Shown here: positions 1-39,169 of the stretch, piece after piece
Position numbering within the stretch: position 1 is the stretch's first letter
Layout: each line of letters begins with the position of its first letter
Source of the DNA: Actinomycetota bacterium
Lineage (GTDB): Bacteria > Actinomycetota > Aquicultoria > Aquicultorales > Aquicultoraceae
Length of the DNA stretch: 39,169 nt
Direction of reading: 5' to 3'
NCBI GenBank assembly: GCA_014859275.1
Contig: JACUUO010000009.1
Location: 1-39,169 of the forward strand
Position numbers and translations under genes: made by a program
Notes under the pieces: model-generated
Databases searched by the model: none
Told to the model about the DNA's origin: nothing
What the model saw: only the letters and a program-made list of their open reading frames with translations

Positions 1-1083
1 GCACGTCCTCGGCTCTGTTTTATCCTCACCCGGAAGCTCATCGGCAAAACCGGTGCCCACCCCCACAGCAGCGCTAGTTGCTCCCAGTAGAAAATCACGC
101 AGGTCGTAGGAGACGGGGCAGCTTCGAATACAGCGCCCGCACCCCACACAATCGATATCCCCGTATTTCTCGGGGTAGTAGCTGAACTTGTGAAGCATCC
201 TCTGGCGCATGCGCTTCCAGTGAAACTCCCTCGGATTGTGACCGCCTGCCGCCCTGTTATACTGGAAGAACATGCAGGAATCCCACATGCGATAGCGATC
301 ACCAGACTTAAAATTGCCCTCATCGCGTACCTCAAAGCAGTAGCAGGTTGGGCACAAAAATGTGCACGCACCGCAGCTCAGGCACTTATCAGACAGTCTC
401 TGCCAGAATGCCTCATCAGTAAACAGGTTATCCAATGCTTTGGCCACTGGAATATTGAGCTTGGGCATTGCAGATGCAACCTCATCAGTTATACGTGTGG
501 CCGCGGTCTCGTCGTCGGCAGAAGCATCGCTTAACAGGCCATCAGCCGCCCTCAGCAGCTCTTCGCCTACCGGTGATAGGGCCTCAACTAAAAAGCGACC
601 GTCCAGATTCATCATCCAGATATCGCCGACCTTATCTGCTGAAGAGCCACCAACAGACGTACAGAAACAGGTGCGAGATGCCTTATTGCAGGCTAGCGTA
701 ATAAGTGCGGTCTGCTTCCTGCGCTCCGCGTACGTATGCTCCGGCATATCTGAATGAACGAATACCTTATCGGTTAACTCAAAGGATCGAGAATCGCAGG
801 GGCGGATACCGAAGATGACCTTTCGCGTCTCATCTTTCGGGGCACCCTTAATCACCATATCGTTCTCATCCTGCTCATACGAGAGGATTTTCTCGACTTG
901 CTTGAATACCAGACCCTTAGGGGACACATCCGTTCTGATATCAAGCGCGGGCATCTCTCCCGCCTTGATTTGCTTAAACGATGAGGCGCCTTCACCCTCC
1001 ATTGGAGCAAAGACCTCATGGGTAGCGACTAACCGATCTATCCAGGCTGATAGATTACCAGCTGGCAATATCTTAGTGACCAC
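1..1083 (-). CDS. AsrA/HydB-like 4Fe-4S dicluster subunit of Hdr cluster (partial at left edge)
   Basis: The reading frame is open from a GTG at 1083 to the window edge (361 codons), so the stop lies outside. The product resembles the beta subunit of sulfhydrogenase and anaerobic sulfite reductase subunit A: an N-terminal domain with GIRPCDSR (residues 92-99), then two cysteine clusters, CLSCGACTFLCP (234-245) and CVGCGRCIRSCP (312-323), for two 4Fe-4S clusters. A good ribosome site, AAGGAGG, lies 9 bases before the GTG, and the start overlaps the previous gene by 11 bases, so the two are translationally coupled. In Hdr-Flx clusters such a protein passes electrons between an FAD/NAD(P)H subunit and HdrA. 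That flavin subunit would be the next gene, beyond the edge. The family is clear; the exact electron donor is inferred. Confidence 0.88.
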   Translation of the reverse strand, partial: MVTKILPAGNLSAWIDRLVATHEVFAPMEGEGASSFKQIKAGEMPALDIRTDVSPKGLVFKQVEKILSYEQDENDMVIKGAPKDETRKVIFGIRPCDSRSFELTDKVFVHSDMPEHTYAERRKQTALITLACNKASRTCFCTSVGGSSADKVGDIWMMNLDGRFLVEALSPVGEELLRAADGLLSDASADDETAATRITDEVASAMPKLNIPVAKALDNLFTDEAFWQRLSDKCLSCGACTFLCPTCYCFEVRDEGNFKSGDRYRMWDSCMFFQYNRAAGGHNPREFHWKRMRQRMLHKFSYYPEKYGDIDCVGCGRCIRSCPVSYDLRDFLLGATSAAVGVGTGFADELPGEDKTEPRTC

Positions 1084-2017
1084 TCTCTAGCTCCTCCTTA
1101 CGGAAGGTCTCCAGCGGCGGGCGCTCATCCACCTTTTCCCCCACATTGAAGTTGAATAGTTTCTTTACCGCCTTGCCTACCTGCTCGTGAAGAAGCGTTA
1201 GCGGAATCCCCACAGGACAGGCTCGCTCGCATGCTCCACACTCGATGCAGCGACCAGCAACATGCATCGCCCGCTGGGCATGAAACATCAATGCCTCTTG
1301 AGCATCAAGTCTCGGCCCGGTCCACCTCTCCCGAAGCGCCTGGACCGCACAGTTATCCCGGCAGTAGCAGGCTGGACAGGCCTCCCGGCACGCGTAACAG
1401 CGGATACAGCGATCGAATTCTTTACTCCAAAACCCCCGCCACCAGGCGGCACCGGCATCTTCCGGAACTACCGATCTTGCCTCGCCGACTACCGGCTGGA
1501 CAGGCTCACCCACCATAACATCGCTGAAGACATTGTTTTGTTGGTTGCAAGACATACATCGATCTAAAGCAACCTCGGCAAATGATACCTGTTTAGCTTC
1601 TCCATCAATTTCAACTACTATGTTATCGCCCTCGAGACAGGCCGCTGTCGCATCATCTATCGACCCAACAGCAGCTTCAAGTTTGACCGGATCTACGATA
1701 CCCTGGCAGGCAACGCCGATTATGTAGAGGTTATCGCGGCTAATCTTGCCCTCGGCTAAAAGGGCGACGATTGAGCCGGCATCGCAGGGCTTGGCGATGA
1801 TTGCGGTCTTCTCGCTTATCCTCGGCAGGTATACCGATAAGTTATTAAAGCAGAACGGATTAAAAATAAGCTTTTCCGCGGTTTCCCCATCGCGGGCAAA
1901 GACCGGCGTGGCCTTGGTCGAATTCCATCCTGGACCCCAACCTATTATAATGCTTACCTCCCCTTCTTCAAGGAGCTCTATGGCCTTTGCGCGCAGTTGT
2001 AGTTCAAGCTTATCCAT
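1073..2017 (-). CDS. 4Fe-4S dicluster protein of Hdr cluster (FlxB/FrhB-like)
   Basis: A 314-residue soluble iron-sulfur protein. The N-terminal half carries AKPCDAGS (residues 75-82) and CMSCNQQNN (154-162), as in FrhB/FdhB-like proteins. The C-terminal half has two ferredoxin-type clusters, CIRCYACREACP (204-215) followed by CYC, and CIECGACERACP (257-268). It starts 3 bases after the mvhD stop codon and overlaps the next gene by 11 bases, so it belongs to the hdr operon. Its position between mvhD and the AsrA-like subunit matches the iron-sulfur proteins of Hdr-Flx modules, which connect a flavin dehydrogenase to heterodisulfide reductase. Membership of an electron-transfer complex is well supported. 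Whether the partner is NADH, NADPH, F420 or formate cannot be decided from this window. Confidence 0.85.
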   Translation of the reverse strand: MDKLELQLRAKAIELLEEGEVSIIIGWGPGWNSTKATPVFARDGETAEKLIFNPFCFNNLSVYLPRISEKTAIIAKPCDAGSIVALLAEGKISRDNLYIIGVACQGIVDPVKLEAAVGSIDDATAACLEGDNIVVEIDGEAKQVSFAEVALDRCMSCNQQNNVFSDVMVGEPVQPVVGEARSVVPEDAGAAWWRGFWSKEFDRCIRCYACREACPACYCRDNCAVQALRERWTGPRLDAQEALMFHAQRAMHVAGRCIECGACERACPVGIPLTLLHEQVGKAVKKLFNFNVGEKVDERPPLETFRKEELESGH

Positions 2018-2019
2018 AC

Positions 2020-2496
2020 TTATGCCTCAACCCTCTCTTCCGCCTTCTCTATCTCAGCAACAACTGATGGATTGAGGTTTGAGAAGACCGAAGGATTAAA
2101 TTTGCCGAGTTTCTGCAACGTCTCAATGAAGTCTTCGACCTCATCTTTTAGCTCTTTACCCTCTGAGGCAGCTATCCAGGTATACCTAAATCTCTCCGGC
2201 TCAATGCCTAACACCGGCAGTATTTCGTTGAACAGTGCCAGGCGCCGCCTGGCATAGTAATTGCCCTCTCGGTAGTGGCAATCACCCGGGTGTCAGCCGG
2301 AGACCATGACCCCGTCTGCTCCTTCAAGTAATGCCTTAAGGGCAAATAAGGGATCCATTCGACCGGTGCAAGGAATTCTTGCTATCCTTAGATCCGCCGG
2401 ATAGGTCAGGCGCAAATTTCCTGCCAGATCCGCCCCGGCATAGCTGCACCAGTTACAGAAAAATCCGATTATTTTGAATTTTGGATTCTCTACCAC
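2020..2496 (-). CDS. mvhD: MvhD/FlxD-like 2Fe-2S delta subunit, predicted selenoprotein (Sec68)
   Basis: The frame 2496-2020 encodes 158 residues, interrupted only by TGA at 2295-2293. Upstream reads FFCNWCSYAGADLAG and ends GADGVMVSG; downstream continues without a gap as HPGDCHYREGNYYARRR, then GIEPERF and WIAASEG. The TGA therefore sits exactly on the first Cys of the family motif GCHPGDCHY. The methanogen homologue VhuD is a known selenoprotein at this family's Cys/Sec position, so this is read as Sec68 rather than a frameshift or nonsense mutation. The protein (F420-non-reducing hydrogenase delta-subunit family) binds a 2Fe-2S cluster and relays electrons into HdrA. Its start overlaps the hdrA stop by 7 bases. 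Ordinary annotation would split it into two fragments, 2496-2293 and 2214-2020. Confidence 0.88.
2236..2282 (-). promoter_or_regulatory. Hairpins downstream of mvhD TGA, SECIS candidate
   Basis: Two hairpins follow the mvhD TGA on the minus strand. The first pairs ATTGCC (2282-2277) with GGCAAT (2265-2260), and its 11-base loop starts 17 bases after the TGA, inside the spacing expected for bacterial SECIS elements. The second is a near-perfect palindrome at 2254-2236 (TGCCAGGC/GCCTGGCA), but its loop is too far from the TGA. Neither has the usual GGU-like loop, so the assignment is weak; the protein alignment, not this structure, is the main evidence for Sec. Confidence 0.3.
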
Positions 2497-4505
2497 TGTA
2501 ATACCGCCTCTATCGATCGTAGTATCTGCTCATCTGTCTGGCCCTTGAGCTGGGCTGCACCCGGTCGACATGCTGCCGAGCAAGTGCCGCATCCCTGGCA
2601 CATAGCCTCGTTAACTTTAGCAAACTTCTTTCCTCTGAACTCTTCCATGGTTATAGCTGAATACGGGCAGACGCTCACGCAGGCGCCACATGCCGCACAC
2701 TTGAGTGGGTCGATCTCAGCCACCATCGGATCACTCATCAAAATATCGTTCGAGAACAACACACCGACCTTGGCAGCAACTGCACCAGCAGTGGCTACAG
2801 CATCGGGGATATCGCGCGGGGAGAGACAGGCCCCGCAGGCAAATACACCTTCACGCGGAACCTCAACCGGCCTTAGCTTCGGATGAACCTCGCTGATAAA
2901 GCCGTGGTTATCGGTTGTGATACCAATTGTGTTAGCAAGCTCGACACTATCTTCGCGTGCTATTGAGCCAGTTGCCAAAACGACCAGGTCTACATCGTCC
3001 ATCTCAACCGGCATGCCAACCAGCGTATCGGCAGCCTTTAGGACCATATGGCCGTTGCTCTCGTAAATGCGCGATACCCGGCCGCGCACATAATTGGCGC
3101 CGTACTCGCGCTGGGCTCTTAAAACGAACTCCTCATAGCCCTTTCCAGCCGCCCTGATGTCCATATAGAAGACGTATATCTCTGCATCCGGCAACTTCTC
3201 CCTCACGAGAATCGCCTGTTTGGCGGTGTACATGCAGCAGATGCGGGAGCAATACGGCACCCCTTTCGCCTCGTCACGGGAGCCGACGCACTGTATAAAG
3301 ACAACCCGCTTAGGTTTCTCGCCGTTTGACGGGCGCACTATCTTTCCTTCGGTCGGGCCGGAGGAGTTAACTATGCGCTCAAAATCAAGCGCCGTGATAA
3401 CATCGGGTATCTTCCCCGCTCCGTACTCGCCGTACTTGCTATGATCAAACAGATTGAAGCCTGTGGCAAGTACGATAGCGCCGAATTTTTCACTGATCAG
3501 TTCATCCTGCTGATTGAAATCGACCGCCCCTTGAGTGCAGACTTTAGCGCAGACGCCGCACTTCCGCTTCGGTTTCTTTTCCCCCTCTTTAACCTCTACC
3601 TTATCAGGATCCGGCGATAGTAGATACCGGCAGTACTCTTTATCAATTACCGGCACTTTCGGAACCGCCTGGGCAAATGGTACGTAGATTGCCCCACGCG
3701 GCGCCCTGCCGTTCTCAAACTCGTTCGGTATTTTTTTCTTCAACGGGCACTTGCCCATGCACTCCAAGCATCCAGTACATATTCTCTCGTCAACAAAGCG
3801 CGCCTTTTTCCTTATGATAACGTTAAAATTTCCGACATACCCATTGACGTTTTCAACCTCAGAATAGGTCAAGAGCCTGATATTCGGGTGCTGGGCGACA
3901 TCAACCATTCTCGGCGATAATATACAGGCCGAGCAGTCCAGCGTTGGGAAGGTTTTATCAAGCTGTGCCATTCGCCCACCGATTGAGGGCTCACGCTCTA
4001 CCATGACCACCTCGTAACCCATATCAGCAATATCAAGCGCAGCTTGAATCCCGGCAATGCCTCCCCCTATAACAAGCGCTCTTTTCTCTACAGGCACTTG
4101 GCCCGGTGTAAGTGGCTTAGCAAATGATACCTTGCCAACAGCCGCTTTAACTAAATCCATCGCTTTCTTGGTGGCCTCATCCTTGTCAGCCGTAACCCAG
4201 GAGACATGCTCGCGCAAGTTTGCGATCTCCAGCATATACGAGTTCAGGCCCGCCTGCTGGACAGTCTTTCTAAACGTATTCTCATGCATCTTAGGAGAGC
4301 AGGATCCAATAACCACGCGATCCAACCGGTTCTCCTTTATCGCATCGATAATCACCTTCTGCCCCGCCTCAGAGCACGAGTACTTCTGATGGCTTGAATA
4401 GACAACGCCAGGTATGTTGATAGCGGCTTCAGAAACGGCCTCTACATCAACTTTACCGGCAATATTCGCACCGCAATGACAGATAAATACGCCAACCCTT
4501 GCCAT
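2490..4505 (-). CDS. hdrA: Heterodisulfide reductase subunit A, FAD/4Fe-4S (bifurcating core)
   Basis: This 671-residue protein has the full HdrA architecture. It opens with VGVFICHCG, then a Rossmann FAD site VIGGGIAGIQ (145-154), the HdrA signature TLDCSACILSP (188-198), a ferredoxin cluster CTGCLECMGKCP (243-254), further Cys in CGVCAKVC, and two C-terminal 4Fe-4S sites, CAACGACVSVCP and CQGCGTCSAACRP. HdrA carries the FAD thought to bifurcate electrons between ferredoxin and a heterodisulfide-like acceptor through HdrBC. It lies between hdrB (1 base gap) and mvhD (7-base overlap). The signature cysteines here are ordinary Cys, with no TGA, unlike the Sec-containing HdrA of some methanogens. 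Length and domains are normal for the family. Confidence 0.95.
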   Translation of the reverse strand: MARVGVFICHCGANIAGKVDVEAVSEAAINIPGVVYSSHQKYSCSEAGQKVIIDAIKENRLDRVVIGSCSPKMHENTFRKTVQQAGLNSYMLEIANLREHVSWVTADKDEATKKAMDLVKAAVGKVSFAKPLTPGQVPVEKRALVIGGGIAGIQAALDIADMGYEVVMVEREPSIGGRMAQLDKTFPTLDCSACILSPRMVDVAQHPNIRLLTYSEVENVNGYVGNFNVIIRKKARFVDERICTGCLECMGKCPLKKKIPNEFENGRAPRGAIYVPFAQAVPKVPVIDKEYCRYLLSPDPDKVEVKEGEKKPKRKCGVCAKVCTQGAVDFNQQDELISEKFGAIVLATGFNLFDHSKYGEYGAGKIPDVITALDFERIVNSSGPTEGKIVRPSNGEKPKRVVFIQCVGSRDEAKGVPYCSRICCMYTAKQAILVREKLPDAEIYVFYMDIRAAGKGYEEFVLRAQREYGANYVRGRVSRIYESNGHMVLKAADTLVGMPVEMDDVDLVVLATGSIAREDSVELANTIGITTDNHGFISEVHPKLRPVEVPREGVFACGACLSPRDIPDAVATAGAVAAKVGVLFSNDILMSDPMVAEIDPLKCAACGACVSVCPYSAITMEEFRGKKFAKVNEAMCQGCGTCSAACRPGAAQLKGQTDEQILRSIEAVLQW

Positions 4506-4506
4506 A

Positions 4507-5382
4507 CTAACCGACTTCCTTTGCTTCTTGCTGCCGTTTATTAATAAGCCTCACTATATTGCCGCTTAAACCAAGCTGTTGGCCATCAATGTTCATGGCG
4601 GCACCCATGAGCTGGGTGAAGTATAAAACAGGAATCTCGCGCTTTAAACCATAGTTTTGCTTCATATGCGGCTGGCGCATGGCCAGGTTCTGCTGGCATA
4701 AGGGACATGCCGTCACAACAGCATCCGCATTGGCTTCTATGGCTGCATTTAATACATCGCGCACGAGATTCAAGGTCATATCTTTGTTGACAAATATATA
4801 CGCGTTGCCACAGCACTCAGTCTTATGCGACCAGTCGACCGGCGCTGCACCAACCGCCACCATAATCCTCTCCATCGAGCTAGGATTCTCAGGGTCATCA
4901 AACTGGGCGATCTTTGGAGGACGCACCAGCAGACAACCATAGTAAGCTGCAACCTTTAAACCGGTAAGCGGGCTCTGAACCTTACCATCAATAAGGCCTT
5001 CCTCAACCGCTCGATAGGTTGCCTCCACGGCGGAGATCACGCTCACGCTTCCGGGTAGGTACTCGAGACCGGCCTCAATCAGAGTGCTCCGTATGGGACC
5101 CTCATGTTCGAGCTTGATGATTGCTTCCTTTAGGCTTATCGAGCAAAAAGCGCACGGGGCGACGATATCGCCTATGTCGCTGGCAAGAACCAGGTTTCGA
5201 CCAGCGATTGCCGTTGCCACATCCTTATCTACCTTGTGTACTTGCGAAGACCCGCAACACGACCAGTCGGGTATCTCCTTAAGTCCGACGCCGATCTTAT
5301 CGAAAACCGCGCGGAAGGATGTATCAAATTCTTTAGCGCTCGCTTCAAGCGAGCAACCAGGGAAATAAGCATAGGCTGGCAC
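4507..5382 (-). CDS. hdrB: Heterodisulfide reductase subunit B (CCG domains)
   Basis: The 291-residue product has two CCG (DUF224) domains. The first contains YFPGCSLEA near the N terminus, SCCGSS and CAFCSISL. The second contains YYGCLLVRP, the ECCGNA motif and CPLCQQNL. In methanogen HdrB these cysteines hold non-cubane 4Fe-4S clusters that split the CoM-S-S-CoB disulfide. A bacterium without those cofactors would use another disulfide or a DsrC-like partner, which is an inference. The start codon ATG overlaps the last base of the hdrC stop, and the gene ends 1 base before hdrA, so hdrCBA are tightly coupled. Confidence 0.95.
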   Translation of the reverse strand: MPAYAYFPGCSLEASAKEFDTSFRAVFDKIGVGLKEIPDWSCCGSSQVHKVDKDVATAIAGRNLVLASDIGDIVAPCAFCSISLKEAIIKLEHEGPIRSTLIEAGLEYLPGSVSVISAVEATYRAVEEGLIDGKVQSPLTGLKVAAYYGCLLVRPPKIAQFDDPENPSSMERIMVAVGAAPVDWSHKTECCGNAYIFVNKDMTLNLVRDVLNAAIEANADAVVTACPLCQQNLAMRQPHMKQNYGLKREIPVLYFTQLMGAAMNIDGQQLGLSGNIVRLINKRQQEAKEVG

Positions 5383-5903
5383 TACTTATCCCCCTTTTTC
5401 TTACTATCGAATAGCTTTTGGAAGTTATTTAAATCCTTGATCTTGTGGCCGAAAAGCGGAAACTTACCTTTAAGAAACATCGGTATGCCGATATCAAGAT
5501 CGCCGAGGTAATCGCGGCTTGCCATCTTCATCGCTACGACAAGGCTCAATTCATGTACACGACCGTTATTTTTAACCGATTCGACGAACTTCTCGCGCAA
5601 GGTTGCCGCCACTTTATCCGCGACCAAACCCTCGCGCCTGGAGATTTGAGATAGAGCTCCGCAGACTCGTGCAACATCGATATTATTTGGGCAGCGGGTA
5701 TAGCACGTTCCGCAAGAAGCACAATTCCAGATCATCTTCGACCCCAGCACCTTCTTGCTGCCCCACTGTGCCATACGCATTACAACATGCGGAGGAATAT
5801 CTTGATACGGCGCTACTGGACAGCCAGCGCTGCATTTACCGCAGAGATAACATGCATCGAGCTTCTGCCCAGATAGCCTTTCAATCTCTTTCTTTAAATC
5901 CAT
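5382..5903 (-). CDS. hdrC: Heterodisulfide reductase subunit C (4Fe-4S)
   Basis: Small iron-sulfur subunit of 173 residues with two 4Fe-4S sites, CYLCGKCSAGCP (residues 18-29) and CASCGTCYTRCP, typical of HdrC/GlpC ferredoxin domains that pass electrons from HdrA to HdrB. I chose the ATG at 5903 because GAGG lies 9 bases upstream and the family sequence starts there (MDLKKEIERL). A TTG at 5936 would add 11 residues without clear homology. It is the first gene of the hdr operon; a promoter 75-100 bases upstream reads in from the end of a MITE-like repeat. Confidence 0.92.
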   Translation of the reverse strand: MDLKKEIERLSGQKLDACYLCGKCSAGCPVAPYQDIPPHVVMRMAQWGSKKVLGSKMIWNCASCGTCYTRCPNNIDVARVCGALSQISRREGLVADKVAATLREKFVESVKNNGRVHELSLVVAMKMASRDYLGDLDIGIPMFLKGKFPLFGHKIKDLNNFQKLFDSKKKGDK

Positions 5904-5975
5904 ATCAATGGACCTCAGCTGCACGGATGCACCCAAATCAATGACCTTCTTTCCGCTTGAAATTCATAGAAGCCA

Positions 5976-6003
5976 ATATTATCTCGCCCTACTACTCTGT
6001 CAA
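5976..6003 (-). promoter_or_regulatory. Sigma-70-type promoter of hdr operon
   Basis: On the minus strand TTGACA (6003-5998) is followed, after 16 bases, by TAATAT (5981-5976). Transcription would start near 5969, about 66 bases before the hdrC ATG. The -35 box lies inside the terminal inverted repeat of the palindromic element at 5992-6144, while the -10 box lies just outside it. Confidence 0.6.
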
Positions 6004-6144
6004 GCATGAGTTGATAGGAACTTGTCGTTGCGAGCGACCGAAGGGAGCGTGGCAATCTCAACTGCTACTTTATGCCATAGTCTGAGATTCTTCGGTCGCT
6101 TTACTCCCTCAGAATGACAATCCATAGTATGTGTGACAGAGTAC
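5992..6144. repeat. MITE-like imperfect palindrome (TACTCTGTCA ends)
   Basis: The two halves are imperfect inverted repeats. The left half begins TACTCTGTCA and contains TTGTCGTTGCGAGCGACC; the right half, read in reverse, begins TACTCTGTCA and contains TTGTCATTCTGAGG and GCGACCGAAG. Both halves meet at AATCTCA/TGAGATT. The core resembles the GTCATTGCGAGCGA...AATCTC repeats scattered in many bacterial genomes. There is no coding capacity; the whole unit could fold into one long hairpin. A partial copy of the end occurs at 38981-39008. The next 180 bases, to 6326, hold no gene that I can see. Confidence 0.7.
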
Positions 6145-6326
6145 TAGTTAGACCGCCCTAGTTAGATAGAGGTATCACTCATTGAAATCGACCTCGGTAC
6201 CGGCACGGAATTAAAGAGCAGTAGGGAAGACAGGAGGCCGAAACGATAAAGGAAGGATTGAGCTGCCTTAAAACCCCAGTATAAAAAGAAACCTGGCCTC
6301 TTTATCATAACTCTGTAAAGCTACAA

Positions 6327-6683
6327 CTATGCGGTCGCTTCTGCTTCCTTTGACGCTTCTTCCTTCGCCGCCTTGGCCTTAGGAACCCTAATATCCTCAA
6401 TCTTAATCTTCGTCAGGTATGACCGATGACCGAATTTGCGACGGTAATTCTTCTTAGGCTTATACTTAAAGACGATGATCTTATCGCCCCTGAAGTGCTC
6501 GACGATAGAGGCGATAACCTTTGCCTTATCCAGATTATCGACCAAGACGCGGTCATCACGAACCATCACCACATCGGTGATATCGAACTTATCACCTGGG
6601 CTACCCTTGATTTGGTCAACGACTATCTGATCGCCCTTGCTTACCTTATATTGTTTTCCGTCGTATTTGATGATGGCATACAC
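6327..6683 (-). CDS. rplU: Ribosomal protein L21 (bL21)
   Basis: The 118-residue product matches bL21 from MYAIIKYDGKQYKV to the conserved KKNYRRKFGHRSYLT stretch near the C terminus, where L21 contacts 23S rRNA. It is slightly longer than the usual ~103 residues because of an Ala/Glu/Lys-rich tail. The start is GTG at 6683, with AAGGAGGG just upstream. It has its own strong promoter (6712-6740). The usual partners rpmA (L27) and obg do not follow: downstream come only the palindromic repeat and the hdr operon. L27 must therefore be encoded elsewhere. Confidence 0.96.
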   Translation of the reverse strand: MYAIIKYDGKQYKVSKGDQIVVDQIKGSPGDKFDITDVVMVRDDRVLVDNLDKAKVIASIVEHFRGDKIIVFKYKPKKNYRRKFGHRSYLTKIKIEDIRVPKAKAAKEEASKEAEATA

Positions 6684-6711
6684 GGCAATCCCTCCTTAGC
6701 AACGAGTTTTC

Positions 6712-6740
6712 ATGCTAACATACAAGCGAGCAACTGTCAA
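6712..6740 (-). promoter_or_regulatory. Extended -10 promoter of rplU
   Basis: Minus-strand TTGACA (6740-6735), 17-base spacer, TAGCAT (6717-6712), preceded by TGT as in an extended -10. The start point near 6705 leaves a leader of only about 20 bases before the GTG, so there is no room for an L21 autoregulatory leader. Confidence 0.75.
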
Positions 6741-6836
6741 TACACTACAGTTGTCGTTTCGTGCCAATTATTGAATTTGAGTTGGCTTGCTTGCTTACTA
6801 TTAAGTCTGGTCTAAAGCATACCTCTAACGGAAAAA

Positions 6837-6885
6837 GCGAGCGATGTCGCGCGCCAGCGGAAAGGATTTGCGCGACATCGCTCGC
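6837..6885 (-). terminator. Strong intrinsic terminator of the radC-rng operon
   Basis: A perfect 16-base-pair stem (6885-6870 with 6852-6837, core GCGAGCGATGTCGCGC) with a 17-base loop, followed on the minus strand by TTTTT. It lies downstream of rng and upstream of the rplU promoter, so it separates the two units. The bases between it and rng contain two direct copies of TACCCCTACACTGAG (about 6899-6930). Confidence 0.8.
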
Positions 6886-7005
6886 ATGCTCCTCAATTAT
6901 ACCCCTACACTGAGATACCCCTACACTGAGTAGAGGGATAGGATTCTAGGCATATCCACTACAATCTCTGTATAAATTGAATAATAATCCATACGATATC
7001 CATAC

Positions 7006-8505
7006 TCAAGAGATTTTACCGAAGATCTGCTCTATCTTGTTCTCCGTGCCTTCTTCCAACATCTCAACCTTACCCACAGGAACGGTCTCATCAAATATGA
7101 GATGGGCTTTCTTTCCCCATTCTAAATCGAGAGTAGTACCAGAAAGTTTACCCTTGCGCTCAAGAAACTCCTTACCGACTGGATTTACCTTAAAAATGAA
7201 CGATTCTGCCACATGGGTTGAGGCTTGCCTCTTTATCTGCCTATAAATCTGAACACCAACCGTGGATTCAGATAGAACAACCCCTAGGCCATGACAGCAT
7301 GGACAGACCTTAGCCTGGAACTCAAGCAATCCCTGGCTCACGTTTTTTCTAGTCATTTCAACCAGACCGAGCTTTGATATCTCTATAACCCGGGTCTTCG
7401 TTCGATCGGTTACCAGAGTCTCGTTGAGCACTCGGAAAAGCTCTTCCCGGTGACCTGGGTCTTGCATATCAATGAAATCTATAACGATGATCCCACCAAT
7501 ATCCCTTAGCCTGAGTTGCCGGACAATCTCTTCCGCAGCCTCGAGGTTAGTTCTAAAGATCGTCTGCTCGAGATCTGTTTTACCAATATACTTCCCAGTA
7601 TTTACATCTATCGCGGTGAGGGCTTCCGTATGATCGATACTTATGTAGCCGCCAGAGCGCAGCCAGACCTTGCGCTTCATAGCATTTTCAATATCTTGAT
7701 TGATGTTGTACTTATCAAAAAGCGGCAATCTTTCGGTGTAAAGCTCCACCCTTTTAGCTAACTTGGGTTCGGTCGATTCAAGAAACTCGATTATGGATCC
7801 GTAATCTTCTTCGCTGTCGATGACCAGGCGCCTGAAATCGGCGGAAAAAAGATCGCGCACAATTCTTAGCGCAAGCTGGGGTTCTTGGTACATCAACCGG
7901 ACCGGGATCGATGAACGTACCTTGCGGCCTATCCTCCTCCAATAAAGGAGGAGTCTCTTAACATCCGCTCTTAAATCACCGACGTTAGCGCCCTCAGCAG
8001 CCGTCCTCGCAATAAGCCCCTTATTACGCGGCTTTATCCGATCGCAGATCTCCTTGAGCCTGCTTCTCTCTTCATCGGGCAGCCGTCTTGATACCCCGAC
8101 AAAATCAGAATAAGGCAGCAACACCAGATAGCGGCCCGGTAAGGTTACTTGAGTGGTTACTCTAGCCCCCTTTGAATCCATCGGCTCTTTGATTACCTGA
8201 ACGAGGATATCTTGCCCAGGTTTGAGTAGATGCTGGATCGGAGGCATCGACTCTTCTTCGCTCTCCTTTGGAAAAACGATCTCCTCAACATACAGGAAGG
8301 CATTTCGCTCTATGCCGATATCAACGAACGCAGCCTGCATCCCAGGCAAAATATCTTTTACCCTGCCCAAGTAGATATTCCCTACTATGGACGGGGTCTC
8401 GCGTCGTTCGAGGTATATCTCAACGAGTTCACGGTCTTCGAGGATAGCCGCCCTTATCTCAAAATCGTCTACGGAGATCATCAATTCACGATTTATCACG
8501 CTCAC
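7006..8505 (-). CDS. rng: Ribonuclease G/E family endoribonuclease
   Basis: The 499-residue protein is full length for RNase G. The N terminus has an S1-like RNA-binding domain (GNIYLGRVKDILPGMQAAFV, residues ~40-60). The catalytic core contains AIDVNTGKYIG and IIVIDFIDM, which carry the Asp residues that bind the catalytic metal. CPCCHGLG is the zinc-link motif for dimer formation. It processes rRNA and mRNA single-stranded, monophosphorylated 5' ends. The start overlaps the TIGR03936 gene by 20 bases. There is no RNase E-like C-terminal scaffold. It is the last gene of the cell-shape operon, ahead of the terminator at 6837-6885. Confidence 0.95.
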   Translation of the reverse strand: MSVINRELMISVDDFEIRAAILEDRELVEIYLERRETPSIVGNIYLGRVKDILPGMQAAFVDIGIERNAFLYVEEIVFPKESEEESMPPIQHLLKPGQDILVQVIKEPMDSKGARVTTQVTLPGRYLVLLPYSDFVGVSRRLPDEERSRLKEICDRIKPRNKGLIARTAAEGANVGDLRADVKRLLLYWRRIGRKVRSSIPVRLMYQEPQLALRIVRDLFSADFRRLVIDSEEDYGSIIEFLESTEPKLAKRVELYTERLPLFDKYNINQDIENAMKRKVWLRSGGYISIDHTEALTAIDVNTGKYIGKTDLEQTIFRTNLEAAEEIVRQLRLRDIGGIIVIDFIDMQDPGHREELFRVLNETLVTDRTKTRVIEISKLGLVEMTRKNVSQGLLEFQAKVCPCCHGLGVVLSESTVGVQIYRQIKRQASTHVAESFIFKVNPVGKEFLERKGKLSGTTLDLEWGKKAHLIFDETVPVGKVEMLEEGTENKIEQIFGKIS

Positions 8506-9220
8506 TTCTTATCTTCACACTTTCATAAAAATTGTAGATATCTATTAACGGAATACTCCAATTAACGTACTGTCCGATTCGATAGATTCCCGTTATCTCG
8601 ATGCCACCTGTCTGGGGGAACATTTCGGATAACCTATCGATAATGACATCTGGGCGTATGCTGTTCTTTTCCCCTGCAGCCAGCAGCATATAGAGACCGG
8701 CAGTCATACCGGCCGCTTCTTCAACGCACCAATCGAGAATCGATTGGTTAGTTTCTACCCATTTTTCTTTTCTCTTATGCTTCACGAGTAACCGCTCCTC
8801 ATTCCTGAGACGATCAATCAGTGGTTCCAGAGCAATGGTATTGTCTCCGACCTCTACCTCGACCCTGTATGCCGCGCTCTGAACCAAGCTCATGATTGAG
8901 GATTGTTTCCTGGGAATATATTTCGCCCTATAGACGCTCAATCCCTCCGGCAACACGCAAGATAATTTTTCTATTAACTGGCTCTCCGGAATCGGGTCCT
9001 TTATATCAACCATCAGATACTCTGATCGACTTCCCACCCCAACTGGAAGCGCTGGTCCATATGAGATTTTAGGCCTTGGATTAAACCCCCCACTCATCTC
9101 AATACCGATCTTTGCCCGCCGGAAGGATCGTTCCAGTACGCGCATCAGCTCAAGATGCGATAGATATTTTAGCGCTCCATCCTTTCCGTACTGCAGAATA
9201 ATTTTTTCCAGCCTAACCAG
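8486..9220 (-). CDS. TIGR03936 family protein (DUF2344, radical SAM-linked)
   Basis: About 245 residues of a DUF2344/TIGR03936 protein: KDGALKYLSHLELMRVLERS, then GFNPRPKISYGPALPVG, both typical of the family's N-terminal half. The function is unknown; the family is nearly always found beside a TIGR03960 radical SAM protein, and in some genomes the two are fused. The start is odd. Homology begins at about 9217, right after the TIGR03960 stop (9215-9213), but the frame has no ATG, GTG or TTG there. The nearest usual start is TTG at 9313, 31 codons upstream inside the previous gene; an in-frame ATG at 9448 is further still. I give CTG at 9220 as the homology-based start. Translational coupling or a rare start codon is likely. 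Confidence 0.8.
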   Translation of the reverse strand: MVRLEKIILQYGKDGALKYLSHLELMRVLERSFRRAKIGIEMSGGFNPRPKISYGPALPVGVGSRSEYLMVDIKDPIPESQLIEKLSCVLPEGLSVYRAKYIPRKQSSIMSLVQSAAYRVEVEVGDNTIALEPLIDRLRNEERLLVKHKRKEKWVETNQSILDWCVEEAAGMTAGLYMLLAAGEKNSIRPDVIIDRLSEMFPQTGGIEITGIYRIGQYVNWSIPLIDIYNFYESVKIRSERDKS

Positions 9221-11114
9221 TCCCGAAAAGTATATTATCGGCGTTAAGGTTTTGACATACCCCGCATGAACTGCATGCGTTAAGCCTGCAGTCCTCAGTA
9301 AGCTCGGCCTCAAGAGCGCGCATATATTCCATCTCCAAGAACCTTTTAGAAACACCGACATCGATATGCTGCCACGGTAGCACCTCATCACAACTTCGCT
9401 CTCTTTCCGCGAAAAATGCAGGGTCCAGGGCTGAATCACTAAATGCACTCACCCAGTCTTGAAATTTGATCTCCTTTGTCCAGGCATCGAATCTGCATCC
9501 AAGTTGCCATGCCCTATAGATAACATCGGCTACACGCCTATCTCCCCTTGCTATCGCCCCCTCGATTACGCTTGATTTCGCATTGTGCCACTTATATGAG
9601 AGATGCCTTCCCTTGAGACCCACATATAAAAATCTCTGTTTTTCTTCAAATTCCTCAAGCGAATCCTGGCGTGCCCATTGAAACGGAGTTTGCGGTTTTG
9701 GGGCAAACGCCGAAACGCTTACAACAACCATCAAACGGGACTTTGCGGGTCCACTTAGCGTACGCAATCCTACACCTACAACCTTTCGGGCGATATCTAC
9801 AATTCCCTGGAGATCATCTTTGGTTTCAGTTGGAAGCCCTATCATAAAGTAGAGCTTTATCCTCTGCCATCCTTCCTCGAAGGCAAGCTTAGCGGTACTT
9901 AAAATATCTTCCTCAGTGACATTTTTATTAACGACATCGCGAAGGCGTTGGGTACCGGCCTCCGGAGCAAAGGTAAGACCAGTTCTCTTTACTCTTGCGA
10001 TCTCCCTTACCAGTTCGACAGAGAACGCATCAACCCGGAGTGAGGGCAAGGATATGGATATACCTTGATCCGTATAAATATCAGATAGAGACCTCACCAC
10101 ATCCTCGATCAGGGTGTAGTCGGTACTGCTAAGTGAGGATAGTGATACTTCTTCATATCCCGTATGCTCCAATATGCGCGATATGCCGGATATTAACTGC
10201 TCCTTCGTCCGCTCCCTTACCGGGCGGTATATTATACCGGCCTGACAGAAACGGCACCCGCGGGTACAACCTCGCATTATTTCAACGGAACACCGGTCGT
10301 GGACCGCATCCATAAACGGGACGATCGGTCTTGTCGGCATAGGGATCTCGCTAAGATCTTTCACTATGCGCCGCGTTATCATATCTGCGGCACCCTCTTT
10401 AGCCTGCACCTCCCTAACTAAACCATCCTCGTCGTAGCTAACATCATAAAAGGAGGGTATATAGACGCCCGGTATCTTTGATAGGCGCTTTAGCACATCA
10501 AACCTGTTACTACCCCGGCCGTTCTTCTTCCAATCTTTTAAGGTTCCAACCAGTTCCAGGATTAACTCCTCGGCCTCGCCAATAACGAAAAGATCGAAAA
10601 ACGGCGCAAGTGGCTCGGGGTTGACCGTCCCCGGACCACCAGCAATCACCAGGGGATATCTACCATCTCTATCAGCAGCAAAGATCGGAATCCCTGCAAG
10701 ATCAAGCATATTCAGGACATTCGTATAGATCAGCTCATGTTGAAGCGAAAAACCTAAAACATCAAAATCGGCGACCCTACCGTGTGTCTCTAAGGTAAAG
10801 AGCGGGATAGCTCGCTTGCGCATAATTGATTCCATATCGGTCCATGGAGCGTATACGCGTTCGGCGGCTACATCTTCCTGTCCGTTGAGTATCTCATATA
10901 GAATTTGAAGGCCCATATTAGGCAGGCCCACCTCATAGGCATCCGGATAGGCAAGCGCAATTTTTATCCCCTTTTTAGAAATCTCCTTACGAACCGAATT
11001 GAGCTCATGATTTATATATCGACTCGGCTTCTCCACCTTGTTTAATATCCGCTCTATCTGTGGCCAAAGACTCAAGTACTTCACCTTTTTCACGTTCAAA
11101 ATATTTCTTAGCAA
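9213..11114 (-). CDS. TIGR03960 family B12-binding/radical SAM protein
   Basis: The 633-residue frame has an N-terminal B12-binding-like Rossmann region (YPDAYEVGLPNMGLQ, GGPGTVNPEP, FDLFVIGEAEE) followed by a radical SAM domain with CTRGCRFC (Cys283, 287, 290) and a C-terminal tail with CSSCGVC. The family's substrate is unknown; its fixed position beside TIGR03936, rng and rplU suggests a role in RNA or ribosome modification, which is an inference. The first 36 codons overlap the DUF697 gene by 110 bases. A start at one of the GTG/TTG codons around 11070-11095 is also possible, because family homology begins near KVEKPSRYI (residues 27-35). Confidence 0.85.
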   Translation of the reverse strand: MLRNILNVKKVKYLSLWPQIERILNKVEKPSRYINHELNSVRKEISKKGIKIALAYPDAYEVGLPNMGLQILYEILNGQEDVAAERVYAPWTDMESIMRKRAIPLFTLETHGRVADFDVLGFSLQHELIYTNVLNMLDLAGIPIFAADRDGRYPLVIAGGPGTVNPEPLAPFFDLFVIGEAEELILELVGTLKDWKKNGRGSNRFDVLKRLSKIPGVYIPSFYDVSYDEDGLVREVQAKEGAADMITRRIVKDLSEIPMPTRPIVPFMDAVHDRCSVEIMRGCTRGCRFCQAGIIYRPVRERTKEQLISGISRILEHTGYEEVSLSSLSSTDYTLIEDVVRSLSDIYTDQGISISLPSLRVDAFSVELVREIARVKRTGLTFAPEAGTQRLRDVVNKNVTEEDILSTAKLAFEEGWQRIKLYFMIGLPTETKDDLQGIVDIARKVVGVGLRTLSGPAKSRLMVVVSVSAFAPKPQTPFQWARQDSLEEFEEKQRFLYVGLKGRHLSYKWHNAKSSVIEGAIARGDRRVADVIYRAWQLGCRFDAWTKEIKFQDWVSAFSDSALDPAFFAERERSCDEVLPWQHIDVGVSKRFLEMEYMRALEAELTEDCRLNACSSCGVCQNLNADNILFGTG

Positions 11115-11925
11115 GCTGGCCCATTACGAGAGTTCCTCCATAGGCAACTCCACCCTTTACCGCCCATCCCGCTACGGGGACTAACGATACAAGCTGCCTG
11201 GCGGCCTCCCTAAATGCAAAACCTCCGCCTACAGTAGCCAAGACCTCGCTCAATCTCTTAGCCGAGAGTTCCTGGTTGTATATCGCGGCCAACCTAAGTA
11301 TCATCTTAATCTGATTTAATGTCAGAAGCGGCATATCCGCGCCAGGCACGAAAACCGCGACACCGATCAAGGCATTCTGCTTTGCCGTTTCCAGGATGGT
11401 GCGCTTTGCGACCTCTTCACGAAATACCGGTAGCGTGGCAGCAAGTGCAATCTGTTTTTTTGCAAGTTTATCTACGATCTTAGGGACCAAGATCGTGCGC
11501 ATTACCGCCTTATCTGAGAATGGTATGAAGGTAACGTCCTCACCGCTTACTCTAAAGATTTCGGTCAGGTCCTTAACAGACCAATCATTTATTTCCCGAC
11601 CGGTAACTACAACAAGCCTTGTCCCTGTGAGGGAAGCTTGCTCTAACATAGCGAGCAGATCTTCCCTTGATTGGTTCGGCGATACAGCGGCCAGTGCAAG
11701 GTCGGCATCCCTTAACCTTGCCTCTTTTCTTTTCTCACCGGGTAAGCTATTTAATCCAAAAACAACCTCCCCCTCGCCTTCGAGCTGCAATATTGCAGAT
11801 AGCTCAGCCTCCACCTGAGATTCGGCAATAACTGCGATGCTTACCCGCTCTTCTACCTCCCCGCGCACGGCATTGATCGCCTTCGTAACACTTCTAACTC
11901 TCTTAAAGTTTTTAATAATAGCCAC
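11005..11925 (-). CDS. DUF697 domain protein of unknown function
   Basis: This 306-residue protein has an N-terminal region resembling a degenerate nucleotide-binding fold without a P-loop (NSLPGEKRKEARLRDADLAL, then LVVVTG) and a C-terminal DUF697 region: IGVAVFVPGADMPLLTLNQ, IKMILRLAAIYN and an amphipathic, Gly/Ala-rich segment (SLVPVAGWAVKGGVAYGG) that may associate with the membrane. DUF697 domains occur in YcjF-like proteins and behind some GTPases. Its place between rodA and the radical SAM gene suggests a link to cell-wall growth or envelope stress, but I cannot assign a function. It starts 8 bases after the rodA stop, so it is co-transcribed. Confidence 0.75.
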   Translation of the reverse strand: MAIIKNFKRVRSVTKAINAVRGEVEERVSIAVIAESQVEAELSAILQLEGEGEVVFGLNSLPGEKRKEARLRDADLALAAVSPNQSREDLLAMLEQASLTGTRLVVVTGREINDWSVKDLTEIFRVSGEDVTFIPFSDKAVMRTILVPKIVDKLAKKQIALAATLPVFREEVAKRTILETAKQNALIGVAVFVPGADMPLLTLNQIKMILRLAAIYNQELSAKRLSEVLATVGGGFAFREAARQLVSLVPVAGWAVKGGVAYGGTLVMGQLAKKYFEREKGEVLESLATDRADIKQGGEAESIYKS

Positions 11926-11933
11926 ATTTTGTA

Positions 11934-13046
11934 TTATACAAAACGTCGGGCATAAACACTAAGTAGTATGCCAATGGCTGCCAAATGAGTAATAAGTGAG
12001 CTATTTCCATAACTAATAAATGGGAGAGGAATCCCGGTGATGGGCATAAGACCTATCGTCATACCGACATTTATCATGATCTGAAAGATCCAGAGCGAAA
12101 CTATGCCTGCTACCAGCAGAGTGCCGAAGAGATTCTTCGCGTAGGCGGCTGTTCGTAAACCCCGCATGATCAATATAAAGAAAAGCAACAGCAAAAAAGA
12201 TGCGCCTAAGAAACCGAGCTCTTCTCCGACGACTGAGAAGATAAAATCGGTATGGCGCTCCGGAAGGAATTGCAGCTTTGCCTGCGTGCCAGAGAATAGT
12301 CCCTTACCGCTAAATTGACCCGAGCCTATAGCGATCTTCGATTGCACGAGGTTGTAGATGGCATCTCGCGGGGCGTTATTCGGGTTGATAAACACGGTTA
12401 GCCGTTCAACCTGATGCGGCTCAAGAAGCTGAAAGTGGAATGCGCTGAACCCGATGATGATGCCGATTAAAAAGATGATCGCAAAGTGCCTGGCAGGAAA
12501 ACCAGCGATTAGCATCATGCCGAGGAGAATGGCGATAAAGCACAGCCCGGTCCCGAGATCGGGCTGTGCCAATACCAGGAGCAGCGGCAAGCTAACATGA
12601 ACCAGTGCAAGCACCAGATCCTGAATACTATTAAGTTGGGTTTTCCTGGAGGCGAAAAAGCTTGCCAGGGTTACAATGAGGAGTAATTTCGATAGCTCCG
12701 ACGGTTGAAATTGAAAAAAAGTGCCCAGTTCAATCCAGCTTTTTGCCCCATTAACGGTCTTACCGATAAGCAGGACAAGAGCAAGTATAGATATATTTAG
12801 CAGATATATAGATATCAAGTGATTCTTCCACCTGTTGTAGTTGGAGATGCTGATAATAACAATCGCTATTACTCCAATAAAAAGGCTGACCACCTGTTTC
12901 TTAAGGTGGAGATAGGGATCACCGCTGCTTAAATGAAGCGATTGAGTTGCGCTAAACACCATAATTACGCCGTAGGCGCAGAGTAATAGTGCGACAATGA
13001 CCATCATCAAATCGACTCTTCGATTTATGCTTGATAACAGATCCAT
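11934..13046 (-). CDS. rodA: RodA peptidoglycan glycosyltransferase (SEDS)
   Basis: A 370-residue polytopic membrane protein of about ten helices. It carries the SEDS signatures GAKSWIELG, FQPSELSKL, AQPDLGTG, the extracellular stretch FLPERHTDFIFSVVGEELGF, and the C-terminal TGIPLPFISYGNSSL. RodA polymerises lipid II during side-wall growth together with the transpeptidase encoded just upstream (mrdA, 6-base gap) and the MreBCD scaffold. The order mreB-C-D-mrdA-rodA is the standard elongasome operon. RodA is preferred over FtsW because of this context. Confidence 0.95.
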   Translation of the reverse strand: MDLLSSINRRVDLMMVIVALLLCAYGVIMVFSATQSLHLSSGDPYLHLKKQVVSLFIGVIAIVIISISNYNRWKNHLISIYLLNISILALVLLIGKTVNGAKSWIELGTFFQFQPSELSKLLLIVTLASFFASRKTQLNSIQDLVLALVHVSLPLLLVLAQPDLGTGLCFIAILLGMMLIAGFPARHFAIIFLIGIIIGFSAFHFQLLEPHQVERLTVFINPNNAPRDAIYNLVQSKIAIGSGQFSGKGLFSGTQAKLQFLPERHTDFIFSVVGEELGFLGASFLLLLFFILIMRGLRTAAYAKNLFGTLLVAGIVSLWIFQIMINVGMTIGLMPITGIPLPFISYGNSSLITHLAAIGILLSVYARRFV

Positions 13047-13052
13047 CTATAC

Positions 13053-14957
13053 CTACCTTGAAGGGTCATAAACATATCCTACTCCCTTATCATTGTAGCC
13101 CAGAGCAGTTGCCAAGATTTTCCTTACAGCCGGAGCTGCGGTCGAGCCGCCATGACCACCCTGCTCAACTATTACAACTGCCACATATCTCGGCTCCTCA
13201 GCCGGAGCATAACCAACAAACCAGGCAAAGTCATCCTTGCCACTAACCTGAGCGGTTCCAGTTTTGCCGGCAACCCTTGCTGGAAAGCCATTAAATGCAC
13301 CGGATGCGGTGCCCTGGGTCGTAACGCTCTCTAATGATTTTTGTATGAATCGAATGATCTCTTTTGATACCGGCAGCCTCTTCGCATCTTCCGGTTTTGG
13401 TTTGAACTCCGTTTTGACATTGCCATCCCAGGAGATCATAGCCTTCCCTACGTGGGGTCTATAAAATGTCCCGCCATTTGCAATCGCACCGTAGAATGCC
13501 GCGATTTGAAGAGGCGTTACTAGAAGATCGCCCTGCCCGATCGCCATATTAACCGTATCACCTGGATACCAGGGCTGGTACTCAGGGTTATTTCTATTGA
13601 ACTCTCGCTTCCATTTTTTATCAGGAACGCGCCCTTTTGTCTCGGTAGGCAGATCAATCCCAGAACGCGAGCCAAACCCGAAAACCCTGGACCAGTACTG
13701 AAGTCTTTCCCTGGCATCCTTATAGAACCGGTGCCCAATTATGTAAAACACCGTATCGCAGGACTCAGCCATACCCCTTTTCAGACCGATGCCGTGATGG
13801 CCAGAGCGCTTCCAGCATCTCTTCGCCCATTTTCTTCCCAGGCCTGTCCATCTTCCAGTGCAGGTGAAATTTTCGTTCTCAGACACTAGGCCGTCTTCCA
13901 GGGCTCCCATCATCGTTACTGGCTTAAAAATAGAGCCCGGTGGATAAGCCATCAAAGCCCGGTTATTCAAAGGGTAATGGTTCTCCTTCGCCATTAATTC
14001 CTTCCAGTTTTTCTTAGATATCCCACCGATGAAAAGTTCTGGACTAAACGTCGGGTTGCTTGCCATTGCAATTATCTCTCCATTTCTCGGGTCCAACACT
14101 ACTGCCGCACCGGCTTCAGCCTTGAACTTATCGCCCGGCCCACGCCTAGCCCGCTCAATTGCTTCTTCTAGGGCCTCCTCGGTGGCTTTTTGTATTTTAA
14201 GATCGATGGCAAGCATCAAATTATGCCCCGGAATGGGGTCTTCATTGCGGATAACACTGAGTGGTCTTCCGGCTGCATTTACTTCGAGATGCTGCCTACC
14301 CTTTCCTCCCCTCAATAATCCTTCATATATATTCTCAACCCCTGATTTTCCGATGATGTCTCCTAGCATATAATCCCCACCGGATTTTTTAAAATCCGAC
14401 ATCTCTTCCTCGGATATCTCACCCAGATAGCCAAACATATGGGCACCGAGAGAGCCGTGTGGATACCCCCGGATGGATTCGGTAACCACATCTACACCCG
14501 GCAATTCCATCTTATGCTCCTCAATATAAGCGAGGGTTCTATCATCGAGGTCACGCTTTACAACCCTTGGTTTTAATGGATCGGCCTTCTTTTCGGTAAG
14601 CTTATCTTTAATCTCATCAACCGTTATCCCTAGGATCTTACCCAGTTTATGGAGTATTTCCGGTTGCTTTTCCGCAACCGTGGGCGATATTGTAACCCCG
14701 ATACTAGGGCGATTGTTTACTAGTACTTGGCCATTTCTATCATAGATAAGGCCTCTCGGGGCATCAACTGGAACAACCCTGATATAGTTTCCTTCGGCAA
14801 GCTCCATATACCTTTGCCCACCCATGACCTGAAAAAACCAGAGCCTACTGATCAATATAATGAAGATACCTATCGCTATGAATGTAAGGATGACCAGCCT
14901 AGCCCTAATATCCTCCAGTTTTATGTTTTTATCGAGCGTTGCATCGGTTAATTCCAT
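13053..14957 (-). CDS. mrdA: Penicillin-binding protein 2 (elongasome transpeptidase)
   Basis: The 634-residue protein has one N-terminal membrane anchor (residues ~20-43), a dimerisation/pedestal region (APRGLIYDRNGQVL, GYPHGSLGAHMFGYLGE), and a class B transpeptidase domain. Active-site motifs are S342-IFK in PPGSIFKP, the SxD variant S399-C-D in MAESCDTVFY, and KTGTAQ about residue 567. It cross-links peptidoglycan in partnership with RodA. Length and motifs are normal. It starts 12 bases after mreD ends. Confidence 0.95.
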   Translation of the reverse strand: MELTDATLDKNIKLEDIRARLVILTFIAIGIFIILISRLWFFQVMGGQRYMELAEGNYIRVVPVDAPRGLIYDRNGQVLVNNRPSIGVTISPTVAEKQPEILHKLGKILGITVDEIKDKLTEKKADPLKPRVVKRDLDDRTLAYIEEHKMELPGVDVVTESIRGYPHGSLGAHMFGYLGEISEEEMSDFKKSGGDYMLGDIIGKSGVENIYEGLLRGGKGRQHLEVNAAGRPLSVIRNEDPIPGHNLMLAIDLKIQKATEEALEEAIERARRGPGDKFKAEAGAAVVLDPRNGEIIAMASNPTFSPELFIGGISKKNWKELMAKENHYPLNNRALMAYPPGSIFKPVTMMGALEDGLVSENENFTCTGRWTGLGRKWAKRCWKRSGHHGIGLKRGMAESCDTVFYIIGHRFYKDARERLQYWSRVFGFGSRSGIDLPTETKGRVPDKKWKREFNRNNPEYQPWYPGDTVNMAIGQGDLLVTPLQIAAFYGAIANGGTFYRPHVGKAMISWDGNVKTEFKPKPEDAKRLPVSKEIIRFIQKSLESVTTQGTASGAFNGFPARVAGKTGTAQVSGKDDFAWFVGYAPAEEPRYVAVVIVEQGGHGGSTAAPAVRKILATALGYNDKGVGYVYDPSR

Positions 14958-14969
14958 TTATTTAGCGCC

Positions 14970-15482
14970 TCATAGTTTACTTACTAATGGCGTTTCCTGC
15001 TTAAACACCATAAAGCGATGTGCCGCCAAGTATATAAAAGGTGTTAATAATGAATTGTAAAGCGCCGATGGCAGAATCGTTTTAACGATAAGCAGCTTTA
15101 AGGGAACAGCCTCGCCAAGTAGAAGCATAAAGCCTATATAAATGAACTCATTTAACCCTGTTGCAACAAATATCGCAAGCATAGGAAGGAGTATGTTCTC
15201 GATAAAGATAGTTCTCTGGACCAATCCTGCAAAAAACCCCACAATCGATTTACTTAGTAGATCAAGCCCAACGTGAGAGCCGATTAGAAGATCGCCCAGT
15301 AATCCTCCGGTAAATCCGGCAAGAGAGCCGGCAGAAGGCCCATACATAAAACCATAAAGCGCAGCTATAATAAGAATCACATCTGGCTTAGCGCCCGCTA
15401 TAGAGATATGAGGCACAACTGCAGCTTGGAATATAAAGGCCCCTAGAATCACCAGAAATGATTGGATGATCTTCAGCCACAT
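14970..15482 (-). CDS. mreD: MreD rod-shape membrane protein
   Basis: A very hydrophobic 170-residue protein with five or six predicted membrane helices and the family features AKPDVILIIAALYG and GFTGGLLGDLL. MreD is a small integral membrane partner of MreC in the elongasome and is recognised mainly by this topology and its place between mreC and mrdA. The ATG overlaps the mreC stop by one base. Confidence 0.9.
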   Translation of the reverse strand: MWLKIIQSFLVILGAFIFQAAVVPHISIAGAKPDVILIIAALYGFMYGPSAGSLAGFTGGLLGDLLIGSHVGLDLLSKSIVGFFAGLVQRTIFIENILLPMLAIFVATGLNEFIYIGFMLLLGEAVPLKLLIVKTILPSALYNSLLTPFIYLAAHRFMVFKQETPLVSKL

Positions 15483-16333
15483 CAGCTATCCTCCCTTGAA
15501 AATGCGAAGCCTGGCTCGTATTTTATGATGAAAACCTCCTCCAGATTCGCAAAATCAACCGGGGCGGCGATCTCAACAATCAAATGGAGACCGTAGAGCG
15601 TTTGCCTTACCTTAGAAACCTTACCGATATAAATTCCCTTGGGAAAAATTCCCCCCAACCCTGAAGTCACAATATGGTCGCCCTGTTCTATGGTTGAATC
15701 CCTGGATATATAGAGGAGGGAAAGCCTCTTGCTCTTAAGCTGTCCTTTGATTAACCCTACCTCACCCGTTCTTTTCACCTGTACCGAAACCCCACTCTCA
15801 ACGTCGTTGAGAAGGAGCACCTTTGCCGCATTCTGCGAAACATCAACCACTTGACCAACCAATCCCCCGCCAACAACAACCGGCATGTTACGCCTAACCC
15901 CGTCCTTATGTCCCCGATCAACTATAACCGACGACCACCAGTTATTCATGGGTTTTCCGATAACGTGTGCAGGTATTCCCTCGTAGTCTTCTTTTTCCTT
16001 GAAGCCGATGAGGTTTCGCAGACGACTATTTTCGTCTCTTAGACTGCGCAGCGAGGCAAGTTTACCCCGTAATTCAACCACCTCCCTGCGCAATTCCCTG
16101 TTTTCGCGCTTGATATCCCCGAAATGCACAAGGTAATCCCAGCCATCCTTGGTGGGTTGAAGGGCAGCTACGGCCACCGCCTGCAACGGCGATATTGCCG
16201 CCATAACAAAGCGCTGTGCTCGGTGGATTACGCCATCCTCGCCCTCACGGAAGTGGATGGTTAAGATGACTATACTTATGAAGATTAAACTGAGTATTAT
16301 TAGGTAGTTGCGTCTACCAAAAAAATCAGGCAT
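15482..16333 (-). CDS. mreC: MreC rod-shape protein
   Basis: The 283-residue protein has one N-terminal membrane segment (LIILSLIFISIVILTI), a coiled coil (KRENRELRREVVELRGKLAS, through residue ~105) and the C-terminal beta-barrel domain beginning VIGKPMNNWWSSVIVDRG and including GLVGQVVDVS. MreC sits outside the cytoplasmic membrane and couples MreB to PBP2. A weak ribosome site (GGGGA) precedes the ATG, and a 97-base gap with a short repeat family separates it from mreB, the only long gap inside this operon. Confidence 0.93.
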   Translation of the reverse strand: MPDFFGRRNYLIILSLIFISIVILTIHFREGEDGVIHRAQRFVMAAISPLQAVAVAALQPTKDGWDYLVHFGDIKRENRELRREVVELRGKLASLRSLRDENSRLRNLIGFKEKEDYEGIPAHVIGKPMNNWWSSVIVDRGHKDGVRRNMPVVVGGGLVGQVVDVSQNAAKVLLLNDVESGVSVQVKRTGEVGLIKGQLKSKRLSLLYISRDSTIEQGDHIVTSGLGGIFPKGIYIGKVSKVRQTLYGLHLIVEIAAPVDFANLEEVFIIKYEPGFAFSREDS

Positions 16334-16339
16334 AGAATC

Positions 16340-16428
16340 CCCAATAAATAGCTATCAGCTGTCAGCTTTTGGAAAAACCTTATACTAATCTCCTGCTGAT
16401 AGCTATTGGCTGATAGCTGATAACTAAA
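16340..16428. repeat. AGCTATCAGC-type interspersed repeat between mreB and mreC
   Basis: The gap holds several copies, in both orientations, of the words AGCTATCAGC and GCTGATAGCT (for example 16347-16370 and 16395-16425). They can pair into a hairpin between the two coding regions. A related word, AGCTGGCAGCTGATCGCTG, lies upstream of the rhodanese gene (26778-26797). This looks like a dispersed non-coding repeat, not a terminator, since no T-run follows. Confidence 0.5.
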
Positions 16429-16430
16429 CT

Positions 16431-17465
16431 TTATCTTGATGAGGTACCGATCAATACTTTTCGAAGGGTGTGTATCTCACTTAGAGCCTGCCCGCTTCCC
16501 ATGGCTACGCAACTTAAAGCATCATCAGTTACGTGAACCGGCATGCCGGTCTCCTGCCTAACCCTTTCATCCAAACCCTTTAGCAGTGACCCGCCGCCTG
16601 TCATCACAATCCCTCTATCCATTATATCGCTTGATAATTCAGGTGGCGTCTTCTCAAGAGTGCTCTTTATCGCTGTGATAATTGCCGATAGAGGCTCTTC
16701 GATTGCCGCCCTTATCTCCTCAGACGAGAGAATTATGTTCTTCGGTAGCCCAGTCAACAGATCACGTCCTCTAACTTCTACATCTTCCTCATCACCTAAC
16801 GGATAGGCGGAGCCAATTTCAATCTTTATCTCCTCAGATGTTCTCTCCCCGATCATAACATTGTATTCTTTCTTAACGTGAGCCATGATCGCCTCATCGA
16901 ACTCGTCTCCGCCAATCCTCATCGATTGGCAGGTAACAATTCCGCCAAGCGATATAACCGCTACCTCTGTCGTCCCACCGCCGATATCTACAACCATATT
17001 CCCCGTCGGCTCCTGTATCGGGAGGCCCGCCCCGATAGCAGCAGCCATCGGCTCTTCTATTAGATATGCCTCTCGGGCGCCAGCTTGAAGCGTCGCCTCA
17101 AAGACAGCCCTCCGCTCTACCTCGGTTACCCCGGACGGAACGCATATAACAACCCTAGGTCTAACCCACCATTTGCGGTTATGTACCTTTAGAATAAAGT
17201 GCCTGAGCATAGCTTCTGTAACGTCAAAATCGGCAATGACACCGTCTTTTAGCGGTCTTATAGCGACTATACTACCTGGAGTGCGACCGATCATTCTTTT
17301 TGCATCAACACCGACAGCCAATATCTTGCCTGAAGGCTTATCATATGCGACAACCGAAGGCTCAACTAAAACGATGCCCCTCCCCTTAACGTGAACGAGA
17401 GTATTGGCCGTACCTAGATCAACAGCCATGTCTCGGCTAAATGGCATCGATAAGAAATCAAACAT
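16431..17465 (-). CDS. mreB: MreB actin-like cell-shape protein
   Basis: The 344-residue protein is full-length MreB. It shows the actin-fold nucleotide motifs [15 protein letters not shown] (phosphate 1), [15 protein letters not shown] (phosphate 2) and [12 protein letters not shown] (adenosine), plus [12 protein letters not shown]. MreB forms membrane-bound filaments that orient RodA/PBP2. It starts 15 bases after radC, an arrangement (radC-mreBCD) common in Firmicutes and some Actinobacteriota. Start ATG is followed by an amphipathic [10 protein letters not shown], consistent with membrane binding. Confidence 0.97.
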
Positions 17466-17480
17466 TAACTCTCCTTTCGG

Positions 17481-18176
17481 CTACATCAAGCTATATTCCT
17501 TCAGGCTAACAAAACGGCCATCCCCAAGGATAATATGATCCAATAATTCGATCCCGAGTACACCACCTGCCTCAGTAAGGCGCTTGGTAACCGCTACATC
17601 CTCTGAGCTTGGCGTCGGATCTCCACTGGGGTGGTTATGCACTACAATTACGGCCGCGCCATTGTGCCTGATTACCATTTTATAAAGCTCCCTCGGATGA
17701 ACTACCGAGGAACTCAGGCTACCGATCGATATATCAACAACCCGTAAAACCTGGTGCTTGATATTTAGTATAAGAGCTCTGAAATGCTCACGATCCAGGT
17801 ACCGCATATCTGGCATGAGAAGCTCCGCAACATCTTCTGGACCATTTATCGTAAAGCGTTCAGACGGCGAAGCTATACTTACTCGCCGCCCAAGCTCAAG
17901 CGCAGCTAGGACTTTGGCCGCCTTTGCTTCCCCTATCCCACTGATATCGCAGAGCTCTTCTACAGTAGATCGACCGATGGAGCCGAGCGTCTGGAAATAG
18001 GCGAGAAGCCTCTCGCCTAGCTGAACTGTAGTTCTATTTTTGGTTCCGGTACCCAACACTATAGCTAGTAATTCTGCGTTTGACAAATTGCCTGCGCCAA
18101 ACTGAATTAGCCTCTCCCTCGGCCTTAGCTCGGCAGGAAGCTGCTTAATGGTTAGATGCGTATCTCTCTCTGCCAA
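17481..18176 (-). CDS. radC: RadC/JAMM-domain DNA repair-family protein
   Basis: The 231-residue protein has an N-terminal helix-hairpin-helix region (ELCDISGIGEAKAAKVLAAL) and a C-terminal JAMM metalloprotease-like domain with HNHPSGDPTPSSED, the zinc-binding motif. RadC's biochemical role is still unsettled despite its name. The start is TTG at 18176, with AGGAGG 5 bases upstream. Weak promoter-like words (TATACT and TATAGA) lie at about 18216-18225, so this could be the head of the cell-shape operon running to rng. Confidence 0.92.
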   Translation of the reverse strand: MAERDTHLTIKQLPAELRPRERLIQFGAGNLSNAELLAIVLGTGTKNRTTVQLGERLLAYFQTLGSIGRSTVEELCDISGIGEAKAAKVLAALELGRRVSIASPSERFTINGPEDVAELLMPDMRYLDREHFRALILNIKHQVLRVVDISIGSLSSSVVHPRELYKMVIRHNGAAVIVVHNHPSGDPTPSSEDVAVTKRLTEAGGVLGIELLDHIILGDGRFVSLKEYSLM

Positions 18177-19176
18177 TGCCCCTCCTGGATCGAAGAGATC
18201 CCGATCTTCATGTTTATTCTATAGTATACATTTGCATATGTCACCAATAGGTTGGTAAAGCATTAACATCGGTGAGTAGGTGAATGGGTGAACTGGTGGC
18301 CGGGTTACCAGGTGACCAGGTGACCGGGGTGTGGGTCTAGAGAGTGGGCACTGTCTTGAGGTGCCAACGTGCCAACGTGCCAATGTCGATGTGAGTAAGA
18401 GATGTGGGTAGAGTTACCAGTTAATGTGGGTACTACTCTATGAACTACTAACTATGAACCACTAACTTTTGCTGTGCCAAGGTGCCATGGAAGACCAGTG
18501 AATGGGTGAATTTATGATGCCCATAAACGGGGATTTTTCTTAAGCAGGTTAAAGGAAAAGAGGATAGGATAAGGAAGCATTTGAGCAAGAAGAATCTTAC
18601 CAGCAATCCTGCCTAAACTTAAATATCAAAAAATAAGCAACCATAAAAGCCAGCCCATGGTGGCTTCTTTATAATACCTGTAATAGTTGCCTAAAAAATA
18701 GGCGACTAAAATATTTTCATAAAAATATTTTGCATAATAATAATATCCCCAGCTTATACCACGTGCGGTAGTCTTAACGCCATGTGCACTGGAAAATTAT
18801 GACTTCTTAGTTGCATACTAAAATGCTATGATAGCACCAGTATCTATTACTGCCTAATCGAATTGTTACTTAATGCTAGTGGATTGTTTTGAAGAGGTTG
18901 AGCTTAACAAACTAGAAGGAAGGGTTGCATATTTAGGTAAATCCACAACATTTAACGATTAGCTCCACGTGCATTTTCCATTTAGATTGCCTTTTCAGAC
19001 AAGAAAAGTCCCTTTTCAGACAAACCCTATTTAAACAGCAAAGCGGTTCTTGTACCGTTATCTTAAGTATTAGTTTTGCCGAACGAGTCCCTTGCGGCAT
19101 ATGAGGCAGCCAATGAGTTATGGACATGTTCGTTTTGCCGGACAAAAAACTTTCTTTTTGTAAAGGAAAGCCAAAA
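18177..19176. other. One-kilobase non-coding stretch with degenerate short repeats
   Basis: I see no convincing gene here. The left part is low complexity: GGTGAC-type words at 18293-18328, three tandem copies of GTGCCAAC at 18361-18384, and a doubled ACTATGAACYACTAAC at 18438-18467. A short hairpin (AGTTGCCTA/TAGGCGACT) lies at 18685-18707. Two copies of CCTTTTCAGACAA lie at 18990-19023. A 29-codon frame at 18873-18962 has no ribosome site. The sequence CGACTAAAATATTTT at 18703-18717 recurs at 23260-23274, just before the first insertion-sequence copy. Confidence 0.5.
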
Positions 19177-19371
19177 ATGAAGGGCAAGCTAGCCTCAGAA
19201 GATCTAGATAAGGTTCTAGGAATACTAATAGAGAAGAATCAAGATTTCGATGATTTAGTTTTTGATCTCTCCAACTTTCTAGAAATGCAAGCCGAGAATA
19301 ACGAAGCTTCGGATTACCACAGACTCTGTACTTTCTTTAAAAAGCATTCATTTTTGATGAACGACAATTAA
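19177..19371 (+). CDS. Small hypothetical protein, 64 aa
   Basis: An ATG at 19177 preceded by AAAGGAAAG (6-base spacing) opens a 64-residue acidic, helical protein (ASEDLDKVLGILIEKNQ, LSNFLEMQAENNEASD). An in-frame ATG at 19120 would add 19 residues but has no ribosome site. I do not recognise a family. It lies alone, convergent with the transposase gene at 19400, in a repeat-rich zone. It could be a small regulatory or mobile-element passenger protein; confidence in it being expressed is moderate. Confidence 0.4.
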   Translation: MKGKLASEDLDKVLGILIEKNQDFDDLVFDLSNFLEMQAENNEASDYHRLCTFFKKHSFLMNDN

Positions 19372-19399
19372 AATTACCGGTAGGAAGAAATTATTGACG

Positions 19400-20191
19400 T
19401 CAGACAGCTTTTGTTATGCTGTAGTGTGAGGCAACCCTTTCTAAAAGAGTATTAAGGGATATCTTACTCTTGTTTTTCTTCTCTTGTTTATCAAGTTCAG
19501 CCAAGATAGCCTCAACAAAGGCCCCGTCTCCTAAGATGCGCTCATCATATGCTTGTAGGTTGCTTTTCTCTTGTCGTGGCAGCACAGCAAGACTTCGTTT
19601 TAGGCCTCCGCCTGAAAGGTCACTTCTTTTGCCCTGCGCTATCCCATCGCGCATAAATTCCGTTAGCCTCCTCCTTGCTTCTGTCCTACTTTTACCAAAG
19701 AAAGATAACGTGCGGTCGGGATCATACCAGGAATATCGTCTCTTCCCCATAAGCGCAGCATAACCGGAGTAGGGCCAAAGAGACAGTGCTTTAACATCGG
19801 AGATGATACCTGCCCTTACCGGATTTAGGTGGATGTATCTAACAAGCTCTAAAAAATACTTGTCCTCTTCAACTACGAAAGACTTATACCGGTTCTGAAA
19901 CAGGTGCCCTGCTCTTTTATGCCTTCTGTTAAAGTACACTGCATACCCAGTTAGAAGCCTTCGCATAAAGGTGGAAAGGGATGTATTTAAGGGCCGAACA
20001 AGCATATGGGCGTGATTTGGCATAAGGGTAAAAGCGTAGATATGGACGCCCTCTCCTCCGGCAAGACAGGAGAGCTGCTTAAGTAGCTGCTGGTAGTCTT
20101 TTTCGTCTTTAAAGATCTCTTTTCTCTCGATGCCCCTGAAGATAACGTGCTGAAGCACTCCTGGGATATCAAGCCGTGGGCCTCTTGGCAT
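19400..20191 (-). CDS. REP-associated tyrosine transposase (RAYT, Y1_Tnp)
   Basis: The 263-residue product opens with MPRGPRLDIPGVLQHVIFRG, as is typical of RAYT proteins. It has the HUH-type motif MPNHAHMLVRP and the catalytic region KYFLELVRYIHLNPVRAG, which carries the nucleophilic Tyr. Such enzymes nick single-stranded hairpin ends. The C-terminal 80 residues are more variable. The ATG overlaps no neighbour; its 5' side carries the likely element end (20240-20311). This is a lone mobile gene, and nothing suggests it serves the adjacent genes. Confidence 0.9.
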   Translation of the reverse strand: MPRGPRLDIPGVLQHVIFRGIERKEIFKDEKDYQQLLKQLSCLAGGEGVHIYAFTLMPNHAHMLVRPLNTSLSTFMRRLLTGYAVYFNRRHKRAGHLFQNRYKSFVVEEDKYFLELVRYIHLNPVRAGIISDVKALSLWPYSGYAALMGKRRYSWYDPDRTLSFFGKSRTEARRRLTEFMRDGIAQGKRSDLSGGGLKRSLAVLPRQEKSNLQAYDERILGDGAFVEAILAELDKQEKKNKSKISLNTLLERVASHYSITKAV

Positions 20192-20239
20192 AAGATAAAA
20201 CTAACGCTTAAGGTTTTATGTGTCAACTGTTTGTGCTTA

Positions 20240-20311
20240 TACACTGCTGTGCAGCAGTGCAGCTCTATCGTATTTTAAGAATTTGGAGAATTTGAGCAAC
20301 GTCCCCTTGTG
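20240..20311. repeat. Likely end of the RAYT element
   Basis: Contains a palindrome, ACTGCTGTGCAGCAGT (20241-20256 region), and, read on the minus strand, AAGGGGACGTTGCTCAAATT (about 20304-20285). AGGGGACGTT-like words are commonly seen beside this transposase family, so I read this as the recognition end. A related word, GGGACGTCAATCTTCCCG, is repeated at 39123-39166. Confidence 0.4.
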
Positions 20312-20324
20312 CGCAAGCGTTTTC

Positions 20325-20756
20325 TTATGCGTGCGCCCGGCATGGGCGCGGATGAGCTGAGAGGTTCACGTCCGGTTCTATGACATATTTCTTGGCGGCG
20401 TAAGGACCGAGCTTCTCAATTCCCACCTGGTAAGCTCTTACTTCATTATCTGTTGCATATTTATTTAAGAGCTGTGCCGTACCTTGGCTTAGTTGGCTGA
20501 CCAATTCATTAAGGTTAGAGCAGTGCTCCACTGATGCCAGAACACTATCTAATATTTCCTCTGATAGTTCCCATGCCTTAACAGCGGTTCTTATATAGAA
20601 CGGAAACTGAAATTCCCAGAGCGTTTTAGTTGGGATAAATCCAGCCAGCATTTTCTTGACTCTAACCTTTTCAGGAAGAGTTTCGATAAAAATCTTTGAA
20701 CCATCATCAAGCTTTACTTGTGCGTACTGCCCTGAAACGTAAGTAATTTGTTGCAT
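20325..20756 (-). CDS. Hypothetical protein with a possibly replaced C terminus
   Basis: From the ATG at 20756 (weak AAGG site upstream) the frame encodes 143 residues. The N-terminal part, MQQITYVSGQYAQVKLDDGS, looks like a small beta-rich domain, followed by helical segments (AWELSEEILDSVLASVEHC). I do not recognise a family. The last 15 or so residues (NLSAHPRPCRAHA) fall on a sequence that, on the other strand, resembles a group II intron element, so the true C terminus may have been lost and replaced. A TTG at 20780 would add 8 residues. Confidence 0.5.
   Translation of the reverse strand: MQQITYVSGQYAQVKLDDGSKIFIETLPEKVRVKKMLAGFIPTKTLWEFQFPFYIRTAVKAWELSEEILDSVLASVEHCSNLNELVSQLSQGTAQLLNKYATDNEVRAYQVGIEKLGPYAAKKYVIEPDVNLSAHPRPCRAHA
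20335..20385 (+). other. Possible group II intron remnant
   Basis: Plus-strand GGATGAGCTGAGAGG followed by TTCACGTCCGGTTCT resembles the conserved hairpin found next to the reverse-transcriptase ORF of bacterial group II introns: GGAT pairs with GTCC, GAGC with GTTC. No reverse transcriptase, domain V or intron ends were found, so at most this is a scrap. Confidence 0.35.
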
Positions 20757-20969
20757 AATTGCAGCCTTATAAACGATCAATAGATTACCACACGTAAACT
20801 ATTATATAATACCACTAGCTTTATTACCGTATGCAGCTTTTTATTGCTGGCCCGGGCGCTGTGGTTCCGTATGCCCGGAAAAATAAAAATGGGCTAGTTA
20901 ACACTTTCCTCTAAAGACTCGTCCTATCACCCAAACCAGAAAAGTCTCACCGTTGCCATTTTAACTCTC

Positions 20970-21020
20970 AAAGCGTCCCATCATCCCTATTACTATATGG
21001 GTGGGATGATGGGACGCTTT
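20970..21020. terminator. Perfect 18-bp inverted repeat, bidirectional terminator or REP-like
   Basis: AAAGCGTCCCATCATCCC (20970-20987) pairs perfectly with 21003-21020 around a 15-base loop. It lies between the converging 3' and 5' sides of minus-strand genes, 33 bases after the DUF4352 stop. Only TTT follows on either strand, so a hairpin-type mRNA end is likely but not certain. The remainder of 20757-21053 shows no gene. Confidence 0.55.
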
Positions 21021-21053
21021 AATGGGCTATTTACTCCTTGTATATCGGAACTA

Positions 21054-21590
21054 CTAGTCAAAGCCGTTAAGCCTTACAAAGCCAGCCTCGCCCCTGCGCT
21101 CAATCCTAAGCCTTAAATCTCTTGAGTTTTGGGCAACCTCAAAGCCGATAAAGCCTTGAACGGGAATATTGGGGTGGACTTCGGTGGGCAGACTATCTCG
21201 ATCGGTTGAAGTTATGGCATCTATTGCTGTGCTACTTATGCGGTAGATTCTATCTCTATCATCAACCAGAGCTATTTCATCAGAGCTTAGAAAAGAACTT
21301 TCTCTGGCTATAAGCTCGACGCTTAGCTCAACAAAGACAAAGCGCCCCTCAGTTTCAAACCTCTCCTCGAAGAATTCTTCGACCACAATAGGAGAAGTCT
21401 CTGTTTCAACTTGTGTAACTTGCCATCTAACGCCACCAACGTTGAAGGGCTCGTTTACGTTAAATGTTCCCACCATCTCAGGCTCAGGAGGCGCTACCTC
21501 ACGAGGCATGAAGAAAAAGGTTGCGATGGCTATAAGGGCGACAGCAATGATTGCGGCTATAACTGTTAGAATGATTTTTCTTCTTGCCAT
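21054..21590 (-). CDS. Membrane-anchored DUF4352-like protein
   Basis: From ATG 21590 the protein is 178 residues long. An N-terminal signal anchor (IILTVIAAIIAVALIAIATF) follows a MARRK start, then a Pro/Glu linker. The extracellular part resembles DUF4352 immunoglobulin-like domains: GRFVFVELSVEL, IALVDDRDRIYRIS, then the NIPVQGFIGFEV motif typical of the domain's last strands. Such proteins are surface-exposed and of unknown function. An upstream in-frame start at 21644 would add 18 basic residues and is less likely. It is preceded by the beta-helix gene, in the same direction. Confidence 0.7.
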   Translation of the reverse strand: MARRKIILTVIAAIIAVALIAIATFFFMPREVAPPEPEMVGTFNVNEPFNVGGVRWQVTQVETETSPIVVEEFFEERFETEGRFVFVELSVELIARESSFLSSDEIALVDDRDRIYRISSTAIDAITSTDRDSLPTEVHPNIPVQGFIGFEVAQNSRDLRLRIERRGEAGFVRLNGFD

Positions 21591-21665
21591 AACTTGCCTA
21601 TGCCTCCCGCGCCCCCGCATATTTAAATTTCGAAATTGCGGCACTAAACTGGTGTTGCGGTGAAT

Positions 21666-21687
21666 AAGGCGGACTAATGCCCGCCTT
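21666..21687 (-). terminator. Weak terminator after the beta-helix gene
   Basis: On the minus strand AAGGCGG pairs with CCGCCTT around an 8-base loop, followed by ATTC, 45 bases beyond the stop of the beta-helix gene. Confidence 0.4.
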
Positions 21688-21731
21688 TATATTGCACTAC
21701 ACTTATATTTCGGCGCTGATGTGTGGGTTGG

Positions 21732-23063
21732 CTACGGCATAAACTCACATGCGCCCATATCAACTATAGCTTGGCCATCACCATTGCCATCGACAATTCT
21801 TGGATTGCCGTAAAAATCAGTTGTTATGCCACCTGCTATCACTTGCCCAACATGGTCAACTAGAGGGGTTTGTACTACAGCGTTGTTGCCGTTGTCAAAC
21901 ACGGGTGAACCTGGTCTAGGACAATAGTTGTTATCAAGTCTTGGATTTACTGAAATATTGCCCTCTCCGGCATCGCCGCTTTCTATGTTCGAATAAGTAG
22001 CCTGAACACCTACTAAATCAGCGCCGTTTCTCCATAGGATGCAGTTTACAATATCTACCGTCAGTGGTCTGGGATACCAATTTGGATACGTCGGTTGAAG
22101 TCTTGCTATGCCCCCGCTGTTGCCAATAAGTGTATTGTTGATGATACTTGCTTCAAGTGCGCTATCCTCAAACAAACTTACTCCAGGACCTGAGTTATTG
22201 AGGATGAGATTATTTATAACGTATGCTTTAGATACGTTGGACTCCGCTATTATGTCTCGAAGTGAAATTCCACCTTTACCGTTAGCCCAGATGCGGTTTC
22301 CTATAACGACAAAAGTGGTCTCATAATCAGATGCTGTGAGGTTTAGGCCGTAGTCGGCGTTATGGTGTATGTTGTTATTTCGAATAGGGATGGTATAGGC
22401 ATCATCTACCGTGACACCGCTTCGTTGCGTGCGAATCCCAATTCTAGATCGATAGATTTCATTGCCAACTATTTCTACATCGCTATCAGTGCTGCAAAAG
22501 ATTCCAAAGCCGTGGTGGATTTTGTTGTTAGTGATAAAGGTTGTGTTACCAGCTCCGCTTATGGATACGCTTATCCCGCCTCTTATATCATTGCCGCGGA
22601 TGTTTGCTTGCGTAAGAAATACATCGATATTGCCCCTTATATTATTGCGGGCAATCTCGACAGGCTCACGTGGGTATTGTTCGGGCGGATACTCCAATAA
22701 AACATCCCCAATAATACTGAAGTTCTTTACAGAGAGGTTTCCGACTCCAGGACCCTCTATATTGCCCCATATCCGAGTATTCTTCACATTCTCACCCTGC
22801 AGCGATACCCCATGGACCAAACTAACTTCCTCTCGGTAGGTACCTTTGTAAACAAATACCGTATCACCAAATGAGGCTACATCAAGTGCTCCTCCTATCG
22901 TGGTGTACGGATGCTGTTGTGTTCCATCTTCAACGCCTTTTCTGTTTGAGTCATCGACGTAGATGGTAGTTGCTGCACTGGCTACCGCTGTGATAGAAAA
23001 AACAAAGGCAATTGAAAGCAGCACAAATAAAACAATGCGAGATAAAAATGTTCTTCTTCTCAA
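21732..23063 (-). CDS. Secreted right-handed parallel beta-helix protein
   Basis: The 443-residue protein has a clear Sec signal peptide (MRRRTFLSRIV, then VLLSIAFVFSITAVASA). It is followed by YVDDSNRKGVEDGTQQHPYT and GGALDVASFGDTVFVYKGTY, the start of DUF1565/NosD-like beta-helix proteins. Repeating coils such as NNKIHHGF, GNEIYRSRIGI, RNNNIHHNADYG and NNLILNNSGPG follow. The C terminus, GNPRIVDGNGDGQAIVDMGACEF, is the closing segment seen in many surface parallel beta-helix proteins. Start TTG 23063 follows AAGGAGGGG. A surface carbohydrate-binding or degrading role is possible, but no catalytic residues can be named. Confidence 0.82.
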   Translation of the reverse strand: MRRRTFLSRIVLFVLLSIAFVFSITAVASAATTIYVDDSNRKGVEDGTQQHPYTTIGGALDVASFGDTVFVYKGTYREEVSLVHGVSLQGENVKNTRIWGNIEGPGVGNLSVKNFSIIGDVLLEYPPEQYPREPVEIARNNIRGNIDVFLTQANIRGNDIRGGISVSISGAGNTTFITNNKIHHGFGIFCSTDSDVEIVGNEIYRSRIGIRTQRSGVTVDDAYTIPIRNNNIHHNADYGLNLTASDYETTFVVIGNRIWANGKGGISLRDIIAESNVSKAYVINNLILNNSGPGVSLFEDSALEASIINNTLIGNSGGIARLQPTYPNWYPRPLTVDIVNCILWRNGADLVGVQATYSNIESGDAGEGNISVNPRLDNNYCPRPGSPVFDNGNNAVVQTPLVDHVGQVIAGGITTDFYGNPRIVDGNGDGQAIVDMGACEFMP

Positions 23064-23212
23064 GCCAACCCCTCCTTAAAATAAGCAAACATTTAAAGTG
23101 CATATTTTTATACCACTTGAGAAGTGTCATAAACCATATTTTTTTCTTATCGGAAGGATTGCTTAACTAGCCTATAGAACATTTATGTAAAAGCACGAGA
23201 AGGAGAAAGCCT

Positions 23213-23266
23213 ATGGATGATAAGCCTAGTTACTTGCGCATGCCGATTACCACGCCGGCCGACTAA
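23213..23266 (+). CDS. Short ORF (17 codons) with strong ribosome site
   Basis: ATG at 23213 follows AGAAGGAGAAAGCCT and encodes MDDKPSYLRMPITTPAD before TAA. It ends 15 bases before the left end of the insertion-sequence copy at 23281. It may be a leader peptide or the start of a gene cut by the insertion. The rest of 23064-23280 shows no gene. Confidence 0.25.
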   Translation: MDDKPSYLRMPITTPAD

Positions 23267-23280
23267 AATATTTTTCTACC

Positions 23281-23705
23281 GTCGCATAAATATTGGTCTT
23301 TGACAGTTGCATAAAGAAATGCCACCTACTTTCTGGTAGGATGGTGTTCGCTACAAACAACCCTATAGAAAGAGGTGGCAAACATATCTTACCAGATAGC
23401 AGTTCAGATTGTGACAATCTTGCGAGAGCTTGTCTTAGAACTAGAGGCTTAAGAAGCGAGGCAGACCTCGCACTCCCAGAAGGGGTAGACCCAAAAGATA
23501 CAATGATTCTGATATCTTGGTCATGCTAACACTTGCATCAATTATGGGATTATCTTTAAGGGGACTTTACCACAGGCTTAAAAATAGCAGGCTGTGGGCG
23601 CGTCTTTTCAATCTAAAGCCAGGAAATGTCCCTCACTTGGCAACGCTTGCAAGAAGAAAGAATGACTCAGACGTAAAAAGACTGAGGGATCGCCTGTATA
23701 AAAAG
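23281..23705 (+). mobile_element. Truncated insertion sequence, copy 1 (5' half)
   Basis: The left end begins GTCGCATAAAT, the same 11 bases that, inverted, end copy 2 (36196-36206). The first part, to about 23511, is close to 35331-35557 in copy 2. It then continues with the N-terminal part of a DDE transposase: KKRGRPRTPRRGRPKRYN, LTLASIMGLSLRGLYHRL and RLWARLFNLKPGNVPHL. The transposase frame ends without its catalytic domain: from about 23705 the sequence passes into an unrelated pseudogene. A short upstream frame (VANISYQIAVQIVTILRELV, from the GTG near 23374) ends at TAA where the main frame opens, one base out of phase, in both copies. Confidence 0.75.
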
Positions 23706-24189
23706 AAGGTGGTTGGTGTTGGAGAACATATGACAGTCCTCGATTGCGCTGGTTTGTGTGGGGCGAGGATAATGGCCAATTCTTTTACGCAGAATCGCCT
23801 AATCCTATTCCGGGAACTCCTGCAGCAGGGGGTTATTATGGTTTAAAGCTCGTAACACAGGTTGTGACGAGTGGACCTACTATGTTAAAAGTGGTGGTAC
23901 CGATTGGCCAAAGTATACTCGTAAATTCAGGTATCTGACTAGAGGACGACCTGCAGTTGGCACGGAGCGAGAGTTTTATTCTATTTTGCCCTGGGTTAAG
24001 GATAATCCGAATAATGCCCATTAGAGCAGTTGCCAAAAGTTAATTGGCTCGACTTGGTATCTTTGGGCTAACCCGTTTGAAAATCCGGCACCCGGCGCTT
24101 CAGGTCATGATCCAGAGTGGACCGGCTGGATCAAGAAGCCATATGACCTCTATTCGGTCATCAACGGTTTTGGCTCCGCTTCTACTTCT
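23706..24189 (+). pseudogene. Remnant of an aromatic-rich, probably secreted protein
   Basis: Just after the truncated insertion sequence, one frame reads GWCWRTYDSPRLRWFVWGED and NPIPGTPAAGGYYG. At about 23846 it shifts by one base to ARNTGCDEWTYYVKSGG and LPWVKDNPNNAH, meets TAG, then continues in the same frame with LIGSTWYLWANPFENP, DPEWTGWIKKPYDL and a final TAA. One frameshift and one nonsense codon, and no start codon, so this is a decayed gene whose 5' end was removed. Composition (many Trp/Tyr) recalls the secreted protein at 34516, but I cannot show homology by eye. Confidence 0.55.
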
Positions 24190-24235
24190 AAATAACAATA
24201 TCGGAAACCAAAGTATAGCAAGGAGGATTGATCTT

Positions 24236-24874
24236 ATGATTATTAAGGCTAATCGATTAGTGATTATAGGTAGCTCAACGCTCCTGATTGCACTCTTGAT
24301 AGCCGTGCTTGCAACATAAAGCAGCAAGCAGGTTTCTAAGAACCAATCACCTAACAATATATCGACAGGCACATCATCAGCCATACCAAGCAAGTTTCGT
24401 GGCGTTGAACATTGGGGAGAAAAAGTTCCTTCGTTGGATCAAGCAAGGGGTAGGACGGGCTTCAAACTCATGCTGCCAAGCATAACAAAAGGTAGACAGC
24501 TAGAGGGAATATATGTACAGGAGTTTAAAGCCCCAGCTGAGCCGCCCGGCGCAGCTGAAGCTGAGCCGCCCGGCGCCACAGTGGTCTATGAAAATGGTCT
24601 TAGGCTTAAAGCCTTTCCAACCGAGTTTTCTAAGGAGCAATCAGCAGAAAATGCTCAGCAGCTTATTGACCAATCAGGTGGTAAGTACTCTAATATTACC
24701 GTGCACGGGTTGCCCGGCTACGGTGTGGGTCCAAATATTGTAAAAGTAGGGGATCAAGAGGTTCAGAATCCTGGTACTGTTTCTTGGTGGGAGGATGGTG
24801 TTATTTATTCAGTTATAGGTGAAGGAATCGAATTGGAAGAGTTACTTGAGATAGCCGAGTCAGTTAAGCAATAA
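24236..24874 (+). pseudogene. DUF4367-like anchored protein with in-frame TAA
   Basis: ATG at 24236 follows AAGGAGGATTGATCTT, an excellent ribosome site, and opens with a signal anchor (LVIIGSSTLLIALLIAVLAT). Then comes TAA at 24317-24319. The same frame continues for 184 more residues to 24874: FRGVEHWGEKVPSLDQA, a duplicated AEPPGA segment (17-base direct repeat, about 24538-24577), and a C-terminal DUF4367-type domain (GLPGYGVGPNIV, SWWEDGVIYSVIGEG, ELLEIAESVK). The nonsense codon separates anchor from domain; a restart at TTG 24434 would give a cytoplasmic 146-residue piece. I read it as a recent pseudogene or sequencing error. Confidence 0.65.
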
Positions 24875-24887
24875 AAGTACAACCTCT

Positions 24888-24922
24888 AAAAAAGGAATCG
24901 GGGTTAGCCCGATTTCCTTTTT
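24888..24922 (+). terminator. Intrinsic terminator after the DUF4367 gene
   Basis: AATCGGG pairs with CCCGATT around GTTAG, flanked by A-rich bases upstream and TTCCTTTTT downstream. Confidence 0.75.
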
Positions 24923-24992
24923 AGGCTAAAACTAATTAAGACTTGACAAAACTTCAAACAACCGCTTAAAACTCAATATAACTAGGAATATC

Positions 24993-25018
24993 AAAAGAGC
25001 CGAAAAGGCTCTTTTTTG
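24993..25018 (+). terminator. Second intrinsic terminator
   Basis: AAAAGAGCC pairs with GGCTCTTTT around GAAAA, ending in a T-run. It works in principle on both strands. Confidence 0.75.
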
Positions 25019-25080
25019 TTGCCGTCTAAAAGGGGCGGCTTATTTATTTACAGAGGAATAGCTATGGTGGTGTGATTGTT

Positions 25081-25233
25081 ATGGCGCGACCAACAAGATA
25101 CACGAGAATACCCCGGCTTGCAAAACAGTATGCAAGAGAAGGGTCAACAGACAATGGGCAGCCACAAATAATTGTTAGGATGACAGCGTATTGGCACGTC
25201 GGCACCGCGGCACCGACGAAGACCCCCTCATAA
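25081..25233 (+). CDS. Doubtful 50-codon ORF
   Basis: ATG at 25081 opens MARPTRYTRIPRLAKQYARE and ends within the repeats after 50 residues. The opening recalls DNA-binding or small terminase N termini, but the ribosome site is poor and the second half lies in repeat sequence. Probably a remnant if anything. Confidence 0.15.
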   Translation: MARPTRYTRIPRLAKQYAREGSTDNGQPQIIVRMTAYWHVGTAAPTKTPS

Positions 25234-25415
25234 ATAGGGCAACTATATCGGCGTGGCAACACTGCTAGAGCCCGCCCCATAAATAGGCAATTACATTGGC
25301 ACTATAGCACGTTGGCACTGCTAGAGCCCGCCCGATGAATCGGGCAACATTGACTGCAGCACTTTGGCACATCAAGACTGGTAACTGCAGCACTGCAGCA
25401 CTGCAACACCGGTTA
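25170..25415. repeat. Degenerate ~56-bp tandem repeats
   Basis: The 17-mer ACTGCTAGAGCCCGCCC occurs at 25261 and again at 25317. Around it, variants of ATAAATAGGGCAACTA and TTGGCAC recur about every 50-57 bases. The third unit contains the hairpin CCCGATGAATCGGG (25331-25344), and the block ends in repeated CACTGCAG words (25388-25408). No regular spacers, so not CRISPR. Confidence 0.65.
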
Positions 25416-25422
25416 ACCCTTC

Positions 25423-26574
25423 CTACGCAATCTCGACAAGCTGCTCCAGATGCCAGGGAATTCCATGCCTATGTGTAAAGAGGTAATATTTCTCAAGGCC
25501 CTCTTTAAGGGCGGATAACGACCTGCCCACTCTTATGGTCTTGTAGCCCCTGGCTAAAACGGTAATCTCACCCAGATCCGGGAGTATATATAGATTCTCA
25601 AAGGCGCGACCGGCATCGAAAGTCTTCTTTTCCCCCCCGCTTATATCGGCATGTATATTTCTTGCGGCTATCTGTCCCTGCTCCATCGCTATGTGGGCCA
25701 CCTTTGGCACGTTCTTTCTACCATAACTGCACGCATCGCCGGGGACGTAGATATTTGCATATGCTTCAGAAGATAGATCATCATTGACGGGTATAAAGCC
25801 ATCCTTAGCTGAGAACTCAAGCCCCTGGAGAAGTTCCGGCGCCTCAAGCTTCCCCACGGCACAGATTACATCCGATGGGACCTCCACATCGCCCTTTAAT
25901 ATGGCAACGCCAGGTCTTGCCGCAATCAGGTTCTTGCCAAGGTACAGATGTATACCGCGTTGTTCAAAATTTGCGGTAACCAGATCACAAGCTTCCCGCC
26001 CGAGGTGAATTAAAAGCCGGTGCTTCTCTTCAGCCAGGTTCAGCTCGAATTTGTCCCGTATCCCCTTTTCCCTCAGGTAAACATCTATCCAGCCCAGGTA
26101 TTCGGCGCCCGGCCCAGGTCTCTCGCCCTCTATGGCTACGGTGATTGATCCGCCATCCATCTTGCCTATAATTCGGGTAAGCTTGAGCACATCAGGAAAA
26201 TCGCATGGAAAGAGAATATTCTCGTTTCCCTTGATATGACCACTTTTCGATCTCCAGCCAGCAGCAATTACCAGGTAATCATATTTCAGCTCATTGCCAC
26301 TTGCCAAGCTCACCGCATTATTTTCCGCATCTACTACGACCGCTTCATCATGATAGAAATTAATGCCTAGCTTATTGAGGACCGGGCCGATTTTGATTGA
26401 TATATCTTCCAGCTCCCTGCGTCTTGGCGGAAGCCAGATTAGGCTGGGGGTATATACCATTGAATCGCTCTTATCGATAACCGATATATTCATATCGCCT
26501 GCGTCCATCCTTCTTAGCCAAAGAGCCGTCTCCATGCCAGCGAAACCGCACCCTAAAACAACCACATTTTTCAC
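25423..26574 (-). CDS. SQR/NDH-2-like FAD-dependent oxidoreductase
   Basis: The 383-residue flavoprotein starts with the FAD motif VVVLGCGFAGMETALWL and has a second dinucleotide segment, the KYDYLVIAAGW motif, and the C-terminal FAD-binding NIYVPGDACSYG. This matches the sulfide:quinone oxidoreductase / type II NADH dehydrogenase superfamily. No redox-active cysteine pair typical of SQR is evident besides the Cys in the FAD motif, so NDH-2 or another quinone reductase is equally possible. I chose GTG 26574 because AAGGGAGA lies 7 bases before it; GTG 26592 is the alternative. It is divergent from the rhodanese gene, and the two may share control. Confidence 0.75.
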   Translation of the reverse strand: MKNVVVLGCGFAGMETALWLRRMDAGDMNISVIDKSDSMVYTPSLIWLPPRRRELEDISIKIGPVLNKLGINFYHDEAVVVDAENNAVSLASGNELKYDYLVIAAGWRSKSGHIKGNENILFPCDFPDVLKLTRIIGKMDGGSITVAIEGERPGPGAEYLGWIDVYLREKGIRDKFELNLAEEKHRLLIHLGREACDLVTANFEQRGIHLYLGKNLIAARPGVAILKGDVEVPSDVICAVGKLEAPELLQGLEFSAKDGFIPVNDDLSSEAYANIYVPGDACSYGRKNVPKVAHIAMEQGQIAARNIHADISGGEKKTFDAGRAFENLYILPDLGEITVLARGYKTIRVGRSLSALKEGLEKYYLFTHRHGIPWHLEQLVEIA

Positions 26575-26631
26575 AATTAAATCTCCCTTCACTTACATAA
26601 GCGCGGATTTGTTAGATATATTACCCAATTG

Positions 26632-26655
26632 GATAAACTGTCCCTAATCAGTTTA
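26632..26655. promoter_or_regulatory. Inverted repeat, possible operator
   Basis: ATAAACTG and CAGTTTAT form a perfect 8-base inverted repeat with 8 bases between, in the divergent gap between the flavoprotein and rhodanese genes. It overlaps AT-rich promoter-like sequence (TATATTAT). A dimeric regulator site is plausible. Nothing else coding is seen in 26593-26820. Confidence 0.35.
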
Positions 26656-26820
26656 TATTATCAAGCTGAATTTTTTGGACCTATTGCCTTTGCCGGTAAG
26701 CATTCCATGCTTCAGGTAGGAGGAATTTGGGATTGAGAGCGGTTAACAAAGAAAGACCCGTATTACCGTCTTTATTAAAAGCTGGCAGCTGATCGCTGTT
26801 TCAAACATTAAGGAGAACTT

Positions 26821-27231
26821 ATGGCACATGAACATAAACGTCACAGATATAAGCGACCCAGGCGCGGGCATCTAATTAGTTACGAGGAGCTTCTATTCGA
26901 GCCAGAAAGGATCACCAAAGAAGACCTAAAAAAGATGATCGACGAAGGCAAAAATCCCTTGATTCTTGATGTCAGGGGCGCCCAGGACTACATGGAGAGC
27001 GAAATTAAAATCAAGGGATCAGTAAGAATTCCGCCGGCTCAAATCCATGACCTAATCGATAAATTGCCTAAGGATAGACCGGTTATCACCTACTGAGACT
27101 GACCACATGAAGAAACAAGCGCCTGGGTGGCGCTTATGTTAAAGGGCCATGGGTTCACTAAAGTGTGGCCACTGAAGGGTGGGACTGCCGAATGGGTTGA
27201 AGCAGATTATCCTGTCGAACCTAAGGACTAG
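26821..27231 (+). CDS. Single-domain rhodanese, predicted selenoprotein with U-x-U loop
   Basis: ATG 26821 follows AAGGAGAACTT. The frame to TAG 27229-27231 has 136 residues and just two interruptions, TGA at 27094-27096 and TGA at 27100-27102. Before them is a rhodanese N-terminal half (NPLILDVRGAQDYMESEI, KDRPVITY); after them, in the same frame, PHEETSAWVALMLKGHGF, KVWPLKGGTAEW and YPVEPKD. The interrupted loop reads ITY-U-D-U-PHEETSA, where related rhodaneses have Y-C-x-C-PxE. Both cysteines are thus replaced by predicted Sec92 and Sec94. Rhodaneses move sulfane sulfur, or act in selenium or redox chemistry, through the loop thiol. A hairpin of bacterial SECIS type follows at once. It lies upstream of, and in line with, the lpd-pdh operon. 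Confidence 0.85.
27117..27135 (+). promoter_or_regulatory. Bacterial SECIS-like hairpin in rhodanese gene
   Basis: AAGCGCC (27117-27123) pairs perfectly with GGCGCTT (27129-27135) around the loop TGGGT. The loop begins 22 bases after the second TGA and 28 after the first, within the 16-37 base spacing of bacterial SECIS elements. A G is among the first two loop bases, as the SelB consensus requires. Confidence 0.7.
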
Positions 27232-27344
27232 CTCGATATATGGCTGTTCTGATGAGATTAGCGGCCATCCCCAACGGGTATATTAGGAATCAACTTTGGC
27301 TGGTGATAAAGCACGCGAGCGCATAATAGTTTGGAGGTTGAGAG

Positions 27345-28739
27345 TTGAGTGAAGTTAGCTATGATATCGCAGTAATTGGCGGTGGTCCCGGCGGCTATGC
27401 CGCTGCGCTGCGAGCCGCCCAACTAAACCTTAAGGTGGCCATCATTGAAAAAGATAAGGTCGGTGGGACATGCCTTCACCATGGATGCATCCCGACTACC
27501 AGCCTCTTACAGTATGCAAGCGTGCTCGACAATATCAACCGGTCGGACAAATTCGGAATCAAGGTTGAGGGCGTCTCATACGACTGGCAAAGTGTCCAGA
27601 AGGCTAAAAATGTGGCCGTAAATCGCCTTTTCATGGGCTTAAAAACGCTTCTAAAACACCGCGGAGTGGAGACAATCAATGGGTCAGCAAGGTTTGGGGA
27701 ACCTGGCCTGGTATCAGTTGATGGCGAGACGGATATCCGTACCGTAAGGGCGACAAACATTATTATCGCCACCGGCTCCTCACCCCAGACTATCCCAAAC
27801 CTTCAAGCTAACAGCAACCTCACTATGGACACCAACCAGGCCCTTGAAATAGATAAGGTACCCAATTCCATTTCAATAATCGGCGGTGGTGTATATGGCG
27901 TTGAGTTCGCTTCATTGTTCAGGTCTTTCGGATCCGAGGTATCAATTATCGAGGTTGCGCCCAGACTCCTGCCCCGCGACGATATAGATATATCGAAGCA
28001 TCTGGAGAGAGCACTCGCTAAACGAGGTATTAAAATACATACGGGGACGAAGCTTGAAGGGGTGCGGAGGATAGATAGAGGTATCGAGATTGAGATCTCA
28101 AAGGGCGATGAGCGCAAAACCATCGTCTCCGATAAGCTACTGGCAACCGTCGGTAGAACCGCAAATATGGCCGATATCGATATCGAATCGCTCGGCATAG
28201 AGACTAGGGATGGGTTCATAAAGGCTGGTCCCGGCATGAGAACGACGGCCGATAGCATATACGCTGTTGGAGACGTTACTTATAACCCACAATATGCCAA
28301 TTTTGCCTTCTCGGAAGGGATTCACGCTGCAGAAACAATCGCGGGCCTCAATCCTCCCGAGCTTAACTTAAAGCAGATACCTATTTACACCTTCGGTTAC
28401 CCTGAGGTAGCAAGGGTGGGCTATACAGAGGATGAAGCAAGGCAAGCCGGTTTCGATATCGAAATCGTCGGTCTTCCCTTCCAGGTGATACCGAGATCTG
28501 CGATTAATAAAGAAGATATTGGGTTTGCAAAGACGATTGCCGTTAAGGGTGGACCCATCATCGGCATTCACCTTATCGGGCCTGATGTAGTTGATTTGAT
28601 TCCTGAGGCAATGCTGATAACAAACTGGGAGGCCACGGCACAGGATATGGCGCAATTCCTCCACCCACACCCGACTTTTACGGAAGCGATTGGGGAAGCG
28701 GCGCTAAAGTTAGCTGGAAAACCACTTCATGCCCTATAA
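27345..28739 (+). CDS. lpdA: Dihydrolipoamide dehydrogenase (E3)
   Basis: The 464-residue flavoprotein has the FAD motif VIGGGPGGYAAALRA, the redox disulfide GGTCLHHGC (Cys43, Cys48), an NAD motif IIGGGVYGVEFAS, the second FAD motif IYAVGDV, and the C-terminal HPHPTFTEAIGEA with the catalytic His-Glu pair. It reoxidises lipoyl-E2 with NAD+. After the disulfide the sequence is IPTTSLL; most E3 proteins have IPSKALL. Start TTG 27345 follows GGAGG. It is the first gene of the 2-oxoacid dehydrogenase operon, 113 bases after the rhodanese gene; that gap shows no clear promoter. Confidence 0.95.
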   Translation: MSEVSYDIAVIGGGPGGYAAALRAAQLNLKVAIIEKDKVGGTCLHHGCIPTTSLLQYASVLDNINRSDKFGIKVEGVSYDWQSVQKAKNVAVNRLFMGLKTLLKHRGVETINGSARFGEPGLVSVDGETDIRTVRATNIIIATGSSPQTIPNLQANSNLTMDTNQALEIDKVPNSISIIGGGVYGVEFASLFRSFGSEVSIIEVAPRLLPRDDIDISKHLERALAKRGIKIHTGTKLEGVRRIDRGIEIEISKGDERKTIVSDKLLATVGRTANMADIDIESLGIETRDGFIKAGPGMRTTADSIYAVGDVTYNPQYANFAFSEGIHAAETIAGLNPPELNLKQIPIYTFGYPEVARVGYTEDEARQAGFDIEIVGLPFQVIPRSAINKEDIGFAKTIAVKGGPIIGIHLIGPDVVDLIPEAMLITNWEATAQDMAQFLHPHPTFTEAIGEAALKLAGKPLHAL

Positions 28740-28775
28740 AAATGACTATCTGGCTACTTTACAGGAGGTGAGGAT

Positions 28776-29753
28776 GTGGAAGTTAAATCATTAGAGCTGA
28801 ACACGCAGCAGCTGATGGAGATATACTACTTTATGAGGCTTGGGCGAGCTATTGAAGAGCGCCTCGAGCTCTTATATAAAGGTGGGAGATTGCCCGGAGC
28901 AATATACTTGGGGCGTGGCCAGGAAGCAATCGAAGTGGGCGCATCCTATGCGCTCGAACCGGGAGATATGCTCGCTCCCACCCACCGGGATATGATGTCC
29001 CAGCTCCCAAGAGGCATAACGGCAAAGGAGATTTTCACCCAACACTACGCAAGGACAAATAGCCTAACGCGCGGCAAAGGAGAGGATAATTACCAGGGGG
29101 ATTTAAAGCGAGGAACCTTTGCAACCGTTAGTATGCTCCCAGACTTTTATCCAGTTGCAGCTGGCGCCGCACTCGCCTTTAAGATCCGCAACGAGAAAAG
29201 GGTTGCGATGACCTATTGCGGCGAAGGCGCGACGTCCGTAGGGGACTGGCATGAATCCATAAATGTCGCTTCGGTCTTAAATCTTCCGGTGGTCTTCATA
29301 GTCATCAACAACGGATACGCCTACTCCACCCCGGTATATAAGGAGATGAAGGTGGCAAACGTTGCCGACAGGGCATGCGCATATGCAATACCCGGTGCTG
29401 TAGTTGATGGCAATGACGTTATCGAGTGCTACCGGGAGACTAAAAAAGCGGTCGATAGAGCTCGAGATGGGGGCGGTCCCACCCTTATCGAAGCGAAAAC
29501 AATGCGGATGCGCGGCCATGCCGGTCACGACCCGGCCAAATATATGGCAACGGAAATAATCGATCTCTGGACACGGAGGGATCCGATAGTACGTTTCGAA
29601 AATTACCTGATTGAGCGCGGCCTGTTAACTGACGAATCTAAAAGAGAAATTATCAACCGGATAAACGCTGAGGTTGAAGATGCTGTTCGTTTTGCTGAAG
29701 AGAGCCCTTATCCAGAGGGGAAGGAGGCCATTGAAGATGTCTACCGCGGGTAA
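28776..29753 (+). CDS. pdhA: 2-oxoacid (pyruvate-type) dehydrogenase E1 alpha
   Basis: The 325-residue protein carries the thiamine diphosphate motif as CGEGATSVGDWHES through VFIVINNGYAYSTP, with the closing NN pair, and the phosphorylation-loop region RMRGHAGHDP. GRAIEERLELLYKGGRLPG is the usual N terminus. It decarboxylates the 2-oxo acid and works as an alpha2beta2 tetramer with the next gene. Pyruvate, acetoin or branched-chain acids are all possible substrates; motifs do not separate them. Start GTG 28776 follows AGGAGGTGAGG. The end overlaps the next gene by 17 bases. Confidence 0.92.
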   Translation: MEVKSLELNTQQLMEIYYFMRLGRAIEERLELLYKGGRLPGAIYLGRGQEAIEVGASYALEPGDMLAPTHRDMMSQLPRGITAKEIFTQHYARTNSLTRGKGEDNYQGDLKRGTFATVSMLPDFYPVAAGAALAFKIRNEKRVAMTYCGEGATSVGDWHESINVASVLNLPVVFIVINNGYAYSTPVYKEMKVANVADRACAYAIPGAVVDGNDVIECYRETKKAVDRARDGGGPTLIEAKTMRMRGHAGHDPAKYMATEIIDLWTRRDPIVRFENYLIERGLLTDESKREIINRINAEVEDAVRFAEESPYPEGKEAIEDVYRG

Positions 29754-30729
29754 TCAGAAAGGGACCAGCTACATTGACGCGATATCCCAAGCACTCTGGG
29801 AGGAGATGGAACGAGACCCGAGCATCTTTATAATGGGCGAGGATATTGGAATCTATGGTGGGGCTTTTAAGGTAACCGAGGGGTTTATTGATCACTTCGG
29901 CCCAGAGAGAGTAATCGATATGCCAATTGCAGAAGAAGCTTTTATAGGGATGGGAGTCGGGGCCGCGCTTATGGGAATGCGCCCAATAGTCGAAGTCCAA
30001 TACGCCGATTTTATATCGTGCGGCTGGGACCAGATTGTAAACGTCGCGGCAAAGATGCACTACCGGACCCGAGATGCTGTCCCAATGGTCATCAGGGGTC
30101 CTTCCGGAGCTGGCTTAAGGGCAGGACCATTCCATAGCCAGAGCCCGGAAGGCTGGTTTGCGCACGTTCCAGGCCTAAAGGTCATCGTCCCCGGCACCCC
30201 TTATGATGCCAAAGGGCTCCTAAAGGCCGCTATAAGGGATGATAACCCCGTCATTTACTTCGAGCACAAATACCTTTATCGCAGGTTGAAAGAGGTTCTC
30301 CCAACCGGGGATTATACAGTGCCTATCAGTAAGGCCGATGTGCAAAGAGAGGGAGATGACGTAACTATCGTCACCTATGGAGCGATGTTACAGACCGCTT
30401 TGGAGGCCGCCAGGAGAGCCCAAGAAAAGGGCATCTCGGTTGAGGTAGTTGATCTTAGAACAATATTCCCTCTGGATAAAGACACAATTCTAAACTCAGT
30501 CGCTAAGACAAGCAAGGCGATCATGCTTTATGAAGATACAAGAACGCTTGGAATAGGTGCGGAGATCTCGGCCATCATCGCCGAGGAGGGGTTCGAGAAT
30601 CTAGATGGGCCGATCATCAGGGTCTCGTCCCCCGATGCGCCAATACCTTACAGCCCACCGCTTGAGGATTTCTTCCTCCCGCAGGTGGACGATGTTCTTG
30701 CAGCTATAGACAAGTTATCCGCTTATTAA
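29737..30729 (+). CDS. pdhB: 2-oxoacid (pyruvate-type) dehydrogenase E1 beta
   Basis: From ATG 29737, with AAGGAGG 9 bases upstream, the protein is 330 residues, the normal E1 beta length. It has IFIMGEDIGIYGGAFKVT, containing the glutamate that activates thiamine, VIDMPIAEEAFIGMGVGAA, and the C-terminal transketolase fold with VSSPDAPIPYSPPLE. A TTG at 29674 would add 21 residues inside the E1 alpha gene and is rejected. It is the partner of E1 alpha in the same operon. Confidence 0.94.
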   Translation: MSTAGNQKGTSYIDAISQALWEEMERDPSIFIMGEDIGIYGGAFKVTEGFIDHFGPERVIDMPIAEEAFIGMGVGAALMGMRPIVEVQYADFISCGWDQIVNVAAKMHYRTRDAVPMVIRGPSGAGLRAGPFHSQSPEGWFAHVPGLKVIVPGTPYDAKGLLKAAIRDDNPVIYFEHKYLYRRLKEVLPTGDYTVPISKADVQREGDDVTIVTYGAMLQTALEAARRAQEKGISVEVVDLRTIFPLDKDTILNSVAKTSKAIMLYEDTRTLGIGAEISAIIAEEGFENLDGPIIRVSSPDAPIPYSPPLEDFFLPQVDDVLAAIDKLSAY

Positions 30730-30744
30730 ACGGGGGTGTTTAAA

Positions 30745-32205
30745 ATGACAGTTTCTTTAACAATGCCCCGGCTCGGAGAGACGGTCACCGAGGGTACCAT
30801 TATTAGGTGGCTTAAAAAAGAGGGTGAATTCGTAAACAAAGATGAAAACATCGTCGAAGTTTCAACCGCTAAAGTTGAAACGGAAATACCCTCCCCCGCC
30901 AGTGGTAAGGTGAGTAGAATAATCGTACAAGAGGATCAAACGGTCCCCGTCAATGCAGAACTCGCCCAAATAGATGAGACCGCGGTACCGGGGGTCCCAC
31001 CGGAGGAAGTAAAGCCACCGGAAAAGGTCGAGGTCCCACCGGCGCCTGTGGCTGTTCCCACACCACCTCCAGAGGTAAAGCCAGAGGAGAGACGGCCCGA
31101 AGAAGTACCTGCAGAAGTCGGCTTCGTCTCACCTATCGTGAGGAAGCTCGCACGGGAGCACAACATCGATTTATCCCAAGTCAAAGGAACTGGCACCGGC
31201 GGGAGAATAACGAGGCAGGATGTAGAGAGATATATCGAGGTACACAAACCCGAAGTTCCTAAGCCACCAATTGCTGTGGCCCCGCCGGTATCTCTTGCGC
31301 CCATGCCGGCAGCCCAGATTCCGGAGTACGAGCTTCCGGGGGCACAGGCCGTTGGGGCCGAAAGACCCGCCCCGCCGGTGCCTCCACCATTAAAGGAAGT
31401 TGCGCCTGCTCCACCGCCAGAGGTAGCGCCACCAGAAGTCAAGCCGCCAGAGGTAGCACCCGCCCCGCCGCCGGCGGTACCAGCATACCCGGGTGAGCGA
31501 ATCGTTCCAATGCCCCACCTGAGGCGCGAGATCGCCAAACATATGGTCAATAGCCGACGCATATCAGCGCACGTTACGGCCATCGTTGAGGTTGATATGT
31601 CCAACGTGGTTAAACAGAGAGAGCGGGTCAAGGAGGCATTTAAGAAGCGCGAGGGATTTTCCCTCACTTACCTGCCATTTGTTGCAAAGGCGACGATAGA
31701 TGCACTGCTCAACTTCCCGACGTTGAACGCCAGGATAGTCGATGAGCATAATATGGCGCTTCATGATTACATAAACCTCGGTATTGCCGTAGCGGTTGAA
31801 GACGGGCTGATAGTGCCTGTTGTTAAAAGTGCCGAGGGGATGAGCTTGGTAGGTCTTGCCCGCGCGATACACGACCTAGCCGAAAAGGCAAGGTCCGAGA
31901 GGCTCTCGCCGGATGATGTTACCGGCTCAACCTTTACCATTACAAACCCGGGCTCGTTCGGCTCGCTCATACAGACGCCGATAATAAATCAGCCGAATGT
32001 GGCTATTCTAAGCCTTGAGATGATACAAAGGCGACCGGTTATAATCGATGAAGCCATTGCGATCAGGCATATGGTGTTCATGCCTCTATCCTACGACCAC
32101 AGGTTAGTCGATGGAGCAGTGGCGGCACAATTTTTAAACCGGATAAAACATAACCTTGAAACGTGGGATGAAAAATTCTATCCTGATTTACAGGCATATG
32201 CATAG
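30745..32205 (+). CDS. pdhC: 2-oxoacid dehydrogenase E2 (lipoyl acyltransferase)
   Basis: The 486-residue E2 has one lipoyl domain (residues 1-78; Lys43 in STAKVETEI is the lipoylation site), a long Pro/Ala/Val linker, a peripheral-subunit-binding domain (FVSPIVRKLAREHNIDL through RITRQDVERYIE), a second Pro-rich linker, and a catalytic domain ending with YDHRLVDG (catalytic His452 and Asp456). It forms the core of the complex and transfers acyl groups to CoA. Start ATG 30745 follows GGGGGTG; a GTG at 30736 is less likely. The lipoyl group would be made by the lipB and lipA genes at 36425-38098. Confidence 0.95.
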   Translation: MTVSLTMPRLGETVTEGTIIRWLKKEGEFVNKDENIVEVSTAKVETEIPSPASGKVSRIIVQEDQTVPVNAELAQIDETAVPGVPPEEVKPPEKVEVPPAPVAVPTPPPEVKPEERRPEEVPAEVGFVSPIVRKLAREHNIDLSQVKGTGTGGRITRQDVERYIEVHKPEVPKPPIAVAPPVSLAPMPAAQIPEYELPGAQAVGAERPAPPVPPPLKEVAPAPPPEVAPPEVKPPEVAPAPPPAVPAYPGERIVPMPHLRREIAKHMVNSRRISAHVTAIVEVDMSNVVKQRERVKEAFKKREGFSLTYLPFVAKATIDALLNFPTLNARIVDEHNMALHDYINLGIAVAVEDGLIVPVVKSAEGMSLVGLARAIHDLAEKARSERLSPDDVTGSTFTITNPGSFGSLIQTPIINQPNVAILSLEMIQRRPVIIDEAIAIRHMVFMPLSYDHRLVDGAVAAQFLNRIKHNLETWDEKFYPDLQAYA

Positions 32206-32232
32206 GGGCTGCATAAGCCCCCTCATCTTTTT
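32205..32232 (+). terminator. Intrinsic terminator of the 2-oxoacid dehydrogenase operon
   Basis: GGGGCT (beginning on the last base of the E2 stop codon) pairs with AGCCCC around GCATA, followed by CTCATCTTTTT. Confidence 0.75.
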
Positions 32233-32239
32233 CAAGGAG

Positions 32240-32398
32240 CATAAGCAGGCAGCCTATTTCTTGAGTCTCCTTAGAGACACAATTTGCCACGTATTCAACG
32301 GTTGTCATGTTGTCAAGCAAGCTGTGTGGCCTAATACGACTATAATCGAGTACACCAGCCTTGGGGTCATAGATGCTTAGGATTTTCTGCTTACCGCC
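32240..32398 (-). pseudogene. C-terminal scrap of an rve-type (IS3/IS481-like) transposase
   Basis: On the minus strand one frame reads GVLDYSRIRPHSLLDNMTTV, the typical end of integrase-core transposases (YNxxRPHxxLxxMTPxE). It has no start and only about 45 residues of recognisable sequence; the rest is absent. Confidence 0.45.
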
Positions 32399-32517
32399 GA
32401 GCCTTTTACTGTCTGAATAGTTTTATCTGTTTCCATTGCCTCTCTGGCTCTTTTAACATCCTCTTTTTCAAAAACGCTAGCTTCTTGCCCTTTCATAGGT
32501 GGAGCAAAGTAATTGGG

Positions 32518-32655
32518 ATGCGGGAGATAGCTTATGGCTCGGCTTATCTTGCTTTCGACCGCTATCTCAGCTCACTTGGACCTAATGTTAAGGCTATCAT
32601 GCTTATCACAAAAAGAAAAAATGCAAGCAAGCCAAGTGAATTTGGTTCAAAAAGG
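32518..32655 (+). pseudogene. Small transposase-like remnant
   Basis: The plus-strand frame MREIAYGSAYLAFDRYLSSL, followed by NVKAIMLITKRKNASKPSEF and TGA, resembles the middle of DDE transposases (AYxxFDRYL...AIMLITRxKxN). It is isolated. On the other strand, 32379-32520 can be read as HPNYFAPPMKGQEASVFEKE plus a short helical tail, so the interpretation is uncertain. Confidence 0.3.
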
Positions 32656-32691
32656 CACTGAAATAATAGTTTACCTAGATAAAGGCCAAAG

Positions 32692-32720
32692 ACGAAACCC
32701 GTGCACTTTGGTGCACGGGG
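32692..32720 (-). terminator. Terminator of the 33328-32747 gene
   Basis: A perfect 9-bp stem (CCCGTGCAC/GTGCACGGG, loop CAAA) followed on the minus strand by TTTCGTCTTT, 27 bases after the stop. Confidence 0.7.
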
Positions 32721-32746
32721 TTATGCTGAGATGCTTCTTTTAAGTA

Positions 32747-33328
32747 TTAAATCCCACCAGGAAAAACCCCAAACTCTTCGTCGGCGATCTTCCAGCGACC
32801 GTCCTCTTTTATAAGAGAAAACTTGTAATGGGCAGTGCCCTCAGGTGTGTGTACGCTTCCATCGGACTCAATAAGCTTCGTGTATTTCGTTATGTCAGCT
32901 TCAGCTGTCGCCCTATCGCCGTCAATACTAATGGTTAGATTCTCGATCTTTCTAATGCCTCCGCCCAGTGCTCTAAAATAATCCCTATCTTGCCACGATA
33001 CTCCACCCTTATATGACTCGAGCCGCCGTTTTAAAAGCTCAGAGTCGGAACTGTACATTTCGTTGCATTTTTTAGTAATCTCATCAAATACCTTTTGCTT
33101 GATATGATCGGGTATTTTCCCTTTGGTATCTGAACAAAACGGTTCAGGTAGCGTACCTGCTGTCACGGCATAAGTTACAGACTCTTTTATTACTTTTTCA
33201 ATTTCCGCCATATTAGCTACTTTCTCAGCGCTTATAAAACCAAGCAAGCCTAAAGTCGCTATCGACAGTCCAATTATGCTTATCATAATTTTCTTTTTAA
33301 TCTCAAGCTTGGCCAACCTATTTATCAT
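32747..33328 (-). CDS. Membrane-anchored hypothetical protein, SnoaL/NTF2-like C-terminal half
   Basis: A 193-residue protein with an N-terminal signal anchor (KIMISIIGLSIATLGLLGFI) after a basic start, then an extracellular domain. The end, RATAEADITKYTKLI, AHYKFSLIKEDGRWKIADEE, is typical of NTF2/SnoaL-like ligand-binding domains. No catalytic residues are evident. ATG 33328 follows AGGAGGTTAATTCAG, and that ribosome site overlaps the stop codon of a 42-residue membrane peptide gene. The two form a small operon behind a structured leader. Function unknown; a surface stress or lipid-interaction role would be a guess. Confidence 0.6.
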   Translation of the reverse strand: MINRLAKLEIKKKIMISIIGLSIATLGLLGFISAEKVANMAEIEKVIKESVTYAVTAGTLPEPFCSDTKGKIPDHIKQKVFDEITKKCNEMYSSDSELLKRRLESYKGGVSWQDRDYFRALGGGIRKIENLTISIDGDRATAEADITKYTKLIESDGSVHTPEGTAHYKFSLIKEDGRWKIADEEFGVFPGGI

Positions 33329-33343
33329 CTGAATTAACCTCCT

Positions 33344-33472
33344 CTAGAGTCTCAGAATACCTATAACTGTAAATGAAAGTATGTTGTTAATAATGCCAGC
33401 AATAAGAAACGACAAAAAGCCAATCCACCAAGTGTTCCATGACAGTACTTCTACTTCCTTAATTTTGAGCAT
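33344..33472 (-). CDS. 42-residue membrane peptide
   Basis: ATG 33472 follows GAGGAGGAGTTAAA. The peptide is MLKIKEVEVLSWNTWWIGFL then a hydrophobic helix (SFLIAGIINNILSFTVIGIL) and RL. One membrane helix with a short charged, Trp-rich N terminus. Its TAG overlaps the ribosome site of the next gene, so translation is coupled. Too short for ordinary gene calls. It has a promoter at 33584-33592 and a leader with interleaved pairing. Toxin-like or regulatory small membrane protein are both possible. Confidence 0.6.
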   Translation of the reverse strand: MLKIKEVEVLSWNTWWIGFLSFLIAGIINNILSFTVIGILRL

Positions 33473-33495
33473 TTTAACTCCTCCTCTAACTAGAA

Positions 33496-33571
33496 ACAGC
33501 CATTCTCAAGGCGATTGCGGCACCTCAAGAATGGCTGTATGTGTATCTTAATACTTTTGGTTGCCGCAATC
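33496..33571 (-). ncRNA. Structured 5' leader with interleaved (pseudoknot-type) pairings
   Basis: Reading the minus strand 5' to 3': A = GATTGCGGCA (33571-33562), B = ACAGCCATTCT (33538-33528), A' = TGCCGCAATC (33522-33513), B' = AGAATGGCTGT (33506-33496), then the ribosome site (from 33487). A pairs perfectly with A' (10 bp) and B with B' (11 bp, plus 3 more after two mismatches). The order A-B-A'-B' means the stems either form a pseudoknot or exclude each other. The leader lies directly before the small membrane-peptide gene. Confidence 0.55.
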
Positions 33572-33583
33572 AACCGTAAGCCG

Positions 33584-33592
33584 ATTGTAGCA
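33584..33592 (-). promoter_or_regulatory. Extended -10 promoter of the small-peptide operon
   Basis: Minus-strand TGCTACAAT (33592-33584), an extended -10. No strong -35 is visible. Transcription would start near 33577, just before the first arm of the leader structure. Confidence 0.5.
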
Positions 33593-33717
33593 TAAAGTAA
33601 AGGCTAGTGGGAAAAGTTTTAGATCGGGGTGTCCTCGGTCGGTAGACCTGACTCTCACTTACTTAGGGTAGGTGTGGCCGGGTTTATCGCATATTTAAAA
33701 TAATTATCACTAATTTT

Positions 33718-33746
33718 TTGACAGCAAGCGTAACCTTAACTATAGT
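33718..33746 (+). promoter_or_regulatory. Sigma-70-type promoter
   Basis: TTGACA (33718-33723), 17 bases, TATAGT (33741-33746). It faces the leader peptide at 33825 and the secreted-protein pair at 33977-35211, with a start near 33753 and a 5' leader of about 224 bases to the first long gene. The stretch 33593-33717 shows no gene. Confidence 0.75.
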
Positions 33747-33824
33747 ACTTATTGCAAGGTATGACTAATATGTTGCTGCGATAATAGTATAACTCTACAT
33801 ACCAGACATAAGGAGGTGATAATA

Positions 33825-33854
33825 ATGCAACTGTCTATCTTTCGCAGATTATGA
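33825..33854 (+). CDS. Nine-residue leader peptide MQLSIFRRL with stop-codon hairpin
   Basis: AAGGAGGTGAT (33810-33820), complementary to the whole anti-Shine-Dalgarno tail of 16S rRNA, precedes ATG 33825. The frame ends at TGA 33852-33854. CAGATTA (33845-33851), the last codons, pairs with TAATCTG (33860-33866), placing the stop codon in the hairpin loop. Such design fits a leader peptide whose translation controls the downstream genes. Confidence 0.45.
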   Translation: MQLSIFRRL

Positions 33855-33976
33855 AGTGCTAATCTGTTGTGAAGGTGATTTACGCTTGAGCTAGTATAAA
33901 AGGATTAATTTCCCGACAATCAGTAGATGTTCCCGTGACAAAGGATAAAAGGCGATCGAGGTACAAAGGAGAAGTT

Positions 33977-34519
33977 ATGAGCGGCTGGATTAAACGGTGT
34001 AAAAAACCTATTTTGCTTACGATTCTGCCAATACTTATAGTCGGTGGTGGATATACTTATGTCGAGGTGAGCCGAAGCGATCAAAAGGCAAGCAAAGCAC
34101 AAGCTGATCACATAAAAGCAGGTGATGTTCAAGAGTCAGCCGATTCAGGGTTAAGCTTTTTGCCGCCTACGCAAGAAGAGATAGAGGCAAACCTCTCGCC
34201 TGAGGACTTAGAACTCTGGAGAGAAGCGGAAGAGAAAAGGCTGCCACTTAGGATCTATTGGTATGGGCAGGGTCCTGGTAAGCCTGGTAAGAGGGGCCCC
34301 ATGGTACTACTTGAGGTTGATGGAAAAAAGATACACGCTGACCCAAATGATCTTTATGCACTTAACGTTAAATTAACCGAGGAACCGATAACCCCAGAGA
34401 TTGTCGAGGGGCTTTTAGGAGAGGTCGCAGAACTAAGGCAGGCTGGGGAAACTATAACTCCGGAACTGGTGTGGGAGATGTACGAGCAAGCAAGACAAGG
34501 CAAGGGGGCGGCAAAATGA
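33977..34519 (+). CDS. Membrane-anchored hypothetical protein
   Basis: ATG 33977 follows AAAGGAGAAGTT and gives 180 residues; an upstream GTG at 33935 is less likely. A basic start (MSGWIKRCKKP) precedes a membrane anchor (ILLTILPILIVGGGYTYVEV). The rest is acidic and soluble: LPPTQEEIEANLSPEDLELW, then LRIYWYGQGPGKPGKRGP, and two similar segments, EEPITPEIVEGLLGEVAEL and GETITPELVWEMYEQARQG. No family recognised. ATGA overlap with the next gene shows coupling; the two products are probably both outside the membrane and may interact. Confidence 0.6.
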   Translation: MSGWIKRCKKPILLTILPILIVGGGYTYVEVSRSDQKASKAQADHIKAGDVQESADSGLSFLPPTQEEIEANLSPEDLELWREAEEKRLPLRIYWYGQGPGKPGKRGPMVLLEVDGKKIHADPNDLYALNVKLTEEPITPEIVEGLLGEVAELRQAGETITPELVWEMYEQARQGKGAAK

Positions 34520-35211
34520 TAAGAAGAAACTCATACCTTATATTGATTATATTGATCATCACTTTTCTATTTTTAAATGCCTCGTCTGCTTATGCTGCTG
34601 ATGTGGTATGGATGAATTTTGTGCATAACTGGAGTGGCGGCCAGAGAGGTGTGGCAAGTAGCGTACACATAGCAGACCGGCACGCCTCTAAAGCAGAATC
34701 TTACCTTATCCTTCTTTGGTCAGAAAAGCCAGGAGTAAGCCCAGTTGGATTCGCCTGGGAAATTCTTGATCTACGGGGTCGATTTGAGCATCTTTGGCAC
34801 ATGGGGTCGACAAATGGAGGCGACGAATGGGGCTGGGACTGGGCTGCAGATACTGGTAAATGGCATAGATTAAAGTTGGAACATGAGGGTGATGGGGTTT
34901 GGTATCACTGCGATTGTAGGCCTAATGACTGGATTTGGCGTCGTTGGCCGTATATAAATCGGAATGGTTATACCACGACCTCGAAAACTCAGATAGAAGT
35001 TGTAAAATATGATAATCCATTCTGGTTTGAGGGCCGCCATTACAATATTTGGCTTAGATTAGCCACTGGAGAATGGAAAAAACAGGATTTAGGTTGGGGT
35101 AATCGAATAGACTCAAAAATGTACGGTCAGGGCTTCCCGTGGACTAATTTCCCGATATGGGATAGATATGGCGATCGCCGGTATTGGGACTGGGAGGCGA
35201 GAAAACCTTAG
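34516..35211 (+). CDS. Secreted Trp-rich hypothetical protein
   Basis: From ATG 34516 (overlapping the TGA of the previous gene) the protein has 231 residues and a Sec signal peptide (MIRRNSYLILIILIITFLFL, cleavage after SAYA). The mature part is rich in Trp and Tyr, for example WHMGSTNGGDEWGWDWAADT, DCRPNDWIWRRWPYIN and DRYGDRRYWDWEARKP, with WFEGRHYNIWLRLATGEW. It looks like a beta-sandwich surface or carbohydrate-binding protein, but I do not recognise a family. Only two Cys, close together in YHCDCRP. It ends 120 bases before an insertion-sequence copy. Confidence 0.6.
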   Translation: MIRRNSYLILIILIITFLFLNASSAYAADVVWMNFVHNWSGGQRGVASSVHIADRHASKAESYLILLWSEKPGVSPVGFAWEILDLRGRFEHLWHMGSTNGGDEWGWDWAADTGKWHRLKLEHEGDGVWYHCDCRPNDWIWRRWPYINRNGYTTTSKTQIEVVKYDNPFWFEGRHYNIWLRLATGEWKKQDLGWGNRIDSKMYGQGFPWTNFPIWDRYGDRRYWDWEARKP

Positions 35212-35330
35212 CAGTTGAGTAAGTGCCAATGGAGGATCTCGATAATGTAGGGATCCCCCATGGGCGTATTTCGGCGATTCCGCCCACTACCGGTGAAGCG
35301 ACGCCGGAATCTTTAATGATTTACTACCAT

Positions 35331-36206
35331 GTCGCATAAATTACGTTCTTTTAAAAACGCATAAAGAAATGCCACCTACTTTCTGGTAGGATGGTGTTCG
35401 CTACAAACAATCCTATAGAAAGAGGTGGCGAACATATCTTACCAGATTGCACTTAAGATTGTGACAATCTTGCGAGAGCTTATCCTAGAGCTAGAGGCTT
35501 AAGAAGCGAGGCAGACCTCGCACTACTAGAAGGGGTAGGCCCAAAAGATACAATGATTCCCACTAATCTAACAAGTGGTATTGCTTTCTTTATCGACTCC
35601 TCGGCAATCGAGGCAGACCCAAAACTACATCCCAATGCTAACTGGGGATACTGCTCAGAAGGAATGTTTTGTGGCTATCAACTGCACTTGGCCTGTGATC
35701 TAAAAGGTGCTACTCTATTCTTTACCGTTACCAAGGCATCCTCTAAAGAGACCGCTCCAGCAAGATACGTGCTCAAAGAGTCTAAGAAGATAAACCAAAA
35801 CTAAAATATTTAACCGGTGATGCTTCTTATGATGCTGCAGCACTATATACATATTGCCGAAAGCAGTTGGGCCTAAAACTTGTTGCAAGAATCAATCCAA
35901 GGCGTGCTAAAACGGTTGATAATGCTATTTCTTTGGCCAAGGGTGAGAGAAAACGTGCATTTAGACTTACCTGTTCCAAGTTTGGAAGAATTCTTCTAAA
36001 TAAAAGAGCAGTGGTAGAGCAGGTATTCTCCCAGCTAAAAGAGATAATCCGTATAGATGAGCTACCCTTCTATCTAAAGAAGCTCTCACATGTCAAAGAA
36101 CATATCAAATGGCTACTTTTAGCCTATAACATGCTGCTTTATAGAAACAAAGTGCATGGCGAAAACTTACGATCTATCAAAAGGCTGGTGGCATGATTTA
36201 TGCGAC
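35331..36206 (+). mobile_element. Insertion sequence, copy 2 (internally deleted)
   Basis: Bounded by 11-bp terminal inverted repeats GTCGCATAAAT (35331-35341) and ATTTATGCGAC (36196-36206), 876 bp in total. The left 225 bases match copy 1 (23281-23511) with about a dozen visible mismatches in the aligned core. At 35557 the sequence jumps from AAAAGATACAATGATT to the catalytic part, so the helix-turn-helix portion kept by copy 1 is missing. The right part encodes the transposase catalytic domain. No obvious target duplication at the flanks. Confidence 0.8.
35553..36196 (+). pseudogene. DDE transposase (IS4/IS5-like) with deletion and frameshift
   Basis: The frame starting at 35553 gives IAFFIDSSAIEADPKLHPNA (first catalytic Asp), GYCSEGMFCGYQLHLACDLK and TAPARYVLKES. 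It shifts by one base near 35790-35800 to LKYLTGDASYDAAALY (second Asp), INPRRAKTVDNAIS and NKRAVVEQVFSQLKEIIRID (catalytic Glu). The N-terminal DNA-binding part is deleted and out of frame. It cannot make a working enzyme. Confidence 0.75.
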
Positions 36207-36424
36207 ACCCTAATCTTCACTATTTCTAAGGATTTACAAGGATTTTCTAAGCATGACAAGTGAATATTTGACACCTGGGCAAAGTCCATTTCTGTTTACG
36301 AAGCAAAATATCAAGGGTATATTACCTAATAAAAGTGGGTGTTATAAACTTTGTATTGTAATTATGACCTTGAGACGTGGGATCCCTCACCCGATCTAGC
36401 AAAGATAACATAGAAGGATCAGTC
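36207..36424. other. Gap before lipB
   Basis: No gene. AT-rich, with a TTGACA at 36267-36272 lacking a good -10 and with TATTGTAATTATG (36353-36365) as a possible -10 region. lipB may be transcribed from here. Confidence 0.3.
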
Positions 36425-37123
36425 ATGAAATGCTGGGTTGTAGAGCTTGGATCAATCGATTACCAGAGCGCACTGGACTTGCAGGCAAGCTTGGTCGCAC
36501 TCCGGCGTGGCTCCAAGATTCCCGATACCCTTCTCCTTCTCGAGCACCCGCATACCTATACCGTGGGCAGACGAGCTAACCTGTCCCACCTCTTATTAAG
36601 CGAAAAAGAGATGGCGAGCCGCGGTATCCGTCTCCACGCGATCGATCGGGGCGGAGAAATCACATATCATGGGCCCGGCCAGCTAGTCGGTTACCCCATA
36701 ATGAAGATCGCCGGCATCCCCGGGGTTAGGGATTACCTGAGAGGGCTTGAGGATGTGTTAATAAAAACGACATCCGATTTCAGTGTAAGGACCGAAAGAC
36801 TTCCAGGATATCCTGGTGCCTGGTTCGGGTTAGAAAAAATCGCCGCGATCGGTCTCAGGGTAACCCGGGGAGTAAGTAAGCACGGTTTTGCCCTTAACGT
36901 ATCGACCGACCTCTCCTACTTCGAGGGTATCATTCCCTGTGGAATCCACGATAAGGGGGTAACGTCCCTCTCTGAAATACTCGGTCACGTGGTACCGATC
37001 TCCCTCGTACAAAAATCGGTCATTAAACACTTCGCTGCAGCGTTTAACCTCGATCTGGTGCACATTCAAAAGGAAGAGATATTGGAGTTGGGCCTTCAAG
37101 GCGACCGAGCGTCCGCAGCGTAA
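36425..37123 (+). CDS. lipB: Octanoyl-[ACP]:protein octanoyltransferase
   Basis: The 232-residue LipB has TYTVGRRAN, the signature RGGEITYHGPGQLVGYPI, HGFALNV, and the catalytic pair Lys (LEKIAAIG) and Cys (IIPCGIHDKGVTSL). It moves the octanoyl chain from acyl-carrier protein to the lipoyl domain of E2. Start ATG 36425 follows AAGGA; an upstream ATG at 36377 would add 16 residues without homology. It is followed after 48-54 bases by lipA. The target E2 gene lies 4 kb upstream on the same strand. Confidence 0.95.
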   Translation: MKCWVVELGSIDYQSALDLQASLVALRRGSKIPDTLLLLEHPHTYTVGRRANLSHLLLSEKEMASRGIRLHAIDRGGEITYHGPGQLVGYPIMKIAGIPGVRDYLRGLEDVLIKTTSDFSVRTERLPGYPGAWFGLEKIAAIGLRVTRGVSKHGFALNVSTDLSYFEGIIPCGIHDKGVTSLSEILGHVVPISLVQKSVIKHFAAAFNLDLVHIQKEEILELGLQGDRASAA

Positions 37124-37133
37124 GTAATTTAAA

Positions 37134-37167
37134 GCGGTAATCATCCAGGTGATTATTACAATACCGC
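37134..37167 (+). promoter_or_regulatory. Intercistronic hairpin between lipB and lipA
   Basis: GCGGTA (37134-37139) pairs with TACCGC (37162-37167), with ATCA/TGAT pairing inside. There is no T-run, so it may affect mRNA stability or translation of lipA, which lacks a clear ribosome site. Confidence 0.35.
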
Positions 37168-37177
37168 ATATGTGAAA

Positions 37178-38098
37178 ATGGATAATCGTATGAACCACAA
37201 TAAAAAGGCTGAACATAATCCGAATAGTTGCCGTAGCGGCAACTCAGGCCCCATGCCGCAGAAGCCTCACCACCTGCGAATCAGGGTTTCGCAGGGGCCA
37301 AACTACCGTTTTGTCAAAAACACTCTCCGTCAATTGGAACTCCATACGGTCTGTGAGGAGGCGGGCTGTCCCAATATCTACGAGTGCTTTGAATCTAAAA
37401 CGGCAACCTTTCTCATACTTGGTGATACCTGCACGCGTAACTGCCGCTTCTGCTTGGTAAGTGGCGGCAAACCCCTCCCTCCTGACCTGGATGAACCACT
37501 GCACGTTGCCCAAGCTGTATCAAAGTTAGGACTTGAGTACGCGGTCATAACCTCGGTAACGAGAGACGACCTCCTGGATGGTGGAGCATCGATCTTTTCC
37601 CAAACCATATGGGAGATACGGAAGAACAGCCCAGACTGCGGGATAGAAGTGCTGATCCCCGACCTTGGCGGCAACTGGCAGGCCCTTAAGGCGGTTATCG
37701 ATGCAGGCCCTGATGTATTAAATCATAACATTGAAACCATCCCCCGCCTCTACCCGCAAATCAGGCCCGCCGCAGATTATGAAAGGTCGCTTCGCCTGCT
37801 TAAGTTAGCAAAAGAGATGGGGTTTACCGGCCGGACAAAATCCGGGATAATGGTTGGCCTAGGCGAAGAAATAGATGAACTAATCGAAGCAATGACAGAT
37901 TTACAGCATCATAACTGCGATATTATAACAATCGGACAGTACCTGGCTCCATCCAAGGACCACTTCCCCATTGCACGCTACTACACGCCGGCCGAATTTG
38001 AAGAGATCGAAAAAATTGGTCGAGCGATGGGATTCTTCCACGTTGAGTCCGGGCCCCTGGTTAGAAGTTCCTACCACGCAAAAGAACAGTACGGCTAG
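37178..38098 (+). CDS. lipA: Lipoyl synthase (radical SAM)
   Basis: About 306 residues. It has both iron-sulfur motifs of LipA: the auxiliary cluster CEEAGCPNIYEC and the radical SAM motif CTRNCRFC. GGDILNH-like VLNHNIETIP and the C-terminal RSSYHA serine motif (ligand of the auxiliary cluster) are present. It inserts two sulfurs into the octanoyl chain made by LipB. The start is uncertain: GTG 37172, ATG 37178 and ATG 37190 all lack a ribosome site, and homology begins near ATG 37253 (MPQKPHHLR). The first ~25 residues are therefore doubtful. Confidence 0.94.
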   Translation: MDNRMNHNKKAEHNPNSCRSGNSGPMPQKPHHLRIRVSQGPNYRFVKNTLRQLELHTVCEEAGCPNIYECFESKTATFLILGDTCTRNCRFCLVSGGKPLPPDLDEPLHVAQAVSKLGLEYAVITSVTRDDLLDGGASIFSQTIWEIRKNSPDCGIEVLIPDLGGNWQALKAVIDAGPDVLNHNIETIPRLYPQIRPAADYERSLRLLKLAKEMGFTGRTKSGIMVGLGEEIDELIEAMTDLQHHNCDIITIGQYLAPSKDHFPIARYYTPAEFEEIEKIGRAMGFFHVESGPLVRSSYHAKEQYG

Positions 38099-38303
38099 GG
38101 CGGAGTCTTTGCATGCACATTAGAGACCCAACAAGGGGGTTTCAGGCGAGGTCGAAACCGAGACGCCTTCGAAATTCGCTCGCTGCTGGCCTGCGGTTTC
38201 CGCATAAATCCGCCACGAATCCGGTTTCTCATACCTACCCGCGGGTAAAACAAAACTGCGACCAAACAGAGCCGACTTCCCAATCGAAAGGAGGTTTTTC
38301 GAC
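38099..38303 (+). promoter_or_regulatory. Structured leader before the DUF2795 gene
   Basis: Non-coding. A hairpin at 38144-38168 has AGGCG/CGCCT outside and GGT-CGAA-ACC inside (tetraloop CGAA, asymmetric internal loop A/GAGA). A second one, TGCGG/CCGCA with loop TTT, lies at 38192-38204. Palindrome ACCCGCGGGT at 38237-38246. This looks like an RNA leader, but its class is unknown to me. Confidence 0.35.
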
Positions 38304-38531
38304 ATGGCTTATCCATCCTTAGTATCTGCGCTCCAGGGTGTACAATTCCCAATCGATAAGAACTCGCTCATAAATCAGATCGGCGATCGAGAGGTCGAGG
38401 TACTTGAGGGGCAGACGGTGTCAATGCGAGAGCTTTTAAATGCCTGCCCCAAGAATAGATACGAGACATTGCATGACGTCATAGCTTGCCCTGAGATCGT
38501 AAGCATGATTGAGCAGACAAAAGCTGCCTAA
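38304..38531 (+). CDS. DUF2795 domain protein
   Basis: The 75-residue protein matches DUF2795: LVSALQGVQFPIDKNSLINQ, then LLNACPKNRYETLHDVIACP. The family is small, mostly actinobacterial, and of unknown function. AAAGGAGGT lies 8 bases before ATG 38304. It has a 200-base leader with possible RNA structure and is followed by a hairpin at 38565-38598. Confidence 0.8.
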   Translation: MAYPSLVSALQGVQFPIDKNSLINQIGDREVEVLEGQTVSMRELLNACPKNRYETLHDVIACPEIVSMIEQTKAA

Positions 38532-38564
38532 CCGGCGGAACAGGAGAAATATCCGCTTAGCTCC

Positions 38565-38598
38565 TAATGCTGGGCGCGCGTTTGCGCCCGGCATTAGG
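38565..38598. terminator. Bidirectional hairpin between converging genes
   Basis: CTAATGCTGGGCGC and GCGCCCGGCATTAG form a 14-bp stem with one wobble and a 6-base loop, between the DUF2795 gene (plus) and the RHH gene (minus). No immediate T-run; TTTTT occurs 20 bases downstream on the plus strand. Confidence 0.6.
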
Positions 38599-38611
38599 GA
38601 TATAACCCGAT

Positions 38612-38833
38612 CTATAACCTTTTTATTGCTAGTAATATATCGTCTTCATTACAACAACCACTAACATCAATGCCAGAGCTCATCAGGAAAGCTATAGCGG
38701 CCCTAACGATTGCAGAATTATCTAATTTACTATCTCCACCAGCATTTATCCTTTTACTTAAATCCTCGAGATAGGCTACCATGCTCTCTGGCATAGGAAC
38801 TTCCACCTGAACGTAACTTTTGGCTTCTTCCAT
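38612..38833 (-). CDS. Ribbon-helix-helix-like small protein
   Basis: The 73-residue protein reads VQVEVPMPESMVAYLEDLSK, then NSAIVRAAIAFLMSSGIDVSG: a beta strand and two helices as in CopG/MetJ-type DNA-binding proteins, with a Cys pair near the end (GCCNED). AAGGAGGAGATC precedes ATG 38833. No toxin partner is next to it, so an autonomous regulator is more likely than an antitoxin. Confidence 0.6.
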   Translation of the reverse strand: MEEAKSYVQVEVPMPESMVAYLEDLSKRINAGGDSKLDNSAIVRAAIAFLMSSGIDVSGCCNEDDILLAIKRL

Positions 38834-38980
38834 GATCTCCTCCTTATTTATATGCGTTTGTGCTTATGTTCTACTGCTCAGGTGAATAATCCTTCCTAAA
38901 AACATTAATTTTCTAAAAATATTGCCAATGAATATTTATGGAGGTGTCAGGGCTGTGAAAAGCAAAGTTTTATCAGGCCC

Positions 38981-39008
38981 GCAATGACAATTCATAGTAT
39001 GCTTGACG
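38981..39008. repeat. Partial copy of the MITE-like end
   Basis: AATGACAATTCATAGTATG followed by CTTGAC matches the right end of the palindrome at 6113-6136 (AATGACAATCCATAGTATG, TGTGAC). Only the end is present. Confidence 0.5.
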
Positions 39009-39118
39009 CTGCAGTAGCTTTCACACAGGCTGGCTTCCTACACATCTATTTCCGTGGGACCGGGTCCTACTTGCATTGATTATGAACAGCTTGTTATTTC
39101 GGATGAGAGTGGGTAGTG

Positions 39119-39169
39119 TCAAGGGACGTCAATCTTCCCGAAGTTAGGGGACATCAATCTTCCCGCATA
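39119..39169. repeat. Direct repeat at right edge, possible mobile-element end
   Basis: GGGACGTCAATCTTCCCG (39123-39140) and GGGACATCAATCTTCCCG (39149-39166) are near-identical direct repeats. Such words often mark transposon ends, and the element would lie beyond the window. No gene is seen in 38834-39118. Confidence 0.45.

Follow-up and report, generated by a model that had tools for sequence, protein, structure and literature searches.

A rhodanese-fold protein with two predicted selenocysteines in a single active-site loop (U-x-U)

Results

A rhodanese reading frame with two internal UGA codons

The DNA analysed here, referred to as the window, is a stretch of 39,169 nucleotides (positions 1 to 39,169 of contig JACUUO010000009.1, assembly GCA_014859275.1) from a member of the Actinomycetota. 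The part of it that concerns us contains the following features.

25423..26592, minus strand: divergent flavin oxidoreductase, upstream neighbour (weak assignment)
26810..26815, plus strand: Shine-Dalgarno-like AAGGAG, 5 nt 5' of the ATG (from the sequence)
26821..27231, plus strand: predicted U-x-U seleno-rhodanese gene, 136 residues, TAG stop (frame, profile matches and model)
27094..27096, plus strand: UGA 1, codon 92, predicted Sec-92 at the rhodanese catalytic-cysteine position, which is Cys in most of family NF041203
27100..27102, plus strand: UGA 2, codon 94, predicted Sec-94, the constant Sec of NF041203
27117..27135, plus strand: predicted bacterial SECIS hairpin AAGCGCC-UGGGU-GGCGCUU, 7-bp stem, loop UGGGU (folding, covariation and covariance model)
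27345..28739, plus strand: dihydrolipoyl dehydrogenase (lpd), downstream of the rhodanese (TIGR01350, 489 bits, cut-off 408.8)

Between the ATG at 26821 and the TAG that ends at 27231, the only internal stops are the TGAs at codons 92 and 94, and reading through them yields the rhodanese loop VITY-U-D-U-PHEETSAWVAL (YUDUPHEETSA). With both codons taken as Cys, the product matched the Pfam profile Rhodanese (PF00581) over residues 32-127 with 58 bits (cut-off 22.2) and the NCBIfam profile NF041203, 'rhodanese-related (seleno)protein', over residues 28-135 with 116.6 bits (curated HMM cut-off 115), so that rhodanese homology spans both UGAs. An earlier note on this DNA, made from the sequence alone, had described the two TGAs as the sole breaks in a rhodanese frame, falling on both cysteines of the active loop. 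The frame and the two profiles confirmed the first point, and the second was borne out by the homologues, which show C-x-U, U-x-U or C-x-C exactly at these positions.

AlphaFold2, run on 73 homologues, predicted a rhodanese fold (mean pLDDT 92), and Foldseek found the model closest to solved rhodaneses of the PDB (E about 1e-8). Invariant columns were D50, R52, Y91, 92, 94, E97, S100, A101, A104, G111 and G120, residue 92 occupying the position of the rhodanese nucleophile. Classical thiosulfate sulfurtransferases have a catalytic Cys in a six-residue active loop, C-x-x-x-x-R. The loop of the window protein differs from it in being two residues longer, in having the invariant Glu97 instead of Arg and in its predicted Sec nucleophile. 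As a loop with Glu and without Arg should accommodate anions, thiosulfate among them, poorly, thiosulfate would probably not be the main substrate.

The host genome encodes a full set of selenocysteine genes

The Sec machinery that the earlier proposal presupposed was found complete in the host genome (2.83 Mb, 98% complete), where selD, selA, selB and tRNA-Sec (selC) form one cluster on contig C138.

C138, 7341-8258: selD, with one in-frame UGA
C138, 9836-11725: selB (SelB, 411.8 bits)
C138, 11786-11877: tRNA-Sec (73.8 bits), 60 nt behind selB

On this contig selA lies immediately upstream of selB, and selD precedes selA. This full cluster and the UGA within selD itself indicate that the genome has every gene of the bacterial Sec set and, besides the rhodanese gene, at least one more gene with a UGA from a known selenoprotein family.

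A predicted SECIS hairpin follows both UGAs

The published model of the bacterial SECIS has a loop of 3-9 nt, an upper stem of 4-16 bp, a G in the first two loop positions, a distance of 16-37 nt from the UGA and an energy of at most -7.5 kcal/mol (PMC13188914 Fig. 2). The loop of the window hairpin starts 21 nt past UGA 2 and 27 nt past UGA 1, and the hairpin (loop 5 nt, G at position 2, stem 7 bp, -11.4 kcal/mol) passes these criteria for both codons, which agrees with the earlier proposal of a hairpin at SECIS distance. An equally good fold was obtained in 1 of 200 shuffles.

The homologues gave further evidence. After UGA 2, all 60 U-x-U sequences examined had the codons Ser AGY, Ala GCC, xxK and GYG, the choices of AGY, of GCC and of G at the third base each being fixed in 60/60. 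The third base of the Ser codon and that of a later Ala codon, both silent, faced each other as C-G in 29 of the sequences, U-A in 26 and U-G in 2, and were unpaired in 3. There were thus 26 compensatory swaps between C-G and U-A, requiring about 16 independent switches on a poorly resolved tree. Stem pairing was scored in a fixed codon register; automated best-hairpin folding often picked longer, unrelated stems. All five scored pairs were present in 53 of the 60 U-x-U and 57 of 61 C-x-U sequences (110/121 Sec sequences together), a level reached by 4.9% of random synonymous recodings, and full pairing was found in none of 11 C-x-C homologues. Two C-x-U sequences were instructive: in L201 the stem is kept by A-U and C-G in place of C-G and G-C, and in L205 the closing pair is U-A instead of C-G. 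As judged from these codon choices, the SECIS stem is maintained through synonymous codon usage. A chance hairpin was ruled out by the covariation at silent sites and by the comparison with random recodings.

A covariance model trained solely on C-x-U genes recognized positions 27100-27138 with 37.8 bits (E 4e-10), a match not fully independent, as protein-coding conservation is common to the model and the window; its next-best match in the window reached 7.7 bits, with nothing else above 8 bits. An Rfam scan of the window at gathering cut-offs returned no match. Because C-x-U and U-x-U genes have the identical hairpin and only one hairpin was seen, the simplest reading is that a single SECIS serves both UGAs, six nucleotides apart, which we regard as quite likely.

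U-x-U rhodaneses recur in distant phyla

The pattern [YF]-U-x-U-x-x-E-x-x-S-A was run on 84,980 species genomes, one genome each, and translation verified at least 59 U-x-U rhodaneses besides that of the window. Among the matches listed, about 20 of 80 were due to chance or were not rhodaneses and were dropped on translation; the U-x-U rhodaneses among them came from at least 8 bacterial phyla and about 60 sampled genomes. The hosts among these matches were Chloroflexota (18), Nitrospirota (7), Poribacteria (6), Thermodesulfobacteriota and other 'Deltaproteobacteria', Armatimonadota, Acidobacteriota, Planctomycetota and Actinomycetota, with 11 'Myxococcota' labels that stem from the NCBI placement of the name 'Deltaproteobacteria bacterium'. 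SelB scored above its cut-off in 44 of 50 genomes with a U-x-U rhodanese among the matches listed, the other six probably being incomplete bins. Wherever they were scanned, the U-x-U homologues were best described by NF041203, which all 73 aligned members match.

One of the homologues, from another family of the window's order (locus L094, identical to L016 and forming a single locus with G011, counted once), is 38% identical and has the same two TGAs. A search with NF041203 at E <= 1e-12 in ten sampled members of the window's own family found no match. No close relative with sense codons thus exposed the gene as a pseudogene, the same-order member being U-x-U as well. The earlier argument that two mutations would hardly have landed solely on the two cysteines was strengthened by the recurrence of these UGAs. 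That the gene is a pseudogene or the product of sequencing error, derived from a C-x-C or C-x-U rhodanese by two nonsense changes, may be suggested by the metagenome-like assembly (299 contigs) and by two TGAs seen without context, yet it is extremely improbable given the same two UGAs in at least 59 other genomes of at least 8 phyla, the intact remaining frame, the SECIS pairing kept at synonymous sites and the Sec operon.

The second selenocysteine is constant and the first is variable

We then counted matches to a pattern that accepts Cys as well as Sec at either site, in 397 genomes from the phylum of the window, 297 from that of locus L066 and 380 from the Chloroflexota (the phylum of L077). 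U-x-U was matched 2, 6 and 7 times, respectively, and C-x-U 15, 46 and 54 times; these totals of 15 and 115 are pattern matches, 61 of the C-x-U matches having been verified as rhodaneses. C-x-C gave three pattern matches in the three samples, and U-x-C was not seen in any of them. Two further pattern matches, L195 and L199, were due to chance or were not rhodaneses and were dropped on translation. In 379 genomes of the Pseudomonadota (the phylum of L078), there were only C-x-C rhodaneses (n = 4). Some genomes contain both the C-x-U and the U-x-U form, and the first site changed between these about 17 times on the tree, in which 50 of 120 inner branches are open. The counts of C-x-U and U-x-U in these samples, in which U-x-C is missing, make Sec-94 the anchor of the motif and Sec-92 a variable extra.

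We considered the possibility that UGA 2 alone is decoded as Sec and that UGA 1 mostly terminates translation or is misread, for instance as Cys or Trp, giving a protein with one Sec. The predominance of C-x-U in the three sampled phyla (115 versus 15 U-x-U and no U-x-C) would fit with this, as would the occurrence of the same SECIS in both forms, which is therefore not specially built for UGA 1. Yet UGA 1 is found exactly at the catalytic position in at least 60 sequences, with about 17 changes on a weak tree, which points to selection, and its 27-nt distance from the SECIS loop is within the published 16-37 nt. We consider decoding of UGA 2 alone improbable.

Possible flavoprotein and haem partners of U-x-U rhodaneses

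In the window, the rhodanese gene is followed by lpd-pdhA-pdhB-pdhC (27345-32205) and, further on, by lipB-lipA (36377-38098). The lpd and pdh genes with lipB and lipA make up a lipoate-dependent pyruvate dehydrogenase set. In the same-order relative L094/G011, lpd likewise adjoins the rhodanese downstream (477 bits), and a MerA/Lpd-like flavoprotein stands beside the U-x-U rhodanese of two Poribacteria (L121, L143). Lpd is thus a possible reductase partner of the window rhodanese; it may also be a bystander, since lpd starts the pyruvate dehydrogenase operon.

The upstream flavin oxidoreductase weakly resembles seleno-type sulfide:quinone reductases (95 bits, far below the cut-off of 525) and the domain N-terminal to SelD (89 bits, also below cut-off). 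Elsewhere in the window, positions 19400-20191 (minus strand) hold a gene resembling REP-associated tyrosine transposases (72.8 bits, cut-off 80).

Eight of the U-x-U rhodaneses among the matches listed (L066, L067, L070, L092, L100, L135, L141 and L142) are fusion proteins that continue C-terminally into a multihaem cytochrome c domain, in which the CxxCH motif occurs exactly eight times; the L066 fusion has 552 aa, a signal-like N-terminus and the Pfam domain Multi-haem_cyto. As flavoprotein and haem settings both supply electrons, they favour a redox reading of the U-x-U rhodanese.

Discussion

The Sec gene cluster, the spread of U-x-U homologues over 8 or more phyla and the stem kept at synonymous sites suggest that both UGAs specify Sec, and we put at about 90% the probability that the product of the window gene is an NF041203 selenoprotein of rhodanese fold, with SECIS-directed Sec at both 92 and 94. 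SelB bound to the SECIS, which lies 3' of UGA 2 within the coding sequence, would serve both codons.

That seleno-rhodaneses with one Sec exist, as the earlier note had stated, is on record: NF041203 (rhodanese_LYCAU, 'Rhodanese-like form 3') is catalogued as C-x-U with a single Sec (PMC13188914 Table 1; PMC9312934). The window protein has in common with it the HMM, the loop Y-[CU]-x-U-[P]-x-E-x-[TS]-S-A-R, the SECIS and the second Sec, and differs in that the first Cys is also replaced by Sec. In an inventory published in 2026, which covers 119 families of prokaryotic selenoproteins, NF041203 appears as C-x-U and TsoB as U-x-x-x-x-U, and a U-x-U rhodanese is absent from it (PMC13188914). The earlier note had also known of no U-x-U rhodanese; this holds for the inventory, but with at least 59 others the window protein is not a one-off, and U-x-U is a variant that recurs within a known family and seems not to have been catalogued. 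A full-text literature search for U-x-U or diselenide together with rhodanese returned nothing on point, though there may be an earlier passing mention.

Other proteins resemble this one in part. TsoB, a rhodanese/DsbD selenoprotein (NF045694), is likewise rhodanese-related and has two Sec, but its motif is U-x-x-x-x-U in a DsbD-like fusion, whereas the window protein is a single domain with U-x-U and scores 19.3 bits against the TsoB cut-off of 805. SelL, found in fish, has U-x-x-U, and a diselenide in its redox motif was reportedly described by Shchedrina in 2007. Two-Sec redox pairs also occur in a Prx-like protein with U-x-x-U and in a ferredoxin-thioredoxin reductase (PMC2398784). In all three both redox Cys are replaced by Sec, as here, but their folds are different and their motifs are U-x-x-U or separated sites instead of a U-x-U rhodanese loop. 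Conversely, the DedA-rhodanese and single-domain C-x-C rhodaneses of Pseudomonadota have the same Y-C-x-C-P-x-E loop, but with two Cys, no UGA and no full SECIS pairing (0/11).

With regard to function, the invariant Glu97, the lack of a loop Arg, the Lpd/MerA-like flavoprotein neighbours and the eight octahaem fusions suggest that redox catalysis, and not classical thiosulfate:cyanide sulfurtransferase activity, would be the main role of the protein. An atom of sulfane sulfur or selenium (from polysulfide, persulfide or selenopersulfide) would be accepted by Sec-92, and Sec-94 would resolve the adduct, a 1,3 Se-Se bond closing as sulfide or selenide is released. To regenerate the diselenol, a partner would reduce this bond again, probably a flavin disulfide reductase (in the window, for example, the neighbouring Lpd) or, in the octahaem fusions, the haems. 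We give such diselenol/diselenide cycling on sulfane sulfur or selenium a little less than an even chance. More tentatively still, there may be a widespread class of 1,3-diselenol/diselenide rhodaneses, each made with one SECIS and reducing or exchanging sulfane sulfur or selenium, which in some anaerobes would be part of an undescribed, octahaem-wired module for chalcogen respiration or detoxification.

An alternative is that the protein is a classical sulfurtransferase, with thiosulfate or persulfide as the donor of sulfur for some acceptor, for instance as sulfur supply near the lipoate genes, and that selenium only tunes its reactivity. The rhodanese fold and the presence of lipB and lipA further along the window are in line with this. 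Against it stand the loop, in which an invariant Glu and no Arg would ill suit the thiosulfate anion, and the second conserved chalcogen with its haem and flavin partners, which point to redox cycling. We find this alternative unlikely, at about one chance in a few.

Somewhat less likely again is a role in handling selenium or tellurium oxyanions, be it selenite reduction and detoxification or the delivery of selenium to SelD. A rhodanese lipoprotein of Geobacter sulfurreducens, ExtH, shares its gene cluster with the multihaem ExtKL, in which a Sec is predicted, and loss of extI from this cluster impairs the reduction of selenite and tellurite (PMC6148476). The octahaem fusions, set beside this system by its description, resemble it in pairing a rhodanese with a multihaem cytochrome and in the presence of Sec, but ExtH and ExtKL are separate genes and the predicted Sec is in ExtKL. 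Furthermore, the genes next to the window copy include none specific to selenium, which speaks against an oxyanion role there.

Replacement of both active-site chalcogens of one loop by Sec is rare, and here it recurs across distant phyla. The occurrence of C-x-C, C-x-U and U-x-U in one small soluble fold makes the benefit of the second selenium testable, and these genes offer a natural system in which to study how two UGAs so close together are served by a single bacterial SECIS. Where an annotation pipeline allows for just one UGA in NF041203, the U-x-U members will probably be cut short. Apparently, another form of seleno-rhodanese also occurs in the window's phylum: the matches L059 and L062 (genomes G073 and G136), together with one in G045, are a different rhodanese with one in-frame UGA, the motif in L059 and L062 being Y-C-S-N-[FY]-N-U (C-x-x-x-x-U).
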